Shown one piece after another: positions 1 to 52,322 of a stretch of DNA of 52,322 nucleotides (position 1 is its first letter; each line of letters begins with the position of its first letter). Source of the stretch: Candidatus Hydrogenedentes bacterium ADurb.Bin170 (lineage in GTDB: Bacteria > Hydrogenedentota > Hydrogenedentia > Hydrogenedentales > CAITNO01). The stretch is from assembly GCA_002070275.1 (NCBI GenBank), contig MWCY01000021.1, forward strand, positions 1 through 52,322, given 5' to 3'. The notes under the pieces were generated by a model. The model did no database searches. It saw only the letters and a list, made by a program, of their open reading frames with translations, and had not been told where the DNA came from. The position numbers and the translations under genes were made by a program.

Positions 1-60
1 TATCATTGAGGCAGCGCAATGGGCTTGTACTCTGAATAAATATAACTGATCCAAAACAGC

Positions 61-105
61 GCAAAAGAACAAAAGCACATAGATAATCAGGAGAGCGTGC
101 ATAAA
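61..105 (+). repeat. 45-bp direct repeat, copy 1
   Basis: A 45-bp segment beginning GCAAAAGAAC and ending GTGCATAAA recurs at 1222-1266 with two mismatches by hand alignment. In both places it lies just upstream of a short gene for a small membrane protein (39 bp before the ATG here, 30 bp there). It contains TAGATAAT, which could act as a -10 element, and GGAGAG. It may be a shared leader or promoter, or the boundary of a duplicated cassette; the sequence does not decide between these. Confidence 0.75.
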
Positions 106-143
106 ACAGCATTTAAGAACGCTCTAGGAGGAATACTCAGAAA

Positions 144-749
144 ATGACACAAAAGAGCTGGTACTATGCAAAAGAAGGCGAAGCTGTCGGACCGATTTCC
201 AGGGAGGAATTAATCGATCTTTTAAAAACCGGGGCGCTGACTCATGACACGCTAGTTTTCTCACCGCCAATGACAGACTGGCAGGAAGCCTCAACCATTC
301 AGAAGTTGATGCGCGCGGTGCTGCCGCCTGTTCCGCCTCTCCCGGCCCAAACATCGCGGACACTTACGGGCCCGCCCCCTCTTCGGGCTGTTCAGATCAA
401 TCCGGAGCCGCAAAAATCCGTCGGTTTTTCTCCAGCGCCGGAACAGCCCTGGACACAGGAGCCACCTTTTGCTTCGCTTCAGGAAAGCATCTCTGTCTTC
501 GTAAAAGTATTTCTGTTCTGCACTATTTTTTTCGGGCTGGGCATGGGACTGGTTTACGGGGATCTGGCTGCCGGAATGGTTGCCGGTGTCTTATTTGGTT
601 TAATCATGGCGTTTATTAGCACGGGCATGCAGGTAAAAGGGGCAATGGCTGTACGTTCAGGTAAAACCATGCCCGGAGAACAAACAAGAGGCGTGCATCA
701 GATACGCATTGTGCAGATAAACCTTGGAATACAGGACAGTTTCAACTAG
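144..749 (+). CDS. GYF_2-domain membrane protein
   Basis: A protein of 201 residues. Residues about 5-55 look like a GYF_2 (DUF4339) domain: WYYAKEGEAVGPIS, then a leucine-rich helix, then a conserved-looking W in DWQEA. This domain is common at the N-terminus of bacterial membrane proteins and is thought to bind proline-rich peptides. A proline-rich linker covers about 65-112, and two hydrophobic segments lie at about 118-155 (FVKVFLFCTIFFGLGMGL and AGMVAGVLFGLIMAFIS). The C-terminus is basic and polar. The start is well supported by AGGAGG at 126-131. It is the cargo of the first repeat/cydB-tail unit. Its cellular role is unknown. Confidence 0.8.
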   Translation: MTQKSWYYAKEGEAVGPISREELIDLLKTGALTHDTLVFSPPMTDWQEASTIQKLMRAVLPPVPPLPAQTSRTLTGPPPLRAVQINPEPQKSVGFSPAPEQPWTQEPPFASLQESISVFVKVFLFCTIFFGLGMGLVYGDLAAGMVAGVLFGLIMAFISTGMQVKGAMAVRSGKTMPGEQTRGVHQIRIVQINLGIQDSFN

Positions 750-1020
750 TGCCTGATTGCATTACAGGCTTTAGACAAATGCCGGGTTCAGAGCCAGAGC
801 CTGCCTCAAAAATATATCTTGGCCCGGACAGGTTTTACCACGAAATCCTTCGGGGAAAAAATTGAAATCCACCTTCCATGCATAACCCCGCATTTAACGC
901 AAGTTCATATTTCCAGTAAGCCGCTCATACCAACGACTATTGTAGACGCCGGTAAAAACGCCGCTAACGTGGAAACGATTGCTTCCTGTCTTAGACCATT
1001 TTGAAAGAGCCGATCCTCAC

Positions 1021-1063
1021 AAAAAAAACAGCGCCCGGCGCCAATACATATGATTCCGGGCAC
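1021..1063 (-). terminator. Rho-independent terminator displaced from cydB
   Basis: Read on the reverse strand, GTGCCCGG (1056-1063) can pair with CCGGGCGC (1031-1038) with one G-T pair. An A8 run at 1021-1028, read as U8 in the transcript, follows. It sits immediately after the decayed cydB tail and points the same way. The intact cydB at 1943 retains only a left arm, GCGCCCGG (1912-1919 reverse), with no right arm or T-tract. That left arm is the perfect complement of the right arm found here. Confidence 0.7.
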
Positions 1064-1067
1064 AACT

Positions 1068-1151
1068 TTCTTGTAAGGAACCGTGTTCAGTTTTCCGCGT
1101 AATACGAATCGGAGGTTTTTCCGTGGAAAACATGGCAGATCACCCCCGCAC
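1068..1151 (-). pseudogene. duplicated 3' fragment of cydB
   Basis: This segment matches 1924-2007, the cydB end plus its trailer, at 74 of 84 positions by hand alignment. In the cydB frame it still reads V-I-C-H-V-F-H-G-K-T-S-D-S-Y-Y-A-E-N-stop, against V-I-Y-R-V-F-R-G-K-A-S-D-S-Y-Y-S-E-N-stop in the intact gene. No upstream part of the gene is present, so it cannot encode a functional subunit. It is the relic of a duplication or insertion at the end of cydB. Confidence 0.85.
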
Positions 1152-1221
1152 TATGAGTGGCTCCTGCAGCAGAAGCGCAGTGGAAAATAAGGAGAGCTCA
1201 GCAGTCCAAAAAGTCCTTTAT

Positions 1222-1266
1222 GCAAAAGAATAAAAGCACATAGATAATCAGGAGAGTGTGCATAAA
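1222..1266 (+). repeat. 45-bp direct repeat, copy 2
   Basis: Second copy of the 61-105 repeat, with T for C at two positions. It lies between the decayed cydB tail and the PH-domain gene. Similarity stops just after GTGCATAAA on the right. To the left only a short TCCAAAA block is shared. Confidence 0.75.
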
Positions 1267-1295
1267 CTATAATTAGTAATTGCCGGCTGGCGCGG

Positions 1296-1760
1296 ATGTC
1301 TCCGCTGATTCTTGGTTTGACGCTCGCTCTTCTCACTTTGCCGGTGGCGTTTCTCGTCGCATCGTTCCTTGGTGCGGGGATGCTCACTGCGCCCGGCTTG
1401 CTCATGGTTGTCCTGTACGCCTGGGTCTGGCTGCGCTTACGGCCCAAGCAGTTCATCGTGCATCAGGACGGGCTTGACGTCCTCTGGCCTCTGAAGCGCG
1501 TCCAAATTCCCCGCGCCGACATTTCGAGCGTACGGCTGATCTCCCGGCAGGATCTGAAAAATGAGATCGTCCGGGGTGTGCGGATCGGTGCCGGAGGGCT
1601 CTGGGGCGGCTTCGGCTGGCTCTGGACCAGGCGCCGGGGTGTCATTCAAATGTATATCTCACGCACCGATAACTTCGTATGGATCGAGTGTGCCGGCGCG
1701 CGACCGTGGCTTATCACCCCGGAACAGCCCGAAGCCTTCGTTCGGGCGTTGTCACGGTAG
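1296..1760 (+). CDS. small membrane protein with bacterial PH-like domain
   Basis: A protein of 154 residues. Residues 1-48 form two hydrophobic segments separated by a short loop (LGLTLALLTLPVAFLVASF and LTAPGLLMVVLYAWVWL). From about 50 on there is a beta-rich domain resembling bacterial PH (bPH) domains: a V-H-Q-D-G-L-D-V strand, an I-P-R-A-D-I-S-S-V strand, and a C-terminal helix, PEQPEAFVRALSR. Such domains usually lie on the cytoplasmic face next to membrane helices. No good Shine-Dalgarno precedes the ATG. The gene is visibly richer in G+C than cydAB and the GYF gene, which fits recent acquisition. Function unknown. Confidence 0.65.
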   Translation: MSPLILGLTLALLTLPVAFLVASFLGAGMLTAPGLLMVVLYAWVWLRLRPKQFIVHQDGLDVLWPLKRVQIPRADISSVRLISRQDLKNEIVRGVRIGAGGLWGGFGWLWTRRRGVIQMYISRTDNFVWIECAGARPWLITPEQPEAFVRALSR

Positions 1761-1923
1761 CCCGGGCCGGGCATAAGCATACAAGTTACCGGCTCAATAG
1801 TCGGAGGTCCAGCCACGCCTCTCCGCGGATGTTGCCGCAACCAGAACACCACCAAAGCAAATGTAATGTGCCTTAGTTGTTTACTTCCCAGCCTTTATCG
1901 TCATGTCCTCACCGGGCGCATTT

Positions 1924-2007
1924 TTCTTTTAAGGAACCGTGTTCAGTTTTCCGAGTAATACGAATCGGAGGCTTTTCCGCGAAAAACACGGTAGATCACC
2001 ACCGTAT
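1924..2007 (-). repeat. cydB tail, intact copy of the 84-bp duplication
   Basis: This is the parent of the decayed segment at 1068-1151, covering the last codons of cydB and about 19 bp of trailer. Together with the 45-bp repeats it frames two units of the form repeat, small membrane-protein gene, cydB tail. Confidence 0.8.
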
Positions 2008-2953
2008 AGGCAAGAACCACAGGCATACCCACAAGCGCAATGATCAGCATCGCCTGCAGGGTGCGGGGCGTGGAGGAGGCGTTATAGGCTGTGAGGCTCC
2101 AGGCTGGATCCAGGCTGGATAATGCCATGTTAGGATACAGCCCGACAGCCACCGAAGCAATATAAGCAAGAATTACGAGAGCGCTCCCGATAAAAAACAG
2201 ACCGCTCTTCTGTCCTGATGCGCTGCGGATTGAAAGAACAAATCCACCCGCCATCACAAGAATAGCAAGCCAGTAAAAGAGTCCGCCGGAAAAGAGATGC
2301 TTCGCCTGCAGACCCAGCATGACCATCAGCAGAACAAAAACCACCGCCGAAGCAACAGCCATTTTTTTGCCGTGGCCGAGCATGCGCTGCTGCAGCGCAC
2401 CATCCGTTTTCATACTCATATAAGCGGCGCCGTGCATGGTAAAAAAAGCGATCCCCACAACACCGCCGATCAGCCCGGTCGGGTTCAACAGCCCGAAAAA
2501 GCCGCCCGTATAATCGCCCTCGGCAGAAATGGGCAGTCCGCGCATAATATTGGCAAAAGCAACACCCAGCAACAGCGCCACAATAAGACTGCTCGCACCG
2601 AAAACAATACCCCATATTTTCTTTGCCGCCGGCGAATGCACATGCGCACTGAATTCCATGGACACAGCCCGCAGGATCAGCGCATAAAGCACCAGCATGA
2701 GCGCCAGATAAAATCCGCTGAAAACAGCGGCGTAGACTTTCGGAAAAGCGGCGAAAAGAGCACCGCCTCCGGCAAGCAGCCACACTTCGTTGCCATCCCA
2801 CACAGGCGCAATGGCACTCATACAGGTACTGCGCTCTTTTTCGTCCCTGCTGAACAGGCTCAGAATACCGGCACCAAGATCAAAGCCGTCCAGCACGGCA
2901 TACCCGCCGAAAAGAACACCTATCAGAATATACCAGCTTGTATTGAGATCCAT
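1943..2953 (-). CDS. cydB: cytochrome bd ubiquinol oxidase subunit II
   Basis: A 336-residue integral membrane protein and the partner of CydA in the bd-type quinol oxidase. The enzyme reduces oxygen to water with high affinity and generates proton-motive force without pumping. It begins MDLNTSWYILIGVLFGGYAVLDGFD, with the G-Y-x-x-L-D-G-F-D-L-G-x-G signature of CydB. Several further hydrophobic segments and W-D-G-N-E-V-W-L follow. The ATG at 2953 is preceded by AAGGAGA and lies two bases after the cydA stop. A longer in-frame extension would overlap cydA and is rejected. Normal length for the family. The 3' end is duplicated at 1068-1151, and the gene seems to have lost its own terminator. 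Confidence 0.95.
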   Translation of the reverse strand: MDLNTSWYILIGVLFGGYAVLDGFDLGAGILSLFSRDEKERSTCMSAIAPVWDGNEVWLLAGGGALFAAFPKVYAAVFSGFYLALMLVLYALILRAVSMEFSAHVHSPAAKKIWGIVFGASSLIVALLLGVAFANIMRGLPISAEGDYTGGFFGLLNPTGLIGGVVGIAFFTMHGAAYMSMKTDGALQQRMLGHGKKMAVASAVVFVLLMVMLGLQAKHLFSGGLFYWLAILVMAGGFVLSIRSASGQKSGLFFIGSALVILAYIASVAVGLYPNMALSSLDPAWSLTAYNASSTPRTLQAMLIIALVGMPVVLAYTVVIYRVFRGKASDSYYSEN

Positions 2954-2955
2954 CG

Positions 2956-4287
2956 TCAGTCTCCTTCTTTCGCCGGGAACAGAGCGGCTTCTTTCTGTAC
3001 CATGCGCGCAAGAAACCAGAGATACGCAACAAGAAGCAGCGTATAGAGTGCGGTAAACATAATCAGTGAAAAGAGAATATGCGCTCCGGGAACAGTTCTG
3101 GAAATAGCGTCGGAGGTACGGAGCACGCCATAAACAATCCAGGGCTGCCGTCCCACCTCGGCGGCAATCCAGCCCAGCTGATTGGTGAAAACAGGCAGCG
3201 GCGCCGCCAGCACAAGACAATAAAGGAACCAGCGCTGTTCAAAGAGCTTCCGGCGCCAGAGCTGCAGCACGCCCCAGCCTGTCAGCGCAATAAAGAAAGT
3301 GCCCAGCCCCACCATAAGATGGAAAGCGGTGAAGGGCAGAAAGAGCTGAGGCAGATCTTCCGGCGGAAAATCGTTCCGCCCCGGCACATGCGTGTCGAGA
3401 CTTCCGCCAACGAGCAGACTCAGCAGCCCGGGCGCACGAACTTCCCCGATAATTTTATCGCCCACAGGAATGCCGAAGAGAAGAAGAGGCGCGCGGGTCT
3501 GTCCTTCCATGAGTCCTTCAAAACTTGCCAGCTTGGCAGGCTGGTGCTCCGCCACCTGCACGGCATGCCAGTGACCGAAAGGAAAGAGCTCCGCTGCCGC
3601 GGCAATGAAACCCACAATCAGCGCCAGTGTAACGGTAAGGCGTGCCTTCTCATTTTTACTGTTCTTAATGAGCAGCCAGGCGGAAACACCTGCCATAAAG
3701 AAAGCACCGGTAATTACAGCCGCCGTGAATGAATGAAAAAACCGGGGCAGCATGGACGGGCTGGTCACCGCTTCCCAGAAGGAAGTCAGCTCCGCTCTGC
3801 CGTTCTGCAGCACATAGCCCGACGGTGTCTGCTGCCAGGAATTGGCGACGAGGATCCAGAAAGCGGACAAGGTCGAACCGAGGGCAACCATGAAAGCGGA
3901 AAAGCATTGCGCTGCTGCGGATATCCGGCCTCTGCCGAAGAGGTACAAGCCGAGGAAAGCGGATTCGAGAAAGAAGGCCAATACAGCCTCCGCCGCCAGC
4001 GGTGCACCGAAAATATCACCGACAAATTTCGAATATTCCGCCCAGTTTGTGCCGAACTGAAACTCCATGGTGATCCCTGTGGCAACGCCCAGCGTAAACG
4101 TCAATGCCAGCAGGCGTGCAAAAAAAGCCGCAGCGCGGGCATAAACTTCTTTCCCTGTTTTCCAGGATCCTGTCTCAAGAATAACGAGCAGCCACGCCAG
4201 CCCGATTGTAATAGGCGGAAAAATGAAGTGAAAACAGATGGTGGCGGCAAATTGAAGACGCGCCAGCAGAATCGGATCTAATTCCAT
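2956..4287 (-). CDS. cydA: cytochrome bd ubiquinol oxidase subunit I
   Basis: A 443-residue haem-bearing subunit of the bd oxidase. Visible family landmarks are the N-terminal R-L-Q-F with His20 (the position equivalent to the haem b595 ligand), the Q-loop block QPAKLASFEGLM with the Lys and Glu associated with quinol binding, and GRQPW near the C-terminus. The Q-loop is of the short type, shorter than in E. coli. It is transcribed ahead of cydB, with AGGAAAAAA before the ATG. Its presence indicates microaerobic respiration or oxygen scavenging in the host. Confidence 0.95.
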   Translation of the reverse strand: MELDPILLARLQFAATICFHFIFPPITIGLAWLLVILETGSWKTGKEVYARAAAFFARLLALTFTLGVATGITMEFQFGTNWAEYSKFVGDIFGAPLAAEAVLAFFLESAFLGLYLFGRGRISAAAQCFSAFMVALGSTLSAFWILVANSWQQTPSGYVLQNGRAELTSFWEAVTSPSMLPRFFHSFTAAVITGAFFMAGVSAWLLIKNSKNEKARLTVTLALIVGFIAAAAELFPFGHWHAVQVAEHQPAKLASFEGLMEGQTRAPLLLFGIPVGDKIIGEVRAPGLLSLLVGGSLDTHVPGRNDFPPEDLPQLFLPFTAFHLMVGLGTFFIALTGWGVLQLWRRKLFEQRWFLYCLVLAAPLPVFTNQLGWIAAEVGRQPWIVYGVLRTSDAISRTVPGAHILFSLIMFTALYTLLLVAYLWFLARMVQKEAALFPAKEGD

Positions 4288-4452
4288 AGCATTTTTTCCT
4301 CGATTGGGTCAGGGAGACCTATAAGTTTTCCGCAGCCAGTATGCCCGCATCAGCCTCTTACACGCTCCAGTATTGAAAGACGCTTCCTTGCCCCTGACAG
4401 TACAGCAGACACGCATTCCTCAGACACAAAGGCTGGCTCTTACTTTGTACAT

Positions 4453-4481
4453 ACTTTACACTATTGCTCTTTTGCTTGCAA
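4453..4481 (-). promoter_or_regulatory. candidate cydA promoter
   Basis: On the reverse strand: TTGCAA (4476-4481), 17 bp, then TAAAGT (4453-4458). It lies about 165 bp upstream of the cydA start. Confidence 0.4.
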
Positions 4482-4483
4482 AA

Positions 4484-4496
4484 CGGAATAATTCCG
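4484..4496. promoter_or_regulatory. perfect 13-bp palindrome upstream of cydA
   Basis: CGGAAT-A-ATTCCG is a perfect inverted repeat two bases upstream of the -35 of the candidate cydA promoter. The position suits an activator or redox-regulator site. It does not match the FNR or ArcA consensus known to me, so the binding protein is unknown. Confidence 0.4.
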
Positions 4497-4568
4497 CTGC
4501 TGCAAGACCGATATGCTCCGGTCTGAATCCTTAGTCACCGCTGTTTACCTCTTACTAAAATTAATCTC

Positions 4569-4598
4569 TTGCGATATTTGTGAAAGTTATGCCATAAT
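4569..4598 (+). promoter_or_regulatory. candidate promoter for the hybrid kinase
   Basis: TTGCGA (4569-4574), 18 bp, CATAAT (4593-4598). It would leave a leader of about 230 nt before the ATG at 4836. Confidence 0.4.
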
Positions 4599-4835
4599 AA
4601 AGGCGCATTAAACGCTGTTTTCCCGGGGTTTGTTCATCAGCTGTCCGGCTTTTTTTTTGCGCTTGCGGAGGCTTTTTTTGTGTCTGCTGAAGTAGATGCC
4701 CCGTGGTTCGCCAAGTGTGTTATACTTCGGTAATATGGAGGTTTTCTGTTAGTTTTTTCTTTGCGCCCTTCTTTGACGCGGTCTTTTATTTTGAATTTTC
4801 ACCCCAGTAAACAGTGTTAACAGGAATCTGACGCT

Positions 4836-7076
4836 ATGCAGCAACCGTCCTGCGAGCAAATCGCTGAGTTCATCAACAGCAATCTGGATACCATTGTTCA
4901 GGATTGCAGTGCTCAGATTACCCCTGACCAGACGGGTAAATTAAGGGATTTAGTGGCGGACTGGGTCAGGAATCTGCTTAACTCTCTGCAGGGCAAATCC
5001 TATCGCGCCGGAGAATGGGCATCGCACTTTTCCTCAACAGCACGGGAGATGGGGCTGTCCAGTCCGGAAGCCTTCACGTTGCTGGACAAATTCCGCATTT
5101 CCCTTACCGGAGCATGTAAGCAGTTTCAGCCGCAGCACACGGAAACGGAAATCCGCATCTGCCTTTTCGAAGCATCGGAAATTTTTAAAAATCATCTGGT
5201 GGAATATTATCTTCATCAGGCAGACGAAGAAGCGGCAGCCGGACTCCGCAAGCAGAAAGCAGCGCTGGAGGCCTCGGCAAGCCCCATGGCTGTGCTGGAC
5301 GAACAGGGGCGCATCGAAATTGCCAACCGCGAAATGGGCCGTCTTTTAAAGACCGGCTCCGACGCACTGACAGGCACGGATTTTTACAGTTATTGCACCG
5401 AGGAGACAGCTGCACTCCTGCGTGCCTCCCAGCGAAAGAAGACCTCTTCCCAGCAGCCGTTAACCGTAGATGGCAGCCTGAAATTTACCCGCACTGAATT
5501 AAACAGCCGCTTTAATCTGCGCCCCGTTTTTGATACTGCCGGACACCGCAGTGGCACTGTTGTATGTCTGCTGCCGGAAAGCAGGCCTACAGAAAACGTG
5601 GAAGTGGGCATACAGTATCTGGAAGACCATATTTTAACGCTGCTCTCTTTGCCCGTCCAAGTAGTAGCCGCCGACCACACCATCCTTTACAATTCAGAAG
5701 AACTGCTTAAACTTTCTCTTCCCGGATATGACAGTTCGCAGCCAATCTGCTGCTACCTGAAGCAGCATCAGCGCGGTTCCGAAGACTACTGGTTCTGCAA
5801 GACCCTTTTTGAGCAGGGGCATTTTCACTGGGAAGAAATCCATTTTGAATGCGACGGAGAAACCCGCTGGTTTCACATGCTGAACTTTCCGCTCACGGAC
5901 GGCACGGGCAGTATCGTGCGCATGGTTACCTGTGTTTACGACACAACACGGCGCCGCCAGATTCAGAAGCAGATGGAAAGCCATCTGATTCAGCAGCAGC
6001 GCAGCTCACTCGTCTCCCAGATCGCTGTCACTGTAGCGCATCAGCTGCGCAACCCGCTCAGCGTCGTATTGGGCTTTGCGGAAATGCTTTCCAAGGGACT
6101 GCCCCCGGATCAGTACTCCGAAGCAGTGAACCGTATCCACCGCAACAGCCTCCGCTGCAAAGATATTGTGGAAAACCTTCTGGACTTCGGTAAAGGCACG
6201 CCGCTGGAACGACGCCCCGTCGATTTTGAAAATCTCATTCAGAAAACAGTGCGCATACGCCTGACCCCGGCGCAGGATCGCCTGATCGAGTGGCGTTTTT
6301 CCGGAAAACCGACGCCGGTGGAGTGCTTGCCCGAACAACTGGCGCAGGTAGTACACAGTCTGCTGCAGAACGCTTTGAAAGTGGCACATACCCGTATCCT
6401 TTTTTCTGTAGAAGTCAAAGGCTATTTTGTGCGGCTCCGCATCGTCGATGACGGGCCGGGCATCCCCATCAGCGACAGGGAACGTGTTTTTGAGCCTTTC
6501 TATACATCCCACCGGAAAGAAGGCGCGGTGGGACTCGGGCTCAGTCTCGCCCGCGCCCTTGCCAATGATTACGGCGGATCACTCACTATCTCAACACCCG
6601 GTGCTGAAGAGCCACAGGGCGCCTGTTTTATTTTTCAGCTGCCTTTGCTGTCGGAACCGAACCACCCGGAAGAAAAACAGGCACCTGAAACGAATATCAG
6701 CGGGAACGAGCATCAGATTCTAATCGTTGACGACAATGCCGACCTGCGCGATCTGCTGACTACGACGCTGTACAACCGAGGTTTCCAGGTAACCACTGTC
6801 ACCTCCGGTATGGCGGGACTAGAAAAACTGAAGCAGCAGCACTACGACGCAATCATTCTGGATTTTCTGCTTGAAGGATCGCTCACCGGCCGACAGATCT
6901 ATGAAGAAATTCAGGCAAGCCATCCTGAGTTTGCAGACAAAGTACTTTTCATCACAGGGGATATGCTGACCTATCAGACACGCCTCTACCTGGAAAGCAC
7001 ACATCGGCCCGTGCTGGAAAAACCATTCCTGATGACAGATTTTCTTTCTGCAATCGCCAAAATAATCCAAGACTGA
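4836..7076 (+). CDS. soluble hybrid sensor histidine kinase with receiver domain
   Basis: A 746-residue protein without a membrane segment. Residues 1-140 are helical and unassigned. Two PAS-like regions follow, at about 140-250 and 265-375 (ASPMAVLDEQGRIEIANRE opens the first). The dimerisation/phosphoacceptor block is AHQLRNPLS with His402. The ATPase domain shows an N-box with Asn512, DDGPGIP and GLGLSLA. The C-terminal receiver (about 626-746) has paired acidic residues in IVDDN, phosphoacceptor Asp676, Thr707 and Lys729, all in canonical order. It therefore probably autophosphorylates on His402 and passes the phosphate to its own receiver. No DNA-binding output domain or partner regulator is adjacent, so the signal and target are unknown. 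The 5' neighbour is the divergent cydAB operon, and a link to respiration is possible but unproven. Confidence 0.9.
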   Translation: MQQPSCEQIAEFINSNLDTIVQDCSAQITPDQTGKLRDLVADWVRNLLNSLQGKSYRAGEWASHFSSTAREMGLSSPEAFTLLDKFRISLTGACKQFQPQHTETEIRICLFEASEIFKNHLVEYYLHQADEEAAAGLRKQKAALEASASPMAVLDEQGRIEIANREMGRLLKTGSDALTGTDFYSYCTEETAALLRASQRKKTSSQQPLTVDGSLKFTRTELNSRFNLRPVFDTAGHRSGTVVCLLPESRPTENVEVGIQYLEDHILTLLSLPVQVVAADHTILYNSEELLKLSLPGYDSSQPICCYLKQHQRGSEDYWFCKTLFEQGHFHWEEIHFECDGETRWFHMLNFPLTDGTGSIVRMVTCVYDTTRRRQIQKQMESHLIQQQRSSLVSQIAVTVAHQLRNPLSVVLGFAEMLSKGLPPDQYSEAVNRIHRNSLRCKDIVENLLDFGKGTPLERRPVDFENLIQKTVRIRLTPAQDRLIEWRFSGKPTPVECLPEQLAQVVHSLLQNALKVAHTRILFSVEVKGYFVRLRIVDDGPGIPISDRERVFEPFYTSHRKEGAVGLGLSLARALANDYGGSLTISTPGAEEPQGACFIFQLPLLSEPNHPEEKQAPETNISGNEHQILIVDDNADLRDLLTTTLYNRGFQVTTVTSGMAGLEKLKQQHYDAIILDFLLEGSLTGRQIYEEIQASHPEFADKVLFITGDMLTYQTRLYLESTHRPVLEKPFLMTDFLSAIAKIIQD

Positions 7077-7127
7077 CCGTACCTCAGGAACGGGCTCATC
7101 ATAACCTGACAGAAGGAGGCTGCGCCT

Positions 7128-8255
7128 GTGTCTTCCCCCATGCGAATACTGTTTCTGGCTTTAACTTCTGCTGTGGCTTCTTTTTCCCTCCTTGCCGAAG
7201 AACAGCGAATCCCGGCGGAAAAAGTACTTGCCCTGACCCCTTCCGAAACGAACCCGCGTAATTCCGAAGGCGATTTTATCGCCCTTGCCGACGGCACACT
7301 TCTTTTTATTTACACCCGATTTTCAAGCGGGGCAGATGATTTCGATGCCGCCTGTCTGGCATCACGCCGCTCCGAAGACGGCGGCGCCACCTGGAGCACT
7401 GAGGATGAAATTGTTCTCGAAAACGAAGGGCAGCGCAATGTAATGTCTGTATCACTGCTTCGTCTTGAGAGCGGCGAAATTGCCCTGTTTTATCTCCGCA
7501 AGAACGGTGCGCAGGACTGTCGCCCCTGCATGCGCGTGTCCCGGGACGAAGGCAGAAGCTGGAGCGATGCCGTCGAATGCATCCCTGAGCCCGTCGGTTA
7601 TTATGTGGTGAACAACAGCCGGGTCATTCAGCTGCGTTCCGGACGGCTGGTCATACCTGCGGCAATCCATGCGCTTCATGGTGCACCGTTTAAAGAGCGA
7701 AGTACTGCCGTCTGCTTTCTTTCCGATGATGCAGGAAAAAACTGGTACCGCTCCGACAGTGAACTGACTGCGCCGGAACAGGCACGTGCCGGATTTCAGG
7801 AACCCGGCATCGTGGAGCTGCCCGACGGTACCCTGCTGATGCATTTGCGAAACGATCTGGGGGTCTTTTATGAATCCCGTTCGGGCGACGGCGGAACAAC
7901 CTGGTCCGATGCTGTACCTACAACGCTCAAAACACCTGTTTCCCCGGGCACCTGCGTGTTGATCCCCGGCTCAGAGCGGCTCCTTCTTCTCTGGAACGAT
8001 CACTCACAAATCGAAGAGGCGCTCGCCGGCAAGCGAACGCCTCTTACATTGGCTGTATCAGATGACGGTGGCAGACATTGGCACAGCACCCGCCTGATTG
8101 AAGACAATCCGGCAGGGTGGTACTGCTATACGGCCGCCCGGTTCACAAAAACCCACTTGCTGCTCGGATACTGCGCCGGAGACACACGATCCATGCCGGG
8201 GCTTTCCCTGACACAGATCACCCGTATCGCCCTGACTGATCTCGCCGCTCTCTAA
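7128..8255 (+). CDS. secreted sialidase-family (BNR repeat) protein
   Basis: A 375-residue protein with a hydrophobic leader (about 5-23, LFLALTSAVASFSLLAEE). It then shows at least five Asp-box motifs of the form S-x-D-x-G-x-x-W (SEDGGATW, SRDEGRSW, SDDAGKNW, SGDGGTTW, SDDGGRHW), the hallmark of six-bladed sialidase propellers. An early Arg in ETNPRNSEGDF may be one of the arginine triad. Many such proteins in glycan-degrading bacteria are annotated exo-alpha-sialidase although their substrate is untested. The GTG start is supported by AAGGAGG at 7113-7119. It ends 12 bp from the convergent DegT gene. Confidence 0.8.
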   Translation: MSSPMRILFLALTSAVASFSLLAEEQRIPAEKVLALTPSETNPRNSEGDFIALADGTLLFIYTRFSSGADDFDAACLASRRSEDGGATWSTEDEIVLENEGQRNVMSVSLLRLESGEIALFYLRKNGAQDCRPCMRVSRDEGRSWSDAVECIPEPVGYYVVNNSRVIQLRSGRLVIPAAIHALHGAPFKERSTAVCFLSDDAGKNWYRSDSELTAPEQARAGFQEPGIVELPDGTLLMHLRNDLGVFYESRSGDGGTTWSDAVPTTLKTPVSPGTCVLIPGSERLLLLWNDHSQIEEALAGKRTPLTLAVSDDGGRHWHSTRLIEDNPAGWYCYTAARFTKTHLLLGYCAGDTRSMPGLSLTQITRIALTDLAAL

Positions 8256-8267
8256 TCGGTTCCGGCG

Positions 8268-9593
8268 TTACGCCAGACTTTTTCGGTTTGCCCACACTTT
8301 TTCAAACGCATCGCCGTACTGCTCCACCAGCTCCGGCTGGTCGGAAGTCCAGTAAGGAAGCTGGATCGCCTGACGGTTCGCCTGATCGCACCCGGGCACC
8401 GCGTCGGGCAGCACAGGCATCTGCCGCCAGTACTTGGATTCGCCGAATATTGGATAGGTGTGGAGCAGCGTCCAGGTGAAGGCGGTCACGTCAACACCCT
8501 CCGCCTGCAGTGCGGCAATGGCATTTTCTCTGGACATGCCCGCTTTGGCCTCGTCAATAAAGAGCATATTCTTGGAATAGAAAACACGCTCGATTCCCTC
8601 ACGGACATATTGCGTTGTCAGACCGGGAAGCTGGGTGATGCGGTCGTTCAGTTTCTTCATCTGTGCCTTGCCTGCCGCATTGCGCTCTTCCAGTTTTTCC
8701 AGCTGGAATTTGCCCAAAATGGCGGCAACCGGATGAATACGCAGCTTCGAGCCGAAAGCGGTGCCCTGATATTTGCGGTAGGGGCTGTCATCGGGGAACG
8801 TGTTGGGCAGCTCATAGTTGCCGTAGGTTACGGCACGCTCAAAATCGCCGCGGTCCTTGTACATCGCCATGCCGCCTTCAATGGCGGGCAGCGGCTTGGA
8901 ACCCTGGAGGCTGAAGCCCGCCATGCGTCCCCAGTTGCCGATCCGCACACCATTCACTTTGGCTCCGTGCGCATGGCTGGCATCTTCCAGCACAATCAGA
9001 TCATGCTCTTTGGCAAAAGCGGTAATGTCATCCATTTCGCAGGGCAGCCCGAACCAGTGCACAGCGAGAATGGCGCGCGTTTTTCCGGTGAGCCGTTTCG
9101 CACAGTCCTCCAGATCCAGATTCATGGTATAGGGGTTCACGTCCACAAATACAGGAACCAGATCAAAGAAGCGCATGGGCACCACCGGGAACCAGGTGCT
9201 GTAATTCGCCACAAGTACCTCGCTGCCCGCCGGAAGGTCCAATGCGAAAAGCATGGAGGTCAGCGCACTGGTGCCGTTAAAATGCGCTTTTGTGAAGGGG
9301 CAGTCATGGAACACTTTCCACGCCTCTTCAAATTCGGCAATCGGTCCGTAGCCGGGATCCTTCAGGAGAGCAGTCACCGCTTCTATTTCTTCGGATCCAT
9401 AAATCGGCCAGCGGGTGGATCCTTCAGCGGAAGCGGTAACCGCCTTGGCACCGCCTTTCAGCGCAAGCGCTTCCGCTGCCTGAGCATTTCCAGAGGTCAT
9501 TGCGCCTCCCAGATAAAAACCGGCACCTAATGCGCCCGTTGTCTTCAAAAAGTCCCGGCGCGTCGCCTCCGTATGCGTGTGTTTCTTTTCCAC
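8268..9593 (-). CDS. Tat-leader DegT/DnrJ/EryC1-fold PLP protein
   Basis: A 441-residue protein. The N-terminus has a twin-arginine leader: TRRDFLK followed by a hydrophobic stretch (TTGALGAGFYLGGAMTSG) and A-x-A. The body is a DegT/StrS-type fold with a phosphate-binding NGTSALTS (about 106-113), Asp204 in LEDASHAHGA for the PLP ring nitrogen, and Lys233 in LQGSKPLPAIEGG where the Schiff-base lysine is expected. Family members are normally cytoplasmic sugar aminotransferases, so export is unusual. It may act on periplasmic sugars or serve another purpose. The GTG start has AGGAG before it, and a TTGACA promoter lies upstream. Confidence 0.85.
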   Translation of the reverse strand: MEKKHTHTEATRRDFLKTTGALGAGFYLGGAMTSGNAQAAEALALKGGAKAVTASAEGSTRWPIYGSEEIEAVTALLKDPGYGPIAEFEEAWKVFHDCPFTKAHFNGTSALTSMLFALDLPAGSEVLVANYSTWFPVVPMRFFDLVPVFVDVNPYTMNLDLEDCAKRLTGKTRAILAVHWFGLPCEMDDITAFAKEHDLIVLEDASHAHGAKVNGVRIGNWGRMAGFSLQGSKPLPAIEGGMAMYKDRGDFERAVTYGNYELPNTFPDDSPYRKYQGTAFGSKLRIHPVAAILGKFQLEKLEERNAAGKAQMKKLNDRITQLPGLTTQYVREGIERVFYSKNMLFIDEAKAGMSRENAIAALQAEGVDVTAFTWTLLHTYPIFGESKYWRQMPVLPDAVPGCDQANRQAIQLPYWTSDQPELVEQYGDAFEKVWANRKSLA

Positions 9594-9655
9594 GACTCAG
9601 ATCTCCTGTTTTTCGTTGTAAAAAATGCCGAATGCACCTTTCATAGAGTCTTTTC

Positions 9656-9685
9656 ATTCTACCCGCGACAGGCAACAGGTGTCAA
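9656..9685 (-). promoter_or_regulatory. candidate promoter of the DegT-fold gene
   Basis: Reverse strand: perfect TTGACA (9680-9685), 18 bp, TAGAAT (9656-9661), about 63 bp upstream of the GTG start. Confidence 0.55.
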
Positions 9686-9817
9686 TAGGCTGGCAGCACG
9701 GATCCATGACGCTGCGTTCGGACGCCACCGAAGAACGCGTGCAGTCTCTCCGATTTCTATCGCATGACCTCTCTCGTTCTGATATGCTACACTACTTATG
9801 ATAACCCACAGGAAAGA

Positions 9818-11299
9818 ATGATTGTGAACAAAAGCCTGCGCATCCTCTTCGTCGCTTCCGAGCTGACACCGCTTATGAGCACCGGCGGTCTTGCCGAAGT
9901 GGCCGCGGCTCTCCCGCCCGCATTACAGCATGCAGGGCATGATGTACGCATTGCGCTGCCCTGTTACCGGCAGATTCCTCAGGAGGCGCGAGGCGTCGTT
10001 ATCACCGCCTGCGAAGCCTCTGCAGACGGATATGCCCGCCGGGGCGCACTGCGTCGCACTGTTGTACCCGATACTTCCATCCCCCTTTATCTGGTGGAAC
10101 ATGAGGATTTTTTCGGAAGAGACGGAGCCTATGGGAGCGGCTCCTATGAATATACGGATAACGGAGAACGCTTCTCCTTTTTTTGTCGTGCGCTTTTGGA
10201 TGCGCTGGAAAAGATTGACTGGCAGCCCGATATTATTCACTGCAATGACTGGCAGACGGCCGCCCTCCCCATTTTTCTGAAAACACAGCTGCAGGCACGC
10301 CCCTTCTGGCAGCGGACCGCTTGCCTGCTGACCATTCATAATCTGGCCTTTCAGGGCAGGTTCAATCCGGTTCATATGCCCGGTACCGGGCTTGATATGG
10401 CGCTTTTTCATTCCGGACTGCTGGAATATGAGGGCGATGTCAATCTGCTGAAAGGGGCTATTATCCTCTCCGACCAGATCAACACGGTCAGCCCGCGGTA
10501 TGCACAGGAAATCCAGACGCTGGAATACGGTGCCGGGCTGCACGAGATTCTGGCAAGCCGCCACGATGACCTGCACGGCATTCTGAATGGCGTCGACTAC
10601 AGCGTGTGGCATCCTTCCCGGGATCCCCTCATCGCTGCGCCTTACACCCAGGATAATCCGGAAGGAAAAAAACTTTGCAAGCAGGCGCTTCAGGATACCT
10701 TCCTTCTCCCGCGCAGTAACGTGCCGCTCTTTGGTATCGTGAGCCGGCTCCACTGGCAGAAAGGGATTGATTTAATCGTCGATGCGCTGGAACAACTGGT
10801 TCAGCAGGATTTACAGATCGCTATTCTGGGATCAGGAGACGGAGCGCTGGAAGCCAGAATTAACGATGCAGTACGGCGGCACCCCGATAAAATTGCTGTA
10901 TTTCTCGGGTTTGATGCATCGCGCGCCCATGCCATTCAGGCAGGAAGCGACTTTCTGCTCATGCCCTCCCGATACGAGCCCTGCGGGCTGAGTCAGCTGT
11001 ACGCCCTCGCCTACGGCACCATTCCCATCGTTCGCCGTACGGGCGGGCTGGCGGATACCGTAAATCCCTGGCGGCCCGGCATGCCCGATACCGGAGAAGC
11101 CACCGGCATTTCTTTTGTACCGCTGACACCTCAGGCGCTGTATCGCAGTGTAAAAAAAGCGCTGGTTCTCTATCAGGACGGGGCAAGTTTGCGGCAGATG
11201 CGCCAAAGAGCCATGGCTATGGATTATTCCTGGGAGAGATCCTGCAAAGACTATATATCCCTCTATCGTCGGTGTCTGGAAAAGAAGCAGTACTCATGA
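9818..11299 (+). CDS. glgA: glycogen synthase, GT5 family
   Basis: ADP-glucose (or UDP-glucose) dependent alpha-1,4-glucan synthase, about 493 residues, the normal length for bacterial GlgA. The N-terminus reads ILFVASELTPLMSTGGLAEV. The second Rossmann domain carries GIVSRLHWQKGIDL and the PSRYEPCGLSQL glutamate motif. Where E. coli GlgA has Lys15 in KTGGL, this protein has Ser21 (STGGL). The frame is open from 9764, but AGGAAAG at 9810-9816 and promoter-like sequence in the extension favour ATG 9818 or the in-frame GTG at 9824. It overlaps tsaE by ATGA. No other glycogen gene is in the window. Confidence 0.9.
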   Translation: MIVNKSLRILFVASELTPLMSTGGLAEVAAALPPALQHAGHDVRIALPCYRQIPQEARGVVITACEASADGYARRGALRRTVVPDTSIPLYLVEHEDFFGRDGAYGSGSYEYTDNGERFSFFCRALLDALEKIDWQPDIIHCNDWQTAALPIFLKTQLQARPFWQRTACLLTIHNLAFQGRFNPVHMPGTGLDMALFHSGLLEYEGDVNLLKGAIILSDQINTVSPRYAQEIQTLEYGAGLHEILASRHDDLHGILNGVDYSVWHPSRDPLIAAPYTQDNPEGKKLCKQALQDTFLLPRSNVPLFGIVSRLHWQKGIDLIVDALEQLVQQDLQIAILGSGDGALEARINDAVRRHPDKIAVFLGFDASRAHAIQAGSDFLLMPSRYEPCGLSQLYALAYGTIPIVRRTGGLADTVNPWRPGMPDTGEATGISFVPLTPQALYRSVKKALVLYQDGASLRQMRQRAMAMDYSWERSCKDYISLYRRCLEKKQYS

Positions 11300-11763
11300 A
11301 TTCTTTCGAAATCATTACGCACAGCCCGGAAGAAACTGAAGTGCTGGGCGAAAAACTCGCCGCCCTGCTGCCCCGCGGAACTGTCGTTGCTCTTTATGGC
11401 GATCTTGCCACCGGAAAAACCTGCCTGACCAGAGGGTTAACCCGGTTCTTTTCAAAGAATGCTCAGGTGCACAGTCCCACCTTTACCCTGGTGAATGAAT
11501 ACGGGGAGGACCCGGTTCTTTATCATCTGGATTTGTATCGGCTCCAGGGCGAAGAGGAGCTGCTCAGTCTGGGGTATGAGGACATAATCGAATCAGGAGG
11601 GATATGCCTTATCGAGTGGGCGGATCGTGCCGTCTCTTTCCTGCCTCCGGACAGGCTGGACATCTTTCTGGAACATGCCGGCGGTGATACTCGAATACTG
11701 CGCTTCGAAGCAGGGCGAGTGGCTGACCCTCTGGCAGCAAAACTCCTGACATTAATCAGTTAA
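11296..11763 (+). CDS. tsaE: tRNA threonylcarbamoyladenosine biosynthesis ATPase
   Basis: A 155-residue cytoplasmic ATPase that works with TsaB and TsaD to place threonylcarbamoyl on A37 of ANN-decoding tRNAs. Walker A is GDLATGKT (35-42). The HSPTFTLVNEY block and the IEWADR element near the C-terminus are typical of TsaE. The ATG overlaps the glgA stop as ATGA, so translation is probably coupled to glgA, an unexpected pairing of glycogen and tRNA modification. An upstream in-frame start inside glgA is less likely. Confidence 0.93.
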   Translation: MNSFEIITHSPEETEVLGEKLAALLPRGTVVALYGDLATGKTCLTRGLTRFFSKNAQVHSPTFTLVNEYGEDPVLYHLDLYRLQGEEELLSLGYEDIIESGGICLIEWADRAVSFLPPDRLDIFLEHAGGDTRILRFEAGRVADPLAAKLLTLIS

Positions 11764-11917
11764 TCCGTCTGCACACCGATCTTGTTTTGCAGCCAGACCC
11801 CTACTCTGGAATAATTTACACAATTCTTATCGTTACAGCAGCTGTGTTGACACAACCTTACAGATGACACCGCTGTCTGCAGTGCAAACACTTTCAGTCA
11901 ATGTATGCCCCGAAAAC

Positions 11918-11940
11918 AAAAAGCGGGCCTCCCCCTTTTT
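11918..11940 (+). terminator. terminator-like hairpin after tsaE
   Basis: AAAAAG-C-GGG / CCC-CTTTTT can fold into a short stem with one bulged C, ending in a T5 run. It is nearly symmetrical and could act in either direction. It lies 155 bp after tsaE and just before the pseudopilin promoter. Confidence 0.45.
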
Positions 11941-11953
11941 ATCGGAAATTCCT

Positions 11954-11981
11954 TTGTTCAAAACAGAAGTTGTGCTATAAT
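11954..11981 (+). promoter_or_regulatory. promoter of the pseudopilin cluster
   Basis: TTGTTC (11954-11959), 16 bp, perfect TATAAT (11976-11981). A TG one base upstream of the -10 gives an extended -10. It lies about 75 bp before the first prepilin-like gene. Confidence 0.6.
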
Positions 11982-12054
11982 TTAGTGTAAAGAAGTGTCT
12001 TAGTGCTTTTAATTTAAGGATTGAAAACAATTTTGACATGAAATTGTGCAAAGG

Positions 12055-12600
12055 ATGGGCGAAACTGTGAGCTCTATCAAAAAATTCTTTACAAAGCATG
12101 CAATGCAGATCAGGGGTTTTACGCTGGTCGAAATTATGTTTGCCATGGGCATCTTTATATTGCTCATGTGGTCTGTTGCACATAGCCTTGTTTACTCCTA
12201 TGCTGTTCTCGAAATTCAGGAGCAGCGCAACACCGCACTTGCCAGCTGTCAGGCTGTACTTGCAGCCATGCGGGAACTTTCGTACAACACGCAAGAAAGT
12301 GCTGACTGCACCGGCGGCAGGCCTGTATTTCCCTGCGTACTCCTCAATTACTCCAATAGCTTTCCTGAAACGCTGGAGGGAGCCTCGGCTGCTGTCCTCA
12401 ACCAGTACGGTTCTTTTTTTACCCTGCGCGAACAGCAGTTTCAGCTGGAAATGCGGGATGACGATGGCGCCCCTGCACAGACAAGCGTCGTTGCGGCAAT
12501 GAATACAAATCCTGTTTATGTAACGGTGACCACCACCTGGCTGGGCGCACGAAACCATCGCTTTACCGTCAGTGCTTCCGCCATCATTACCAACAGTTAG
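12055..12600 (+). CDS. prepilin-like (type II/IV pseudopilin) protein
   Basis: About 181 residues. After a short basic leader there is a class III signal, RGFTLVEIMFAMGIF, with the expected prepilin-peptidase cut after Gly and Glu at +5, followed by about 20 hydrophobic residues. The remainder is a small globular domain with two Cys (ADCTGG and FPCVLL) that could form a disulfide. Size and position first in a cluster resemble GspI/GspH-type minor pseudopilins. The exact start is unclear: GTG 12046, ATG 12055 and GTG 12067 are in frame, and AAAGGATGG best fits GTG 12067. No assembly ATPase or platform protein is in the window. Confidence 0.75.
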   Translation: MGETVSSIKKFFTKHAMQIRGFTLVEIMFAMGIFILLMWSVAHSLVYSYAVLEIQEQRNTALASCQAVLAAMRELSYNTQESADCTGGRPVFPCVLLNYSNSFPETLEGASAAVLNQYGSFFTLREQQFQLEMRDDDGAPAQTSVVAAMNTNPVYVTVTTTWLGARNHRFTVSASAIITNS

Positions 12601-12615
12601 GGAAAGGAGGTCCCA

Positions 12616-13236
12616 TTGAATAAATCCGGGTTCACATTGCTGGAGCTCACGATTTCAACAGCCCTTCTCGTCATTATTTTTTCGCTGGGGCTTGTTGCCA
12701 TGAAGACTTCATCCGCTTCCGTCAGCCTGAACAGAGGCAAGTCTCAATTGCAGGAAGAAGCGCGGCGGCTTATGCTTGTGCTGACACAGGAACTGGAGCA
12801 GGCGATCAAACCGGCACCCCAGGGCACTACGCTCCCCTACGGAGCCAAGGCACTCACCATTATTAATGGCGGACAGGGGATTCGCTTTCAGATTCCCGCC
12901 AATCCCGCCTTTACTGCTTTTAGTGCCCCCATTGAATATCGGTTTCAAACAGAAGACACCCCTGTTGCGGGAGGTCTTTTCCCTTTCGGCAATGCCTGGC
13001 TCGATCCGGGTGAAGACAGCAACAACGATGGTATTCTGAACCGGAATATTGTCCGGGTACAAGGTGGCCAAACACGGGCTCTCGGAGCGGCGAATTCCAT
13101 TGCTGATGCCACTTTCGAGCTGTTGGAAAACGGCAACCTTCTAAGGATTTCGCTGGTATTGACGGCGCCCATAGGCGATACCCGCAGCCAACTGGTAACC
13201 TATGAATTCCAGCGCGACATTTATCTGATGAACTGA
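12616..13236 (+). CDS. GspJ-like minor pseudopilin
   Basis: A 206-residue protein starting at TTG, supported by a perfect AAAGGAGG five bases upstream. The class III signal is very short: MNKSG then FTLLELTISTALLVIIF. The length and beta-rich body resemble GspJ/PulJ minor pseudopilins, which sit at the tip of type II secretion pseudopili. Residues about 131-143 (DPGEDSNNDGILN) form an EF-hand-like acidic loop that could bind calcium, as calcium sites in pseudopilins do. It lies 15 bp after the first prepilin gene. Confidence 0.75.
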   Translation: MNKSGFTLLELTISTALLVIIFSLGLVAMKTSSASVSLNRGKSQLQEEARRLMLVLTQELEQAIKPAPQGTTLPYGAKALTIINGGQGIRFQIPANPAFTAFSAPIEYRFQTEDTPVAGGLFPFGNAWLDPGEDSNNDGILNRNIVRVQGGQTRALGAANSIADATFELLENGNLLRISLVLTAPIGDTRSQLVTYEFQRDIYLMN

Positions 13237-13269
13237 ATGCAGCAAAAAACATGTAAGGAGCGCAAAACC

Positions 13270-15477
13270 ATGACTGGCAAAGTACAAAACAAGCAGGGCA
13301 TGGCTTTAATTCTTGTTCTGCTTTCGACCATTATTATTCTGGGTGCGGTTTTTGTCGTCAGCCAGACGGTACTGTCTTCCAAATCCCAGACGGATCTGAC
13401 AACACAGATGCATCTGGCAGAGGAAGCGGCAAAATCAGGAATAGATTTAGCCGTTGAGCACCTGTGGAACCAGTATGTTGTCGGTCGAGGCAACACCACA
13501 GGCAATCTTGCCTCCTATCGCTCTTTTCTTGACGATGTTGTCAAAAAAAACCAGACAAAATACCTGGTTAATCCCGATATGCCTACTGTAATTGACACGG
13601 AAACAAACAGCCGGGTTCTCTCCCTTTCTCTCAGACGGGAAGACACACTCAACGGCATCCAGATCACAGCAGAAGCCGTCGGTGAAGCGCAGGGTTACCG
13701 TCAGCGTGCCGTGCAGACCATGCTCGTCAGCGGTGCTCAGTTTGCCGGCTACGAATATGCCGTGCTGGCAAATTACATCAACTGCATTTTGTGCCATGCT
13801 TCTTTCTACAATATTGAAGAGCGGCTCAATACGTCTGCGGCAAAATACAATACCTTCGACCGCATCAAGCTGGCTACGCTGGAAGCGCTGCTCTTTCGTC
13901 CGGGCAGCGCCGACTCCGTAGTGGCAGGCACCATCTATACCCGCGGGCAGGTGTACAACGAGGCGTATCAGCCGATCAATGCCACTACCATCAAAAACAG
14001 TTCCATGAAACATTTTGAATTCAGTAAGACCGACGGAAAACTGAAGCAGTCAGCGACAGGAACCATGACCAAGTCCAGCCTGACACAGGCCGGCTTGGAT
14101 CAAAACGGGAATCTGGAGCAGTTTGCCAGTCTTTATACCAACTACCCTACAGATGCGAAACAAATGACCGACGGAATCCTTCCGGAAACCTTCCCGGCAC
14201 CCTTCCCGGACAACAACGGCAATCGCCATGTGGATCCTGATGAGTTCGAAGAAGTGGCTGAATTGCTTGAAGGGCGCCTCACCGGCGGCATCGCTTACGG
14301 TGTGCCGGATGGCGGTTCCTATAACAGCAAAAATCTGCCCGCTTCCTCCAACAGCGCCCTGGCAGACCTTTCCAATACAGGGCGTTATGACGGCAATCTG
14401 ATTCTTGTCGGCACCGATGCCAACCCCATTGTGCTCAATGGTGAAATCGCTGTAAACGGCGACCTCATTCTTCAGGGCAAGGTGAAGGGCTGGGGTCAGT
14501 TCTTTGTAAAAGGAAACACCTATCTGACCGGTGACGTCACCTATGCAGATGCGCCCGGCAAATTCGGCGAAGCGGCTGACGGTACACGCAACGGACTCGC
14601 ACTCGTTTCCGGCGGTAATATTCTCATGGGCGATTACCTGACAGTTCGAGGTAAAAACTACAGCAACGATACAGCTAAGTTTCCTGATTCCTCCAACAGT
14701 ATCCAGGTCAGAACACGAAGCCTGAAAAAAACCAAAAAAATCAATAACAAGAACGAGACAATAGACATAGGCTATTTTTCACCCGGTGTCAGCGATGCAG
14801 GCGAAGTGCAGGCCCAAATGCGGAATGAACAAGGGAAGCTGGTACCACGTGACGGACAGCAGTTCAGCTTTACCCAGTCGGAACTGAAACTTTTTAACAA
14901 TCTGGAACTGGAAAAAGCGCTGGCAGATCCCAACTATCGCCCGCGTTTTTACGGACTGCGTGACTCCCAGCCTAACAATGTCTATGTATACACCAAAATT
15001 AGTGAAGAACATGCCGTACGCTACGACGAATCCGGCGGCACGGTGAAGAAGGTCGCTGACCGGCTCGTACAGCTCGGGAAAAATCCCGCCTCCGTGCTGA
15101 ATCGCGCTTCCTTCCAGTATATGAACCCCGCCAACAATTGGGTATCGGAGGAAACCCTCCGCGAATTCTGGTGGAACGATGAAATGTCCAGATCACGCTT
15201 CAGCCCCTGGCGCTTTGACGGCGTGCTGTACTCCAACAATGCCATCTTCGCCATTACCCGAAGCGATAAGCGCCACGGATCCAATACAGAAGGCAAAATG
15301 CTGGTACGGGGAGCCATGATCTGCCCCGATATCGGCGTTCTGTGTGCCGGTACCGACGCAACAGGAAATGAAAGTTTCCGGCTCTTCTATGACCCGCGGG
15401 TACAGGAATTCTGGGCGCCCCACGACACAACACAAGTAGTGTTTCAGAGACTTGTCTACAAAACCGAATCCGCATAA
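13270..15477 (+). CDS. large PilX/GspK-like pilin-associated protein with CxxCH motif
   Basis: About 735 residues. The N-terminus KQGMALILVLLSTIIILGAVFVVS is a PilX/GspK-type prepilin segment with Met instead of Phe at +1 and no Glu at +5, as in GspK. The large exported body contains Cys172-Ile-Leu-Cys175-His176, a CxxCH motif that in an exported protein could bind covalent haem c or form a disulfide. It also has an EF-hand-like loop (PDNNGNRHVDPDEF) and a beta-rich middle with G-D-L-I-L-Q-G-type strands. The ATG at 13270 has TAAGGAG at 13254-13260. An ATG at 13237 directly after the previous stop lacks a good site. It is the last of the three prepilin-like genes. Confidence 0.75.
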   Translation: MTGKVQNKQGMALILVLLSTIIILGAVFVVSQTVLSSKSQTDLTTQMHLAEEAAKSGIDLAVEHLWNQYVVGRGNTTGNLASYRSFLDDVVKKNQTKYLVNPDMPTVIDTETNSRVLSLSLRREDTLNGIQITAEAVGEAQGYRQRAVQTMLVSGAQFAGYEYAVLANYINCILCHASFYNIEERLNTSAAKYNTFDRIKLATLEALLFRPGSADSVVAGTIYTRGQVYNEAYQPINATTIKNSSMKHFEFSKTDGKLKQSATGTMTKSSLTQAGLDQNGNLEQFASLYTNYPTDAKQMTDGILPETFPAPFPDNNGNRHVDPDEFEEVAELLEGRLTGGIAYGVPDGGSYNSKNLPASSNSALADLSNTGRYDGNLILVGTDANPIVLNGEIAVNGDLILQGKVKGWGQFFVKGNTYLTGDVTYADAPGKFGEAADGTRNGLALVSGGNILMGDYLTVRGKNYSNDTAKFPDSSNSIQVRTRSLKKTKKINNKNETIDIGYFSPGVSDAGEVQAQMRNEQGKLVPRDGQQFSFTQSELKLFNNLELEKALADPNYRPRFYGLRDSQPNNVYVYTKISEEHAVRYDESGGTVKKVADRLVQLGKNPASVLNRASFQYMNPANNWVSEETLREFWWNDEMSRSRFSPWRFDGVLYSNNAIFAITRSDKRHGSNTEGKMLVRGAMICPDIGVLCAGTDATGNESFRLFYDPRVQEFWAPHDTTQVVFQRLVYKTESA

Positions 15478-15560
15478 AAGTACTGCGCCATATCAGAAAA
15501 ATCCACAGGGTGTTCTGTGCCCGGCTTTGTTGCAAATGCTGAAAGGAGATCAGGCTTTCC

Positions 15561-16481
15561 ATGAAAAAATATACTTCGTTTATCATTTTGGCTTTCGCGG
15601 CCGCCTTCATTCTGCTGCCTTCTCTTTTTGCCGTAGCTGATACCATCACCCTTAAAAGCAGCGTGCAAATCCAGGGCAAGATAGAAAAAGAGGTGGGCGA
15701 GTTTATGCATGTGCGGGTGGGAGACCGAAGTATCCGCGTGCGGAAGGACGAAATTGCGGAGGTTGAAAAAAATGATCTGGACGGCAGTTATGATCTTGAA
15801 GCCGCCAAGACAGCGGCGCAGGAAGAGGATCGTAAACTTACCGAGACGCTGGGATTGAATGAAGAACAGCGCGACACCGTCTACCGCTACATTTCACTGT
15901 TGAACAATCCCGATGTCTCAAAGAGCAGAGATGCCCGTGCTGCCCTGGTCAAAATGCAGAGTGACCTGAATATTGTTCCATACATTGTTTTTCTTCTGCC
16001 CTCTTATCTGCCGCCTGTAGTGCTGTCTGTTCTTGAACTTATCACAGAGATAAGCCCTGATCAGGCAAAAGAAGTATTGCGGGAATATGCTTTTTTTACG
16101 GACGAAAATGTACGGGCAAAAGCGCTGGAAATGCTGGGGGTTATCAGGGATAAATCGTCTGCAGAACTGATGATGCGCGGGCTGCTGGATCACACCGGTA
16201 TCGTCAAAATCGGTGCCTGTAAAGCCCTTGCCATGATCAGGGCACAGGAAGCAACACCTCTTCTGATTCACTTTTTCGATCAGTCCGACCTGCGGATACA
16301 GAATAATGTGCGCCAGGCTTTAAGTGCCTTGTGGAGCGATGGCACGACAACCGTTTCTTTCAATTCGCAGCAGGAGTGGATGGCGTTCTGGCAGGAAAAA
16401 AGCGCATCGGTGCAGAAAACTGTCGTACTGGATCACCTGGAGCCACTGGTGGAAGAAGGCACCCATTTCTCCGGATGCTGA
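15561..16481 (+). CDS. secreted HEAT-repeat protein
   Basis: A 306-residue protein with a clear signal peptide (KKYTSFIILAFAAAFILLPSLFAVAD). Next comes a small beta domain, about 28-70, with DTITLKSSVQIQGKI and an acidic/basic strand set resembling an SH3-like fold. Residues about 100-265 consist of helical pairs with the pattern of HEAT/PBS-type repeats (VRAKALEMLGVIRDKSSAELM and its equivalents). Such proteins are scaffolds, and no enzymatic residues are seen. AAAGGAG at 15542-15548 supports the start. It follows the pilin cluster by 83 bp on the same strand and may be co-transcribed. Confidence 0.75.
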   Translation: MKKYTSFIILAFAAAFILLPSLFAVADTITLKSSVQIQGKIEKEVGEFMHVRVGDRSIRVRKDEIAEVEKNDLDGSYDLEAAKTAAQEEDRKLTETLGLNEEQRDTVYRYISLLNNPDVSKSRDARAALVKMQSDLNIVPYIVFLLPSYLPPVVLSVLELITEISPDQAKEVLREYAFFTDENVRAKALEMLGVIRDKSSAELMMRGLLDHTGIVKIGACKALAMIRAQEATPLLIHFFDQSDLRIQNNVRQALSALWSDGTTTVSFNSQQEWMAFWQEKSASVQKTVVLDHLEPLVEEGTHFSGC

Positions 16482-16503
16482 TACCGTCTCTTTTATGTAG
16501 AAA

Positions 16504-17619
16504 TTACAGCAGCTCCGTATAGCTTTTTTTGAACTGTGGCTTGTTTTTCGCCATCGTCTGCTGCAGTGCAGCCACCTGTCCGCCGTCTGTAAGTACGCCG
16601 AATTCCAGGTTAAACGCACGCTCTTCCCCGGCATTGAGCATGTCAAGCAGACCCAGTGCCTCATCTTTTTCTCTGCCTTCAATGCCGCAGTTGCACGGCT
16701 CAAGACCGCACACATAAACCTGCTCACCCATCTGCTTCCATTGAACAAAACGGGGCAGTTCTTTTTTGTTGTACCGGATATAAACCCCGAAACCATTGTC
16801 AGGAAAACCGTCGTTGACCAGAGCAACGGTAACCTCTCCTTTTTTATCGGGAATCATGTCGTGGTAATAACATTTCTCCCTGTAGCCGTGCGTAGGTGCA
16901 TCCATGCCATCCCAGGTTTCCATCCCTTTTTCCGCAGCGCTATCACGGGGTGCAAGAGCACGAACCGGCGCAATCATACGGGAACCCTGATCAAGTACCG
17001 GCCACCCGATATTGCAGTGATATAACAGAGAGAGGCCTGTTCTGGTGAAGCCTTCATTACAGACCACGTCCCGGATCCGGAAACTGCTTGCCCCCAGTTC
17101 CGTGCTGATCGTACGGCGCAAGGTCAAGTTTTCGCCGAAAACAGAAGTCTCACGCATCACACCGCTTACAGATAAAAGATAGCGGTCCCCTTCCCAGGCT
17201 TGAGAAACCTGAATATCCCGCGCCGGAATATGACTGATCCTGCCGTGCAGCCCGTCGCCCTGTAAGGCGCTGTCCGCGCCCGGCGCGCCTACTCTGGTTA
17301 ACCCGCACGTCGTTACAAGCCCTCCGAAATAGCTGCGCAGCCAGCGGAGACCTTCAGGCTCAAAGTATTGCGGAGCCACATTTCCGGTGGTTGAACGCCA
17401 GCCCATCGCTTTTCCCTGAAAACTGGCAGAAGCGATATCCATACCTCTGTCGAGAAGCACAGTAAACTCAAGACCGCTGCCTGTGTGGAATAAAGCGGCC
17501 CGTACCGGCCGCTCATTGCCGTCATCAAAAGAAACCAGGCGAATCCCGGCAAGCTGATCCATATTACCCAGACGTTTCCGCAGTGCTGTCTTTGAATAGT
17601 TTTTTCCGAAAAGGCGCAT
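16504..17619 (-). CDS. DUF4432 aldose 1-epimerase-like protein
   Basis: A 371-residue cytoplasmic protein of the galactose-mutarotase superfold, DUF4432 branch. Landmarks include LLDRGMDIASASFQGKAMGW, a GLVTTCGLTRVG segment, GLHGRISHIPA with the conserved His, LLYHCNIGWP, and G-L-E-P-C-N-C-G near the C-terminus. Relatives are annotated aldose 1-epimerase family proteins, but most have no proven substrate. GGAGAAG precedes the ATG. It converges on the HEAT-repeat gene with a 22-bp gap. Confidence 0.85.
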   Translation of the reverse strand: MRLFGKNYSKTALRKRLGNMDQLAGIRLVSFDDGNERPVRAALFHTGSGLEFTVLLDRGMDIASASFQGKAMGWRSTTGNVAPQYFEPEGLRWLRSYFGGLVTTCGLTRVGAPGADSALQGDGLHGRISHIPARDIQVSQAWEGDRYLLSVSGVMRETSVFGENLTLRRTISTELGASSFRIRDVVCNEGFTRTGLSLLYHCNIGWPVLDQGSRMIAPVRALAPRDSAAEKGMETWDGMDAPTHGYREKCYYHDMIPDKKGEVTVALVNDGFPDNGFGVYIRYNKKELPRFVQWKQMGEQVYVCGLEPCNCGIEGREKDEALGLLDMLNAGEERAFNLEFGVLTDGGQVAALQQTMAKNKPQFKKSYTELL

Positions 17620-17657
17620 GGTACTTCTCCGGTTTTACAGTACGAGGCTGCAGGTTA

Positions 17658-17666
17658 TGCTATAAT
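17658..17666 (+). promoter_or_regulatory. extended -10 promoter element
   Basis: TG-C-TATAAT is a perfect extended -10. No -35 is found at normal spacing, which is usual for this type. It would give a leader of about 90 nt before the ATG at 17762. Confidence 0.5.
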
Positions 17667-17761
17667 GAAAGAAACATATCGCTATGCGAATATAAGATTG
17701 TTTTACTCTAACAGAATACACTGATACTTACAAAATACAGGACATGTAGAAGGCTGATTGA

Positions 17762-18313
17762 ATGAACCCTAAAGTTACTATAGGCATATTCGGTGTTTTA
17801 GCCATTATAGCAGCAATCCCCTTTGTTTTAGGCTTTATCAACAAAAACCAGGCACCTCAGGAGCCTGCTCTCCCTTCCAGCAGTTTTACAACCTCTACAC
17901 CGCCGCCACCACCGCCGCCGCCACCGCCGCCGCCTTCTTCGACTGAGCCTGTTAAGATACCGGACATGCCGACTGTTTTTAAGCAGCCCGATCGCGGAAC
18001 CCCGCAATACGGACAAAATCGCGCGCAGGCAGGCGCTCCACAGGCGCAAGGACCCTCTTTAACAGCCGAGACCCTGGTCGGTACCGTGTGGGAAGTCGAA
18101 TCGCCGTACGGCCCCGTACAGGTGCAGATACAGCAGGGGGGTCAGGCAACAGTCAGCCACCCCATGGCTGGAAGTATACCCGCCAGCTGGAAGGTCAACG
18201 GCAACAAAGTACAGGCTTCCGCTTCATTCATGGGGCAGTCCATCAATATTGATGCTACCATTCAGGGCAGTACTTTGTCCGCCAAAGGGCAAAAGATACG
18301 GCGCCTTCGCTGA
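17762..18313 (+). CDS. membrane-anchored protein with polyproline linker
   Basis: A 183-residue protein. It has an N-terminal membrane anchor (about 5-26, VTIGIFGVLAIIAAIPFVLGF), a linker with twelve consecutive prolines (residues 47-58), and a Gln/Pro-rich segment. A C-terminal beta domain of about 75 residues begins L-V-G-T-V-W-E-V-E-S-P-Y-G and has a short-strand pattern (GGQATVSHP, IPASWKVNGNKV). The last part resembles small lipocalin-like or repeat-strand domains, but I do not recognise the family. Efficient translation of twelve prolines should need EF-P. It lies immediately upstream of the origin candidate. Confidence 0.7.
   Translation: MNPKVTIGIFGVLAIIAAIPFVLGFINKNQAPQEPALPSSSFTTSTPPPPPPPPPPPPSSTEPVKIPDMPTVFKQPDRGTPQYGQNRAQAGAPQAQGPSLTAETLVGTVWEVESPYGPVQVQIQQGGQATVSHPMAGSIPASWKVNGNKVQASASFMGQSINIDATIQGSTLSAKGQKIRRLR
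17900..17935 (+). repeat. trinucleotide (CCN)12 tract
   Basis: Twelve consecutive CCG/CCA/CCT codons, mostly CCG, encoding the proline run of the 17762 gene. Such triplet tracts can vary in length by slippage without breaking the frame. Confidence 0.85.
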
Positions 18314-18339
18314 TCCGGCCCCGAATACGTACCGCTCAA

Positions 18340-18865
18340 TAAAATTAATGTGGATAAGTTGTGTGTAACTTTTCCGCAGAAACAGAATTCACACCCGGCT
18401 GAGTGGCACATTATTTCTAAAAAAATAAGAATACCCTTTATATTACAGTCTGAAATGCTTTTTTAAGTGTATTTATTGAATTTGTAAGTTATTGATATAA
18501 AAGAAGTTGTAGGAACAGATACGGGTGCAGATTACAAAAATTTTATGGGGCTCCCCATGTTCCACGACCTGTGCATAACCTTCGTTAAACAGACTGTTCA
18601 GCGTGATATATCAAGGTTTTTTACAGTGGATAACTTTTAAAAAAGAGCGTGGAACATTGCCATGCGGGGCGTTGTGGATAAGTCCCCCCGTTTTTGTGTA
18701 TATAAAAAGAGTTATCCACAAAAAAACAAAATTTCTTTTTTCGGTTTTTATTTTTTTTGTGACATTGTGGATGACAGTGGATAAATACAACAGATTATCC
18801 AGAAGTTATTCTTTCTGAATAGCTCCTCTTTACAGGCTTGAAAATGGGTTGTCCACATTTCCACA
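18340..18865. other. replication origin candidate (DnaA-box cluster)
   Basis: This gene-free stretch holds perfect DnaA boxes (TTATCCACA) at 18349-18357 (-), 18673-18681 (-) and 18712-18720 (+), and TTATGCACA at 18570-18578 (-). One-mismatch boxes lie at 18625-18633, 18766-18774, 18776-18784, 18795-18803 and 18849-18857. A strongly AT-rich segment (about 18408-18512) lies between the first box and the main cluster and could be the unwinding element. dnaN follows directly, as at many bacterial origins. dnaA itself is not in the window. Known features of oriC make this the best call. No origin activity has been shown. Confidence 0.8.
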
Positions 18866-18885
18866 CGCCCTATTAAGACTACGAC

Positions 18886-18915
18886 TTGCTTTATATACAA
18901 AGAAATCTGTATAAA
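18886..18915 (+). promoter_or_regulatory. candidate dnaN promoter
   Basis: TTGCTT (18886-18891), 18 bp, TATAAA (18910-18915), 43 bp before the dnaN ATG and just downstream of the last DnaA-like box. DnaA occupancy could therefore influence it. Confidence 0.4.
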
Positions 18916-18957
18916 GATGCATAAGTTATACAACGGACAGAAACCGGGAAACATCTC

Positions 18958-20112
18958 ATGAAAATCACGATACCAAAAAATGAACTTCACAATGCAATGA
19001 ACAAGATAAAAGGGGTTGCAGCATCCAGAACAGCATTGCCTGTTCTGACCAATGTACTGCTGGAGGCAGAAGGCACCCGTTTAAGGCTTACAGCGTCTGA
19101 TTTGAACATCAGCATAGAATGTACTATTGATTGCACTGTCATCGAAGCCGGGGCAACCACGGCGCCTTGTCAGCGTCTCAGCATGCTGCTAGGCGATCTT
19201 CCAGATGCTGATGTCACACTCACCCTTCACGATAACGGTATCTTGGATGTGGAATGTGGTCTGATCAACACAAAATTTTATACGATTTCGGCAGATGAAT
19301 TTCCGCCTTCTCATGATTTCTCTTCTATTAAGCCCTTTTATTTGAAACAGGCTGTTCTGAAAAAACTTTTTCACCAGACCGCTTATGCTGTGTGTAATGA
19401 TCAATCCCGTCATAACATAACCGGGCTGCTGATGGAAACCAAACAGGATGGCATGCATGTGGTTGCAACAGACGGAAAGCGCCTTAGCATGTCTGTAAGC
19501 GAGGATGCGATTCCCACAGAAGAGGAAGCAGAGGAAGGCAGTGCAAAGGCGGCTAAATTCATTAAAGACATAAAAACCATTATTCCGTCCAAAACGATTC
19601 ATGAGTTGCAATCACTGATGACGGACAATATCGACAAATCAGTTGCTGTATATCTGGGCGATAACAAGGCGGCATTTATCTTTGAGAATCTGCAGGTTAC
19701 CACAGCATTGATAGAAGGCAATTTTCCCAATTATACGGCTGTGATTCCCAAGAAAATCGGTAAAGAATTTATTCTTGATCTTGATACATTCCGCCAGTGT
19801 ATGCGCCGGTGTGCTTCCATGACGAGTGATAAGTTCAGGACTGTGAAATTTATTTTCCATGATGACAATATGCAGATTATCGTCAAAACGCCAGAAATTG
19901 GCGAATATGAGGAAAACATTCCGGTAGGGTATCAGGGAGAGAAACTGGAAATCTCTTTTAACCCGAACTTTATACTGGATGTACTCCGGAATATCAACAG
20001 TGAGCAGGTATGTCTGCAATTTAACGACGGCAACAGCCCGGGCATTATCAAACCGTATACGGAAGCGCCTGTTGACAGTTACATCAACGTTATCATGCCT
20101 ATCCGCGCATAA
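18958..20112 (+). CDS. dnaN: DNA polymerase III beta subunit (sliding clamp)
   Basis: A 384-residue processivity clamp that encircles DNA and tethers polymerase III and repair partners. Three clamp domains of roughly 120 residues are readable. The N-terminus is MKITIPKNELHNAMNKIKGVAASR with a typical LPVLTNVLLEA. The central part includes RHNITGLLMET and VATDGKRLSMS, and the C-terminus ends I-N-V-I-M-P-I-R-A, close to the usual M-P-M-R-L. Slightly longer than the 366 residues of E. coli. It abuts the DnaA-box region and converges on the aminotransferase gene with a 4-bp gap. Confidence 0.97.
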   Translation: MKITIPKNELHNAMNKIKGVAASRTALPVLTNVLLEAEGTRLRLTASDLNISIECTIDCTVIEAGATTAPCQRLSMLLGDLPDADVTLTLHDNGILDVECGLINTKFYTISADEFPPSHDFSSIKPFYLKQAVLKKLFHQTAYAVCNDQSRHNITGLLMETKQDGMHVVATDGKRLSMSVSEDAIPTEEEAEEGSAKAAKFIKDIKTIIPSKTIHELQSLMTDNIDKSVAVYLGDNKAAFIFENLQVTTALIEGNFPNYTAVIPKKIGKEFILDLDTFRQCMRRCASMTSDKFRTVKFIFHDDNMQIIVKTPEIGEYEENIPVGYQGEKLEISFNPNFILDVLRNINSEQVCLQFNDGNSPGIIKPYTEAPVDSYINVIMPIRA

Positions 20113-20116
20113 GCAG

Positions 20117-21373
20117 TCAGATTTTTTTCCAGGCTTTTAAAAGAAGGCTATGGGCGCTTTTCAGTTCACTCTCTGAGAGGACGAGGGGCGGGCTCACGCG
20201 GATGACTTTACCGGCTAGAGGTCCGAGGAAGTGAACGCCGCGCGTATCTGTTGCTCTGTATGCTTCCAGCACGCAGCGGTTTGCCAGTGAATCGCCTTCA
20301 ATTTCAAGACCGTATACCATTCCTTCGCCACGGACATCCCGGATAAAGGGGAAGGTCTGCTGAAGGTCAAGCAGCATGGCATGTACTTCCTGTGCCATTT
20401 TTTTTGTTTTTCTGACAATTTGCTCTTCTTTAAAAACATCCAGGGTGGCACAGACAGCAGAGCAGGCAGCAACAGAAGCGCTGTATGTATCGGAAGCTTC
20501 GCCGTAATCCAGTGAATCAATCAGATCGGCACGGCCCACAACAGCAGCCGCTGATTCACCGCTGGCAAGTCCTTTTCCGAGAATTACCATATCAGGGGTT
20601 ACGCCGTAAGTCTCGTAAGCGTACATATTTCCTGTACGTCCGAAACACGATTGCACTTCATCAAAAAGAAAAGGAATATCGTGCTTATTGCACCACGCCT
20701 GCACCAGTTGGTGATACCAGGCCGGAGGATGGAAAGAGCCTTTTGCACCCAGGTAGGGTTCAGTAATGAACAATGCGATTTTTCCCGGAAACTCGCGGTA
20801 CAGCGCATCCAGTTCCTTCTTGTAGAAGTCAGGGGATTCCGGTGTGTACATGGGAAAAGAAACAAAGCGGACGTTCGGGTTTTTGCTTGTTTCTCCGGTA
20901 ACATCGGCTGCAAGCCCTTTTTTACCATGAAAGCCGAAACGTGTTGCAACGAGAATAGGGCGGTCGGGATAGCGATGCATCGCCGCCCACATGGCTTTTT
21001 GGATACCTTCTGAACCGGAGGCCGCCCAAAGCATCTTTTCCGCTTTCGGGTTGGATTTCATGCTTTTTATCAGGCGGGACGATGCTTCAGCCTGTACAGG
21101 AGTGATCATGTTGTAAGCGTTTCTTGGAAGGTTTTTGCGGTATTGAGCAAAACGCTTTTCAAAGACAGGATGGTTGTATCCCAGATTTTGCACCAGGACG
21201 CCGGAGGTAAAATCCAGAAGCCGGCGGCCGTCAGCTGTATGAAGAACGCAGCCTCTGGCTTTTTCAATAACAGCCTGCGTAGGTGTATAAGTACCCTGAC
21301 CTCTGCCAACGGCATCGGTCCATTGTTTGCGGATTTTATTTCCTTTGGGTTCTTTTTCCTGTGAAATATACAT
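20117..21373 (-). CDS. class III PLP-dependent aminotransferase
   Basis: A 418-residue cytoplasmic enzyme of the ornithine/GABA aminotransferase fold. The PLP-site features are the ASGSEGIQKAM phosphate-binding loop (about 118-127), FDEVQSCFGRTG with Asp238, and the Schiff-base Lys267 in VILGKGLASGES. N- and C-terminal residues are typical (HPVFEKRFAQY, RGVHFLGPLAGKVIRVSPPL). The substrate cannot be read from sequence; 4-aminobutyrate and diaminobutyrate-type substrates are possible. It follows the Rrf2 regulator gene by 15 bp and is probably under its control. Confidence 0.88.
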   Translation of the reverse strand: MYISQEKEPKGNKIRKQWTDAVGRGQGTYTPTQAVIEKARGCVLHTADGRRLLDFTSGVLVQNLGYNHPVFEKRFAQYRKNLPRNAYNMITPVQAEASSRLIKSMKSNPKAEKMLWAASGSEGIQKAMWAAMHRYPDRPILVATRFGFHGKKGLAADVTGETSKNPNVRFVSFPMYTPESPDFYKKELDALYREFPGKIALFITEPYLGAKGSFHPPAWYHQLVQAWCNKHDIPFLFDEVQSCFGRTGNMYAYETYGVTPDMVILGKGLASGESAAAVVGRADLIDSLDYGEASDTYSASVAACSAVCATLDVFKEEQIVRKTKKMAQEVHAMLLDLQQTFPFIRDVRGEGMVYGLEIEGDSLANRCVLEAYRATDTRGVHFLGPLAGKVIRVSPPLVLSESELKSAHSLLLKAWKKI

Positions 21374-21388
21374 TCAGCGTATCTCCGG

Positions 21389-21793
21389 TCAGATATGAAA
21401 CATATTGCTTTTAAGGGTAAAATCAAGCATGGAAGCGAGGGTATAACGGGCGAGTACATCGCGGGTTTTCTGTGCGATTTCCTGCCAGAATATATGCAAG
21501 TCGCTGTCTTTTGAACCGTATTGAGAAGACAGACTCCCTTCCACTGCTTCAATAATTTCTGCGAGGGTGATTGCGTCCGGTGCACGCAGAAGCATATAGC
21601 CGCCCTGAGCGCCTCTGAGGCTGGTAATCAATTTGGCACGCTTCAGCTGCAGCAGAATATGGGTAAGATACTTTTCCGGTATTTCCCGTTGCTCTGCTAT
21701 CAGCTGAGCGGATACAGGCGTATTTAACTCATAGCGCAGCGCCAGCTCAAGCATGGCGCGGCAGGCATAATCACATTTTCCTGTTATTTGCAT
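21389..21793 (-). CDS. Rrf2-family transcriptional regulator
   Basis: A 134-residue winged-helix protein beginning MQITGKCDYACRAMLELAL, followed by VSAQLIAEQREIPEKYLTHILLQL and the wing segment SLRGAQGGYML, all characteristic of Rrf2/IscR/NsrR proteins. The three clustered cysteines that ligate the Fe-S cluster in IscR and NsrR (around residue 90-110) are absent. Only Cys7 and Cys11 are present. It therefore probably does not sense through the usual cluster. It is the first gene of a two-gene unit with the class III aminotransferase. Upstream, GCTA-N6-TAGC near 21813-21826 is a possible operator. Confidence 0.9.
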   Translation of the reverse strand: MQITGKCDYACRAMLELALRYELNTPVSAQLIAEQREIPEKYLTHILLQLKRAKLITSLRGAQGGYMLLRAPDAITLAEIIEAVEGSLSSQYGSKDSDLHIFWQEIAQKTRDVLARYTLASMLDFTLKSNMFHI

Positions 21794-22019
21794 ATTACAC
21801 TACAGACGTTGGCTAGAGAAATAGCACTGTTTTAAAAATAAAAATTTAGGTATCAAAGTGCTGCGAAGTTCGATCAGGGCGGTGTGCCTAAAAGAAAAAA
21901 GCACCTCTGCGACTGAAACACAACAGAAAGAAAGAACTATAGAAATAGTACCATATTTCAATTGTTTTTTCATGTTTTTACGGGAACAGTCAGTATTTTT
22001 GCCTGGCGCGATTTCCTGT

Positions 22020-22048
22020 TTGATTCATGGAATATGTTGTGATAGGAT
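22020..22048 (+). promoter_or_regulatory. candidate promoter of hinT-aroE
   Basis: TTGATT (22020-22025), 17 bp, TAGGAT (22043-22048). It overlaps the upstream in-frame extension of the HIT ORF, which supports the later start at 22084. Confidence 0.45.
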
Positions 22049-22083
22049 GCTATTGTGTTTCAGTAATCATCTTGGAGAACAAT

Positions 22084-22431
22084 ATGAGTATGGAAACCCT
22101 TTTTACAAAAATCATTTCCGGCGCGATACCTTCCGATAAAGTATATGAAGATGATGAATTCTGTGCTTTTAAGGATATCAATCCCGCTGCACCGGTTCAT
22201 GTGCTTCTTGTTCCGAAAAAAGTAATTCCGGAAATAGGCGCTGCAGCAGAATGTGACGAAGGGCTGCTCGGGCGTTTACTGCTTACCGCCAATAAAGTGG
22301 CGGAGCAATTAGGTATTGCTGAGAGTGGTTTCCGTTACATTATCAACAGCGGCGCCCATGGCGGACAGGAAGTACCGCACCTGCATCTGCATATTATCGG
22401 GGGGCGTCAGTTGGGCTGGCCCCCGGGCTGA
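22084..22431 (+). CDS. HIT-family nucleotide hydrolase (HinT-like)
   Basis: A 115-residue protein with the histidine triad at 99-103 in VPHLHLHIIGG, preceded by FKDINPAAPVHVLLVPK and the GFRYIINSGAHGGQ segment, as in HinT. HinT hydrolyses adenosine phosphoramidates such as lysyl-AMP. The start at 22084 follows TTGGAGA, and the length then equals the family norm. It is 29 bp ahead of aroE and probably in the same transcript. Confidence 0.93.
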   Translation: MSMETLFTKIISGAIPSDKVYEDDEFCAFKDINPAAPVHVLLVPKKVIPEIGAAAECDEGLLGRLLLTANKVAEQLGIAESGFRYIINSGAHGGQEVPHLHLHIIGGRQLGWPPG

Positions 22432-22460
22432 TATTTATTTGAGGCAGGAGGAGTTGTAAT

Positions 22461-23345
22461 ATGTCTGCCGAATCACCTTTATCTATCAGGGCTTCCACTC
22501 AACTGTGCGCCGTGATTGGGAATCCGGTGCTCCATTCTTTATCACCGGCAATGCACAATGCGGCATTTCATGCAGCCGGCCTGGACTATGCTTATCTTGC
22601 CTTTACCGTTTCCGATCTGGCGGGCTGTCTCACGGGTATGCGTGCTCTGGAGGGATTTCAGGGGCTGAGTGTCACGATTCCCCATAAAATTGCCATTCTT
22701 TCATATTTGGATGAAATTGAAGAATCGGCGTTGAAAATTGGCAGCGTCAATACAGTAGTCAAAAAGGACGAAAAGCTGCTGGGCACGAGCACGGACGGTG
22801 CCGGCGCATTTCGTGCCATTGAAAATGCCGGTGTATCTTTGAAAGATGCTTCGGTGCTTTTTGCCGGAACCGGTGGTGCAGCCCGTGCCGTTGCCTTCGC
22901 TTTATGCACATCAGGCCTTCCCCGCAAAATAATGATTGTCGGGCGTAGTGCGGAAAAGGTCGAAGCGCTGACCCGTGATCTAGAAACAGTATCCTCTTCT
23001 GTAGAAGTGCTGGGAGGGTCCTTTAGTGAAAATCTGCTGGCCTGGGCTGAGGAAAGTGATTTGCTTATTAATGCCACGCCTCTGGGCATGCACGGAGCGG
23101 CAGAACAGGAAAATAGTTTTCCTGGCGTAGGGCTGAGAGCGGATCAGGCTGTTTTCGATATGGTGTACCGGCCGGAAAACACAGTGCTGGTACAGGAAGC
23201 AAAGAAACAAGGTTGCAAGATTGTGCCGGGTCTGGATATGCTGCTGTATCAGGCGGTAATCCAGTTTGAGTTATGGACAGGCGCCTGCGCTCCGGAAGAA
23301 GCAATGCGCCAGGCCTTAAACAATGCACTTCGTTCCCGCGAGTAA
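22461..23345 (+). CDS. aroE: shikimate dehydrogenase
   Basis: A 294-residue NADPH-dependent enzyme converting 3-dehydroshikimate to shikimate in aromatic amino-acid synthesis. The substrate site shows VIGNPVLHSLSPAMHNAAF, catalytic Lys76 in SVTIPHK and Asp112 in STDGAGAF. The cofactor loop is GTGGAARAVAFAL, with INATPLGM and the GLDMLLYQAVIQFELWTG C-terminal block. AGGAGGAG precedes the ATG. No other aro genes are nearby. Confidence 0.96.
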   Translation: MSAESPLSIRASTQLCAVIGNPVLHSLSPAMHNAAFHAAGLDYAYLAFTVSDLAGCLTGMRALEGFQGLSVTIPHKIAILSYLDEIEESALKIGSVNTVVKKDEKLLGTSTDGAGAFRAIENAGVSLKDASVLFAGTGGAARAVAFALCTSGLPRKIMIVGRSAEKVEALTRDLETVSSSVEVLGGSFSENLLAWAEESDLLINATPLGMHGAAEQENSFPGVGLRADQAVFDMVYRPENTVLVQEAKKQGCKIVPGLDMLLYQAVIQFELWTGACAPEEAMRQALNNALRSRE

Positions 23346-23415
23346 AGGCAGTTGCGGCATTTGCTGCTTATAATACGGTACAGAACCGGATTCTTCAAGA
23401 AAGAAAGGGCGTGCC

Positions 23416-23625
23416 ATGAAAGTTCAGAGTTTTATGGGTAAAGTCAGTATGACTGGATTACGACAGATGGACATTCAAATCAATGAATGGCTTCAGCGAA
23501 GCAAAGTGAAGCCCATTCACATTAAGCAGTCCTTCGGAACGGACATTCATCATGAGGGGCGGATGAGTGAGCCGATCGTGATTATTACAGTCTGGTATGA
23601 AGACGAATCAGCCGTCGATAAATAA
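23416..23625 (+). CDS. small conserved protein of unknown function
   Basis: A 69-residue protein with the regular pattern of a compact alpha/beta fold: MKVQSFMGKVSM strand, a helix LRQMDIQINEWLQRS, then KPIHIKQSFG and PIVIITVWYED strands. GAAAGAAAGGGCG precedes the ATG and the spacing from aroE is 70 bp. It resembles small proteins with a VxxF...INxWL...I.I.Q layout that I know only as uncharacterised. No signal peptide or membrane segment. Confidence 0.65.
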   Translation: MKVQSFMGKVSMTGLRQMDIQINEWLQRSKVKPIHIKQSFGTDIHHEGRMSEPIVIITVWYEDESAVDK

Positions 23626-23640
23626 ATTTTGTCGTATCCA

Positions 23641-23669
23641 TTGAATTGAAAAAAACAAACTGTTACAAT
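23641..23669 (+). promoter_or_regulatory. candidate promoter of the EIIA/zinc-ribbon gene
   Basis: TTGAAT (23641-23646), 17 bp, TACAAT (23664-23669). A short inverted repeat, CCGGA (23704-23708) and TCCGG (23720-23724), lies in the leader before the ATG at 23749. Confidence 0.5.
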
Positions 23670-23748
23670 GCACACTCACGTAGTATCTGATGATATTGTA
23701 GTGCCGGAATGAACCTCAATCCGGACCAGCCATGCAGGATGCTTTTTT

Positions 23749-24579
23749 ATGTTACTTACAGATTATCTCAGTGCCGATTGTGTGTTGCCGGAAGTGCAGA
23801 CAAAAATCAAAGCGGACGCGCTGAAGGAGCTGACGGATCTGCTGATTAAGAACCGGAAGCTGAAAGGCTTGGAGGCGGCACTCGATCAGATTATGGCCCG
23901 TGAGAGCACAGAAAGCACTGGCATCGGCAATGGTATCGCTATTCCTCATGCACGTATTTCGGGTCTCAAATCTCTTTATTGTGCGATGGGGCGGTTTAAA
24001 AACGGAATTGATTTTTCTGCCGTTGACCGGAAGCCCGTTTATCTTGTTTTTGCGATTTTTTATCCGCCCACCCAGCAAACTACCTACCTGAATTTTATTG
24101 CGACGCTCGTGAAAATGTTTAAAAACAAGTCGCATCAGGAGATTATAATGAAAGCGGACAGTGCCGCAGATGTCTTTGCGGCACTGAAGGAGCTTTCTCT
24201 GCCTCTGGAAGCACCTGAAGAATATTATGATGTCAAGGGACAAACAGACACGGCACTTCTTGAAGCAAGAGATGCCCATGTAGATCTGATTCTTCTGGCA
24301 AGGCTCCAGCTTTACTATGAGATTTACGAAACGACCAAAGCCAACAGGGCGAAAATTAGGGAACGCATCAATAATATCAGAGGGCTCATCGACGAAAAAG
24401 TGCTGCGGTATTTTGACCGGCTGATGCGGGCAAGACCACCGGCGATCGTACCTGTGGAAGCGGATACCTGTCAGGGATGTTTTGTGCGTCTGCCGACCCA
24501 GTTTCTGCAGCAGGTGCGTGATGACACCACAATGATCCATACCTGCCGAAATTGCAACCGCTTTATTTATATTGTCTGA
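23749..24579 (+). CDS. PTS EIIA (fructose/nitrogen type) fused to a C4 zinc ribbon
   Basis: A 276-residue fusion. Residues 1-150 form a PTS EIIA-2 domain with the phosphorylation site His67 in GNGIAIPHAR. Residues about 165-230 are a charged helical, probably coiled-coil segment. Residues 236-276 form a zinc ribbon of the zf-RING_7/DUF164 type: C241-x2-C244, FVRLPTQFLQQV, and C266-x2-C269 followed by RFIYIV. EIIA alone receives phosphate from HPr-type proteins, often for regulation rather than transport. The ribbon family is usually found on separate coiled-coil proteins. No EIIB or EIIC is nearby, so a regulatory role is likely. Confidence 0.85.
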   Translation: MLLTDYLSADCVLPEVQTKIKADALKELTDLLIKNRKLKGLEAALDQIMARESTESTGIGNGIAIPHARISGLKSLYCAMGRFKNGIDFSAVDRKPVYLVFAIFYPPTQQTTYLNFIATLVKMFKNKSHQEIIMKADSAADVFAALKELSLPLEAPEEYYDVKGQTDTALLEARDAHVDLILLARLQLYYEIYETTKANRAKIRERINNIRGLIDEKVLRYFDRLMRARPPAIVPVEADTCQGCFVRLPTQFLQQVRDDTTMIHTCRNCNRFIYIV

Positions 24580-24651
24580 GCAGCTGCCCCAGACAAGCAT
24601 GAGAAAAGCGGTCCGTCAGCGATAGCGCACGTAAGATAAGGAGAAGAACTC

Positions 24652-25080
24652 GTGACGTCGGAAAAAATCAGACAGCTGGCACAGCGGGTTCCTCTTTTTC
24701 ATGCTCTGGACGGTGCCGATATAGAAAAAATCGTTTCCAGAGGCATGACCATGAGGATGCTCAAAGGGGAAACGCTCTTTTACAAAGGAACCAGCGGCAA
24801 TCAGATGTATGTTGTTCTTGCCGGAAAACTGGGGGTGTATAACGGGGAAACGATGATTGCTACCTTGCGTCCGGGGGATATGTGCGGAGAAATGGCGCTG
24901 GTAAACCATGAAACCCGAAGCGCAACTGTAAAGCTCGAAGAAGACAGTCTCCTTTTCGTACTGACCGAAACCACGTTGAATAAACTTCTTACCAAACGTG
25001 TGGCAGTTCAATTGCTTCTGAATATCATTGCCACACTCAGCAAACGGCTGCAGGAGGCAAATAAGCGCACCGCTCCCTGA
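24652..25080 (+). CDS. stand-alone cyclic-nucleotide-binding domain protein
   Basis: A 142-residue protein that is essentially one CAP/CNB domain. It shows VPLFHALDGADIEKIV, the G-N-Q-M-Y-V-V-L-A-G-K-L-G-V strand pair, and a phosphate-binding cassette, GEMALVNHETRSATV, with the conserved Glu and Arg. No helix-turn-helix or membrane segment follows, so any output must be through a partner. The GTG start is preceded by AAGGAGAAG. It lies 72 bp downstream of the EIIA fusion on the same strand. Confidence 0.85.
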   Translation: MTSEKIRQLAQRVPLFHALDGADIEKIVSRGMTMRMLKGETLFYKGTSGNQMYVVLAGKLGVYNGETMIATLRPGDMCGEMALVNHETRSATVKLEEDSLLFVLTETTLNKLLTKRVAVQLLLNIIATLSKRLQEANKRTAP

Positions 25081-25135
25081 CCGTCGCGCTTTTTCTATAC
25101 CCTCCCTGCCTGCCGCTCTGATCCGGGAGTCACTC

Positions 25136-27625
25136 ATGATAAAGCGTACCGCAGTCTTTTTTTTAGGGCTGGCTATTCTTGCCGGAACAGGTTATGTGCA
25201 GGAAGCGGAACTTTCAGCCTCCGGTAAAGCTACTGTGACCGAAATAGGGAACGTGCCCTGGGTGCCCACGGCAGAGCCCAAAGTTGTCTACGGCGATGAT
25301 GACCGCATGGACGTATTTCAGGAAGGCGACAGACAGAAACTGGAATGGGCGGCATCCACCTGTGCTCTTGTCTATACAACCCGCATGACCATCTACGCCG
25401 ATGGTTCCGCTGATATTTCAGCGCCTGCTCAGTACATTCGTTCCGGTCTGCCCGCCTGCCCGGATGAGCCTTTCGGCAGTCAGCCTACAGCGTCCTATTG
25501 CACAGGATTTATGGTAGGGGACGACCTTATTGTAACTGCCGGGCATTGCTACAGTTCGAGCTATTTCGATGCAACCCGTTTTGTTTTCGGCTATGACATG
25601 CTCGACGAAACAACACCGAGACTGAACTTTGAAGCCAACAGGGTATACAAAGGCGTGGAGGTTGTCAGCTATTCCGGCTCAGGCAGCAGGGATCACTGTG
25701 TTGTCCGTGTGGACCGGCGGATTACCGCTCCAGGCGCAAAGCCTTTCCCTATCCGGCGCACTGGCACCTTGCGGGTCTCCGAGCCCCTCGGTATCATCGG
25801 GCACCCTGCCGGACTTCCAAAAAAACTGGCTTTTGGCAATACTTACGTCCGTTCCATCGACAATCCTGAATATTTTATAGCCAATGTGGACGCCTTCAGC
25901 GGCAATTCCGGCTCGCCGGTTATCAATGCGGTGACAGGGTATATTGAGGGTATTCTGGTAAGAGGCGATACAGATTTCATTTATGACGAGGTCTGCTTTC
26001 GCAGCAATAAGGTTCCCAATAACGGGGGGCGTGGCGAGGAGGTGACGCGAACGCTTATTTTTGCTGACAGTGTCCCTGATATAGAAAATTATCCGGGATC
26101 AATCCGGTTGGACGCCCGCATTTACAAATGTGATGCCGAAGTGACCGTTTCCGTTGTAGACAAAGATCTGCGTGGGTTGCCCACCGCGTCTGTTGACCTT
26201 GAAGTGTTAAGCGGGGACAGAGAAGTGGTGGTAATAAGGCCGGTGGCCGGTGAAGAGGATCGGTTTACAGGAACGATTCCGCTGCGCGCCGGAGAAGCGG
26301 AAGCGGATTCCGGATTTTTGGAAGTCAGCCATGGAGACATGATTATTGCCCGGTATCTGGATGAGACAAATAACGAAGGGCAGACAGTTATTCTTGAAAC
26401 GCAGGCGGCTGTGGACTGTATCGCCCCGATCATTCAGGATGTGTCTGTTGCCTATGTGGGGTCGACGCAGGCACGGGTTCAGTTTACTACCGATGAGCCG
26501 TCGCTTGGCATTATTAATTACGGGCTGTCCTGTGACAAGCTGAACCTGCAGGCCATCGGAAACCCTGCTCAAACCGTCCATACCGTTACGCTCAGCGGGC
26601 TGTCCAGCGCAAAGAAATACTATTTCAGTATCGAAGTGCTGGATGAGGCGAGCAATGCCAGTTACAGTGACAACGACGGCACCTGCCATTCTTTTCAGAC
26701 CGTTGCCCTGATTAAGACTCTGGCGGAGTATTTCAATACCCAGAATCTTGTTGACGTGGAGTATGGACAAGCGACCTTTGTGCCTGTAAATACGGCAGAT
26801 TACTATATGCTATGTTATGAAGACGTGGCTGACTTTGCGGTGGCGCCTGCAGGAGATCCTCTTATCCTGGGCGATGATACTTTTGTCGAAATAGCGATGG
26901 ATCCGGGACAGGGCATTACTTTTTACGGCACCGTCTATGATCGTTTTTTCGTAGGCAGCAACGGCTATATCACCTTCGGGAAGGGTGACACTAATTTTCA
27001 GGCATTGCCGAGCCAGCATTTTCTTCTGCCCAGAATTTCGGGTTTTATGGCGGATTTGTGTCCGCATCTTCGCGGCGCTGTCCGCCTGAACCGTTTAAGC
27101 GATCGGTATTGTGTCAGTTATGAGGATGTCCCTGTTTACGAGAGCGGTGGTGGATATCCTCCTGAAAACAGCCACACCTTCCAAATAGAACTCTTTTTCA
27201 ATGGAATCATTCGGCTAACGTGGAAAGATTTGTTTGCAGCGCGAGCGATGACCGGCCTATCGCCGGGCGCAGGAGCACCGCCTGTTTTCACTTCGATTAA
27301 GATGAAAAACGCTCAGGGCTGCCAGGAGCTGACCTTTGCCGGGAAGCCGCACAGTGCGGATGTGAACGGGGACTGGCAGATTTCTCCCGAAGAAATGCAG
27401 CCGGTCATCCGGTATTACCAGCAGGGCTATCATTGCGACAGCAGTACAGCGGACGGGTATGCGCCAGGTGCAGGCGATGCAACCTGCCCGCCTCACGACA
27501 GCGATTATCTTGAACAGGACTGGCAGATCAGCCTGTCTGAACTGCTGCGGCTCGTACAGCTGCACAATGCAGGAGGATATATGCCTGATCCGCTGTCGGA
27601 GGACGGGTATGCGCCGCTGCCCTGA
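25136..27625 (+). CDS. secreted trypsin-fold protease with Fn3 and dockerin-like tail
   Basis: About 829 residues with a signal peptide (IKRTAVFFLGLAILAGTGYV). A chymotrypsin-fold protease of the glutamyl-endopeptidase type follows, with triad residues His137 (TAGHC), Asp186 (SRDHC) and Ser258 (SGNSGSP). A fibronectin-III-like domain starts near APIIQDVSVAYV. A further beta domain covers the VGSNGYITFG region. The C-terminal about 90 residues contain two repeats around D-x-N-x-D-W-Q-I-S and E-Q-D-W-Q-I-S-L-S-E-L-L-R, resembling the calcium loops of dockerins. The ATG at 25136 follows GGGAG. The longer frame overlaps the CNB gene. Confidence 0.85.
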   Translation: MIKRTAVFFLGLAILAGTGYVQEAELSASGKATVTEIGNVPWVPTAEPKVVYGDDDRMDVFQEGDRQKLEWAASTCALVYTTRMTIYADGSADISAPAQYIRSGLPACPDEPFGSQPTASYCTGFMVGDDLIVTAGHCYSSSYFDATRFVFGYDMLDETTPRLNFEANRVYKGVEVVSYSGSGSRDHCVVRVDRRITAPGAKPFPIRRTGTLRVSEPLGIIGHPAGLPKKLAFGNTYVRSIDNPEYFIANVDAFSGNSGSPVINAVTGYIEGILVRGDTDFIYDEVCFRSNKVPNNGGRGEEVTRTLIFADSVPDIENYPGSIRLDARIYKCDAEVTVSVVDKDLRGLPTASVDLEVLSGDREVVVIRPVAGEEDRFTGTIPLRAGEAEADSGFLEVSHGDMIIARYLDETNNEGQTVILETQAAVDCIAPIIQDVSVAYVGSTQARVQFTTDEPSLGIINYGLSCDKLNLQAIGNPAQTVHTVTLSGLSSAKKYYFSIEVLDEASNASYSDNDGTCHSFQTVALIKTLAEYFNTQNLVDVEYGQATFVPVNTADYYMLCYEDVADFAVAPAGDPLILGDDTFVEIAMDPGQGITFYGTVYDRFFVGSNGYITFGKGDTNFQALPSQHFLLPRISGFMADLCPHLRGAVRLNRLSDRYCVSYEDVPVYESGGGYPPENSHTFQIELFFNGIIRLTWKDLFAARAMTGLSPGAGAPPVFTSIKMKNAQGCQELTFAGKPHSADVNGDWQISPEEMQPVIRYYQQGYHCDSSTADGYAPGAGDATCPPHDSDYLEQDWQISLSELLRLVQLHNAGGYMPDPLSEDGYAPLP

Positions 27626-27673
27626 CCTGCCCCGTCAGGTGTAATGCCATACAATCGCCAGGAGGAATGTTTC

Positions 27674-29017
27674 ATGGGCAGGACATATAGTATCGTTCTG
27701 TGTATCTGTCTCCTTTCTTTTGCCTTGCCGGTTTTTGGCGGCAGCCCGTTCAGCGGTCAGGAGGAGGAATGGAATGGCTTTTCTCTCGTCCGGCAGGAAG
27801 GAGCGGATACGCCTTCTTGTGAAATAATTGTGCCGGGCAACGAAGCGGAAGGGAAGCCGTGGCTGTGGTGCACTTCATCGCCTGATGAACACGGGGCGTT
27901 GCTCCGTAGTTTACTGGAGAAGGGATTTCATATTGTTTATCAGAAAAGTCGCAGCGCCGCTACCTTCTCTGTATGCTTACAGCAGCGGGATGTCCTGTAC
28001 AACTGGCTGACGGACACGGCTTCTTTATCGAAAAAACCTTTATTGGAAGCTTCCGGGGCAGATGCACTTGCCGGCTTTGCCTGGGCAGCGGAACACCCCG
28101 AATGCATGGCAGCGATTTTTTCCGTGTTGCCTCTGCTCTCTCCACATACGTCGGAGGATGCTGCGATAAGTGAAGCGGAGTGGGAAGCGCTGGCGCAGTG
28201 GCTTGAGGTGGACAGCGCCGCTTCTTTCGCAAAAACGCCGCTTGCCTGTGCGTCCGCTTTGGGTGCAGCAAAGATTCCCATGATGCTGGTCAAAAAACTG
28301 CCTGTGAGCAAATGGACGGGAGAGCAGTACGACAAATTTTATTATGATTACCGTGTGGCAGGCTCAGGGAGCTATGATCTTATCAGCTGTCCGGAAAAGG
28401 CATCTTCCGAGGATGCCGGTCTGCTTTTTCATGAGCAGTTCTTTTTTATGAAATACGGCGGCCTTATGAAAGAAACAGCGGTTGGTGAAGGGGTCGACGA
28501 AGCCTCTCCCTGGGTTGTGGCGGACTTCTCCAGCCAATCGGGCGTGTACATGCTTGACGATGTTCTTGTGCTGGAAAAGGGCAATGACATGACAGGCATT
28601 CGCTGGCGCGAAGCGCTGCCATCGGGCGGGTATGAAATTACGCTGGATGCCATGCGTCTTTCCGGTTCGGACTTCTTTTGCGGATTGACTGTGCCCTATG
28701 AGGAAAGTGCGTTCAGTCTGATTGTGGGCGGCTGGGGCGGCACCTGTGTGGGTATCTCCAATTTAAACTGGCAGGATGCCTATAACAACGAAACAGCCCG
28801 CTTCAAGACCTTCAACAGCCATGAATGGTACAGTATTCGCCTGCGTGTGGACGGAGAGCATATAGAGGCGTGGATAGACGGAGAGCAGATGGTGGATGTG
28901 AAGGTGGACGGCAGGGACGTTGATATCCGATGGGAAATGATGCCCGTGAAACCCCTGGGCATTGCCACCTGGCGTACGATGGGCGCAATCCGGAACTTCA
29001 GGATTACCCCGCTATAA
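27674..29017 (+). CDS. secreted fusion: degenerate hydrolase-like region plus DUF1080-like domain
   Basis: A 447-residue protein with a signal peptide (RTYSIVLCICLLSFALPVFGG). Residues about 30-230 follow an alpha/beta-hydrolase outline, with a helix FAWAAEHPECMAAIF like the one after a nucleophile elbow. The elbow itself reads LEASGADAL and lacks the G-x-S-x-G pattern, so catalysis is doubtful. Residues about 265-447 resemble a concanavalin-like DUF1080 (3-keto-disaccharide hydrolase-like) domain, with HEWYSIRLRVDGEHIEAWID and the terminal MGAIRNFRITPL. AGGAGG precedes the ATG. It follows the protease gene by 48 bp and is likely co-expressed. Confidence 0.7.
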   Translation: MGRTYSIVLCICLLSFALPVFGGSPFSGQEEEWNGFSLVRQEGADTPSCEIIVPGNEAEGKPWLWCTSSPDEHGALLRSLLEKGFHIVYQKSRSAATFSVCLQQRDVLYNWLTDTASLSKKPLLEASGADALAGFAWAAEHPECMAAIFSVLPLLSPHTSEDAAISEAEWEALAQWLEVDSAASFAKTPLACASALGAAKIPMMLVKKLPVSKWTGEQYDKFYYDYRVAGSGSYDLISCPEKASSEDAGLLFHEQFFFMKYGGLMKETAVGEGVDEASPWVVADFSSQSGVYMLDDVLVLEKGNDMTGIRWREALPSGGYEITLDAMRLSGSDFFCGLTVPYEESAFSLIVGGWGGTCVGISNLNWQDAYNNETARFKTFNSHEWYSIRLRVDGEHIEAWIDGEQMVDVKVDGRDVDIRWEMMPVKPLGIATWRTMGAIRNFRITPL

Positions 29018-29040
29018 CCTGTGCGTTATTATTCCGGGTG

Positions 29041-30504
29041 CTAAAAGACTTTACGGAAACGGGCGGGGAGAATATTCAGAAGTTCCCGGTATTTACTGAC
29101 AGTGCGGCGTGCCACGGAAATACCCTGCGCATTAAGCATATCAGTGATTTTCTGGTCGCTCAGCGGAGACTTTTTGTTTTCCCCTTCAACGATCGCTTTG
29201 ATCTGTTCGCATACGGCTGTTGAAGAAAGTTCTTCTCCACCAGCGGCGGACAGCCCGGAAGAAAAAAAGTATTTCATCTCGAAAATGCCTTGCGGCGTTT
29301 CCATATATTTTCCGCTGATGGCACGGGAAACTGTGCTCTCGTGGACTTTTACCTTTACCGCAATTTCTTCAAGGGTAAGGGGAACCATGGAACCGGGCCC
29401 GTTTTCCATGAAAGACCGCTGAAGGTCCACAATGGCCTGTGCAACTTTTTTAATGGTGTCTTCACGGCGTTCAATATTGCGCAGAAGCAGCCGTGCCGAA
29501 TCGGCATACGCTGCCACATACTTTTCATCGTCAGCGCTTTTTTTCTGGCTGCGAATATTCCGGATATACTCTTCATTAATGGTGAGACCGGAAAGATTGT
29601 CCGCTGTCAGGGTTGCGATGTAGTCGCCGTTGTATTCTTCAACAGTAATTTCGGGATAAATATAAACAGGCTCTTCCTGACTGTATTCTCTGCCCGGGAA
29701 GGGGTTGAGCCGTGCGAGCATCCGGTTCAGTTCCTGTACGCGTTCTTCGGAAATACCCAGTGCGTCGGCAATGAGCGCAAATCTTCTGTTCAGCAGTTTA
29801 TCCCAATGTTCCAGAAGCATTTGTTTGAGAAGCGGTTCATCAGGAAACTCCACATCGATCTGCATGGCGAGGCAGTCGATGAGCGAGGCGGCACCTACAC
29901 CGACGGGCTCAAACTTTCTGATGATTTCAAGCACTTCCGTCACTTTTTCGACAGAAGTGTTCAATTCTTCCGCGATCTCTTTCAGGCTGCCTGTGAAGAG
30001 CCCGTCCTTGTTGATATCGCCGATGATGATACGCTCGCCGATGGCAATCTGGTCGGGATCTGAGCACGCCAGATGTAATTGATTGAGCAGATGGGCACTT
30101 AAGGATTCGCTTCGGGTAATGGAATCCTGATAGTACTGATAGCGTGCTTCGAGATCAGGGTTGTGTGTACCGTACCCTTCGTCCGGCGGGTAGTCGTCAC
30201 GGAGAGAGGCATCGGCGCTTCGGCTCTCCTCCGCCTTTTTCTGCACGGCGACCTCATAGGCGCCTTCCGCAGGTTCGTCATAGTCGGCCGTATCGACTGA
30301 CGCCAGAGTGTCTACCGCTTCGGACAGAATAATCTCCCGGGGAGAGGTGCGATCGAGAAAAGGATTGGTTTCCACCTGCTGATCAATATACTGATCCAGC
30401 TCCAAACTGCTCATTTGCAGGATAGCCAGAGACTGCTGCATTTGCGGTGCCAGTGTCTGGCGCAGTTCAGGGCGCTGTTGGATTTGAGGGCTGATATTGA
30501 GCAT
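29041..30504 (-). CDS. rpoN: RNA polymerase sigma-54 factor
   Basis: A 487-residue alternative sigma factor for -24/-12 promoters, active with ATP-driven enhancer proteins. Region I is glutamine- and leucine-rich (QQSLAILQMSSLELDQYI). The core-binding and helical regions follow, and the RpoN box near the C-terminus is ARRTVSKYRE, one residue from the usual ARRTVAKYRE. Normal length. A TATAAT-like -10 is present on the reverse strand at 30547-30552. No sigma-54 activator gene was recognised in the window. Confidence 0.96.
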   Translation of the reverse strand: MLNISPQIQQRPELRQTLAPQMQQSLAILQMSSLELDQYIDQQVETNPFLDRTSPREIILSEAVDTLASVDTADYDEPAEGAYEVAVQKKAEESRSADASLRDDYPPDEGYGTHNPDLEARYQYYQDSITRSESLSAHLLNQLHLACSDPDQIAIGERIIIGDINKDGLFTGSLKEIAEELNTSVEKVTEVLEIIRKFEPVGVGAASLIDCLAMQIDVEFPDEPLLKQMLLEHWDKLLNRRFALIADALGISEERVQELNRMLARLNPFPGREYSQEEPVYIYPEITVEEYNGDYIATLTADNLSGLTINEEYIRNIRSQKKSADDEKYVAAYADSARLLLRNIERREDTIKKVAQAIVDLQRSFMENGPGSMVPLTLEEIAVKVKVHESTVSRAISGKYMETPQGIFEMKYFFSSGLSAAGGEELSSTAVCEQIKAIVEGENKKSPLSDQKITDMLNAQGISVARRTVSKYRELLNILPARFRKVF

Positions 30505-30634
30505 CGTAACAAAATTCCGCTAAGACAATTAAACTTCTATACCATTATTATACTCTGTATCGGCGGAAAAGATTATTTTTTATGAAACGCTGCCCAGGAG
30601 GTAATGCCGACGGTGCCTGGCGGTGCCGTGGCCA

Positions 30635-32158
30635 TCAGGGGACAAACAGACATTCCGAAGCGAAATGAGGATCGCTGGTCACATTGATCCCCAGCGTTCT
30701 CAGGCCTGCTTCATCGCCCGGTGACGGAATGTGGGTGAGATGCATGTTGCAGCCTCTGAGATGTTTCAGCTGCTCCATGGCAACCTTGGTGGCACCATTG
30801 AGGGGAGCCGATGCCCCGAGAGCAATGAGCGCTTCCTCCAGGTCCAGACTTACGCTTTGCGCGCCCTTTACCTCCCGCTTCATATCTCCAATGGCGTCCA
30901 TGATACTTGGTGACAGCAGATGCACCGTGTCAGGGATGCCAGCGAGATATTTGATTGCGTTAAGGATGGCACTGGTAGCGGCATGCATGAGCGGTGAGTT
31001 TTTCCCGGTGGTGATGTTTCCGTCTTTCAGCTGCAGCGCCGCCCCGCAGAACACGCCATTATGCCCGGCATTAGCGTCCAGCGCCTGCTGAGCGGCTTCC
31101 CGGGCAGGCAGAACAACGGGTCTTTTCTCCACGGTGATGCCCAGTTCATTCATCAGCAGTTCCACACGCTCCACTTCCACTTTTTCGCTTTGACCCTGAA
31201 TATAATCACAGCGGGTCTGAAGTACGCGACGGATAATTTCCTGACGTGCCGCTTCTGCGACGGCATCGGCATCGATAATACCGAAACCGACGCGGTTCAC
31301 GCCCATATCCGTGGGCGAGCGGTAGAAACTATCCTTACCGGTGATTTTGTGGAAAATACGGTTGAGCAGCGGGAAAGCCTCCACATCACGATTATAATTT
31401 ACCGTTGTCTCGCCGTAGGCTTCCAGATGAAAAGGATCGATGACATTTACGTCCTTCATGTCGGCGGTCGCCGCTTCATAGGCGAGATTGACAGGATGTT
31501 TCAGGGGCAGATTCCAGATGGGAAAAGTTTCGAATTTGGCATAGCCCGCCTGAATTCCCCGTTTATATTCATGGTACAGCTGCGAGAGACAGGTGCCCAT
31601 TTTCCCGCTTCCCGGACCGGGGCCCGCTACGACGACCAGAGGATTCTTCGTTTCGATGTAACTGTTGCAGCCATAGCCGTCGTCGCTCACAATGGTGTCA
31701 ACATCGGTAGGATAACCCCGCGTAGCCCGATGGGTATACACTTTGATATTGCGTCGTTCCAGTTTATTTTTGAAAGTTTGTGCGCTGACCTGATCGTCAA
31801 AACGTGTGATGACAACGGCAGTCACCGTCAGCCCCCAGTCGAGCCGCAGATCGTCAATCAGCTTAAGCGCATCCATGTCGTAGGTGATTCCGAAGTCCGC
31901 CCGGATTTTCTTCCGGGCGATATCGCCAGCGTGAATGCAGAGAATCAGATCGATGCTGTCGCGAAACTGCTGCAGCAGCTGCATTTTTATATTGGGATCA
32001 TAGCCGGGAAGTACGCGCGATGCATGATAATCGAAAAGAAGTTTTCCTCCGAATTCAAGATACAGCTTGTTGTTGAAGCGGTCAATGCGCCTGATAATTT
32101 CCCGGGTTTGTTCTTCCAGATATTTTTTTCCGTCAAAAGCGGCTTGCAGGGGAAGCAT
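30635..32158 (-). CDS. DUF1846 domain-containing protein
   Basis: A 507-residue cytoplasmic protein. The N-terminal block KKYLEEQTREIIRRIDRF, LYLEFGGKLLFDYHASRVLPG, and the later PGPGSGKMGTCLSQLYHE and GRGYPT-like segments match DUF1846 (PF08903), a family of roughly 500 residues with solved structures but no assigned reaction. The G-P-G-S-G-K-M loop suggests nucleotide or phosphate binding. A TTGACT promoter lies upstream. Its neighbours, rpoN and the sugar ABC operon, do not reveal its role. Confidence 0.88.
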   Translation of the reverse strand: MLPLQAAFDGKKYLEEQTREIIRRIDRFNNKLYLEFGGKLLFDYHASRVLPGYDPNIKMQLLQQFRDSIDLILCIHAGDIARKKIRADFGITYDMDALKLIDDLRLDWGLTVTAVVITRFDDQVSAQTFKNKLERRNIKVYTHRATRGYPTDVDTIVSDDGYGCNSYIETKNPLVVVAGPGPGSGKMGTCLSQLYHEYKRGIQAGYAKFETFPIWNLPLKHPVNLAYEAATADMKDVNVIDPFHLEAYGETTVNYNRDVEAFPLLNRIFHKITGKDSFYRSPTDMGVNRVGFGIIDADAVAEAARQEIIRRVLQTRCDYIQGQSEKVEVERVELLMNELGITVEKRPVVLPAREAAQQALDANAGHNGVFCGAALQLKDGNITTGKNSPLMHAATSAILNAIKYLAGIPDTVHLLSPSIMDAIGDMKREVKGAQSVSLDLEEALIALGASAPLNGATKVAMEQLKHLRGCNMHLTHIPSPGDEAGLRTLGINVTSDPHFASECLFVP

Positions 32159-32191
32159 GTGTGTCTCCAGATCGGTAGGGGCTGAAAGGAT

Positions 32192-32219
32192 TCTATAAGG
32201 AAGTATGCGGGCCAGTCAA
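32192..32219 (-). promoter_or_regulatory. candidate promoter of the DUF1846 gene
   Basis: Reverse strand: TTGACT (32214-32219), 16 bp, TATAGA (32192-32197), about 35 bp before the ATG. Confidence 0.5.
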
Positions 32220-32306
32220 TTCCGGGCATATTCCGTCTGGAGGGCGTGCCCGAATTACCGGTACAGCAGACCGTATGCGTGCCTATTGCCGGAGGGCGGT
32301 GCGGAT

Positions 32307-32334
32307 TTGTTAAAATGCGGAGCGGGGATATTCT
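32307..32334 (+). promoter_or_regulatory. candidate promoter of the sugar ABC operon
   Basis: TTGTTA (32307-32312), 16 bp, TATTCT (32329-32334), 32 bp before the lipoprotein ATG. Weaker match than the divergent DUF1846 promoter. Confidence 0.35.
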
Positions 32335-32365
32335 GCAGCTCTGCCCCAACATAAGGATGAAACGC

Positions 32366-33340
32366 ATGAAACAGATTTCCGGTACACTCCTTCTGCTTTG
32401 CCTCTTCTCCGTCCTTTTTTCCGGATGCGGATCAAAGGAAAGCAACCCGGCAGGAGAAGGCGGGTCGCATTCGGGCGGGCGGCTCCTGGGCGTCTCTTTT
32501 CAGACGATGAATAATCCCTTTTTTGTTGAATTAAGTGCCGGGCTGAAAGAAATTATCGAGTCCAGAGGGGACCGGCTTGTGGTTCTGGACGGGCAGTTTA
32601 ACAGCCTCAAACAGAAGAATGATTGCTCGGACCTGCTCATGCAGGGAGCGGCAGGCATTTTTCTGAACCCGGTCAACTGGGAAGGCATCACGGGCACGCT
32701 GGTTCAGGCGCGGCAGCAGGGCATACCCGTTATTGTGGTGGATGCTCCTGTGCGTGATGACAGCCTGGTATTGTGCCAGGTATCTTCCGACAACATAGAG
32801 GCAGGACGGCTGGCAGCGCGCGCACTGGCGGAAAAGGTCCCCGAGGCAAAAGTAGTGATTCTGCACCTGTCCGTGAATAAGGCCTGCATAGACCGGGTGG
32901 CAGGGTTTCAGGAGGAAATGGCGAAGCATCCGGGGATGACGCTTCTGGATATTCAGGAAGGAAAAGGGACAATTGAAGGGGCGCGTCCTGTAATGCGCGA
33001 CCTGCTGGCACGGTATCCGGAGCTCAATGCCGTATTTCCTATCAACGATCCGAGCGCGCTGGGTGCGATTTCCGCCATTGAATCGGCGGGAAAACTGGGG
33101 CAGGTGACAGTGGTCACCGTTGACGGGTCACAGGAGGCGATTGCCGCGATCCGTGCAGGAAAACTGCTTTCCTCATCGGCACAGTATCCCCGGGAAATCG
33201 GGCGTGTGTCTGCTCTTAAGATGTATGAACATCTGGAAGGCGGAACGGTGGAAAAGGAAGTGAAGATTCCTGTGGCACTTGTGACCAGAGAAAATGTGGA
33301 TAGTTTTGACCGTGCCGCCGCCCCGGAGATACATCAGTGA
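32366..33340 (+). CDS. sugar ABC transporter substrate-binding lipoprotein
   Basis: A 324-residue RbsB-type (type I periplasmic) binding protein. The leader MKQISGTLLLLCLFSVLFSGC ends in a lipobox with Cys21, so it should be a membrane-anchored lipoprotein. The body shows LGVSFQTMNNPFFVELSAGL, IFLNPVNWEGI, IPVIVVDAP and AVFPINDPSALGAI, all usual in ribose/galactose-type binders. The sugar is unknown. ATG 32366 is preceded by AAGG at good spacing, and a second ATG at 32357 is possible. It overlaps the ATPase gene by GTGA. Confidence 0.92.
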   Translation: MKQISGTLLLLCLFSVLFSGCGSKESNPAGEGGSHSGGRLLGVSFQTMNNPFFVELSAGLKEIIESRGDRLVVLDGQFNSLKQKNDCSDLLMQGAAGIFLNPVNWEGITGTLVQARQQGIPVIVVDAPVRDDSLVLCQVSSDNIEAGRLAARALAEKVPEAKVVILHLSVNKACIDRVAGFQEEMAKHPGMTLLDIQEGKGTIEGARPVMRDLLARYPELNAVFPINDPSALGAISAIESAGKLGQVTVVTVDGSQEAIAAIRAGKLLSSSAQYPREIGRVSALKMYEHLEGGTVEKEVKIPVALVTRENVDSFDRAAAPEIHQ

Positions 33341-34854
33341 GCGACGACACCACAACAGAGCAGAGCCCCTTGCTGCAGCTGGAGCATATCAGCAAGCGCT
33401 ATGGCGGTGCCGTTGCGCTGGAACAGGTCAGCGTTGCGCTTCAGGCAGGGGAAATTCATGCGCTCCTGGGAGAAAACGGTGCGGGCAAGTCAACGCTGAT
33501 AAAGATACTGGGCGGTATTGTGCGCGCTGACAGCGGAACGATCCGTATGGACGGGCAGGCGCAGGCGGTGAAAAATGTTGCTGACGCAGACAGGCTGGGG
33601 ATTCGTATCATCCATCAGGAACTATCACTTGTGCCCGCCATGACTGTGGCGGAGAATATTTATCTGGGCCGTGAGCCCCGGCGCTGTGGCTTTCTTTCCC
33701 GGCGGCAAATGAATCAGGACGCGCGGCAGCTGGTGGAACGGCTCGGGCTGAAAGAGATTGAGGAGGTGGAAACGCCGCTGTTCAAGATGCGGGTTGCCCA
33801 GCGGCAGCTGGTGGAGATTGCCCGGGCACTGGCAACGGATGCGCGGATACTGGTTCTGGATGAGCCGACCTCCGCTTTGACTGCAGGAGAAACACAAAGG
33901 CTTTTTCTGACACTGCGCCGGCTCCGTGATCAAGGCACCGGCATTATTTACATATCACACAGGCTGGAGGAGATTATGTTGCTCGCCGACCGGATTACCG
34001 TGCTCCGTGACGGTCGTTCTGTCGGCACCAGAAGGGTTTGTGATGTCAGTAAAAGCGAGCTGATTCGCTGGATGATCGGCAGAGAAGTTGCCGATTATTT
34101 CCAGAAGCCTGTGCTGCAGGAAAGCGCTGTGGTTTTTGAGGCAAGGAATGTGAAGAATCCCCATGTTGACGGGGTAAGTTTTTCCCTCAAGGCGGGCGAA
34201 ATATTGGGTATTGCCGGGCTGGTCGGTTCGGGCAGAAGCGAACTGGCAAGAGCACTTTTCGGCATGGATGCATTGGAAGAAGGGGAACTGCGACTGAACG
34301 GCACTGTGCTCAATCTGCGTTCACCCCGGGACGCACTGCGAGCGGGTATTGTATGCGTTCCAGAAGACAGGCAGCGGGAAGGGCTTGTCATGCTGCAGAC
34401 ACTGAGTTTTAATCTGGCGCTGCCCTGGACGCGTGACTGGAATCCTCATATCTTGCCCGATCGCAGAAAAAAGGATGCAATTGTGCACCGTGCAATGGCA
34501 TCATTTGCGATCAAAGCGAAGAATCCGGCGCAGAATATTGCCACCCTTTCCGGCGGCAATCAGCAGAAGGCACTGGTTGCCCGATGGATGGAACATCGCC
34601 CGAAGGTTCTGATTCTGGACGAGCCTGCACGGGGTATCGATGTGGGTGCCCGGGAAGATATTTTTCGCATCCTGTTCTCTCTTGCAGAATCGGGCATGTC
34701 CATCATTCTGATTTCATCTGACCTTAATGAAACGCTGGGTATGTCGCATCGGATAGCCATTTACAGAGATCGCCGGATTGTGACGGTTCTTCCGGCGGCA
34801 GAAGCGGATCAGGAAAAAATTATGAAGTTGCTGACAGGAGTTCAGGTATCATGA
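33337..34854 (+). CDS. sugar ABC transporter ATP-binding protein (RbsA/MglA type)
   Basis: A 505-residue tandem ATPase. The first domain has Walker A GENGAGKST and Walker B ILVLDEPTSAL, and its signature is the non-canonical MRVAQRQLVEIA seen in this family. The second has the degenerate Walker A GLVGSGRSE, signature LSGGNQQK and Walker B LILDEPARGIDVG. Only one site per monomer is therefore fully canonical, as usual for carbohydrate uptake transporters of class 2. GTG start overlapping the previous TGA, and ATGA overlap with the permease. Confidence 0.95.
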   Translation: MSDDTTTEQSPLLQLEHISKRYGGAVALEQVSVALQAGEIHALLGENGAGKSTLIKILGGIVRADSGTIRMDGQAQAVKNVADADRLGIRIIHQELSLVPAMTVAENIYLGREPRRCGFLSRRQMNQDARQLVERLGLKEIEEVETPLFKMRVAQRQLVEIARALATDARILVLDEPTSALTAGETQRLFLTLRRLRDQGTGIIYISHRLEEIMLLADRITVLRDGRSVGTRRVCDVSKSELIRWMIGREVADYFQKPVLQESAVVFEARNVKNPHVDGVSFSLKAGEILGIAGLVGSGRSELARALFGMDALEEGELRLNGTVLNLRSPRDALRAGIVCVPEDRQREGLVMLQTLSFNLALPWTRDWNPHILPDRRKKDAIVHRAMASFAIKAKNPAQNIATLSGGNQQKALVARWMEHRPKVLILDEPARGIDVGAREDIFRILFSLAESGMSIILISSDLNETLGMSHRIAIYRDRRIVTVLPAAEADQEKIMKLLTGVQVS

Positions 34855-35804
34855 CTACAGCCCGGCGGTTGATTCCGCTTGTGGGTGCCTTTGTGGCGCT
34901 CATGATTTTCTTTCGCTTTCTTATACCGGGATTTCTTAACCCTGAGAATATGGTCGATCTGGCACAGCAGATATCGGTAAATGCCATCATTGCCTGCGGG
35001 ATGACCTTCTGTATTCTTATCGGCGGCATCGATCTGTCGGTAGGTGCCGTGCTGGCACTTGTGGGGACGGCATCTGTTTATGTGCTGGGGCTGGGGGCGT
35101 CGGAGACACAAAGCCTCGTGCGGGTGGCGATGGCTTTGGGTGCCGGTTCCGGTGTTGCACTTGTCTTCGGCGCTTTTAACGGGCTGTGTGCGTCACGCAC
35201 GAAAATGCCGCCTTTCATTATCACGCTGGCAACGATGATGATTGCCCGCGGTCTGGCGCTGCGGTTTAATGAGGGGCGTCCTATTCCCATAGCGCCGCAG
35301 GAATCCATTTACCTCGGATTGGGTAATGCCCGGATAGGCGGTGTTCTGCCGGTGCCTGTACTGATCATGGTGGCTGTAGTGCTTTTCAGTGCCGTGCTGC
35401 TTCACAGAACTCGTTTCGGACAGCATCTCTACGGTATCGGCGGGAACAGAGAAGCCGCACGATTTACCGGCATTGCGGTGGCACGGACGGAAGCGGCTGT
35501 CTATATGCTGTGCGCTTTTTTTACCGGAATAGCGGGAATGATAGCCACGTCACAGCTGTATAGTGCGGAACCGGCTTCCGGGGCAGGTTTCGAACTGAAT
35601 GCCATAGCCGCTGCCGTTGTGGGAGGGACCAGTTTTACGGGCGGTATCGGTTCCATACCGGGCACATTTATCGGAGCTGCCATTATCGGTGCACTGGATA
35701 AAGGACTGAACCAGGCGGGTGTCCATTTTTCCTTTCAGTACATCCTGAAAGGGCTTGTGATTCTTTCTGCCGTGTATTTGGATGTGCGCCGGAAAGAGTC
35801 GTAG
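34851..35804 (+). CDS. sugar ABC transporter permease (RbsC type)
   Basis: A 317-residue inner-membrane permease with about nine hydrophobic segments. The EAA-like cytoplasmic loop appears as FGQHLYGIGGNREAARFTGI, and other family blocks are NAIIACGMTFCILIGGIDLSVG and AAAVVGGTSFTGGIGS. It completes the importer with the lipoprotein and the ATPase. A single permease gene implies a homodimer. It ends 20 bp before the convergent greA gene. Confidence 0.94.
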   Translation: MTTARRLIPLVGAFVALMIFFRFLIPGFLNPENMVDLAQQISVNAIIACGMTFCILIGGIDLSVGAVLALVGTASVYVLGLGASETQSLVRVAMALGAGSGVALVFGAFNGLCASRTKMPPFIITLATMMIARGLALRFNEGRPIPIAPQESIYLGLGNARIGGVLPVPVLIMVAVVLFSAVLLHRTRFGQHLYGIGGNREAARFTGIAVARTEAAVYMLCAFFTGIAGMIATSQLYSAEPASGAGFELNAIAAAVVGGTSFTGGIGSIPGTFIGAAIIGALDKGLNQAGVHFSFQYILKGLVILSAVYLDVRRKES

Positions 35805-35824
35805 TTTATTGTGAAAAGCAACAG

Positions 35825-36298
35825 TCAATAAGTGATTTCAAGGACGGTAAGCGTCATGGGCCCGGCGGGTGTCTGGGCGGTGGCTTCGTCGCCCACGGCT
35901 TTTCCGAGCAGTGCTTTGCCCACGGGGGACTGGGTGGATATTTTACCGGACATGATATCCGCTTCGGCGGGATCCACAAGCAGATAAACCTGTTCTTTCC
36001 CCGTTTTATGGTTGTTCACACGTACCGTTGCCCCTAAAAAGGCCTTGTCCAGATCACGGTTTGATGTGGTGAGCAGGGCGGCGCGTGCGATTTTATCTTC
36101 CAGATCGCGTATGTACGCATGTATCATCGCCTGCTCTTCTTTGGCGGCGTGGTATTCCGCATTTTCGCTGAGGTCGCCCAGTCCCCGGGCAAATTCTATG
36201 GTTGCCGCAACGGTGATCCGTCTTTTATAAAGGTCGGCAAGATCCGCCTTCAGTTTCTCCAGACCTTCAGCACTGATATAAACAGTATTATCTGCCAT
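35825..36298 (-). CDS. greA: transcription elongation factor GreA
   Basis: A 157-residue factor that enters the RNA polymerase secondary channel and stimulates cleavage of backtracked transcripts. The coiled-coil tip has Asp42 and Glu45 in GDLSENAEYHAAKEEQ. The C-terminal domain ends SPVGKALLGKAVGDEA and PAGPMTLTVLEI. Normal length. Confidence 0.96.
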   Translation of the reverse strand: MADNTVYISAEGLEKLKADLADLYKRRITVAATIEFARGLGDLSENAEYHAAKEEQAMIHAYIRDLEDKIARAALLTTSNRDLDKAFLGATVRVNNHKTGKEQVYLLVDPAEADIMSGKISTQSPVGKALLGKAVGDEATAQTPAGPMTLTVLEITY

Positions 36299-36368
36299 GA
36301 AAAGAGGTGTCCTTCCAGGGATACAGATGCATGTATCCGATAAAACAATGATGACCCGGGAAACCCGG

Positions 36369-36398
36369 AGTATAACAAAGTACTGTGTTTTTTCCCAA
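36369..36398 (-). promoter_or_regulatory. candidate greA promoter
   Basis: Reverse strand: TTGGGA (36393-36398), 18 bp, TATACT (36369-36374), about 70 bp before the ATG. Confidence 0.5.
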
Positions 36399-36415
36399 GA
36401 AATGCGGGAGCCTCA

Positions 36416-37759
36416 TCACGAACGAGGCTTCAGATTCCAGGTGAACGCGAGCAGCACTCCGGCAAGAAGCGTGCATGTCATAATAGCAAGAATCACCAGA
36501 TTCCAGGCAAAATGTTCTCCCCAGGCAGGGCCCGCATAATCAAGAATCCAGCCGAAGCCTTTTGCCTGCGCCGTTTTACCCAGGTAGCCGAAAAGTCCGA
36601 TAAAGCCTGCCGCGGTACCGATTGCTTTTTTGCCCAGAGTGTCGAGCGCTATGATGACAATGAAATTGATGACCGGATAGACAAACAGCCCGATAACAGC
36701 AAGCATAAGCATATCGAGTGATACAAGCGATGCCGGGGTGAACAGCATGATGGTAAAGGCACCGATGACGGGAATAAGACAAAGGACGGAAAGCATTCCC
36801 CGTCTGCCGCCGGAAAGATCGGACAGCCAGCCCATGAGAATGGTGGACGGAATGCCACCGAATTCAATGGCAAGCACGGCAAGACCACCGCTGTGGAGGG
36901 AAGCGCCTTTGATTTCCCGCAGGTACATGGGGCCCCAGTCGAGCATACTGTAGCGGGCGATATAAGTGAAGAAGTTGGCAAAGGCGAGGAGCCACACATA
37001 TTTATTCGTCAGCACATAGTGGAAGAGCAGTTCCTTCATGGTGAGCTCACGCTCTCGGTCTTCATGATCTTCCATGCCCTCCGGATAATCATTGTTGTAT
37101 TCTTCAATGGGCGGAAGCCCCTCGGATTGCGGTGTATCACAAAGACGGTTGTAAATATAAAAGGCGCCGATCAATGCGAGCAATCCGGGAACGTAAAAAG
37201 CGTACTGCCATCCCCCGTAATAACTGGTTGCCCAGGCCGCAACATACCCGGCAATACCGCCGCCGAGATTGTGCGACGTGTTCCAGATGCTGAACATAAG
37301 TCCCCGCTCCCGCTCGCTGAACCAATGTCCCTGAGAACGTCCGCAAGGCGGCCATCCCATGGCCTGGAAAAAACCGTTCAGCGCCCAGAGCGCAAAGTGA
37401 ATGGGAAAAGAATTGACCCAGCCGAAGGCAAAGTTGCAGAAAGCGGTCAGAAGGAGGCCGAGAGCCATGAAGGTGCGTGGATTGCTGCGGTCGGAAAACG
37501 CTCCCATGACAAATTTTCCGATGCCGTACGAAATGGCTGTCACCGCCAGCAGGCTGCCAATATCCGACTTGGAATAATGGAGCGTTTCCATCAGCTCCGG
37601 AGCAACAACAGACAGATTGTTGCGGACAAGATAAAAGGCGGCATATCCGAGAAAAGTGGATTCCATGACGCGCCACCGAAAGAGCGGATACTTGCGCTTG
37701 ATCACTTCTTCGGGCAGACGCTCAATGTGCGGAGAGGGCGCAAAGGGGTTCCAGGCCAT
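36416..37759 (-). CDS. OPA-family organophosphate:phosphate antiporter (MFS)
   Basis: A 447-residue transporter with about twelve hydrophobic segments. FLGYAAFYLVRNNLSVVAPEL with its Arg, WALNGFFQAMGWPPCGRSQGHWF, and NTSHNLGGGIAG in the N-half are the signature of GlpT/UhpT/UhpC-type OPA proteins, which exchange glycerol-3-phosphate or sugar phosphates for phosphate. A long charged loop (about 215-245) separates the two halves. The substrate is unknown. AAAGGAG precedes the ATG. Confidence 0.88.
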   Translation of the reverse strand: MAWNPFAPSPHIERLPEEVIKRKYPLFRWRVMESTFLGYAAFYLVRNNLSVVAPELMETLHYSKSDIGSLLAVTAISYGIGKFVMGAFSDRSNPRTFMALGLLLTAFCNFAFGWVNSFPIHFALWALNGFFQAMGWPPCGRSQGHWFSERERGLMFSIWNTSHNLGGGIAGYVAAWATSYYGGWQYAFYVPGLLALIGAFYIYNRLCDTPQSEGLPPIEEYNNDYPEGMEDHEDRERELTMKELLFHYVLTNKYVWLLAFANFFTYIARYSMLDWGPMYLREIKGASLHSGGLAVLAIEFGGIPSTILMGWLSDLSGGRRGMLSVLCLIPVIGAFTIMLFTPASLVSLDMLMLAVIGLFVYPVINFIVIIALDTLGKKAIGTAAGFIGLFGYLGKTAQAKGFGWILDYAGPAWGEHFAWNLVILAIMTCTLLAGVLLAFTWNLKPRS

Positions 37760-37832
37760 ATCAGACTCCTTTATATATTAGAGGGGCAGGGCACTTTTGC
37801 CCTTCAGCAAGAGCGCACCATGTCCCTGTAAT

Positions 37833-39653
37833 CTAATGACGGGAAGCAAGCTGCCGCTCATAGGATGCCTTGCCGCCATGGGGCACCAGCGGCGGCGATG
37901 GACTTCCGCGCCATTTGGGCCAGAGATAACTCTCCAGCACTTCAGAAAAAAAGTGGCTGCCGTCGGAAACTTCACTCATAGGTGTATCTTCAATTTCCCG
38001 TCGGGTCAAACTTCGGTAAGGGCGCTCCATTCTGTATGCGTCGGCCAGGGCGATCGTTTTTCGGCTGGCGAGAGGTGTTGCGCAATTCTGCAGCAAATCA
38101 GGGGACAGGGTATCCGGTGCAGCACCCCAGCGCACTTCGGGCGGTAGGTTGGGGTTGAAAGATAGATCGTAAAGACGCTTTTCCACCTCCAGAAAAGTCA
38201 GGGTGCAGGGCTGTCCGTGGCTATCTGTAAACTGGATGCTGCGCTCGGCGAAAAGCTGATTTTTCTTCTGCAATGCGGCAAGAGCAAGATCCGAAGGTGT
38301 CCAGACAGCGTGCAGGTTGAGTCCGGTGAGATCAAGCATGTCCGGTGCGTTATCGAACCACTGAATGGCGGCATCCATTTCCTCGAGAAACTCGAGGTAT
38401 CGCCCACGCAGTTCCGCATCTTCCAGAGCTGAAGCATAGCGTCCCCAGCGACCGCCTGTATGATGAATATTTCGTGATGCGGTTCCTCCCGGAAACTCAA
38501 TGGCGCCTTCGGTCTGTACATTTTCCCAGGCGAGGCGCACCTGCTCTTCCCGACGGCTGAGCGCCTGCGCAAAGTCTGTAAGAAACCGTTGGATAATCTC
38601 AACAGGCGACACGGGCTTTTCCGCTTTCATGCGGAAGCGTATAAACTGGTGCATGCTGGTCAGGGGAATATTTTTTTCGGTAATGAATCCTTTGGTGACC
38701 AGTTCTTCCATGCGGTCATACTGCTCCACGCTGAAACCGAATTCCCGCATTTCCTCGTCAGTGCGCCGCCGGACGCGGGTTACTTTGCCGTCCCGATCCG
38801 TTTCAGCGATGGGATAGCGCAGCACGCGGAATCCGCGGAAGCAGCCTGCATAAGGATTGTTTTCCCGGGTGGAGTCTTTGGGGGTAATGCCGGTGACCGC
38901 ATTCATGCCGTTGAAGGTATAGAGATCCCGGGTGGGCGAGGTGGTGGCATCCAGAAAGCGGACGCCGCCGCCTTCTTCAATCTCTGCCAGTACCAGCACA
39001 TGCCCGTCCAGATAAAAGGAGCATCCGGGGATCAGGTATTGGGGCGTGATGGCGACCGGGCAGGTGTCGCTCCATTCGGAATTGCGTGCGAAAGGTTCGA
39101 CGCGGAGGTTGCCTGTACAGGTGCCTGTGACCAGGTCAACAAAAAATTGATGCGCGGAACTGTATTCAAAGGAGCTGGCGGTGCCGGCGGGCAGGGTGGA
39201 TGGCGCAGTGCGGATGTCCGTTCCGTCTGAGGAGCGCACGGTGCTGTACATAAAGGGGAGGCCCCGTCGGCATGCGTAATAACTTCCCAGAGACATGAGC
39301 AGTTTATGACAGTCGACAATATGATGCAGCGCCCGGATGGTGGGCAGATCAATCTGCGGATTGGAGGGCTCACCCAGAAATTCCGGATCCAGAAGCAGAT
39401 TCATTTCCGGATCAGTAAGCACATACTCCAGTTTTGCCAGCCGCTGCTCTTTTGTTCCATGCACTTTTCTGTCGTATATAGTGGAAATCCATTGTGCAAA
39501 ATGGCGGGTTTCCGCCGGTGTCCACTGTCTGTACAGCGGCCAGGCACCTCTGGAAGAATGCAGCGTTGCCGGGTTAGGATCTTCTGCATCGGCCGTTGCC
39601 GGGAGAAGGGCTGGAATAAGAAGAAAGAAAAGGAGTCCGTAAAATCGGCGCAT
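37833..39653 (-). CDS. secreted protein with transglutaminase-like Cys-His-Asp layout, paralogue A
   Basis: A 606-residue protein with a signal peptide (RRFYGLLFFLLIPALLPATADA). It is homologous over its length to the neighbour at 39756. Shared blocks include WTPAET, LLDPEFLGE, DCHKLLM...Y-A-C-R-R-G-L-P, YLDGHVLVLAEI, FLDATTS, and F-N-G-M-N. Cys115, His218 and Asp235 fall in contexts like the Cys, GH-W and D-x-T sites of transglutaminase/papain-like enzymes. That assignment is my inference; I do not recognise the family. The start follows AAAGGA. The in-frame extension to 39755 overlaps the neighbour's end and lacks a ribosome-binding site. Confidence 0.7.
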   Translation of the reverse strand: MRRFYGLLFFLLIPALLPATADAEDPNPATLHSSRGAWPLYRQWTPAETRHFAQWISTIYDRKVHGTKEQRLAKLEYVLTDPEMNLLLDPEFLGEPSNPQIDLPTIRALHHIVDCHKLLMSLGSYYACRRGLPFMYSTVRSSDGTDIRTAPSTLPAGTASSFEYSSAHQFFVDLVTGTCTGNLRVEPFARNSEWSDTCPVAITPQYLIPGCSFYLDGHVLVLAEIEEGGGVRFLDATTSPTRDLYTFNGMNAVTGITPKDSTRENNPYAGCFRGFRVLRYPIAETDRDGKVTRVRRRTDEEMREFGFSVEQYDRMEELVTKGFITEKNIPLTSMHQFIRFRMKAEKPVSPVEIIQRFLTDFAQALSRREEQVRLAWENVQTEGAIEFPGGTASRNIHHTGGRWGRYASALEDAELRGRYLEFLEEMDAAIQWFDNAPDMLDLTGLNLHAVWTPSDLALAALQKKNQLFAERSIQFTDSHGQPCTLTFLEVEKRLYDLSFNPNLPPEVRWGAAPDTLSPDLLQNCATPLASRKTIALADAYRMERPYRSLTRREIEDTPMSEVSDGSHFFSEVLESYLWPKWRGSPSPPLVPHGGKASYERQLASRH

Positions 39654-39755
39654 AGGGCATCCTTTCAAAATAAAGAACAATGGACGGTGCAGGCGCGGCA
39701 AGGAGGGCCGGTATCTTCGCCTTCGGATATCAGTTTCATGAGAGAACCGGCACAC

Positions 39756-41534
39756 TTACAATAAAGGACTGGTGGCATAAGACCATTTGCCTACCTGCGC
39801 ATCCAGTTTATCACGGATCGGGTAGCCTGTTGTAAACATACCGCGCAGATAACTGGTTGTCGTTTCACGCTGGCAGAGGCTTCGGTAAAAAGCCTGGAGT
39901 CGGTATGCCTCTTTCATAGGCATTTTAAATCCGTCAGGCAGCGGTGTAGGCGGTTCCGGGGCGCCGGCAAACTCGTCACTGTCGAAAGGCGCACCCCAGC
40001 GCAGTTCCGGCGGGTGGTTGGGATCAAAAGAAAGGTCGTAGAGCCGCTCTTCTATATCCTTCAAGGTCAGGGTGACTGTTTTTCCTTTCGAATTAGTGTA
40101 GTCTAAAGAAAGTCTGTCGAAGTGCTGGTTTTTTTCGGCAATCATGGCGGCAGCAAGATCCGCCTGGCTTCGGATGCCGTAGGATTCGAGCCCTGTCATG
40201 TCGATGAAATCCGGTTTCATTTCAAACATGCGTATTGCGTATTCCATCCAGTCGGCAAGGTAGAAATATTTGTTGCGTCGATCCACATCGGAGGAAGGGG
40301 AACTCCAGGTTTCCCAGCGACCGGTCGCCTGGAAAATATTGTCCTTGTCGCGGTCTTCCGGGTACACAATAGGTCCGTTGCGCAGGACATCTTTCCAGGC
40401 ATCCTGAATAAAACGTTCCCGCTCCAGATAAGCCTGCAGCAGCTCATCGCAGTACTGGCGGATAAAAGCCGCGGGTGCAATGCGGTCCAGCGTTTTCATC
40501 CGCAGCCGGATCAGATCATGGATGCTTGAAGGGCGCAGCCCGCCTTCCTCAATGAAATGGTTGTCATACATCTCACGGGTGAGATCGTACTGTTCCGTGC
40601 TGAATCCGAATTCCCGCATTTCGGCATCGGTCCGGCGGCGAACCCGGGTGACATTGCCCCGGCCGTCTGTTTCCGCAATGGGATAACGGAGAACCCGCAG
40701 ACCCTGAAAGCAGCCCGCCCACTCGTCGTCCGGGTCAGACCCGCGCGGGGTCATGCCGCCTACAACATTCATGCCGTTGTAGGTAAAGATATCGCGGGAG
40801 GTGGTGGTGCTGCAGTTAAGGAAATAGAGTTCACCGTACTCGGTAACTTTCGCGAGGACAAGGCAATGTCCGTCCAGATAGTTCATACAGCCAGGCAGTA
40901 ATTTATCCCGGTTCAGCGCCACCGGCACCGTGTCGGACTGTTCGGCATTTCTGCCGTTCAGGTTGACTCTGTAATTTCCGGAAATAAAATGACCCACTGC
41001 TGCATTAAAAAACTGGCTGAGCGAAGGGCTGGTAAAACTATTGGTGCCGCCATAGGGTATATTGAAATCGGAAATGCGGACGTCCACTCCGCGCTGTCCG
41101 GAACTGACGGTGGCAGTAATCCAGGGAAGGGCGCGGCGGTATGCGTAATAGGCAGGCAGAAAGGCGGTGAATTTTCCGCAGTCCATAAGATGATGCATGG
41201 AGCGGATTAGCCCGGCGGGCATCTGCGGATTGCCGCCTTCCCCGAGAAAGGAAGGATCCTGCAGCAGATTCATGTCCGGATCGGTAAGAAGATATTCCAG
41301 TTTCGCTGTTCGTTGCTCAACGGTACCTGTTGTCTTTTTGTCGAAAAGGTGTTCCACCCAGCGCGCATAATGCATCGTTTCAGCGGGCGTCCACTGGCGG
41401 CGGATGGGCCAGGCGCCCCCGCCACGGATAGATGGCGGGTTGGGATCGGCAGCGGCAGCAAGCAAAGCGGTGAGCGACACGGCGCCCAGAAGAAGCAGCG
41501 TCAATGGTCGATTAAAATACGGAAAAAATGGCAT
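39756..41534 (-). CDS. secreted protein with transglutaminase-like layout, paralogue B
   Basis: A 592-residue protein with a signal peptide (NRPLTLLLLGAVSLTALLAAAA). It parallels paralogue A throughout, including PAETMHYARWVEHLFDKK, GAWPIRRQW, RVLRYPIAETD and RVRRRTDAEMREFGFS. The candidate active-site residues are Cys119 in MDCGKF, His223 in YLDGHCLVLA and Asn240 in FLNCSTT, where A has Asp. The Asn could be a papain-type third residue or mark loss of activity. It is probably the first gene of the pair, 102 bp upstream of A on the same strand, with a TATAAT promoter before it. Confidence 0.7.
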   Translation of the reverse strand: MPFFPYFNRPLTLLLLGAVSLTALLAAAADPNPPSIRGGGAWPIRRQWTPAETMHYARWVEHLFDKKTTGTVEQRTAKLEYLLTDPDMNLLQDPSFLGEGGNPQMPAGLIRSMHHLMDCGKFTAFLPAYYAYRRALPWITATVSSGQRGVDVRISDFNIPYGGTNSFTSPSLSQFFNAAVGHFISGNYRVNLNGRNAEQSDTVPVALNRDKLLPGCMNYLDGHCLVLAKVTEYGELYFLNCSTTTSRDIFTYNGMNVVGGMTPRGSDPDDEWAGCFQGLRVLRYPIAETDGRGNVTRVRRRTDAEMREFGFSTEQYDLTREMYDNHFIEEGGLRPSSIHDLIRLRMKTLDRIAPAAFIRQYCDELLQAYLERERFIQDAWKDVLRNGPIVYPEDRDKDNIFQATGRWETWSSPSSDVDRRNKYFYLADWMEYAIRMFEMKPDFIDMTGLESYGIRSQADLAAAMIAEKNQHFDRLSLDYTNSKGKTVTLTLKDIEERLYDLSFDPNHPPELRWGAPFDSDEFAGAPEPPTPLPDGFKMPMKEAYRLQAFYRSLCQRETTTSYLRGMFTTGYPIRDKLDAQVGKWSYATSPLL

Positions 41535-41615
41535 TGCATTGAACCCTGAAAAAATATAATGATGTGAAAGAAAAGGAAAGCGAGGTGTGGAGCAGCGCCC
41601 CTGTCCTCTGCGGTT

Positions 41616-41644
41616 ATTATAGACAGAACAGCGGACGCATCCAA
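41616..41644 (-). promoter_or_regulatory. promoter of the tandem secreted pair
   Basis: Reverse strand: TTGGAT (41639-41644), 17 bp, perfect TATAAT (41616-41621), 82 bp before the ATG of paralogue B. Confidence 0.6.
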
Positions 41645-41766
41645 AAAGAGTGCCGTGACGACTGTGCCCCGTCTGAACAAAAAAGACCTGCGTAGAGCAG
41701 AAATGGCGTCTGCGAGTTTCTCCGGGCCGCGTGGTGTGTTCTTAAAGGCGGGCGGATCAGGAGGCT

Positions 41767-43293
41767 TTATTTTTTGCGTAAAGCCACATTGCCGAATTGG
41801 TCGATGAGTTCGTGCTTCCGGACTTTTCCGATGGCTGTTTTCGGCAGCTGATCAACAAAGCGAACGTAACGGGGGCATTTAAAAGCGGCAAGATTTTCTT
41901 TGCAGAAGTCAATGACTGCCTTTTCAGTAAGCGTATCTCCGCTTTTTACCTGAACCACGGCAAGCACTTCCTGACCCCAGGTGGGTTCATCAACTCCGAT
42001 GACTGCCACTTCTTCCACCGCCGCCATCCGGGCAATAATCTGCTCGACTTGAGCGGTATAGATATTCAGGCCGCCCCGGATGATCATGTCTTTGACACGG
42101 TCAACGATATAAAGGTAGCCTTCGGCATCGAAATGACCGAGGTCTCCTGTTCTGAGCCATCCATTCTGGAGGACTTCAGCGGTTGCCTCGGGGTTGCGGT
42201 AGTAGCCTTTCATGACAGTAGGACCGGAGATAAGCACTTCGCCGACTTCGCCCACAGGCACGTCATGACCCTTTTTGTCCACGATGCGTATGGAAGTATA
42301 GCGCAATGCGGGGCCGACAGAATTCCAGCGGATGGGGTCTTCGTGGTCTGCAACAGCACTGGCGCAGGTTGCTTCGCTTAAGCCGTAACCCATGATCAGC
42401 GGCTTTTTAAATACGCGCTGGACTGCTTCGTAGATTGCTTCGGGCATAGGAGCGGCACCGGAAACAAAGAAGCGGATCGAACTTACATCGGTGGTCTCCG
42501 CTTTAGGAAGGCGCGTCATCAAGCCGTAAATAGTGGGCACGGCGCTCATGATGGTTATCTTATGCTGTTCAATCAGAGGCAGAATAGTATAAGGTGTGAA
42601 AGTGCCGCCAACGAGAATGATAGTCGCATTGCAGAGGGTAGGGGTCAGGATGGAAACAACCTGCGCATTGACATGAAACAGTGGCAGCACACAGAGGAAA
42701 CGGTCGCGGGAAGTGATGCGGTTCGAGCGCAGCAGTGACAGGGTGTCCCAGGCATAATTGCCGTGGGTGAGGATAACCCCCTTAGGTTTGCCGGTTGTGC
42801 CCGATGTATAGATCAATGCGGCATCGGAAGCCTCCGTTGTCACAATATCCGGGGTCTCGACGGGTTGAAGCAGCTCGGAAAAAGAAGAGGAATGTTCGCA
42901 GGACTCGCCCAGGATAAATACTTTTTCCAGATTCGGAAGGGCTTCAAAAAGGCGGGGCAGGACGGGTCGGAACTGTGCCATAATAATCAGGAAACGAGCT
43001 TCGGAGTTTTGAATAATATAAGCGAACTCCTCAAAACTCAATGCCGGGTTGATGGGAACTAGCAATGCGCCGATACGGCCGCAGCCCATAAAACAGTAAA
43101 GGTACTCCAGGCAGTTGCCCATCATGAGCGCAATCTTGTCGCCCGGCTGAATGCCCTGTGCCTTCAGATTGCCGGCAACCAGACAGGAGCGTTCCAGCAT
43201 CTGCCGGTATGTCACTTCCTCTTTCTCGAAAATGATCATGGGAAGATCCGGCGCCTGACGTACAGATTTTTCCAGTAATTCCGGTATAGTCAT
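41767..43293 (-). CDS. AMP-dependent acyl-CoA synthetase/ligase
   Basis: A 508-residue adenylate-forming enzyme (class I ANL superfamily), activating a carboxylic acid, probably a fatty acid, with ATP and CoA. The AMP-binding signature is IYTSGTTGKPKGV. GYGLSEATC, GWLRTGDLG, RGGLNIYTAQVEQI and the C-terminal GKVRKHEL lysine region are all present. The length matches medium/long-chain acyl-CoA ligases. ATG 43293 has AGGAAAG in front. The frame is open for a further 73 codons across the promoter and is rejected as coding there. Confidence 0.9.
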   Translation of the reverse strand: MTIPELLEKSVRQAPDLPMIIFEKEEVTYRQMLERSCLVAGNLKAQGIQPGDKIALMMGNCLEYLYCFMGCGRIGALLVPINPALSFEEFAYIIQNSEARFLIIMAQFRPVLPRLFEALPNLEKVFILGESCEHSSSFSELLQPVETPDIVTTEASDAALIYTSGTTGKPKGVILTHGNYAWDTLSLLRSNRITSRDRFLCVLPLFHVNAQVVSILTPTLCNATIILVGGTFTPYTILPLIEQHKITIMSAVPTIYGLMTRLPKAETTDVSSIRFFVSGAAPMPEAIYEAVQRVFKKPLIMGYGLSEATCASAVADHEDPIRWNSVGPALRYTSIRIVDKKGHDVPVGEVGEVLISGPTVMKGYYRNPEATAEVLQNGWLRTGDLGHFDAEGYLYIVDRVKDMIIRGGLNIYTAQVEQIIARMAAVEEVAVIGVDEPTWGQEVLAVVQVKSGDTLTEKAVIDFCKENLAAFKCPRYVRFVDQLPKTAIGKVRKHELIDQFGNVALRKK

Positions 43294-43368
43294 TTTGTCT
43301 TTCCTGCTGACGGACACGGAGGTGATCCGACCTGCTTCCATCCGGAGGGGTGGTCGGTAATGGGAGAT

Positions 43369-43397
43369 AGTATACCCGAAGGCTGTATGCCAGCCAA
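43369..43397 (-). promoter_or_regulatory. candidate promoter of the acyl-CoA synthetase
   Basis: Reverse strand: TTGGCT (43392-43397), 17 bp, TATACT (43369-43374), 76 bp before the ATG. Further upstream, GTAA-N4-TTAC (around 43421-43432) is a small inverted repeat that may be an operator. Confidence 0.5.
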
Positions 43398-43486
43398 AAT
43401 CTTTACAAGTTCTAACAAGTAAACGGTTACCATGATGGGCACAGCATAAAATAAGTTGCCATAAAAAAGAAAAAACGCACAAAGAT

Positions 43487-44713
43487 CTAGGAGTCGGATA
43501 TCCTGTCCGCACAAAGCGGATCCGCAGTTGTAAGGGTGCGGAAATCCATAATACGATGAAAAGTCATGAAGTTGGCGTCATGGTTGTTGCGGGCGCCGCC
43601 TTCGTCGTCGTCATACGCCGTGCGGCAGACCGCGATCAGGTTGTTTCCTTCAAACTGCCAGTCCACATACTGAAAACCGTGATGCTCCACTTCGGGATGA
43701 TGCAGAATGATCGCACGGACTTCCCACTGTCGCAAGTCCGGGGAGCGCATGAGCGCCAGGGTATTCCTTATGCGTGCCGGGCGCTCAGTACCGACATACT
43801 GTTCCTGTACGATGGAGGATAGTGTCCAGTAGAATCCGCTTTCCGGATCGTGGCGGATGGTAAATTTTTTGGCACCGCCAGGAAAATCAATGAAACCAGA
43901 GCAGGGATCGAAGGAGACGGCAGAGCCGTCCTCGCTGACAGTAACCAGTGCGGCTTTTTCCGGATACCCCGGCGTATCCACACGAAGGACATTTACAATA
44001 GCACCGGAAGGATCGACAACGGCATTGCCTTCAAGCCACCCTCCGAAAGTGCCGTCAAGCCACAGCGGGTCACGGGGCAGCGGATTGCTGAAAGTCCAGC
44101 TGGAGGCATTGAGGAGATCGGCGTCTACCGGCGCGGACATCATAAGCGCCTGATACCGTTCTCCCCAGCGGATCCCGCCCATGGCGTCCTCAAAGGCGCG
44201 CCACAATCGGCCTTTATATTCGATCACGGGCCCCGGTGCGGTGTGGTACTGTTCTTCGGAAGGAGTGAGCCTTCCGCTATGTGCATCGAGCGGTTCTGTC
44301 CAGTGAGCTCCTTCGTCATCGGAACGTCGGATAACAATTGCGCCGTGATGTTTTTCCACGGCAAGCAGATAAACAGCGCCGCGATGGGTAAACAGTTTTG
44401 GCCAGAAAAGGCACTGCATTTCCGCGAGCCGTGTCCAGCTTTCGCCGCGGTCTTCCGAACGGAATACAACGGCTGTCGCACATACGTGCTCATTGCTTTC
44501 AGGACCGAAATAATCATGCGCGGCAAGATAGTGGCCGGACGGCAGGACGGTAATGCTGGGCGAGCCTATATATTTCCCGGTAGACTGAGGGCTGTGGCTG
44601 ATGACAATTCCGGGGGGAGCTGCGACGTCTGCGCCGCGGGCAGCCGGACAGGCGACGAAGCATGCAAGCGTCAGAAGGGAGAGCGTGCCACGGAGGTAAG
44701 CAGTAACATGCAT
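43487..44713 (-). CDS. secreted sialidase-family protein
   Basis: A 408-residue protein with a signal peptide (GTLSLLTLACFVACPAARGA). Asp-box motifs SEDRGESW and SDDEGAHW are visible, along with propeller-like strands such as GSPSITVLPSGHYLAAHDYFG. Its similarity to the 7128 gene is in the fold only, and the Asp-boxes differ in number. The catalytic arginine triad and nucleophile tyrosine cannot be assigned by eye. It is 10 bp downstream of the TPR gene, with AAAGG overlapping that gene's stop, so the two are probably one transcript. Confidence 0.78.
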   Translation of the reverse strand: MHVTAYLRGTLSLLTLACFVACPAARGADVAAPPGIVISHSPQSTGKYIGSPSITVLPSGHYLAAHDYFGPESNEHVCATAVVFRSEDRGESWTRLAEMQCLFWPKLFTHRGAVYLLAVEKHHGAIVIRRSDDEGAHWTEPLDAHSGRLTPSEEQYHTAPGPVIEYKGRLWRAFEDAMGGIRWGERYQALMMSAPVDADLLNASSWTFSNPLPRDPLWLDGTFGGWLEGNAVVDPSGAIVNVLRVDTPGYPEKAALVTVSEDGSAVSFDPCSGFIDFPGGAKKFTIRHDPESGFYWTLSSIVQEQYVGTERPARIRNTLALMRSPDLRQWEVRAIILHHPEVEHHGFQYVDWQFEGNNLIAVCRTAYDDDEGGARNNHDANFMTFHRIMDFRTLTTADPLCADRISDS

Positions 44714-44723
44714 GGAAAAGCCT

Positions 44724-45200
44724 TTACTTGTGGTTCAGCTGGCTCTGAATTTCATCGCTTGCTAATTTGGTCTTGTCCTGAATGTGCGCAAGCTTCATTT
44801 GTGCCGCACGGGCGGAAGCGGAGCGGGGCTCCACTGCTATCGCCTGCTGCCAGGACTTTACAGCGTCCGTATCTTCATGAAGTTTGTATAAAGCATTGCC
44901 ATAATAAAGAAGTCCCCGGGAATAGTGCGGATCTTCCTGAAGCGCTTTCTGAAAAGAATACAGGGCATCACTGTAGCGCTTTGCATTGTAATGTTTCACA
45001 CCCTGCTGCAGATACTTGCGCGCTTTCTTCCGTTCACCCGTCACAGCGGAGGAGGAGCCTTCCTGCCAGGAAGCGGAGATGCTGTCCCAGAAATCGTGGG
45101 TAAATTCGGCGGTGGAGGATCGAAAGCTGACAAAGCGCCAGGCGGTGAGAGCGAGGTCGCTTATGAGCGCCCAGGCGCCGGAGAAAAATGACTTGCTCAT
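44724..45200 (-). CDS. TPR-repeat protein
   Basis: A 158-residue protein. Residues 1-55 hold a hydrophobic/aromatic stretch (ALISDLALTAWRFVSF) that may be a membrane-associated helix. Residues about 58-150 contain two to three TPR motifs, with A-x-x-Y-F-x-x-A-L-x-x-D-P-like patterns (YSDALYSFQKALQEDPHYSRGLLYYGNAL). Such repeats mediate protein contacts. First gene of a short operon with the sialidase-like gene, driven by a consensus TTGACA promoter. Confidence 0.8.
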   Translation of the reverse strand: MSKSFFSGAWALISDLALTAWRFVSFRSSTAEFTHDFWDSISASWQEGSSSAVTGERKKARKYLQQGVKHYNAKRYSDALYSFQKALQEDPHYSRGLLYYGNALYKLHEDTDAVKSWQQAIAVEPRSASARAAQMKLAHIQDKTKLASDEIQSQLNHK

Positions 45201-45255
45201 AAAGGTTTCCGGTGTGTGCCTTTCTTGCGACTATAAAGTGTGATCACTTCCTTTT

Positions 45256-45284
45256 AGTATGCCTTTTTACATCTTCAGTGTCAA
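45256..45284 (-). promoter_or_regulatory. promoter of the TPR-sialidase operon
   Basis: Reverse strand: perfect TTGACA (45279-45284), 17 bp, CATACT (45256-45261). It starts 56 bp before the TPR gene and lies back to back with the glycosyltransferase promoter. Confidence 0.65.
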
Positions 45285-45312
45285 GTGGATCGGAAACCCG
45301 GATTAGAAAGAG

Positions 45313-45341
45313 TTGCAAAGCCCTGTGCCACTGCACATAAT
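45313..45341 (+). promoter_or_regulatory. promoter of the glycosyltransferase-rsmG operon
   Basis: TTGCAA (45313-45318), 17 bp, CATAAT (45336-45341). The TTGCAA coincides with a TTG that would otherwise be the upstream start of the glycosyltransferase ORF, so the later ATG is preferred. Confidence 0.5.
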
Positions 45342-45372
45342 AAAGGTAATGAAAAAAGATGCAGGAAAAATC

Positions 45373-46638
45373 ATGACAACCCCGAATGGTGCAACGCCTC
45401 TGAATGGCAGAATAGCCTTTCTGGACTTTCTTTTCTGCTGGCCACCCAAAGGCGGCGCCGACGTCGATGTGTATTCCGTGATGACAGGATTGCACCGGAG
45501 AGGTTGTCAGGTGAAGCTTTTTGTGCCTGCTTTTGCCGGATGTCCCGGGCGGGGAGAAGTGGAAGCAGATGTGCTTTCCTTTCCGGTTGAAATTGTTCCT
45601 GTACCCCGAAAGCGTCAGCAACTGCCTGCACTGGCGGAGCAGCTCCAAAAGGCGCTCGATGGCTGGCGGCCTGACATCGTGATTGTCTGCCACGGCTACT
45701 TGCTGAAAACAGCCCTTATTCCGATGCTGAAGGCAAAAACGCTTATCAGCCGCATTTATGCCAATGAGATCTTTTGTTTGAAAGACGCTTTCCATTATAA
45801 AGACGGAGCGCCCTGTCCCTTATATTTTCATAAAGAACCGGAACTATGCAGAAAATGCGCTGCTGAGCACTTGGAAACGCAGGTAAAAAAGGGACTGTGG
45901 GACCCCTGGACCCATGAATATATTATTACCCGGGGCTGGGATTCCTCTTTCGGAACGGCGCATCGTAATGCCCTGGATCGACTGGACAGTATCATTGTCT
46001 ATAATGAAAGTATCAAGGGGGCATTGTCTCCGTGGGACAGCAAGGTCACTGTGATTCCCGGAGGAATTACGGCTGAACCGGTCGTATCCGCCTCTGCGCA
46101 CCCTGAAAAACAGGGACAGGGTATGCGTGTTTTAATGGCGGGAAGAGTTGAGGACCCCCTGAAGGGGCTGGCTGTCCTGGAGGAAGCCTGCTGTGCCTTG
46201 CGACGGAAAGGATATGTTTTTGAGGTACAGGTGACCCATTATGACCCCTTTTTCGGAAGGCCGGAACTGAAGGCAACAGGCTGGCTGTCTCATGAAGAAA
46301 CCCTTGCCCTGTACAGGAATGCCCATATTGCCGTAGTTCCTTCCTTATGGGAAGAGGCCTTCGGTCTGGTTGCGGTGGAGGCAATGGCGGCAGGGGTGCC
46401 CGTATGTGCATCACGAACCGGCGGGCTGCAGGAAATAATAGAGGAAGGAAAGACAGGTTTTCTTTTTAAGCCCGGAGACAGTGCTGCGCTTGCGGATGTT
46501 CTGGAAAAACTACTGCAGGATCCGGTGTTGCGTAAAAGGATGGGCGATGCCGCGCAGCAGCGGGCTCTGGAGGAATATGCCTGGGATAAGGTAATCGAAA
46601 AGCATTACATACCTTTGCTGAAGGGATTTCTCCCATGA
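45373..46638 (+). CDS. GT4-family glycosyltransferase with four-cysteine cluster
   Basis: About 421 residues with a GT-B fold. The C-terminal domain shows VLMAGRVEDPLKGL, VVPSLWEEAFGLVAVEAMA and the E-x7-E glutamate motif. Between the domains, Cys135, Cys148, Cys159 and Cys162 (IFCLKD, APCPLY, ELCRKC) form a cluster. Several GT4 enzymes carry such cysteines, perhaps as a zinc site. The acceptor is unknown but is probably a surface glycan. The start follows AGGA at 45363. It overlaps the next gene by ATGA. Confidence 0.88.
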   Translation: MTTPNGATPLNGRIAFLDFLFCWPPKGGADVDVYSVMTGLHRRGCQVKLFVPAFAGCPGRGEVEADVLSFPVEIVPVPRKRQQLPALAEQLQKALDGWRPDIVIVCHGYLLKTALIPMLKAKTLISRIYANEIFCLKDAFHYKDGAPCPLYFHKEPELCRKCAAEHLETQVKKGLWDPWTHEYIITRGWDSSFGTAHRNALDRLDSIIVYNESIKGALSPWDSKVTVIPGGITAEPVVSASAHPEKQGQGMRVLMAGRVEDPLKGLAVLEEACCALRRKGYVFEVQVTHYDPFFGRPELKATGWLSHEETLALYRNAHIAVVPSLWEEAFGLVAVEAMAAGVPVCASRTGGLQEIIEEGKTGFLFKPGDSAALADVLEKLLQDPVLRKRMGDAAQQRALEEYAWDKVIEKHYIPLLKGFLP

Positions 46639-47132
46639 AAAAGCGATTTGCGGTTCTATACAGTCTGGCTCCTCACTTTCGACGCTCCTTGCTGGCACTG
46701 CGGGAAGAAGAGCCCGACAGCCATATAACGCTTCTGCTCCCACCCGGATTTCCGCAGGAGGTTGTGGAAGGATGCTGCGATGAAATCCTTGCATTGGCGC
46801 CCGCTTCGTCGCAGCGGCGCTCTTTGAAGCATGCCTGGCGCCTGATCCGGTATCTTCGCCGGGAACGTTTCGACTGCTTTATTGTATTCTTTAACAGTCC
46901 TGCTTTGTGGCTGCTTACCCAATGCAGCGGCGCACGGGAATGTGCATATTTTTCGCAGCGGGGAGCCCGCTGCCCCATGAGCATGTCTTTTCTTCGTAGT
47001 GTATGCGCCCTGGCCGGGAAAAGGATCAGAGGACGCTATATGTATTACAAGATTAAATGGGATATCTACAGGCATCCTTTTTCGGATACTTCCCGGGCAG
47101 CAGACAGAAAAGAACAGGACGGGGATTCTTAA
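46635..47132 (+). CDS. unknown protein between glycosyltransferase and rsmG
   Basis: A 165-residue protein coupled by ATGA overlap to the glycosyltransferase. The N-terminus FAVLYSLAPHFRRSLLALREEE, with THLLLPPGF-like strands, and F-D-C-F-I-V-F-F-N-S-P-A-L-W-L suggest a Rossmann-like start, as in GT-B N-domains. There is no second domain and no catalytic motif. It is basic at the C-terminus and has several Cys. It may be a truncated glycosyltransferase or a small partner of the upstream enzyme. I do not recognise it. Confidence 0.6.
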   Translation: MKKRFAVLYSLAPHFRRSLLALREEEPDSHITLLLPPGFPQEVVEGCCDEILALAPASSQRRSLKHAWRLIRYLRRERFDCFIVFFNSPALWLLTQCSGARECAYFSQRGARCPMSMSFLRSVCALAGKRIRGRYMYYKIKWDIYRHPFSDTSRAADRKEQDGDS

Positions 47133-47152
47133 CCCTTCAGGAAAGCAATGCT

Positions 47153-47785
47153 ATGGCAGGAAAACAGGTAGAGCAGGCATTAGCACTGCTGGAAGGGCTT
47201 AATCTGCCGTGCTTCTGTCGCGATGGGCTTCAAAAGGCAGAAGAGCATATTCGCCTCATCCGCGAATGGAACCATGCCATCAGCCTCGTATCACAGGGAG
47301 ACCTCGCTTTTTTACCGGAACGGCACCTGGTGGACGCACTGAGTCTTCTGGCCGTTATCATGCAGACGTCCGGGGAAAAGCGGCTGCTGGACATAGGCAG
47401 TGGCGCAGGGTACCCTGCTATCCCGATGAAATGTTTCTGTCCGACGCTGGATGTAACGCTAGTGGAACGGAGCCGCCGGAAGGCTGGTTTTCTTCAGCGT
47501 GTCATTTCGCTGCTTGGGCTGGAAGGGGTGACAGTGCTTACCGGAGAGTTTCCGGCGCAGCCTGAGCGCCTGGATGCGCAGTGGATAACGGCGCGTGCTG
47601 TAGAGCGGCCGAAAAAGGTTTATGCCGATGTTTTGCAGAGACTTCCGCAGGGGAGTGTGTTTTTATGTCAGTTGGAGGGGGTTCCGCCTGTAGATAGTGA
47701 AATGTTCCACGTGGAACATGTAGAGGATGTGTGGCAGAGCAGCGGGCTCAGACGGGGAAGTTTGCGGCTGATCCGGAAAAAATAA
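47153..47785 (+). CDS. rsmG: 16S rRNA (guanine527-N7)-methyltransferase
   Basis: A 210-residue SAM-dependent methyltransferase (formerly GidB) that methylates G527 of 16S rRNA. The SAM site is LLDIGSGAGYPAIPM, followed by VTLVERSRRKAGFLQRV and a WITARAV segment. ATG 47153 has AGGAAAG upstream. The longer open frame overlaps the previous gene. The codons for M-F-H-V-E-H near the C-terminus form a perfect parS-like palindrome (47702-47719). rsmG is commonly next to parAB, but no parAB is seen here. Confidence 0.95.
   Translation: MAGKQVEQALALLEGLNLPCFCRDGLQKAEEHIRLIREWNHAISLVSQGDLAFLPERHLVDALSLLAVIMQTSGEKRLLDIGSGAGYPAIPMKCFCPTLDVTLVERSRRKAGFLQRVISLLGLEGVTVLTGEFPAQPERLDAQWITARAVERPKKVYADVLQRLPQGSVFLCQLEGVPPVDSEMFHVEHVEDVWQSSGLRRGSLRLIRKK
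47702..47719. promoter_or_regulatory. parS-like palindrome, copy 1 (inside rsmG)
   Basis: ATGTTCCACGTGGAACAT is a perfect 18-bp palindrome containing TGTTCCACGTGGAACA, a known variant of the ParB binding site parS. It is read as M-F-H-V-E-H in the rsmG frame. Confidence 0.9.
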
Positions 47786-47807
47786 GACAGCGGGGCGGAT
47801 CGGGCAA

Positions 47808-47825
47808 ATGTTCCACGTGGAACAT
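47808..47825. promoter_or_regulatory. parS-like palindrome, copy 2 (after rsmG)
   Basis: An identical 18-bp palindrome 106 bp downstream of the first, between rsmG and the convergent M23 gene. Clustered parS sites near the origin are typical and serve ParB loading and chromosome segregation. Confidence 0.9.
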
Positions 47826-47832
47826 AGTCTCC

Positions 47833-48432
47833 TTACTTGGGTTCATTCCTGGAGGTATAGCGGCGGAACATGCGGGGAACGCCTCCATCCCGTGTCACAT
47901 CGGCAAAACTTGCAGGAAGGGTGGTGCGGGTCTTGCCGTCCATCACCTGAAAATGAAGGTGTGGAACCAGACTATGCCCGACGTGTCCGCTTAAAGCGAT
48001 GGCCTGCCCCTGCTTCACTTTATCCCCGACCGCTACTTTGCTGCCTTGCTGCTGAATATGCCCGTAATAGGCCCAGGTGCCGTCGCTGTGCTCAATGGCG
48101 ACCAGATTGTTAGGCTTTTTATAGCCATGATCCGTATGTTCCTGCACCACTTTAACGACCTTTCCTTCCCGGGCGGCACGCACTTCCGTCCCTTCGGGCA
48201 TATAAAAATCATAGGCGTACCGACTGCTGCCATGATGGCTTACAATGCCGCCCACACCCTGAATACACCAGTAACTTTTTCCGGCCTCCCAGGGCAGACA
48301 GTAGGGAGAGTTTTCCGGATCCGGAAAAACGACGTCGTCTTCCCGGTTTGCCCAATAAATGGCGAATATAACCAGAGGAATCACAATAAAGACCAGGCAA
48401 CCCCCCGCTTTAATGATCGGTTTTAAGCACAT
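47833..48432 (-). CDS. membrane-anchored M23 (LytM-type) peptidase
   Basis: A 199-residue protein with an N-terminal membrane anchor (AGGCLVFIVIPLVIFAIYWA). The LytM zinc site shows His67 and Asp75 in SHHGSSRYAYDF, catalytic His125 in AYYGHI, and His160 in VPHLHF. Such enzymes cut peptidoglycan cross-links or regulate amidases. All expected zinc ligands are present, so it is likely active. It ends 48 bp from rsmG, convergently. Confidence 0.92.
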   Translation of the reverse strand: MCLKPIIKAGGCLVFIVIPLVIFAIYWANREDDVVFPDPENSPYCLPWEAGKSYWCIQGVGGIVSHHGSSRYAYDFYMPEGTEVRAAREGKVVKVVQEHTDHGYKKPNNLVAIEHSDGTWAYYGHIQQQGSKVAVGDKVKQGQAIALSGHVGHSLVPHLHFQVMDGKTRTTLPASFADVTRDGGVPRMFRRYTSRNEPK

Positions 48433-48467
48433 GACCTTTTCCTGATGTTAGTAATGTTTTGTTTGTA

Positions 48468-48483
48468 AAGCAGTGTACTGCTT
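48468..48483. promoter_or_regulatory. inverted repeat AAGCAGT-GT-ACTGCTT
   Basis: Seven-base arms pair perfectly around a two-base centre. It lies 35-50 bp upstream of the M23 gene and holds GTAC at its centre, as do the arms of the 48556 palindrome. Confidence 0.45.
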
Positions 48484-48541
48484 CATTGGTACACAGGCGC
48501 CGCGCGCACAACTGGTGCGTGTTTTGCCTTAAAAATACCTT

Positions 48542-48556
48542 CCCGGCACTGCCGGG
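48542..48556. promoter_or_regulatory. CCCGGC-ACT-GCCGGG hairpin
   Basis: Six-base perfect arms with a three-base loop, immediately left of the 26-bp palindrome. There is no T-tract, so a terminator is not indicated. Confidence 0.4.
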
Positions 48557-48581
48557 TATATGGTACACTGGTACAATATAC
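48556..48581. promoter_or_regulatory. 26-bp operator-like palindrome upstream of sulfatase
   Basis: The arrangement is GTATAT-N-GTAC-N4-GTAC-N-ATATAC: all paired bases match except the three-part spacers. The size and spacing are typical of a dimeric repressor operator, such as GntR or LacI family. It starts 103 bp upstream of the sulfatase ATG. No regulator gene is adjacent. Confidence 0.55.
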
Positions 48582-48658
48582 GCAGGTACTGAAAAGTGGC
48601 GCTAAACCAATTATAGCACTCTGCCGGTGCCGGCTGTCGAATAAGGAGTTGTTTTTCC

Positions 48659-50188
48659 ATGGCAAAACACGACTTAAACCGCCGTGAATGGCTGCAGCGC
48701 AGCACAGCGGCAGTGCTGGGCGGTGCATATGCCCTGCAGGCACAGAGTGCAGCACCGCTTCGCCCCAACATTCTTTTGCTAATGGCGGATCAAATGCGCG
48801 GCGACTGTCTCGGTACAGCCGGTCATCCGGCGGTGCTTACGCCGGCGCTTGACCGACTCGCTGCAGAGGGCGTTCTTTTCCGCCGCGCCTATTCCTCGGT
48901 TCCTTCCTGCACCCCGGCACGGGCGGCTTTGCTTACGGGGCTCGGTCCATGGAAAAACGGGATGTTGGGCTACAGTCGTATCCCGGAGCAGTATGCCCGC
49001 GAAAAACCGCGCATGCTTCGGGAAGGCGGCTACAGTACCTGCTCGATCGGCAAATGCCATTATCATCCGCAGCGCAACGGTCACGGCTATGAGAAACTGC
49101 TCCTGGATGAATCAGGCCGGGTGGAAGCACCGGACTTTGAAAGCGACTACAGACGGTGGTTCCGCATGACGGCGCCTGATCTGAACCCGGATGCGACAGG
49201 TCTGGGATGGAATGATTACCCAGCCCGTCCCTACGCTCTTCCTGAAGAACTGCACCCTACCTGCTGGACGGGTAATGAAGCGGTTCGTTATCTGGAGAAT
49301 TACCGGGAAGATGCGCCGTTTTTTCTGAAAGTGTCTTTTGCCCGGCCCCACAGCCCCTATGATCCGCCGCAGCGTTTTTTCGACCTTTATGCGGATCGTG
49401 AAATCCCCGCTCCTGTCATAGGCGACTGGTGCGCCCGCTATGCGCCCCGGGCAAGCGAAAAAGACAGCCTCTGGCATGGGGATCTGGGCACTGATACGGT
49501 GCGCCATTCCCGCCGTGGCTACTACGGCAGCATCACTTTCATTGATGAGCAGATCGCCCGTATTCTTTCAGCCCTGGAAAAGAGCGGGCGTATGGAAAAT
49601 ACGCTCATTCTGTTTACCGCGGATCACGGCGACATGCTCGGAGATCACCACCTCTGGCGCAAGACCTACGGGTATGAAGGTTCGGCGCATATTCCCATGA
49701 TTCTTCGGGCACCTGCCTCTTTTGATGTACCCTGCAAAGGGGTTGTCCGCGATGAAGTGGTTGAGCTGAGAGACATACTGCCTACTTTTCTGGATGCTGC
49801 GGGGCTGGGCGGTGCCGAAGAGATGGACGGCCGCAGCCTGCTCCAGCTGCTTCGTGATGATGGAAGAAGCTGGCGGCCGTGGCTTGATCTGGAGCATTCC
49901 CGTTGTTACGTAGATTCCGAACAATGGAATGGTCTAACGGATGGAAAAAGCAAATATCTGTTTTTCGGTCAGAGCGGTGAAGAGCAGCTTTTTGATCTGA
50001 CAGCGGATCCGGGGGAATGCGTGAATCTGGCGGGCACCCCGGGTGCCGCTTCCCTGCTGGAACTGTGGCGCCGCCGTCTGGCTGATCATCTGCAGGAGCG
50101 TGGCGCTGACTGGGTGCCGGACGGCACATTAAAGCGGCGCCCGAAAGATGTACTGCATTCCCCGAACTACCGGCAGCCTGAGGGGTGA
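48659..50188 (+). CDS. Tat-exported arylsulfatase-family sulfatase
   Basis: A 509-residue type I sulfatase. The leader NRREWLQRSTAAVLGGAYA is twin-arginine like. The formylglycine signature is SCTPARAALLTG with Cys84 (C-x-P-x-R), needing anaerobic or aerobic sulfatase maturation. Metal-site residues include the ADQMRGD and TADHGDMLGDHH segments. The substrate is probably a sulfated polysaccharide, although the family alone does not define it. It fits the carbohydrate-directed genes elsewhere in the window. AATAAGGAG precedes the ATG. Confidence 0.92.
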   Translation: MAKHDLNRREWLQRSTAAVLGGAYALQAQSAAPLRPNILLLMADQMRGDCLGTAGHPAVLTPALDRLAAEGVLFRRAYSSVPSCTPARAALLTGLGPWKNGMLGYSRIPEQYAREKPRMLREGGYSTCSIGKCHYHPQRNGHGYEKLLLDESGRVEAPDFESDYRRWFRMTAPDLNPDATGLGWNDYPARPYALPEELHPTCWTGNEAVRYLENYREDAPFFLKVSFARPHSPYDPPQRFFDLYADREIPAPVIGDWCARYAPRASEKDSLWHGDLGTDTVRHSRRGYYGSITFIDEQIARILSALEKSGRMENTLILFTADHGDMLGDHHLWRKTYGYEGSAHIPMILRAPASFDVPCKGVVRDEVVELRDILPTFLDAAGLGGAEEMDGRSLLQLLRDDGRSWRPWLDLEHSRCYVDSEQWNGLTDGKSKYLFFGQSGEEQLFDLTADPGECVNLAGTPGAASLLELWRRRLADHLQERGADWVPDGTLKRRPKDVLHSPNYRQPEG

Positions 50189-50230
50189 GGGATTTTCTGC
50201 GGTCGACGGTTGCCAGCCTGCTCATCGTTT

Positions 50231-50260
50231 TTGCCTCGTGCACTTCGCTTCGCATACAAT
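50231..50260 (+). promoter_or_regulatory. candidate promoter of the aldo/keto reductase
   Basis: TTGCCT (50231-50236), 18 bp, TACAAT (50255-50260), 40 bp before the ATG. Confidence 0.45.
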
Positions 50261-50299
50261 GAACCGAGCGAATCGCCGCTAGCGATAAAGGAAAACGCT

Positions 50300-51295
50300 A
50301 TGCTTTACAACACACTGGGCGGAAGTGACTTGCAGGTCTCCGCTCTTTCACTGGGTGTCTGGCAGCTGGGTGACCCGGGTTTTTGGGGCGAGGAGGCATG
50401 TTCTTCGCCTGCGGATCTGGTCGCCGCCGCCATCGATCACGGCATTACTCTTTTTGATACGGCGGAACTGTACGGCAACGGTTCTTCGGAGGAGCTTCTG
50501 GGCGCGGCATTAAAAGGCAGGCGTGATGAGGTGCTTCTGGCGTCCAAAGTTTCCACACAGCATTGTACGGCTGAAGGCATCCGTTCCGCCTGTGAAAACA
50601 GCCTTTCCCGGCTGCAGACAGACCGCATCGACCTCTATCAGATCCATTGGCCCTTCCCTCCCGCCGATTATGCGGCGGTACAGGAGACCCTGGAAGCGCT
50701 TCGGCAGGAGGGAAAGATTCGGGAAATCGGCGTGTCCAACTTCGGCAGGCGTGATCTCCAGGGCTGGATGGCGGAAGGGACGGCTGTTTCCAATCAGATC
50801 GGTTACAACATGCTTTTCCGTGCTCCTGAATATGAAATGATTCCAGCGTGCCGTAAGCACAATCTCGGTGTGCTGGCTTACATGCCGCTGATGCAGGGGC
50901 TTCTGACGGGCAGATTCAAGTCTACGGAAGAAATCCCCTTTCAGCGCCGCCGCACCCGCCATTTCTCCTGCACCCGTGAAGGGACGCGGCACGGTCAGGT
51001 TGGACATGAGCGGCTTCTGTGGGACACACTGGAGGATCTCAGTGACTTTGCCGATGCCATCGGCGTGCCCCTTTCCGTACTGAGTCTCTGCTGGCTTATG
51101 CGCCAGCCGGGTGTGTCTTCTGTCATTATCGGATCACGGAAGGTGGATCAGCTGCTGTTCAACCTGCAGGCGGCACAGCTGGACATAGGTCCCGCCGCAA
51201 CTGCGCAGCTCAATGAAGCGACGTATCCGCTGAAAGTGGCATTGGGTCGCAATTGCGACATGTGGGAGAGTGACGATAACAGGCGTATTAACTGA
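50300..51295 (+). CDS. aldo/keto reductase
   Basis: A 331-residue NADPH-dependent TIM-barrel oxidoreductase. The catalytic tetrad is Asp53 and Tyr58 (FDTAELYGNG), Lys83 (LLASKVS) and His116 (YQIHWP). The cofactor end is SVIIGSRKVDQL. The substrate is unknown; a sugar or its derivative is plausible beside a sulfatase. AAAGGA at 50287 supports this start over the longer open frame. Confidence 0.92.
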   Translation: MLYNTLGGSDLQVSALSLGVWQLGDPGFWGEEACSSPADLVAAAIDHGITLFDTAELYGNGSSEELLGAALKGRRDEVLLASKVSTQHCTAEGIRSACENSLSRLQTDRIDLYQIHWPFPPADYAAVQETLEALRQEGKIREIGVSNFGRRDLQGWMAEGTAVSNQIGYNMLFRAPEYEMIPACRKHNLGVLAYMPLMQGLLTGRFKSTEEIPFQRRRTRHFSCTREGTRHGQVGHERLLWDTLEDLSDFADAIGVPLSVLSLCWLMRQPGVSSVIIGSRKVDQLLFNLQAAQLDIGPAATAQLNEATYPLKVALGRNCDMWESDDNRRIN

Positions 51296-51372
51296 TTCGG
51301 TGCTTGATCCCCGAAGCTCCGGAAATCTTCGCCTGTCGCATGTGAATGACGAAAGGAAGGAAGCAAACGATC

Positions 51373-52322
51373 ATGAGGATCACCTTTGTAATCCCTGCCT
51401 ACAATGAAGCGCCTACACTGGCGGCTCTGGCGGAGGGTATCAAAGCGCATGTGGGTGCTCATGACTTCCGGATTCTTTTTGTTGATGACGGCAGCACCGA
51501 CAATTCCTGGGAAATCCTGGAGGGGCTGCGTCGGGAAGATGCCCGAATTGATCTTCTCCGGCTTCGGCGCAACTGCGGAAAAACGGCGGCGCTGGAAGCG
51601 GCATTTGCGCTCGTGAGCGGGGATGTGCTGATCACCATGGATGCCGATCTGCAGGATGATCCTGCCGAAATTCCGCGCATGCTTGCCAAACTGGATGAAG
51701 GGTATGATCTTGTTTGCGGGTGGAAGAAAAAACGTCATGATCCCTGGTTGAAAACAATCCCTTCCCGTTTTTATAACGCACGCATTTCCCGGCGCTTTAA
51801 ATTATCGCTGCATGATATCAATACAGGCTTCAAAGCCATGCGCATGGAAGTGGCGAAGCGCCTGCGGCTCTGGAGCGACATGCACAGGCTTATCCCGGTT
51901 TTTGCCGCGCATCTGGGCTATAAGGTCACAGAAATTCCTGTACGCCATCATCCGCGTAAATTCGGAAAATCCAAATATGGTTTTACCAGAATTCAAAAAG
52001 GGCTGGTAGATATTGAGAGTGCAGCGTACATTCTGAAATATCAGGATGCGCCGATGCGCAGGATTTACATCTCTCAGAGGGGGCTTCTTTATGTGTTACT
52101 GCTGGTTCTCCTGACTCTGAGTTTGGCGTTGATCGTGCAAGAGGTTCCGGAGGCGCTTATACTGCTGCTCTTTTCAAGTTTAGCTATTGCTTTATATTTT
52201 CTTACCGGTTGCTTTTTCAGACTTGCCCAAATGCACCAGCTGATTCTGTACCGGATGCCGCCGCCGGATCCCGGGCGTTTCGTGGCAGCGTATCATGCGA
52301 CTCCCTGGGCAGACGATGCGGA
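51373..52322 (+). CDS. GT2-family polyprenyl-phosphate glycosyltransferase-like protein (3' end outside window)
   Basis: At least 316 residues, cut by the window edge. The N-terminal GT-A domain shows FVIPAYNEA, FVDDGSTDNS, LRRNCGKTAALEAAF, and the DXD-type MDADLQDDP. After the catalytic domain, GKSKYGFTRIQKGLVD matches dolichol/bactoprenol-phosphate sugar transferases. Two hydrophobic segments follow (LLYVLLLVLLTLSLALIV and ALILLLFSSLAIALYFLTG). It probably makes a lipid-linked sugar for surface glycans. AAGGAAGGAAG precedes the ATG. Confidence 0.9.
   Translation, partial: MRITFVIPAYNEAPTLAALAEGIKAHVGAHDFRILFVDDGSTDNSWEILEGLRREDARIDLLRLRRNCGKTAALEAAFALVSGDVLITMDADLQDDPAEIPRMLAKLDEGYDLVCGWKKKRHDPWLKTIPSRFYNARISRRFKLSLHDINTGFKAMRMEVAKRLRLWSDMHRLIPVFAAHLGYKVTEIPVRHHPRKFGKSKYGFTRIQKGLVDIESAAYILKYQDAPMRRIYISQRGLLYVLLLVLLTLSLALIVQEVPEALILLLFSSLAIALYFLTGCFFRLAQMHQLILYRMPPPDPGRFVAAYHATPWADDA

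Follow-up and report, generated by a model that had tools for sequence, protein, structure and literature searches.

We describe two adjacent paralogues, A and B, of a Hydrogenedentota bacterium that belong to a family in which a cysteine and a histidine are invariant, and in which a duplication has produced one copy with Asp and one with Asn at a third position. The profile of the family core resembles that of CHAP domains. Altogether, we lean toward the interpretation that A and B are exported, papain-like cysteine hydrolases or acyltransferases of the CHAP kind, which arose by an old duplication of an Asp-type ancestor, and that they are two active enzymes whose most likely targets are peptide bonds in the cell envelope. 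The pair adds an unnamed papain-like family, predicted to be exported, from poorly known phyla. Moreover, the Asp/Asn pair, which has been retained for a long time, offers a natural experiment on the role of the third residue in a Cys-His triad.

The gene pair and its surroundings

In the window (the whole stretch of DNA analysed, 52,322 nucleotides), A and B are both encoded on the (-) strand, with B upstream and an intergenic gap of 102 bp (Table 1). The start codon of A is an ATG at 39653, which is preceded by AAAGGA, and that of B is an ATG at 41534. The two proteins are 44% identical over 583 aa and, thus, paralogues; the closest relative that holds the pair is JAAYJV010000114 ("Candidatus Hydrogenedens sp."), in which the identity of B is 89%. 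Read by eye, the N-terminal hydrophobic segments resemble Sec signal peptides and end in a cleavage-like site of small residues (ADA-E in A and AAA-D in B), and no lipobox was seen in either N terminus. Both proteins are, therefore, likely to carry a signal peptide and to be exported. A sequence-only reading of this DNA had given the coordinates, the strand and the lengths of about 600 residues correctly and had numbered the triad residues (C115/H218/D235 in A, C119/H223/N240 in B) exactly; its claims that the proteins are paralogues and secreted agree with the identity and with the signal peptide-like starts, respectively.

The gene order on the (-) strand is TPR protein, BNR-like protein, AMP-ligase, B, A, MFS transporter and GreA-like factor. 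Sialidase-like and TPR genes had been placed beside the pair; both are present, but neither is directly adjacent, because the AMP-ligase gene intervenes. These neighbours are shared only within the genus and differ beyond it, which argues that the pair is a unit of its own; the neighbourhood offers no hint to its role. The suggestion that it is driven by its own promoter is made plausible by a possible promoter (TTGGAT-17-TATAAT) and a terminator-like hairpin upstream of B; however, a consensus promoter scan neither picked up this promoter nor placed it above chance. In the region, 12 terminator-like sites were found versus 9.5 expected.

Table 1. Positions of the gene pair, its triad codons and other features in the window
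Feature	Position	Strand	Remark
Gene A	37833-39653	(-)	606 aa; predicted exported papain-like enzyme, Cys-His-Asp copy
Gene B	39756-41534	(-)	592 aa; upstream member of the pair; Cys-His-Asn copy, predicted to be exported and papain-like
A Cys115 codon	39309-39311	(-)	Presumed nucleophile
A His218 codon	39000-39002	(-)	Invariant His
A Asp235 codon	38949-38951	(-)	Third triad position
B Cys119 codon	41178-41180	(-)	Presumed nucleophile
B His223 codon	40866-40868	(-)	Invariant His
B Cys224 codon	40863-40865	(-)	Immediately follows the catalytic His (GHC)
B Asn240 codon	40815-40817	(-)	Third triad position
Possible promoter, TTGGAT-17-TATAAT	41616-41644	(-)	82 nt upstream of B; perfect TATAAT; read from sequence
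Terminator-like hairpin	41687-41701	(-)	Between AMP-ligase gene and B
AMP-ligase gene	41767-43512	(-)	Between BNR-like gene and B
BNR/sialidase-like gene	43487-44713	(-)	Weak: BNR_2 E 7e-4, below cut-off
TPR gene	44724-45200	(-)	Neighbour
Open frame of 746 aa	13237-15477	(+)	No Pfam match at E 0.001

Distribution of the family and conservation of the triad

Searches of Pfam, NCBIfam, PHROG and PDB sequences with A and B gave no relative above threshold, and querying the PDB sequences by A, A3, A4 or a core consensus gave no match. Accordingly, the family is unnamed in Pfam, NCBIfam, PHROGs and the PDB, consistent with the earlier remark that it was not a recognised one. It was not found in viral contigs. 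Among the genomes of Ca. Hydrogenedentota, 30 of 68 contain the family, nearly always in two copies; these mostly sit next to each other, the B type preceding the A type. Outside of this phylum, a profile search of 386 genomes detected it convincingly in one lineage only, which belongs to a second phylum; in that phylum, single copies (the remote clade) occur in 24 genomes of one family and in one genome of another family, and a profile search of 382 genomes around the second phylum revealed no third group. Most of the protein can be aligned between the Hydrogenedentota group and the remote clade (hhalign 100%, E 3e-62). In the phylogenetic tree, the second phylum, in which all copies have Asp, is the outgroup. 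The Hydrogenedentota Asp copies group as a single clade (support 93), whereas the remaining Hydrogenedentota sequences are the Asn copies, with a poorly supported base. In one genome (G008; L027:1572-3590), the B copy is interrupted between the Cys and the His by a TAG in frame near residue 194, reflecting either a sequencing error or a decayed copy. The commonest neighbour in the second phylum (14/21 loci; e.g., L073:7529-8551) is a divergently transcribed gene for a protein of ~340 aa with a hydrophobic N-terminal segment.

Conservation was scored in 77 sequences from the two phyla, counting readable positions only. Cys115 is present in 73/73 sequences and is the sole invariant Cys, the runner-up being conserved at 66%, while His218 is present in 76/76 and is the sole fully invariant His; His503 is also near-invariant, yet A carries Leu at that position. 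Cys115 and His218 belong to 26 invariant columns among 483. The distance from the Cys to the His is 100-105 residues across the family, and the third residue follows the His by 17 in 72/72 sequences from both phyla. Among all readable sequences, the third residue is D in 51, N in 23, E in one and H in one. These findings strongly support a predicted triad of Cys, His and third residue. At the position right after the catalytic His, 23 of the 26 non-acidic copies have a Cys, as B does (Cys224), and the acidic copies have Val.

The Asp-to-Asn difference noticed between A and B is kept throughout: in 25/25 genomes with the third residue readable in both copies, one copy is acidic (Asp, once Glu, in the A copy of G038) and one non-acidic (Asn, once His, in the B copy of G046). 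This count does not represent 25 independent events; A and B are groups of orthologues, so that inheritance of one A and one B by each genome explains most of the regularity, and the independent cases are the Asp-to-Glu, the Asn-to-His and the G017 changes. In G017, no A copy was found and one of two B-lineage copies has Asp, so that this exception, like the Glu and His ones, still follows the pattern. Based on these comparisons, the split is real and old.

Two explanations of the split other than a pair of separately active enzymes have to be considered. It is conceivable, although we think it doubtful, that A and B form an obligate two-enzyme unit, in which the CHAP-like paralogues must differ at the third position and act jointly, perhaps as a heterodimer or in two steps on one substrate; G017, in which B-lineage copies occur alone and one has reverted to Asp, bears on this idea. 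We consider it unlikely that only A is an enzyme, with B as its pseudoenzyme partner in regulation or scaffolding. The strict acidic/non-acidic pairing in all 25 genomes, the upstream position of B when the copies are adjacent and the Cys that follows the catalytic His in 23/26 copies of the B lineage would fit such a partner; however, a pseudoenzyme is expected to lose its nucleophile somewhere, and the non-acidic copies retain the Cys in 24/24 and the His in 26/26 cases. Moreover, Asn, Gln, Asp and Glu are the canonical third residues in papain-like enzymes, and Cys-His-Asn is a standard active triad among them (PMC10318531). The retention of Cys and His in both types speaks for two enzymes rather than for an enzyme and a dead partner, and B is probably an enzyme. 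Thus, the split itself stands, while the "enzyme plus partner" roles proposed for it by the sequence-only reading are doubtful.

Relationship to CHAP domains and other cysteine enzymes

Profiles were built from 29 transglutaminase core domains drawn from Hydrogenedentota itself and from 19 CHAP, 15 C39_2 and six NlpC/P60 domains. Using hhalign, these were compared with the family core in three sets (remote clade, whole family and Hydrogenedentota clade), with reversed and 60 column-shuffled profiles as controls. The remote-clade core matched the 19 CHAP domains with a probability of 93% (E 3e-7, score 43.9), while the shuffled-column controls reached a maximum score of 20.1 and 0/60 were as good. 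For the whole family, the probability was 72%, again with 0/60 shuffles as good; for the Hydrogenedentota clade alone, the match was weak (8%), though 0/60 shuffles were as good. The remote clade matched CHAP domains from other phyla only at 85%, six random halves gave 40-93% and the positive control, CHAP versus NlpC, gave 97%. An earlier CHAP profile of three sequences gave no clear signal, which emerged at 19 sequences. The confidently aligned part is confined to the PG turn and the GHV and Asp strands (PG-H-D segment), and the Cys aligns with that of CHAP only once the confidence threshold is removed.

Consistently, in HMMER searches the CHAP profile PF05257 was weakly matched by 15/23 remote members (best E 0.0014); the best remote-clade score, 19.5 bits, missed the curated cut-off of 26, and A and B gave no match. 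hmmscan with the consensus sequence found nothing beyond CHAP. The "GD" motif on strand 1, which marks the CHAP/NlpC cluster (PMC10318531), is absent from the family: Gly210 is present in 76/76 sequences and is followed by C in 37, T in 28, A in eight and S in three, but never by D. Because the scores are below the Pfam cut-off and this motif is absent, we suggest that the family is related to CHAP rather than a member of the CHAP family.

In AlphaFold2 predictions (full A; residues 36-300; six-sequence alignments), the pLDDT in the catalytic region was 25-34 because the alignment was too shallow, and in the model of full A the C-terminal helical part alone was modelled. With this model, VIA-align 2 matched residues 344-584 only (best Z 6.2), to bundles of STAT and syntaxin. 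Such a helical arrangement is common, and we do not regard it as a lead; the VIA-align 2 listing contained no CHAP, NlpC or transglutaminase chains and is uninformative because the model of the core is poor.

The sequence-only reading had assigned the pair to transglutaminase/papain-like enzymes. The invariant Cys and His and the CHAP profile match bear out the papain-like part; the transglutaminase-like part fails in the remote-homology comparison. Specifically, the order Cys-His-Asp, a Leu-Pro 18 residues past the Cys that resembles the GIPAR of same-phylum transglutaminase cores and a D-A-T past the second strand that resembles their DPT could point to transglutaminase-fold cysteine enzymes, acting in protein cross-linking or as a transglutaminase-like protease. 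However, the comparison with the 29 transglutaminase cores did not rise above background with any of the three query sets (score 12.9-13.3, 28-36/60 shuffles as good), and none of 56 family members scanned matched a Pfam transglutaminase, making such a fold improbable. Similarity to NlpC/P60 (PF00877) is marginal, with scores of 12.7-18.5 and 1-26/60 shuffles as good against a profile of six sequences only; for two of the three query sets, 1-2/60 shuffles were as good.

In phytochelatin synthases, the Cys and the His are about 106-113 residues and the His and the Asp about 18 residues apart, and in C39 peptidases the latter distance is about 16. These spacings are similar to those of the family and could suggest another papain-like branch with a wider Cys-His spacing, i.e., a C39-like or phytochelatin-synthase-like peptidase, but this is improbable too, given that the comparison with the 15 C39_2 (PF13529) domains of the phylum, a small and ragged set, was near background (with 5, 11 and 35 of the 60 shuffles scoring as high) and that no Pfam match to C39 or phytochelatin synthase was found.

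Proposed function and comparison with known systems

We propose that the catalytic domain of A and B is papain-like, of the CHAP kind, and lies towards the N terminus, and that the C-terminal region is helical. According to this model, the Cys, as the first residue of a helix, would attack an amide bond, the His, on the strand after the PG[C/T] turn, would activate the Cys, and the Asp of A or the Asn of B, 17 residues past the His, would orient the His. An old duplication within Hydrogenedentota would have given rise to A and B from an Asp-type ancestor, and both may have been retained together as active enzymes with a different pH range or substrate. This fold, catalysis and substrate are predicted from sequence. 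Based on the resemblance to CHAP enzymes, which cut the cell wall, and the likely export, we speculate that the target is most likely peptide bonds of the cell envelope. In Hydrogenedentota, NlpC/P60 domains are present in 4/60 genomes, CHAP domains in 4/60 and transglutaminase cores in 68/68, an unusual set of papain-like enzymes. Because standard NlpC/P60 and CHAP domains are rare in the phylum, the A/B family may do part of their work; the NlpC/P60-bearing genomes lack the family in 4/4 cases, too few to carry meaning.

Among known systems, papain (C1) shares the Cys-His-Asn triad with B, but no sequence similarity to the family was found. The transglutaminase core (PF01841) has the same residue order, a similar His-Asp spacing (16 versus 17) and an LP/IP past the Cys helix; however, its Cys and His are about 40 residues apart, and profile similarity is not detectable. 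NlpC/P60 proteins (PF00877; C40) share DC-x at the helix start, LP about 16-18 residues on, a PG-x turn, a GH strand and, probably, export with the family; in the sequences compared here, they differ in that the third residue is a His, 12 residues past the catalytic His. In the structure of the LysGH15 CHAP domain, Cys54 starts a helix and His117 a strand, and the strand that comes next ends with Glu134; activity is abolished when either Cys54 or His117 is mutated (PMC4022735). The family differs from LysGH15 in its Cys-His spacing (100-105 versus 63) and from CHAP in having Asp or Asn instead of Glu, no Asn at +2 and a protein length of 600 aa, which includes a conserved C-terminal region particular to the family. 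Nevertheless, CHAP (PF05257; MEROPS C51) shares with the family the PG turn and the GHVxxV strand, and the third residue of LysGH15 (H117-E134) lies 17 residues after the His, just as in the family the Cys and the His are followed by a polar residue 17 on (72/72), known here from sequence alone; amide-bond chemistry is likely shared as well.
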